Source of the DNA: Bacteroidales bacterium
GTDB lineage: Bacteria > Bacteroidota > Bacteroidia > Bacteroidales > DTU049
Length of the DNA stretch: 12,433 bases
Reading direction: 5' to 3'
NCBI GenBank assembly: GCA_018432645.1
Contig: JAHDSP010000047.1
Location: forward strand, 1-12,433
The notes beneath the pieces were generated by a model, which saw only the letters and a list, made by a program, of their open reading frames with translations, made no database searches and had not been told where the DNA came from. Below, piece by piece: positions 1 through 12,433 of this stretch (within the stretch, counting starts at the first letter, position 1; every line of letters starts with the position of its first letter). A program made the position numbers and the translations under genes.

Positions 1-2
1 CA

Positions 3-1583
3 CCAGGAGCAGGCTGGGTAGCTACTACAGGTGTAGATTTTACAAATCCGTGTGGTCCTGGGCCTGATGCTATTTATATGTGGATGGGTAATAATGTACC
101 TATTCCTAGAACTTTAACAACAGTGCCATTTTCAGTAAGTAGTGATTGTGAAATTACATTCTGGCTAAGATTTGAAGTACAACATGGTGGTGGTGGTACT
201 ACTTGTGAAGGTCCTGATTTAGCTGGTGAAGGGATATCATTACAATATTCTATAGATGGTGGGACAACATGGACAGATATTGCATATTTCAGACCTGATG
301 GAGTTATTTGCCCTTCATATCCTAATACTACTGGATTTGTAACAGTAGGTAATGGACAATCTACTCCTTTCACTACTTGGGCTCAATATAATTTTCCAGT
401 ACCTCCTGGAGCAGCTTCACCTAATACTATGTTCAGATTTAGACAACATGTTTATTCAAATTTGGATTTCGATCACTGGGGTTTAGATATGGTAAATATT
501 GTTTGCCCAGATAGCACTAGCTATGGGCAAGTAGCTGGTCAAGATGGGTTCGGTCCACACACTGTTTATCCTACTCAAACAACAACATATTATGGCATTG
601 TTAGTGATACACTTCATGGCAATAGCGCCACAGATTCTATAACTATTACAGTAATACCTCAGCCCGAGATTGATCTAGGTCCTGACACCGCTGCTTGCGA
701 TGGTGAGATAATCACTTTATCTCCTGGACAAGGGTACGATGAATATCATTGGAGCACTGGTTATACTAATGCTGATTTGCTATTAGAAATGTCTGGAGTT
801 TATTCTGTTACAGTTACTAATTCTTATGATGATGTTTCTTGCTTCGACAGTGATACTATTACGGTTGTCTTTGTACCAAATGTAAATATAGATTTAGGTC
901 AAGATACCTGCTCACAAGAAATGATGATTTTAGATGCTACTCAACCATATCCTAATATATCCTACCTCTGGTCTACTGGGAGCAAAAATCCAATTTTACA
1001 AATCCCTAATTCTGGTACTTATTGGGTGAGTGCCATAGATTCTACATATCATATTTGTGGTGATGCAGATACCATAAATGTGAGAATTATTCCCGATGCT
1101 GTAGTTTCTCTTCCTAGCATGATTACTATGTGTAGCCATGAATCTTACATTCTTTCAGCTTCTCAACCTAATAATAATATTTACGAATTTATATGGTCTA
1201 ATGGCAGCACTGAACCAGTATATGTAATAAATACACCTGATGCGGGTATTTATGATATTAGCGTAAAAGTTATTGGCTGCGACACTGTTTATGGCTCCAC
1301 TAATGTAATAGTCGAAAATTGCGAAGTCATTATTCCCAATATTATTACACCGAATGGAGATGGTATAAATGATAAATTTTATATTACTAATGTAGAATTT
1401 TATCCTAATAGTGAAATTAAAATCTATAATCGCTGGGGAAAATTGATTTATGAAAATAGCAATTATCAAGGAGATTGGGATGCAAATAATTATAGTGACG
1501 GCACTTATTATTATATCTTTAAATTAAATTATGGTAAGGGCAAAATCAAAGAATATAATGGTACTATTTCTATTATAAAATGA
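3..1583 (+). CDS. T9SS-exported multidomain surface protein, 5' end missing
   Basis: The reading frame is open from the left edge through to a TGA stop, so the gene begins outside the window; the ATG at 78 is internal, because the frame upstream of it encodes in-phase residues such as GWVATTGVDF. About 526 residues are visible. The first ~155 (to about nt 530) resemble a reelin-type repeat: a YSIDGGTTW motif and a closing DHWGLDMVNI. Three Ig/PKD-like modules follow (about nt 666-880, 886-1090 and 1091-1310), the first two opening with IDLGPDT or IDLGQDT and all carrying a W-S-T/N-G motif. The last 85 residues (nt 1326-1580) match the gliding-motility-associated C-terminal domain, with the ITPNGDGINDKF and YNRWGKLIYE signatures. 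In Bacteroidota this domain is a type B signal for export across the outer membrane by the T9SS. The likely role is a surface adhesin or secreted matrix protein; the specific ligand is unknown. A protease or other enzymatic domain could lie upstream, outside the window. Confidence 0.88.
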   Translation, partial: PGAGWVATTGVDFTNPCGPGPDAIYMWMGNNVPIPRTLTTVPFSVSSDCEITFWLRFEVQHGGGGTTCEGPDLAGEGISLQYSIDGGTTWTDIAYFRPDGVICPSYPNTTGFVTVGNGQSTPFTTWAQYNFPVPPGAASPNTMFRFRQHVYSNLDFDHWGLDMVNIVCPDSTSYGQVAGQDGFGPHTVYPTQTTTYYGIVSDTLHGNSATDSITITVIPQPEIDLGPDTAACDGEIITLSPGQGYDEYHWSTGYTNADLLLEMSGVYSVTVTNSYDDVSCFDSDTITVVFVPNVNIDLGQDTCSQEMMILDATQPYPNISYLWSTGSKNPILQIPNSGTYWVSAIDSTYHICGDADTINVRIIPDAVVSLPSMITMCSHESYILSASQPNNNIYEFIWSNGSTEPVYVINTPDAGIYDISVKVIGCDTVYGSTNVIVENCEVIIPNIITPNGDGINDKFYITNVEFYPNSEIKIYNRWGKLIYENSNYQGDWDANNYSDGTYYYIFKLNYGKGKIKEYNGTISIIK

Positions 1584-1637
1584 AATTGTGTTGATATAAT
1601 AAAAATCTGGTTCTATAACGTTTTGTATGGGTAAAGA

Positions 1638-1675
1638 TTAAAAAATAATAATTTTATAAAAATGTATTTTTTTAA
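1638..1675 (+). terminator. Possible A/T-only terminator hairpin after the secreted-protein gene
   Basis: TTAAAAAATA (1638-1647) can pair with TATTTTTTTAA (1665-1675) apart from one extra T, about 55 nt past the stop codon. The stem is entirely A/U and contains the T-run within its right arm, so it is weak. Similar stems arise by chance in DNA this AT-rich. Confidence 0.22.
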
Positions 1676-1692
1676 TATTGTACTGTTAAATA

Positions 1693-1947
1693 TTAACCAC
1701 AAAGTTCTCAAAGAAGGCACAAAGGACACAGAGAAAATTGTCTGAACCATGATTTTTGGGATTAAAGGATTTTGGGATTAAATTTATAATTTGTGCTTAT
1801 TTGTGTGCATTTATGGATTAATTTATAACTAATATTATACTAAACTCCCTATCCCATCACTTATCACTTATCACCTATTACCTATCTCCTCGTCTCCCAG
1901 TCACCCCGTCTACCTTCACTCTCATTTGTGTGCATTTGTGGACTAAT
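1693..1947. repeat. Cluster of degenerate intergenic repeats
   Basis: This part of the 655-bp convergent gap (1584-2238) holds no gene I can support. It contains several phrases unlike ordinary spacer DNA. At 1693-1740 is an ACCACAAAG...GCACAAAGGACACAGAGAAA block. At 1754-1766 and 1770-1782 is an exact direct repeat TTTTGGGATTAAA. At 1799-1822 and 1924-1947 are two copies of a 24-bp phrase (ATTTGTGTGCATTT...) matching at 22 of 24 positions. Between these copies, 1845-1923 is almost G-free and pyrimidine-rich with short TTATCAC/TCACCTAT repeats. From memory, such phrases recur in intergenic regions of many environmental Bacteroidota and cyanobacterial genomes, sometimes near GxxExxY-family genes; no such gene is visible here. 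The internal repetition is directly visible; the family link is inference. Confidence 0.6.
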
Positions 1948-1986
1948 AACAAAAATTGGACAATTAAATAATTTATCTACAATAAA

Positions 1987-2167
1987 TGTTTAAATTAGGT
2001 AATGATATATTAAACGAAAAAAATATTAATTAATTCTTCTCAAATTATACCATATAAAGAAAATTAATAAAAATTAAAATTTAGAAAATATTTTTATAAA
2101 ATATTTATTAACAATGATTTTAAGCATTATAAAATAGTTAATTAAATATCATTACTTAATTTAAACA
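1987..2167. repeat. 181-bp element bounded by 22-bp inverted repeats (MITE-like)
   Basis: The 22 bases at 1987-2008 are the reverse complement of 2146-2167 at 21 of 22 positions (one C/T difference). The 137 bp between them are very AT-rich and non-coding. The octamer AATAAATG occurs at 1981-1988 and again at 2171-2178, overlapping or adjoining the ends, which could be remnants of a target-site duplication or chance. The structure fits a small non-autonomous element or a long imperfect hairpin in the transcript. The inverted repeat is a direct observation; mobility is inferred. Confidence 0.45.
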
Positions 2168-2238
2168 GATAATAAATGAAATTATGAAAACCTCATTTCT
2201 CCCCATGTATGAGTTATTGAATTGCCATTAATCTAATC

Positions 2239-2925
2239 TCATTCAATTATCTCGTCTTGATTATCTAATTCGCTTGGCATAACTACAGCCCCTGGTTGAG
2301 AAAACACTTTTTTGTAAAAAAATATCATTATTAAAACACCAGTAGTTATACAGGCATCTGCAATGTTAAAAATTGGTTGAAAAAAAATAAAATGTTTACC
2401 GCCCCATATGGGTAACCATTCTGGCAGAGTTGTATTAATAATTGGAAAATAAAGCATATCTACAACTCTTCCTTGCATGAAAGGAGCATAGCCTTGACCA
2501 AAAGGCACAAAATGAGCAGGTTGGTTATCGAAGCCAAAAACACCACTTTCGCTAAATATCAAGCCATAAAACATACTATCAATAATATTACCTACAGCAC
2601 CAGCAAATATAAATGCTAATGAATAATAGAATAATTTATGATGGCTTTTATTAAAACTTTTAATTATATACCACAAAATTACAGCTGCAGCAACAATACG
2701 AAAAATTGTTAAAATATATTTGCCAATAACTCCGCCCCATTGCATTCCATAAGCCATTCCCGCATTTTCTACAAAATACAAACAAAACCAATTTCCAATC
2801 AAACAAATTTTTTCCCCTAACAAAAAATTTGTTTTAATATAAATTTTTAATATTTGATCGATAAGTAATAAAATAATTATAAAGATAGTTAACTTAAGCT
2901 TTAATGATTTTTTATTATCATTCAT
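2239..2925 (-). CDS. lspA: Lipoprotein signal peptidase (signal peptidase II)
   Basis: LspA is the inner-membrane aspartyl protease that cuts the signal peptide from prolipoproteins after diacylglyceryl modification of the lipobox cysteine. The protein has 228 residues from the ATG at 2925. A TTG eight codons upstream (2949) also keeps the frame open but is a less likely start. Four hydrophobic segments lie near residues 11-29, 69-90, 100-116 and 190-206. The family motifs are all present: an early DQ at 23, ENAGMAYG from 53, GNIID with catalytic Asp116, and FNIAD with catalytic Asp190. It is longer than the roughly 160-residue proteobacterial enzyme because of an insert between the two aspartates (about residues 120-180), which I recall as usual for Bacteroidota. 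It is the last gene of the ileS-dksA-lspA cluster, 52 nt after the dksA-like stop, and is probably co-transcribed. Confidence 0.95.
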   Translation of the reverse strand: MNDNKKSLKLKLTIFIIILLLIDQILKIYIKTNFLLGEKICLIGNWFCLYFVENAGMAYGMQWGGVIGKYILTIFRIVAAAVILWYIIKSFNKSHHKLFYYSLAFIFAGAVGNIIDSMFYGLIFSESGVFGFDNQPAHFVPFGQGYAPFMQGRVVDMLYFPIINTTLPEWLPIWGGKHFIFFQPIFNIADACITTGVLIMIFFYKKVFSQPGAVVMPSELDNQDEIIE

Positions 2926-2977
2926 AGAGAAAATTTTGTGTAAATACAAAAAATTTTTTTAAAGTATTAACAAAGAA

Positions 2978-3418
2978 TTAATCTTCTAATTCTTCATCAT
3001 TTGAATTTTCTTCTTCATTAACAGGAATTTCTCCTTTTTGCATTTTGAGTTTAGCCTCGATACTGAGAGTAGCATGTGGAACAGCTCTGAGTCTATCTTT
3101 TTCGATGAGCTTACCAGTTACACGACAAATGCCATAGGTTTTATTTTCTATTCTTACTAAAGCTAGTTCAAGATCTCGAACAAATCTTTCTAATCTAGCA
3201 ATTAATCTAGCATTTTCTTCTTTTATCAAATTTTCTTTACCATCATCTTGTAGTCTATAAGTCAAATTAGTATCTACTTCACCGTCGCTATGCATACTTT
3301 CGCGTAAAATCTCTAGATCAGCTTTAGCTTTATCTAATTTTTTTAAAATGATCTGCTTAAACTCTTCTAGCTCTTCATCACTATAACGTGTTTTTTCTTC
3401 TTTATTATCTACTGCCAT
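2978..3418 (-). CDS. DksA/TraR-family transcription regulator without zinc cysteines
   Basis: DksA/TraR proteins insert a coiled coil into the RNA polymerase secondary channel and modulate initiation, often together with ppGpp. The ATG at 3418 gives 146 residues; a TTG two codons upstream is an unlikely alternative. Residues about 15-92 form a charged, helical coiled-coil region with acidic residues near its turn (DGEVDT at 45-50). The C-terminal finger keeps the family frame YGIC...G..I...RLRAVPHA, but of the four zinc-binding cysteine positions only Cys98 remains; the others read Thr101, Ser119 and Ala122. Cysteine loss is common in Bacteroidota members of this family, so the protein is probably functional, with a zinc-free fold. 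The tail is strongly acidic (130-146). The gene starts 15 nt after the ileS stop, which implies one operon. Confidence 0.9.
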   Translation of the reverse strand: MAVDNKEEKTRYSDEELEEFKQIILKKLDKAKADLEILRESMHSDGEVDTNLTYRLQDDGKENLIKEENARLIARLERFVRDLELALVRIENKTYGICRVTGKLIEKDRLRAVPHATLSIEAKLKMQKGEIPVNEEENSNDEELED

Positions 3419-3433
3419 AATCAATAATTTTTA

Positions 3434-6400
3434 TTAAATTTTTTCTATATGTACTAAAACAGGAATTTCATCTTCTACTGTTATAGTATTTATTTCTAAT
3501 CCATTTAAGGAAACATTTTTTAACTCTTCAGCTAAAATTTCATTGCAAACATACGAATAATTTTTCAATATACTATTATTCACAAAATCATCATCCGAAT
3601 TAAACATAACTTTGATTTTATCAGTTACATCAAAATTTTTTTCTTTTCTTAAATTTTGAATTCTATTAACAAAATCTCTAGCTATACCTTCCTGTCGTAG
3701 CTCATCATTAATAGTAATATCTAGTGCCACAGTGAAATTATTTTCATGAGAAACAAGCCACCCTGGTATATCCTCTGTGATAATCTCTATCTCTTCTAAT
3801 AATATTTCTAAATCGCCCTCTGAAGTTTTGATAGTAGCTTTTTTATTTTTTTCTATTTCATTAATCTGAGGACTATCCCAGCTTTGAATAATATTAGAAA
3901 TTTCTTTCATCATTTTACCATATTTAGGACCTAACAATTTAAAATTAGGTTTAGCCTTTTTCACTAAAAAATCGTTTTGTAAACTTATAAATTCTAACTC
4001 TTTAACATTAGTTTCATGTAAAATGAGAGACTTCACTAAATCTAATTGCTTGATAGTATAATCATCAGCAGGAATGATAGCTTTGGATAATGGCTGTCTA
4101 ACTCTAATTTTTGCTTTTTTCCTCAGAGATAATATCATAGAGCTAAGATCCTGAGCCCATTCCATTCTCTCCTCTAATTGTTTATCGACGAGTGATACAT
4201 CATAATGAGGAAAATCTAATAGATGAACACTCACTTTAGATTTTTTATTAGTAACAGAATTTAAATCTTTAAAAAGTCTATCAGCATAGAAAGGTGCAAT
4301 AGGTGATAGCAAAATAGCTATAGTTTCTAAACAATTATATAATGTTTGATAAGCAGAAATTTTGTCTTGAGAGTATTCACCTTTCCAAAATCTACGACGC
4401 GAAAGACGTACATACCAATTGCTTAAGTAATTAACAGTAAATTGCTCAATTAATCTACCTGCTTTTGTTGGTTCATAATCTTCATAAGCATCTTCTACAT
4501 TTTTAATCAAAGTATTAAGTTCAGATAATATCCATTTATCTAGTTCTAATCTACCATTAATAGGTATTTCTGCTTCAGAGTATGTAAATCCATCAATATT
4601 AGCATACAATGCAAAAAATGAATATGTATTATATAAAGTACCAAAAAACCTTCTAACAACTTCGCTAACGCCTTCAATATCAAACTTTAGACTATCCCAC
4701 GGTTGAGAATTAGTAATAATATAAAAACGTAAAGCATCTGCTCCATAATTATTAATAACTTCAAAAGGATCTACAACATTGCCAAGACGTTTAGACATTT
4801 TAGAGCCATTTTTATCAAGGACTAATCCATTAGCAATTACATTTTTATAAGCTACACTATCAAAAAGCATAGTAGCTAAAGCATGTAAAGTATAAAACCA
4901 CCCACGAGTTTGATCTACTCCCTCAGCTATGAAATCTGCGGGGAAATTATTTTTAAAATTATCCTTATTTTCAAAAGGATAATGCAACTGAGCATATGGC
5001 ATAGAGCCACTATCAAACCAAACATCTATAACATCAGGTTCACGATACATAGGTTTACCAGATGGTGAAACTAAAACTATTTCATCTACAAAGGGACGAT
5101 GCAAATCAATTTTACTATAATTAACCTCAGAATTATCACCAGGAATAAAGTCTTTAAAAGGATTTTCTTTCATAAATCCATTAGCTATACTTTTATCTAT
5201 CTCTTTTTTAAATTCTTCAATAGATCCGACACAAATTTCTTCAGATTTATCGATAGTTCTCCAAATAGGTAATGGAGTTCCCCAGAAACGGGAACGACTG
5301 AGATTCCAGTCTACCATATTTTCTAACCAATTGCCAAAACGACCACTTCCCGTAAATTCTGGTTTCCAATTAATAGTTTTATTCAGTTCAATCATTTTAT
5401 CTTTGAGAGCAGTAGTCCTAATAAACCAAGAATCTAATGGATAATAAATAATCGGTTTATCAGTACGCCAGCAATGTGGATAGCTATGTTCATATTTTTC
5501 TGTTGAGAAAGCTTTATTTTCTCGTTTTAGTTTAGTAATTATTTCTATATCTACGTTAAGTTCTTTTTCTTTTTCTGGAGAATAGTCAGGATAATATTCT
5601 GGTTTTACAAATTTACCAGCAAATTCACCCATTTCATCAGTGAATTTACCTTGTTTATCTACTAATGTTAATGCGCCAATATTATAAATTTTATCCATTC
5701 TGAAATCATCAGCGCCGAAACTAGGAGCTATATGCACTATACCTGTACCCTCATCAGTAGAAACGAAATCGCCAATAATCACTCTAAAAGGATCGCCTCT
5801 ATCTGGTTTAGCATAAGGTAATAATTGTTCATATCTAATATTAGCTAATTTATCACCTTTAATAGTTCTTATGACTTTATAAGGGATAATATTTTTAGCT
5901 TGATCGAAAGCCTCGAAAGGTAGATTTTCATGTTCTAGATTAAACCATCTATTGAGTACATTTTTAGCTAAAATAACTGTTTCTTCGATGCCAGTATACT
6001 TATTAATAGTAGCTACCACTACATAATCAATATCCTCACCCACAGCTAATGCAGTATTAGAAGGTAATGTCCACGGAGTAGTAGTCCAAGCTAATAAATA
6101 AACATCCCCATCAGCACCATCAAAAAGGAATTCTGAAGTTTTGTTTTTTATAACTTTAAATTGAGCAACAACACTATTATCCTTAACTAAGCAATAACAA
6201 CCTGGCTGATTAAGTTCATGAGAACTCAACCCTGTACCAGCAGCTGGAGAGTATGGTTGAATAGTAAAGCCTTTATACAATAAACCTTTTTGATAAAGTT
6301 GCTTTAAAAGATACCAAAGTGTTTCTATATATTTATTATCAAAAGTGATGTAAGGATGATCTAAATCTATCCAATAGCCCATTATTTGAGTAAGTTCTTC

Positions 6401-6796
6401 CCACTTATCTTTATACTTCATCACTTCAGTTCTACATTGTTTATTAAAATCAGCAATACTGATTTTTTTACCAATATCTTCTTTATTTATACCCAGTTTA
6501 GATTCTACAGCTAGCTCTACAGGTAAGCCATGAGTATCCCAACCAGCTTTTCTATGAACTTGATAGCCTTTTAATGTTTTGTATCGACAAAACAGATCTT
6601 TTATAGTTCTAGACATCACATGATGAATACCAGGTAATCCATTAGCACTAGGAGGACCTTCATAAAAGATAAATCGTGGATGTCCATTCCTATTTTCTAT
6701 ACTTTTATTAAACAAATCATTTTCTTGCCAAAAATTTAATTCTTCTTTAGCTATCGTTGGTAGGTCTAGTGTCTTATACTCTCTATATTTTTTCAT
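3434..6796 (-). CDS. ileS: Isoleucyl-tRNA synthetase, type 2-like, with swapped HIGH motif (GIHH)
   Basis: This class I aminoacyl-tRNA synthetase charges tRNA-Ile and hydrolyses mischarged Val-tRNA. The protein is 1120 residues and complete. The Rossmann core carries the first signature as GLPGIHH (GIHH at 56-59) and the second as KMSKR at 666-670. The CP1 editing domain spans roughly 185-410, with TTTPWTLPSN at 238-247 and GTGIVHIAPSFGADDF at 350-365 containing the conserved editing aspartate. A WFDSGS motif precedes the second half of the catalytic core. The anticodon-binding helical domain and a C-terminal extension without an obvious Cys4 zinc knuckle follow. Overall form, KMSKR and tail resemble eukaryote-like type 2 IleRS. 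The canonical motif is HxGH; here the first and third positions are exchanged to GxHH, a form reported in mupirocin hyper-resistant IleRS2. It heads the ileS-dksA-lspA operon. The ATG at 6796 is preceded by a -7 box 18 nt upstream. Confidence 0.97.
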   Translation of the reverse strand: MKKYREYKTLDLPTIAKEELNFWQENDLFNKSIENRNGHPRFIFYEGPPSANGLPGIHHVMSRTIKDLFCRYKTLKGYQVHRKAGWDTHGLPVELAVESKLGINKEDIGKKISIADFNKQCRTEVMKYKDKWEELTQIMGYWIDLDHPYITFDNKYIETLWYLLKQLYQKGLLYKGFTIQPYSPAAGTGLSSHELNQPGCYCLVKDNSVVAQFKVIKNKTSEFLFDGADGDVYLLAWTTTPWTLPSNTALAVGEDIDYVVVATINKYTGIEETVILAKNVLNRWFNLEHENLPFEAFDQAKNIIPYKVIRTIKGDKLANIRYEQLLPYAKPDRGDPFRVIIGDFVSTDEGTGIVHIAPSFGADDFRMDKIYNIGALTLVDKQGKFTDEMGEFAGKFVKPEYYPDYSPEKEKELNVDIEIITKLKRENKAFSTEKYEHSYPHCWRTDKPIIYYPLDSWFIRTTALKDKMIELNKTINWKPEFTGSGRFGNWLENMVDWNLSRSRFWGTPLPIWRTIDKSEEICVGSIEEFKKEIDKSIANGFMKENPFKDFIPGDNSEVNYSKIDLHRPFVDEIVLVSPSGKPMYREPDVIDVWFDSGSMPYAQLHYPFENKDNFKNNFPADFIAEGVDQTRGWFYTLHALATMLFDSVAYKNVIANGLVLDKNGSKMSKRLGNVVDPFEVINNYGADALRFYIITNSQPWDSLKFDIEGVSEVVRRFFGTLYNTYSFFALYANIDGFTYSEAEIPINGRLELDKWILSELNTLIKNVEDAYEDYEPTKAGRLIEQFTVNYLSNWYVRLSRRRFWKGEYSQDKISAYQTLYNCLETIAILLSPIAPFYADRLFKDLNSVTNKKSKVSVHLLDFPHYDVSLVDKQLEERMEWAQDLSSMILSLRKKAKIRVRQPLSKAIIPADDYTIKQLDLVKSLILHETNVKELEFISLQNDFLVKKAKPNFKLLGPKYGKMMKEISNIIQSWDSPQINEIEKNKKATIKTSEGDLEILLEEIEIITEDIPGWLVSHENNFTVALDITINDELRQEGIARDFVNRIQNLRKEKNFDVTDKIKVMFNSDDDFVNNSILKNYSYVCNEILAEELKNVSLNGLEINTITVEDEIPVLVHIEKI

Positions 6797-6806
6797 AAAA
6801 TATAAT

Positions 6807-6822
6807 TAATTTTGCAAAATTA
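6807..6822. promoter_or_regulatory. 16-bp perfect palindrome carrying a Bacteroidota -7 box on each strand
   Basis: TAATTTTGCAAAATTA lies in the 76-bp gap between the divergent ileS and RNase H genes. Each half is TAATTTTG, matching the Bacteroidota -7 consensus TAnnTTTG. On the minus strand the box (6822-6815) ends 18 nt before the ileS ATG, a good position. On the plus strand the box (6807-6814) is 58 nt before the RNase H ATG, which would give a longer leader. No clear -33 TTTG is seen at the expected spacing on either strand, so promoter activity is inferred from the -7 element only. It could instead be an operator. Confidence 0.5.
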
Positions 6823-6872
6823 CAATAAAAATTGAAAATATTTAATATAGTATTTGAAATATCACTAGCATA

Positions 6873-7490
6873 ATGTCAAAAAATAAATTTTATGTAGTAT
6901 GGATAGGTAGAGAACAAGGAATATTTGATAGTTGGGAAGAATGCAAAAAACAAATAGATGGATTTGCGGGAGCTAAATATAAAGGCTTCACTACATATGA
7001 ACAAGCTAAACTAGCATATCAATCTTCTCCACCTAATACAAATGTTGTAAATCCAATTCTCGAAAAAATACAAAATAATTTTCCACAAAATAGTATAGCA
7101 GTAGATGCAGCAGTAAATATGAAAAATGGTATAATGGAATATAGAGGAATACATTTATCCTCTATGCAAATAATATTTCATGTAGGGCCATTGGATTATG
7201 GATTAAAAAGTAATAATATTGCTGAATTCCTAGCAATAGTTCATGGATTGCAATGGTTATGGCAATATAATATTAATGCACCAGTATATTCTGATTCATT
7301 TACAGCTATCACATGGGTGAAAAACAAAAAGATAAATTCAAAAGCACTAGAGAATAATCCAGTTCCACAAATAAAAGAGAGAATAGAAACAGCATTAAAA
7401 TGGCTAAAAGAACATCCCGAACATGCTGAAGTGAGAAAATGGAATACACAAGAATGGGGAGAGATACCAGCAGATTTCAATAGAAAATAA
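6873..7490 (+). CDS. rnhA: Viroplasmin-domain ribonuclease HI
   Basis: RNase HI cuts the RNA strand of RNA-DNA hybrids, removing R-loops and primers in the cytoplasm. The 205-residue protein begins with a caulimovirus viroplasmin-like domain (about residues 4-50: KFYVVWIGREQGIF, W21, GFAGAKYKGF), a module thought to bind nucleic-acid duplexes. A short linker leads to an RNase H fold (74-205). The four acidic catalytic positions are Asp78 (VDAAV), Glu118 (NNIAEFLAI), Asp141 (YSDSFTAI) and Asp201 in the final PADFNRK. The RNase H part is the compact version usual in Bacteroidota. It stands alone, divergent from ileS and convergent with the downstream propeller gene. There is no Shine-Dalgarno sequence before the ATG, as expected for the phylum. 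Confidence 0.92.
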   Translation: MSKNKFYVVWIGREQGIFDSWEECKKQIDGFAGAKYKGFTTYEQAKLAYQSSPPNTNVVNPILEKIQNNFPQNSIAVDAAVNMKNGIMEYRGIHLSSMQIIFHVGPLDYGLKSNNIAEFLAIVHGLQWLWQYNINAPVYSDSFTAITWVKNKKINSKALENNPVPQIKERIETALKWLKEHPEHAEVRKWNTQEWGEIPADFNRK

Positions 7491-7531
7491 AATAATTAGA
7501 CAATTTCTAAAAGTTTTTTTGTAGAATTATT
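7491..7531. terminator. Possible weak terminator between convergent genes
   Basis: AATAATT (7491-7497), directly after the RNase H stop, is complementary to AATTATT (7525-7531). Inside, TCTA and TAGA with flanking A/T runs can extend the pairing imperfectly. The 122-bp gap separates two converging genes, so a bidirectional terminator is plausible. The stem is A/U-rich and the evidence is weak. Confidence 0.28.
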
Positions 7532-7612
7532 TTATATACCCAACAATTCAATATATATTATAGATAAAACATAGTAAAATGTAGATAAAATTAAGTTTTT
7601 GACTTTAAAATA

Positions 7613-9796
7613 TCAAACCTTTATAATTTTTTCAGTTTTAATTAGATTACTACTCTTTATAATAATGAAATAAACTCCATTAGCATAATTTGACAAGTCT
7701 ATAGTTTCATAAATTATATCTGAATTATTATTAAAATTTTTATTTAATAATTTTTCTCCATTTATATCAAAAAATTCAATTGATAAATCATTATCTATTA
7801 AACCATTAATTTTAATATTAAGCTTATCTTGAACTGGATTTGGATATATATTTACTTTAATTGTATTGTTTAATTCGATGTAGCCATCTTCTGTTGTTAT
7901 AGTAATAATTATAGTATCAGAATTAGAACAACCATTTGTATCTGTAACATTTACATAATAACTATAAATCCCTTGCCCCATACTTCCATAAACTGTAATT
8001 ATTGAATCTATAGAACCATTACTCCATAAATAGCTATTAAATCCAGATCCTGCATTTATATTTATAGTGTCAGATATATTAATAGTTGTATCATTCCCTA
8101 AATTTATATACGGTAGAGGATATACAAATAAATTTAAATTATAAACGCTATCACAATTATTTATCGTAATCAAGCTGTCATAATAAATTCCCGATAAGTT
8201 ATAATAATTACCATGCCATAATTTTCCTCCACAAACAGTGTCAGTTTCTGTAAAAAAATAAACATTATTTACAGTTATTATTACACTATCAGTATTTATA
8301 TTACCAATGCTATCAGTTACTGTTAATGTATAAGTTGTAGTAATATTAGGAAAAGCAATTGGATTGGCTATTGTACTATCATTTAAGCTTCCAGAGTTGT
8401 TCCATAAATAAGTATAAGGAGGTATACATTCACTTGCTGTTGGTGATCCTCCAATTGCAATGCTATCTCCATTACATATTATTCTATCAGGACCTGCATC
8501 AACCATTAACATTGGAGCTAACTTAATTATCCAATAGTCACCACTTCCATGATACCCCGACACATCGCCGTTATTGGACCATGTGTAACCAGCCACAACA
8601 AATCCCCCATCACTTGTCTGCTGGATGGAATTTGCATAATCATCACCTGTTCCGCCTAGGCATTTTTTCCATAGAATATCCCCTGAACTGTTAAGTTTCA
8701 CTACCCAATAGTCTTGCCCTCCATGATTCCCCGACACATCGACATCATTGGACCATGTTTTACCAGCCACAATAAATCCCCCATCAAATGTCTGTTGGAT
8801 GGAGTATGCAATATCCCAATTTGTTCCGCCGAGGCATTTTTGCCATAGAATATCCCCTGAACTGTTAAGTTTCACTACCCAATAGTCAGCATCTCCATGA
8901 AACCCCGACACATCGCCGTCATTGGAAGATGTTCCACCAGCCACAATAAATCCCCCATCACTTGTCTCCTGGATGGAGTATGCAATATCCAAATTTGTTC
9001 CGCCGAGGCATTTTTGCCATAGAATTGTTCCTGAACTGTTGAGTTTCACTACCCAATAGTCAGAATATCCATGATTCCCTGACACATCGCCGTTATTGGA
9101 AGATGTTTCACCAGCTATAATAAATCCCCCATCACTTGTCTCCTGGATGGAGTTTGCCACATCCGTACCTATTCCGCCGAGGCATTTTTGCCATAGAATA
9201 TTCCCTGAACTGTTAAGTTTCACTATCCAATAATCCCAATCTCCATGATTCCCCGACACATCGCCGTCATTGGAATATGTTTCACCAGCCACAATAAATC
9301 CCCCATCACTTGTCTGCTGGATGGAGTTTGCTTCATCATCGTTTGTCCCACCCAGGCATTTTTGCCATTCAAAATCACCTGAACTATTAAGTTTCACTAT
9401 CCAATAGTCAGCATCTCCATGATTCCCCGACACATCGCCGTCATTGGACCATGTGTAACCAGCCACAATAAATCCCCCATCACTTGTCTGCTGGATGGAG
9501 TTTGCATAATCACCAGATGTTCCGCCGAGGCATTTTTTCCATTCAATTGTTCCTGAACTGTTAAGTTTCACTACCCAATAGTCATAATATCCATGATGCC
9601 CCGACACATCGCCATCATTGGACCATGTGTAACCAGCCACAATAAATCCACTATCACTTGTCTGCTGGATGGAGTTTGCATAATCATAACTTGTTCCGCC
9701 TAGACATTTTTGCCATTCAATTGCTGGTGACTGGGCATAAATATTTATGCTTATTAAAATAAAAATGTAAAATAAAGCTAATTTTTTTATTTTCAT
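7613..9796 (-). CDS. Secreted seven-repeat beta-propeller-like protein with T9SS type A sorting domain
   Basis: The 727-residue protein begins with a clear signal peptide (MKIKKLALFYIFILISINIYA, probable cleavage before Gln22). Residues 26-426 are seven tandem 58-residue repeats with the pattern W-Q/K-K-C-L-G-G, A-x-S-I-Q, SDGGFIVAG, SN-x-GDVSG, HG, DYW-V/I-V-K-L-N-S-S-G. Seven units of this size with a DGGFIVAG strand suggest one closed seven-bladed beta-propeller; the last blade ends early at WIIKL. A PKD-like domain follows (about 433-510), then a TVCGGKLWHGNYYNLSG-type Bacteroidota module (about 518-560) and an Ig-like module (about 566-635). The last ~81 residues (647-727; IYPNP, ANGVYFIII, KIIKV end) form a type A sorting domain, which directs export through the T9SS and often anchoring to surface lipopolysaccharide. 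Probable role: surface adhesin or binding protein; ligand unknown. It is transcribed alone. Confidence 0.9.
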   Translation of the reverse strand: MKIKKLALFYIFILISINIYAQSPAIEWQKCLGGTSYDYANSIQQTSDSGFIVAGYTWSNDGDVSGHHGYYDYWVVKLNSSGTIEWKKCLGGTSGDYANSIQQTSDGGFIVAGYTWSNDGDVSGNHGDADYWIVKLNSSGDFEWQKCLGGTNDDEANSIQQTSDGGFIVAGETYSNDGDVSGNHGDWDYWIVKLNSSGNILWQKCLGGIGTDVANSIQETSDGGFIIAGETSSNNGDVSGNHGYSDYWVVKLNSSGTILWQKCLGGTNLDIAYSIQETSDGGFIVAGGTSSNDGDVSGFHGDADYWVVKLNSSGDILWQKCLGGTNWDIAYSIQQTFDGGFIVAGKTWSNDVDVSGNHGGQDYWVVKLNSSGDILWKKCLGGTGDDYANSIQQTSDGGFVVAGYTWSNNGDVSGYHGSGDYWIIKLAPMLMVDAGPDRIICNGDSIAIGGSPTASECIPPYTYLWNNSGSLNDSTIANPIAFPNITTTYTLTVTDSIGNINTDSVIITVNNVYFFTETDTVCGGKLWHGNYYNLSGIYYDSLITINNCDSVYNLNLFVYPLPYINLGNDTTINISDTININAGSGFNSYLWSNGSIDSIITVYGSMGQGIYSYYVNVTDTNGCSNSDTIIITITTEDGYIELNNTIKVNIYPNPVQDKLNIKINGLIDNDLSIEFFDINGEKLLNKNFNNNSDIIYETIDLSNYANGVYFIIIKSSNLIKTEKIIKV
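8519..9721 (-). repeat. Seven tandem 174-bp coding repeats
   Basis: In-frame units of 174 bp start (minus strand) at 9721, 9547, 9373, 9199, 9025, 8851 and 8677; the last is shortened to about 159 bp. Short strings such as GACACATCG and TGGATGGA on the plus strand occur in all seven, and longer blocks are identical between several units. Differences concentrate in a few codons after CLGG, after AG and around HG. By eye the array is clearly GC-richer than the rest of the gene. High DNA-level similarity suggests recent duplication or gene conversion. Confidence 0.93.
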
Positions 9797-9876
9797 ATTT
9801 TTTTAATTTTTTGTTACTCATAAAACTTTTCGGATTCCACCACGTTTTTTATATAATTTTGGGAGTCCATTTTTTG

Positions 9877-9910
9877 TAAAATTACATAAAAATTTTTAAT
9901 TATACACAAA
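9877..9910 (-). promoter_or_regulatory. Weak candidate promoter for the propeller gene
   Basis: On the minus strand TTTG (9910-9907) and TAATTTTA (9884-9877) resemble the Bacteroidota -33 and -7 elements. The -7 box has one mismatch to TAnnTTTG and the 22-nt spacer is slightly long. It would give a leader of roughly 75 nt before the ATG at 9796. Confidence 0.22.
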
Positions 9911-10132
9911 CGAATAAAAAAATTTTTTACAAGAGAAATTTAAAATTTTATTGAACCATATTTTTTATAATATCTTTCTTTTTCAGCTATAAAAAGGAAG
10001 AAACAAAGAAAAATATCCGCCGGGGAAATACTGCATTAATTCGATTCAAGAATTAGTATTTAGAGTTATTCTATTATTACAAAAATCATTAGCAAAAATT
10101 ATAATCTAAATGCCTATTCCAAAATTTAATCT

Positions 10133-10140
10133 TATTTTTG
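10133..10140 (+). promoter_or_regulatory. Bacteroidota -7 box upstream of lpdA
   Basis: TATTTTTG matches TAnnTTTG and ends 11 nt before the ATG at 10152. If it is the real promoter, the in-frame ATG at 10110 lies upstream of transcription start and cannot be the lpdA start. No convincing -33 TTTG is seen. Confidence 0.4.
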
Positions 10141-10151
10141 CCAAAAAAAAT

Positions 10152-11540
10152 ATGTACGATTTAATAATTATAGGTAGTGGACCTGGTGGTTATGTATCAG
10201 CTATCAGAGCTTCGCAGTTAGGTATGCAAACATTAGTAATAGAAAAAGAAAATCTAGGTGGTACATGCCTTAATTGGGGCTGTATTCCTACAAAAGCATT
10301 ACTTAAATCAGCCCATCTATATCAAGAAATATTATCAGCAAATAATTACGGAATAATACTAAAAGAACCTCCACAAATAGACATGCCATCAATAATACAA
10401 AGAAGTAGAGATGTGGCTACTATGATGAATAAATCTATAGAATTCCTCTTCAATAAAAATAAAGTTTCTCTAGTTCGAGGCTTTGCAAAATTATTACCTA
10501 ATCACAAAGTAGAAGTAAAAGATTTGGAAGGTAATACATCAATCTACGAAGGTAAAAATATTATTATAGCTACTGGTAGCAGAGCCAGACAAATACCATC
10601 TTTACCAATAGATGGGAAATACATTATTACTTATAAAGAAGCTTTAATATTAAATAAATTACCTAAAAATATGGTAATAGTTGGTAGCGGTGCTATAGGA
10701 ATGGAATTCGCAGACTTTTACTCATCACTAGGCGTAAATGTAACTATCGTAGAATACCTAAATAGAATCTTACCTTTAGAAGATGAAGAAGTGAGCAAAA
10801 CTATGGAAAGAATTTTTAGAAAGAAAAAAATCAATGTTTTGACATCTTCTGAAGTTATCAAAAGTGAAATCAATAATAACCTAGTAAATCTAACCATACA
10901 ATCACCTAAAGGAACTCAAAACATAGAGACAGAAATCGTCCTAAGTGCTATAGGTATACAAGCTAATATCGAAAATATAGGATTAGAAGAACTGGGAATT
11001 AAAACTAATAAAGGTAAAATAGAAATTAATGAAAACTATCAAACAAATATAGAAGGATATTATGCGATAGGAGATGTAATCAATACACCAGCACTAGCAC
11101 ATATAGCTTCAAAGGAAAGTATAATATGTGTAGAAAAAATCGCAAGACTATCACCTCAAGCTATAGATTATCAATATTTCCCATCTTGCATATATACAAA
11201 TCCAGAAGTCGCTAGTTTTGGACTAAAAGAACAAGAAGCTATCAATAAAGGCTATAAAATAAAAATTGGTAAATTTCCATTTACTGCAAATGGCAAAGCA
11301 AAAGCTAATGGACAAACTGACGGATTAGTTAAATTAATATTCGATCAAGATAATGACAAATTAATAGGAGCACATTTAATAGGAGAAAATGTAACAGAAA
11401 TGCTCTCTGGACTATTAGTTAGCCATAATTTAGGAGCTACAGCTACAGATATTATCGAATCAATACATCCTCATCCGACACTCTCTGAGAGCATTATGGA
11501 AGCGGCGGCAAGCAGCCATAATGAGGCGATACATATGTAA
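10152..11540 (+). CDS. lpdA: Dihydrolipoyl dehydrogenase (E3)
   Basis: E3 is the FAD flavoenzyme that reoxidises dihydrolipoamide in pyruvate, 2-oxoglutarate and branched-chain dehydrogenase complexes and the glycine cleavage system, passing electrons to NAD+. From the ATG at 10152 the protein has 462 residues and begins MYDLIIIGSGPGG, the typical E3 N-terminus with the FAD-binding GxGxxG at 8-13. An upstream in-frame ATG (10110) would add 14 residues (MPIPKFNLIFAKKN) not typical of the family. The redox disulfide is Cys39-x4-Cys44 (GGTCLNWGCIPTK). ATGS is at 140-143, the NAD-binding VGSGAIGMEF at 177-186, and YAIGD, the second FAD contact, at 304-308. The dimer-interface catalytic pair is His441 and Glu446 in HPHPTLSE. 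All catalytic residues are present. No E1, E2 or glycine-cleavage gene adjoins it, so it may be shared among complexes. Confidence 0.95.
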   Translation: MYDLIIIGSGPGGYVSAIRASQLGMQTLVIEKENLGGTCLNWGCIPTKALLKSAHLYQEILSANNYGIILKEPPQIDMPSIIQRSRDVATMMNKSIEFLFNKNKVSLVRGFAKLLPNHKVEVKDLEGNTSIYEGKNIIIATGSRARQIPSLPIDGKYIITYKEALILNKLPKNMVIVGSGAIGMEFADFYSSLGVNVTIVEYLNRILPLEDEEVSKTMERIFRKKKINVLTSSEVIKSEINNNLVNLTIQSPKGTQNIETEIVLSAIGIQANIENIGLEELGIKTNKGKIEINENYQTNIEGYYAIGDVINTPALAHIASKESIICVEKIARLSPQAIDYQYFPSCIYTNPEVASFGLKEQEAINKGYKIKIGKFPFTANGKAKANGQTDGLVKLIFDQDNDKLIGAHLIGENVTEMLSGLLVSHNLGATATDIIESIHPHPTLSESIMEAAASSHNEAIHM

Positions 11541-11599
11541 TAGGGAATTTAAAAAGAGATTATTCATGGCAAAGGAGTTAAGTGAGGCAACGATAACTT

Positions 11600-11637
11600 T
11601 CATTAATGTTTAAAATAATTAATGATATTTATATCAT
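11600..11637. repeat. Two overlapping palindromes between lpdA and the transposase
   Basis: TCATTAAT (11600-11607) and ATTAATGA (11618-11625) form a perfect 8-bp stem with a 10-nt loop. Overlapping its right arm, ATGATAT-TT-ATATCAT (11622-11637) is a 16-bp palindrome with perfect 7-bp arms. They could be a terminator for lpdA (though no T-run follows), an operator for the transposase gene, or part of the insertion-sequence end. The structures are mutually exclusive, as both use 11622-11625. Confidence 0.4.
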
Positions 11638-11652
11638 ATTTAAATTTTTATG

Positions 11653-11660
11653 TATATTTG
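11653..11660 (+). promoter_or_regulatory. Bacteroidota -7 box upstream of the transposase
   Basis: TATATTTG matches TAnnTTTG and ends 17 nt before the ATG at 11678. A TTTA about 21 nt further upstream is only a poor -33 match. Confidence 0.4.
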
Positions 11661-11677
11661 CCCCAAAATCAATATTT

Positions 11678-12433
11678 ATGAAGACTTTAGTTGAAAATAT
11701 TAATGAACATCTGGCTATGAGTAAGGAAGACTCTAAAACCTTCTTCGATAATCTCTACGATTTCCTGTTAGAGAACGAAGCAGACGTAGTAGATTACCAA
11801 GGTCTAAAAATTCAAAGTACTCCTCCACTATGTCCAAACTGTCGTAGCAACAATATTGTAAAAAATGGCAAGCAAAATGGTATGCAAAATTATCGTTGCA
11901 AACACTGTGGCAGACAATTTAGAGTTACCACTGGCACTTTTGTTTATCGATTACAGAAACCACAACTTATGCTCGAGTACATTCGTTGTATGGTTGCAGG
12001 CAAAAGTCTCAGAGCTTGTGCTAGAGAGGTTGGCATTAGTCTGCCAACAAGCTTCACCTGGCGACACAAAATTCTCGCAGCTTTGAAGAATTTTGACAAA
12101 AATGTCAATTTCTTTGGCATAGTAGAAACAGACGAATTGCTGATGGATTATTCAGAAAAGGGTAGAAAATATTCAAGTGTAAAAGAGATGAAACAATCAA
12201 TGAGAAAAAAGCCAAAGAAGGTTGCTGTAATAGTTGCTACAGATAGATGTGGAAATATATTATTCAGAAACACTGAGAACAAAAGAGCAAAACGAGAAGA
12301 CATCGAGAAGTTTCTAAAAGGTAGAATAACAGAAGATGAAGTTTTATGTACCGGTACCAAATACGCATTTAGACATATAAGAAAGAGCAAAGTGAAACAC
12401 AAAGAGATTGTAGGAGCCAAAAAGAAAAAACGA
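11678..12433 (+). CDS. IS1595/ISXO2-like transposase, 3' end missing, second catalytic Asp apparently absent
   Basis: The frame from the ATG at 11678 runs open for 252 codons to the window edge. Residues 52-77 form a zinc ribbon (CPNC...CKHC) as in the IS1595-family N-terminal domain. Residues about 100-135 are a helix-turn-helix with the family phrase SLRACAREVGISLPTSFTWRHKIL. The DDE domain (IS1595 type) begins with GIVETDEL; Asp152 is the likely first catalytic acid. The strand VAVIVATDRCGNILF follows. At 222-228, where the family has an LC-T/S-D-G or VSD-type motif with the second catalytic Asp, this protein reads VLCTGTK with no acid. The third catalytic position would lie beyond the window. 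Codons such as CTC, CTG, GAG, GGC and GTC appear more often than in the neighbouring genes, consistent with recent arrival. It may be an inactive copy. Confidence 0.85.
   Translation, partial: MKTLVENINEHLAMSKEDSKTFFDNLYDFLLENEADVVDYQGLKIQSTPPLCPNCRSNNIVKNGKQNGMQNYRCKHCGRQFRVTTGTFVYRLQKPQLMLEYIRCMVAGKSLRACAREVGISLPTSFTWRHKILAALKNFDKNVNFFGIVETDELLMDYSEKGRKYSSVKEMKQSMRKKPKKVAVIVATDRCGNILFRNTENKRAKREDIEKFLKGRITEDEVLCTGTKYAFRHIRKSKVKHKEIVGAKKKKR
11678..12433 (+). mobile_element. Partial IS1595-family insertion sequence
   Basis: The transposase gene defines this element. Its left terminal inverted repeat should lie between 11541 and 11677, but I cannot identify it without the right end, which is outside the window. 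Insertion just after lpdA leaves that gene intact. Confidence 0.65.

Follow-up and report, generated by a model that had tools for sequence, protein, structure and literature searches.

The gene at positions 3434..6796 on the reverse strand of the window (the whole 12,433-nucleotide stretch of DNA analyzed here) is very probably the housekeeping ileS gene of a Bacteroidales-like bacterium, encoding a type 2 isoleucyl-tRNA synthetase (IleRS) in which the class I signature HXGH is naturally swapped to GXHH. The enzyme belongs to an already described kind (Brkic et al., 2023; PMC10485003), so the observation holds up without being novel. It bears out an exception, known from the literature, to a motif that is among the best conserved in enzymes, and the constancy of the swap across a sample of one phylum is a modest addition to the published work.

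Catalytic signatures and assignment to type 2 IleRS

The open reading frame of ileS (6796..3434, reverse strand) is intact and comprises 1120 codons with an ATG start. Direct reading of GGT-ATT-CAT-CAT at 6631..6620 on the coding strand gives residues 56-59 as GIHH, and in a MAFFT alignment these residues share their columns with residues 65-68 (HIGH) of the E. coli IleRS. The codons, the coordinates (6620..6631) and the alignment agree with the swapped motif reported in the preliminary description. The GIHH motif pairs gap-free with GVHH of 8c8w, the best-matching PDB chain; HVGH stands at this position in the natural chains 8c8u and 8c8v, as it does in the Thermus thermophilus chain 1ile.

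The window protein (1120 aa) was matched by the NCBIfam ileS model TIGR00392 with 1011 bits (cut-off 621.4). Pfam domains of the class I core were detected together with an anticodon-binding domain (PF08264, residues 753-906, 4079..4540, reverse strand) and the C-terminal domain DUF5915 (PF19302, residues 923-1110, 3467..4030, reverse strand, E 3.2e-49). In the PDB, the IleRS2 chains of Priestia megaterium match best; they align over residues 22-1090 and score 793-804 bits, compared to 331-339 bits for the IleRS1 chains of the same species. According to PMC10485003, 8c8u and 8c8v are the natural P. megaterium IleRS2 and 8c8w is its GVHH variant; the swap in that enzyme was made in the laboratory, whereas the window enzyme carries GIHH naturally.

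The type 2 assignment made in the preliminary description was verified with further sequence marks. The published type 1 signatures are Tyr-59, 71-NKIL-74 and 572-SSL in E. coli numbering (PMC4861432); the corresponding columns of the window IleRS read S, SRTI and TLH, so that all three signatures are absent. The sequence HYPFE, given in the same source as a signature of eukaryote-like or type 2 IleRS, is present at residues 605-609 (4970..4984, reverse strand). It is an imperfect marker and not universal, since it is replaced by GYPYG in the Rhodococcus IleRS2 used as a comparator, which is type 2 by other marks. DUF5915 was found in both IleRS2 comparators (Sutcliffiella and Rhodococcus) and in neither of the two IleRS1 (E. 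coli and B. velezensis).

A phylogeny of IleRS1 and IleRS2 was calculated from 84 rows as a quick IQ-TREE run with SH-aLRT support and no bootstrap. The two IleRS1 rows are set apart with an SH-aLRT of 100, and the window protein is located within a clade of 79 phylum rows with a support of 99. The branches leading to the outside rows, two IleRS1 and two IleRS2, are long, for which the tool gave a warning, and the order among these IleRS2 rows is tentative.

A type 1 enzyme that had gained the swap would share general IleRS homology with the window protein, and 28-30% identity to the IleRS1 of E. coli and B. velezensis is indeed found. The identities to the IleRS2 of Sutcliffiella (40%) and Rhodococcus (36%) speak against such an origin, as do the signatures, DUF5915 and the tree, and it would contradict the finding reported in PMC10485003 that IleRS1 does not accommodate the swap. 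This explanation is so improbable as to be negligible, and the type 1 assignment was ruled out. By sequence the window protein is a type 2 IleRS.

The cysteine count of the C-terminus was also tried as a type 1 mark. It failed, as the B. velezensis IleRS1 likewise has a single cysteine in its last 70 residues, and the Pfam domains were used in its place. The IleRS1 of the B. velezensis plasmid record (L266) lacks the Pfam C-terminal zinc finger that was found in the E. coli IleRS, and its C-terminus may be altered or frameshifted.

The second catalytic signature of the window IleRS is KMSKR (residues 666-670, 4787..4801, reverse strand, by alignment), which the preliminary description had taken as additional support for type 2. 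This does not hold. Among 78 full-length phylum IleRS rows, KMSKS was found in 45, KMSKR in 24, KMSKT in eight and KMSKK in one, and the 24 rows with KMSKR comprise the entire class to which the window protein belongs (22 rows) and two others. Furthermore, each of the 80 closest named relatives kept from 577 has KMSKR, and the comparators have KMSKS (Sutcliffiella IleRS2 and both IleRS1) or KMSKH (Rhodococcus). Judging from KMSKS in most of the phylum rows and KMSKR throughout the window's class, KMSKR is a trait of the lineage and not a mark of type 2.

Distribution of the swap in the phylum

The nearest named relatives are metagenome-assembled genomes called Bacteroidales bacterium, the best with 96% identity among the matches listed. 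All listed relatives are Bacteroidota by name, except for a few oddly named metagenome-assembled genomes, one of which is filed as Williamsia. Going by these relatives, the phylum surveyed below is probably Bacteroidota. In the best 120 of 7999 scored proteins, a context-anchored pattern detected GIHH in 115; of the remaining five, one (P0092) starts with LPGIHH and four start downstream of the motif. Among the best 80 of 577 named relatives GIHH is present in 79, and in the remaining one (L008) the sequence is truncated ahead of the motif.

For a survey of the phylum, three ileS candidates were scored per genome. A match was obtained in 246 of 247 genomes, including the window's own, with one each at E <= 1e-120. 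The motif was read by position from tblastn in 178 of the 245 other matched genomes. These do not form a random sample, as they comprise the 29 best-scoring loci, 30 hand-picked genomes (mostly poorly scoring) and 119 from the survey list; by a reading of the table, all 44 family labels of the survey are covered by the genomes read, counting the window's own. All 178 have G[I/V/L/M]HH and none has HXGH. The motif is GIHH in 148 genomes, GVHH in 27, GLHH in two and GMHH in one.

Taken with the 115 of the 120 best-listed proteins, this constancy means that GIHH in the window is not a sequencing error, and by the same sequence comparison the swap is not peculiar to the window organism. The rarity implied by the preliminary description is therefore not borne out, as the swap is common to all phylum genomes read. 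The swap is also present beyond the phylum, namely as GTHH in the plasmid enzyme of Rhodococcus opacus; the motif of Sutcliffiella is HAGH.

Three genomes with low ileS scores (G057, G103 and G190) were considered as exceptions, but each contains one gene that was matched in pieces, and GXHH is present in all three. In the phylum genome G176, listed as 100% complete, none of the eight first-look candidates, all of which were scored, matched the ileS model at E <= 1e-60; the missing gene is perhaps explained by a gap or a masked stretch.

A search for IleRS1 in 395 phylum genomes, with one query and two candidates scored per genome in the results shown, revealed none at E <= 1e-140. Of these genomes, 370 are at least 90% complete with at most 5% contamination. 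As a control, the same query and threshold find the B. velezensis IleRS1 at 1.4e-260.

Copy number and gene neighbourhood

The assembly containing the window has a size of 2.46 Mb in 572 contigs and is 99.93% complete with 7.14% contamination. One ileS copy was found in it, in agreement with the expectation of the preliminary description that the gene is the only one. Candidate matches for a second ileS turned out to be a ValRS on contig C176 (motif HMGH; 1110.9 bits, cut-off 704) and a MetRS on contig C10 (703.3 bits, cut-off 587). A search of the assembly with the E. coli IleRS1 as query returned the same three genes (IleRS, ValRS and MetRS) and no further one. Due to the fragmentation and contamination of the assembly, a second ileS may be hidden in a gap. 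The proposed dependence of the organism on the altered motif is upheld, because the single ileS copy detected there encodes a type 2 enzyme and bears GXHH.

Downstream of ileS, a gene for a TraR/DksA C4-type zinc-finger protein is located at 2978..3424 on the reverse strand (PF01258, E 4.2e-8); the gap between both genes is 9 bp, if the TraR/DksA gene starts at the TTG of the open reading frame listing. It is followed in the same gene run by lspA, encoding the lipoprotein signal peptidase (2239..2949, reverse strand; PF01252, E 5.7e-35). Two named records, one from Riemerella and the other from Parabacteroides, likewise show the order ileS, TraR/DksA, lspA, and a TraR/DksA gene follows ileS in B. 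velezensis as well. In 70 of 80 related loci at least 2 kb of downstream sequence are available. Within these 70, a TraR/DksA gene on the same strand starts at most 900 bp past the end of the ileS match in 62 loci and at most 950 bp past it in six more; it is on the opposite strand in one locus and was not found in one. The lspA gene was found in six of the 70 loci, a count that is uninformative because the lspA query diverges.

An acquired resistance copy of the mupA/mupB type beside a sensitive housekeeping enzyme was considered as another explanation of the gene. The NCBIfam models of MupA and MupB, which describe related IleRS, do match the window protein (804.7 and 795 bits), but these scores are far below the curated cut-offs of 1900 bits. 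MupA and MupB are added copies, whereas the window ileS is the sole gene found and lies in a conserved order, with TraR/DksA and then lspA as in the two named Bacteroidota records, and the 246 matched phylum genomes likewise have one ileS each at the survey threshold. An acquired copy is thus a very improbable explanation, and the reading as the housekeeping ileS is preferred.

The Riemerella and Parabacteroides records mentioned above (L270, NZ_CP081938.1; L271, NZ_OY725767.1) are filed as plasmids. From the TraR/DksA and lspA genes behind their ileS, they look like mis-filed chromosome pieces and not like mobile resistance copies.

Upstream of ileS and divergent from it, a gene at 6873-7490 on the forward strand encodes an RNase H-like protein whose N-terminus carries a Cauli_VI domain, its RNase_H match being just below the gathering score. 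This arrangement was found in one of the 80 related loci, some of which include little upstream DNA. A 727-aa protein is encoded at 7613-9796 on the reverse strand; it has a repeat whose unit is rich in NSIQQTSDGGFIVAG-like stretches, and a secretion-system C-terminal sorting domain was detected as well (PF18962). The protein encoded by the end of the contig, at 78-1583 on the forward strand, carries a type IX secretion signal of the CHU_C type (PF13585) and also matches a Reelin subrepeat. No RNA families or tRNAs were found within the window, and no defence families were found in three neighbours.

Predicted mupirocin resistance and retention of the motif

The preliminary description had stated that GxHH is known in a subset of type 2 IleRS and tied to hyper-resistance to mupirocin, and this is indeed published. 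According to PMC10485003, a set of 379 IleRS contains 86 G/AXHH IleRS2, and no IleRS1 in it has the swapped motif. The mupirocin Ki of the natural ALHH enzyme DrIleRS2 is given as 6600 µM, compared to 8.1 µM with HVGH. Introduction of GVHH into two canonical IleRS2 raised the Ki from 0.20 to 35 µM and from 1.08 to 460 µM, at the cost of a decreased kcat and an increased KM, and the swap in the IleRS1 of E. coli and P. megaterium yielded no product (PMC10485003). It is proposed there that the motif shifts in IleRS2 and thereby lets the third-position histidine act, and a clash of this histidine with mupirocin was modelled.

The window enzyme resembles these G/AXHH IleRS2 in being a type 2 housekeeping enzyme with the first and third signature residues swapped, with G in the first and H in the third of the HXGH columns. 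No difference in kind was found, KMSKR being a trait of the window's class. We infer the catalytic mechanism, the drug clash and the resistance of the window enzyme by analogy with these enzymes. On binding of mupirocin, the motif would shift back, and the third-position histidine would then clash with the drug and weaken its binding by orders of magnitude. Going by the measured relatives in PMC10485003, the window enzyme is likely to be hyper-resistant to mupirocin, and the intrinsic high-level resistance that the preliminary description expects of the organism is a reasonable prediction.

A literature search for IleRS together with GXHH returned PMC10485003 as the sole match. The string "Bacteroid" is absent from its main text, and its figure and source data may well include the phylum. 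The accessible text of the literature on mupirocin in Bacteroidota, including PMC6994654 and PMC10835994, yielded neither MIC nor Ki values from the phylum, and the search of that text returned no kinetics, structures or susceptibility data for a Bacteroidota IleRS.

We lean slightly towards the view that the swap is ancestral and fixed across Bacteroidota and that this phylum lacks IleRS1, so that it would depend on a non-canonical class I motif with mupirocin resistance built into an essential enzyme. If this is true, so old and complete a fixation would suggest that the active site was locked in by co-adaptation and not maintained by present drug pressure.

A related proposal concerns the reason for which the motif is kept: it would be an ancestral phylum trait to which the active site has adapted and which does not serve mupirocin resistance in this organism today, any such resistance being a by-product. 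The presence of the swap in all 178 phylum genomes read, with HXGH in none, is what such a trait would leave. The authors of PMC10485003, however, favour antibiotic selection, and the natural reversion that they report in Deinococcus-Thermus indicates that the motif is not locked everywhere. We regard the proposal as possible but somewhat doubtful. It is compatible with the identity of the protein as a housekeeping type 2 IleRS with a natural GXHH motif and differs on the reason for keeping the motif.

For genome annotation, naming such genes as mupirocin resistance determinants amounts to naming a housekeeping gene. An example is PMC10835994, a Bacteroidota draft genome report in which IleRS is listed under mupirocin.
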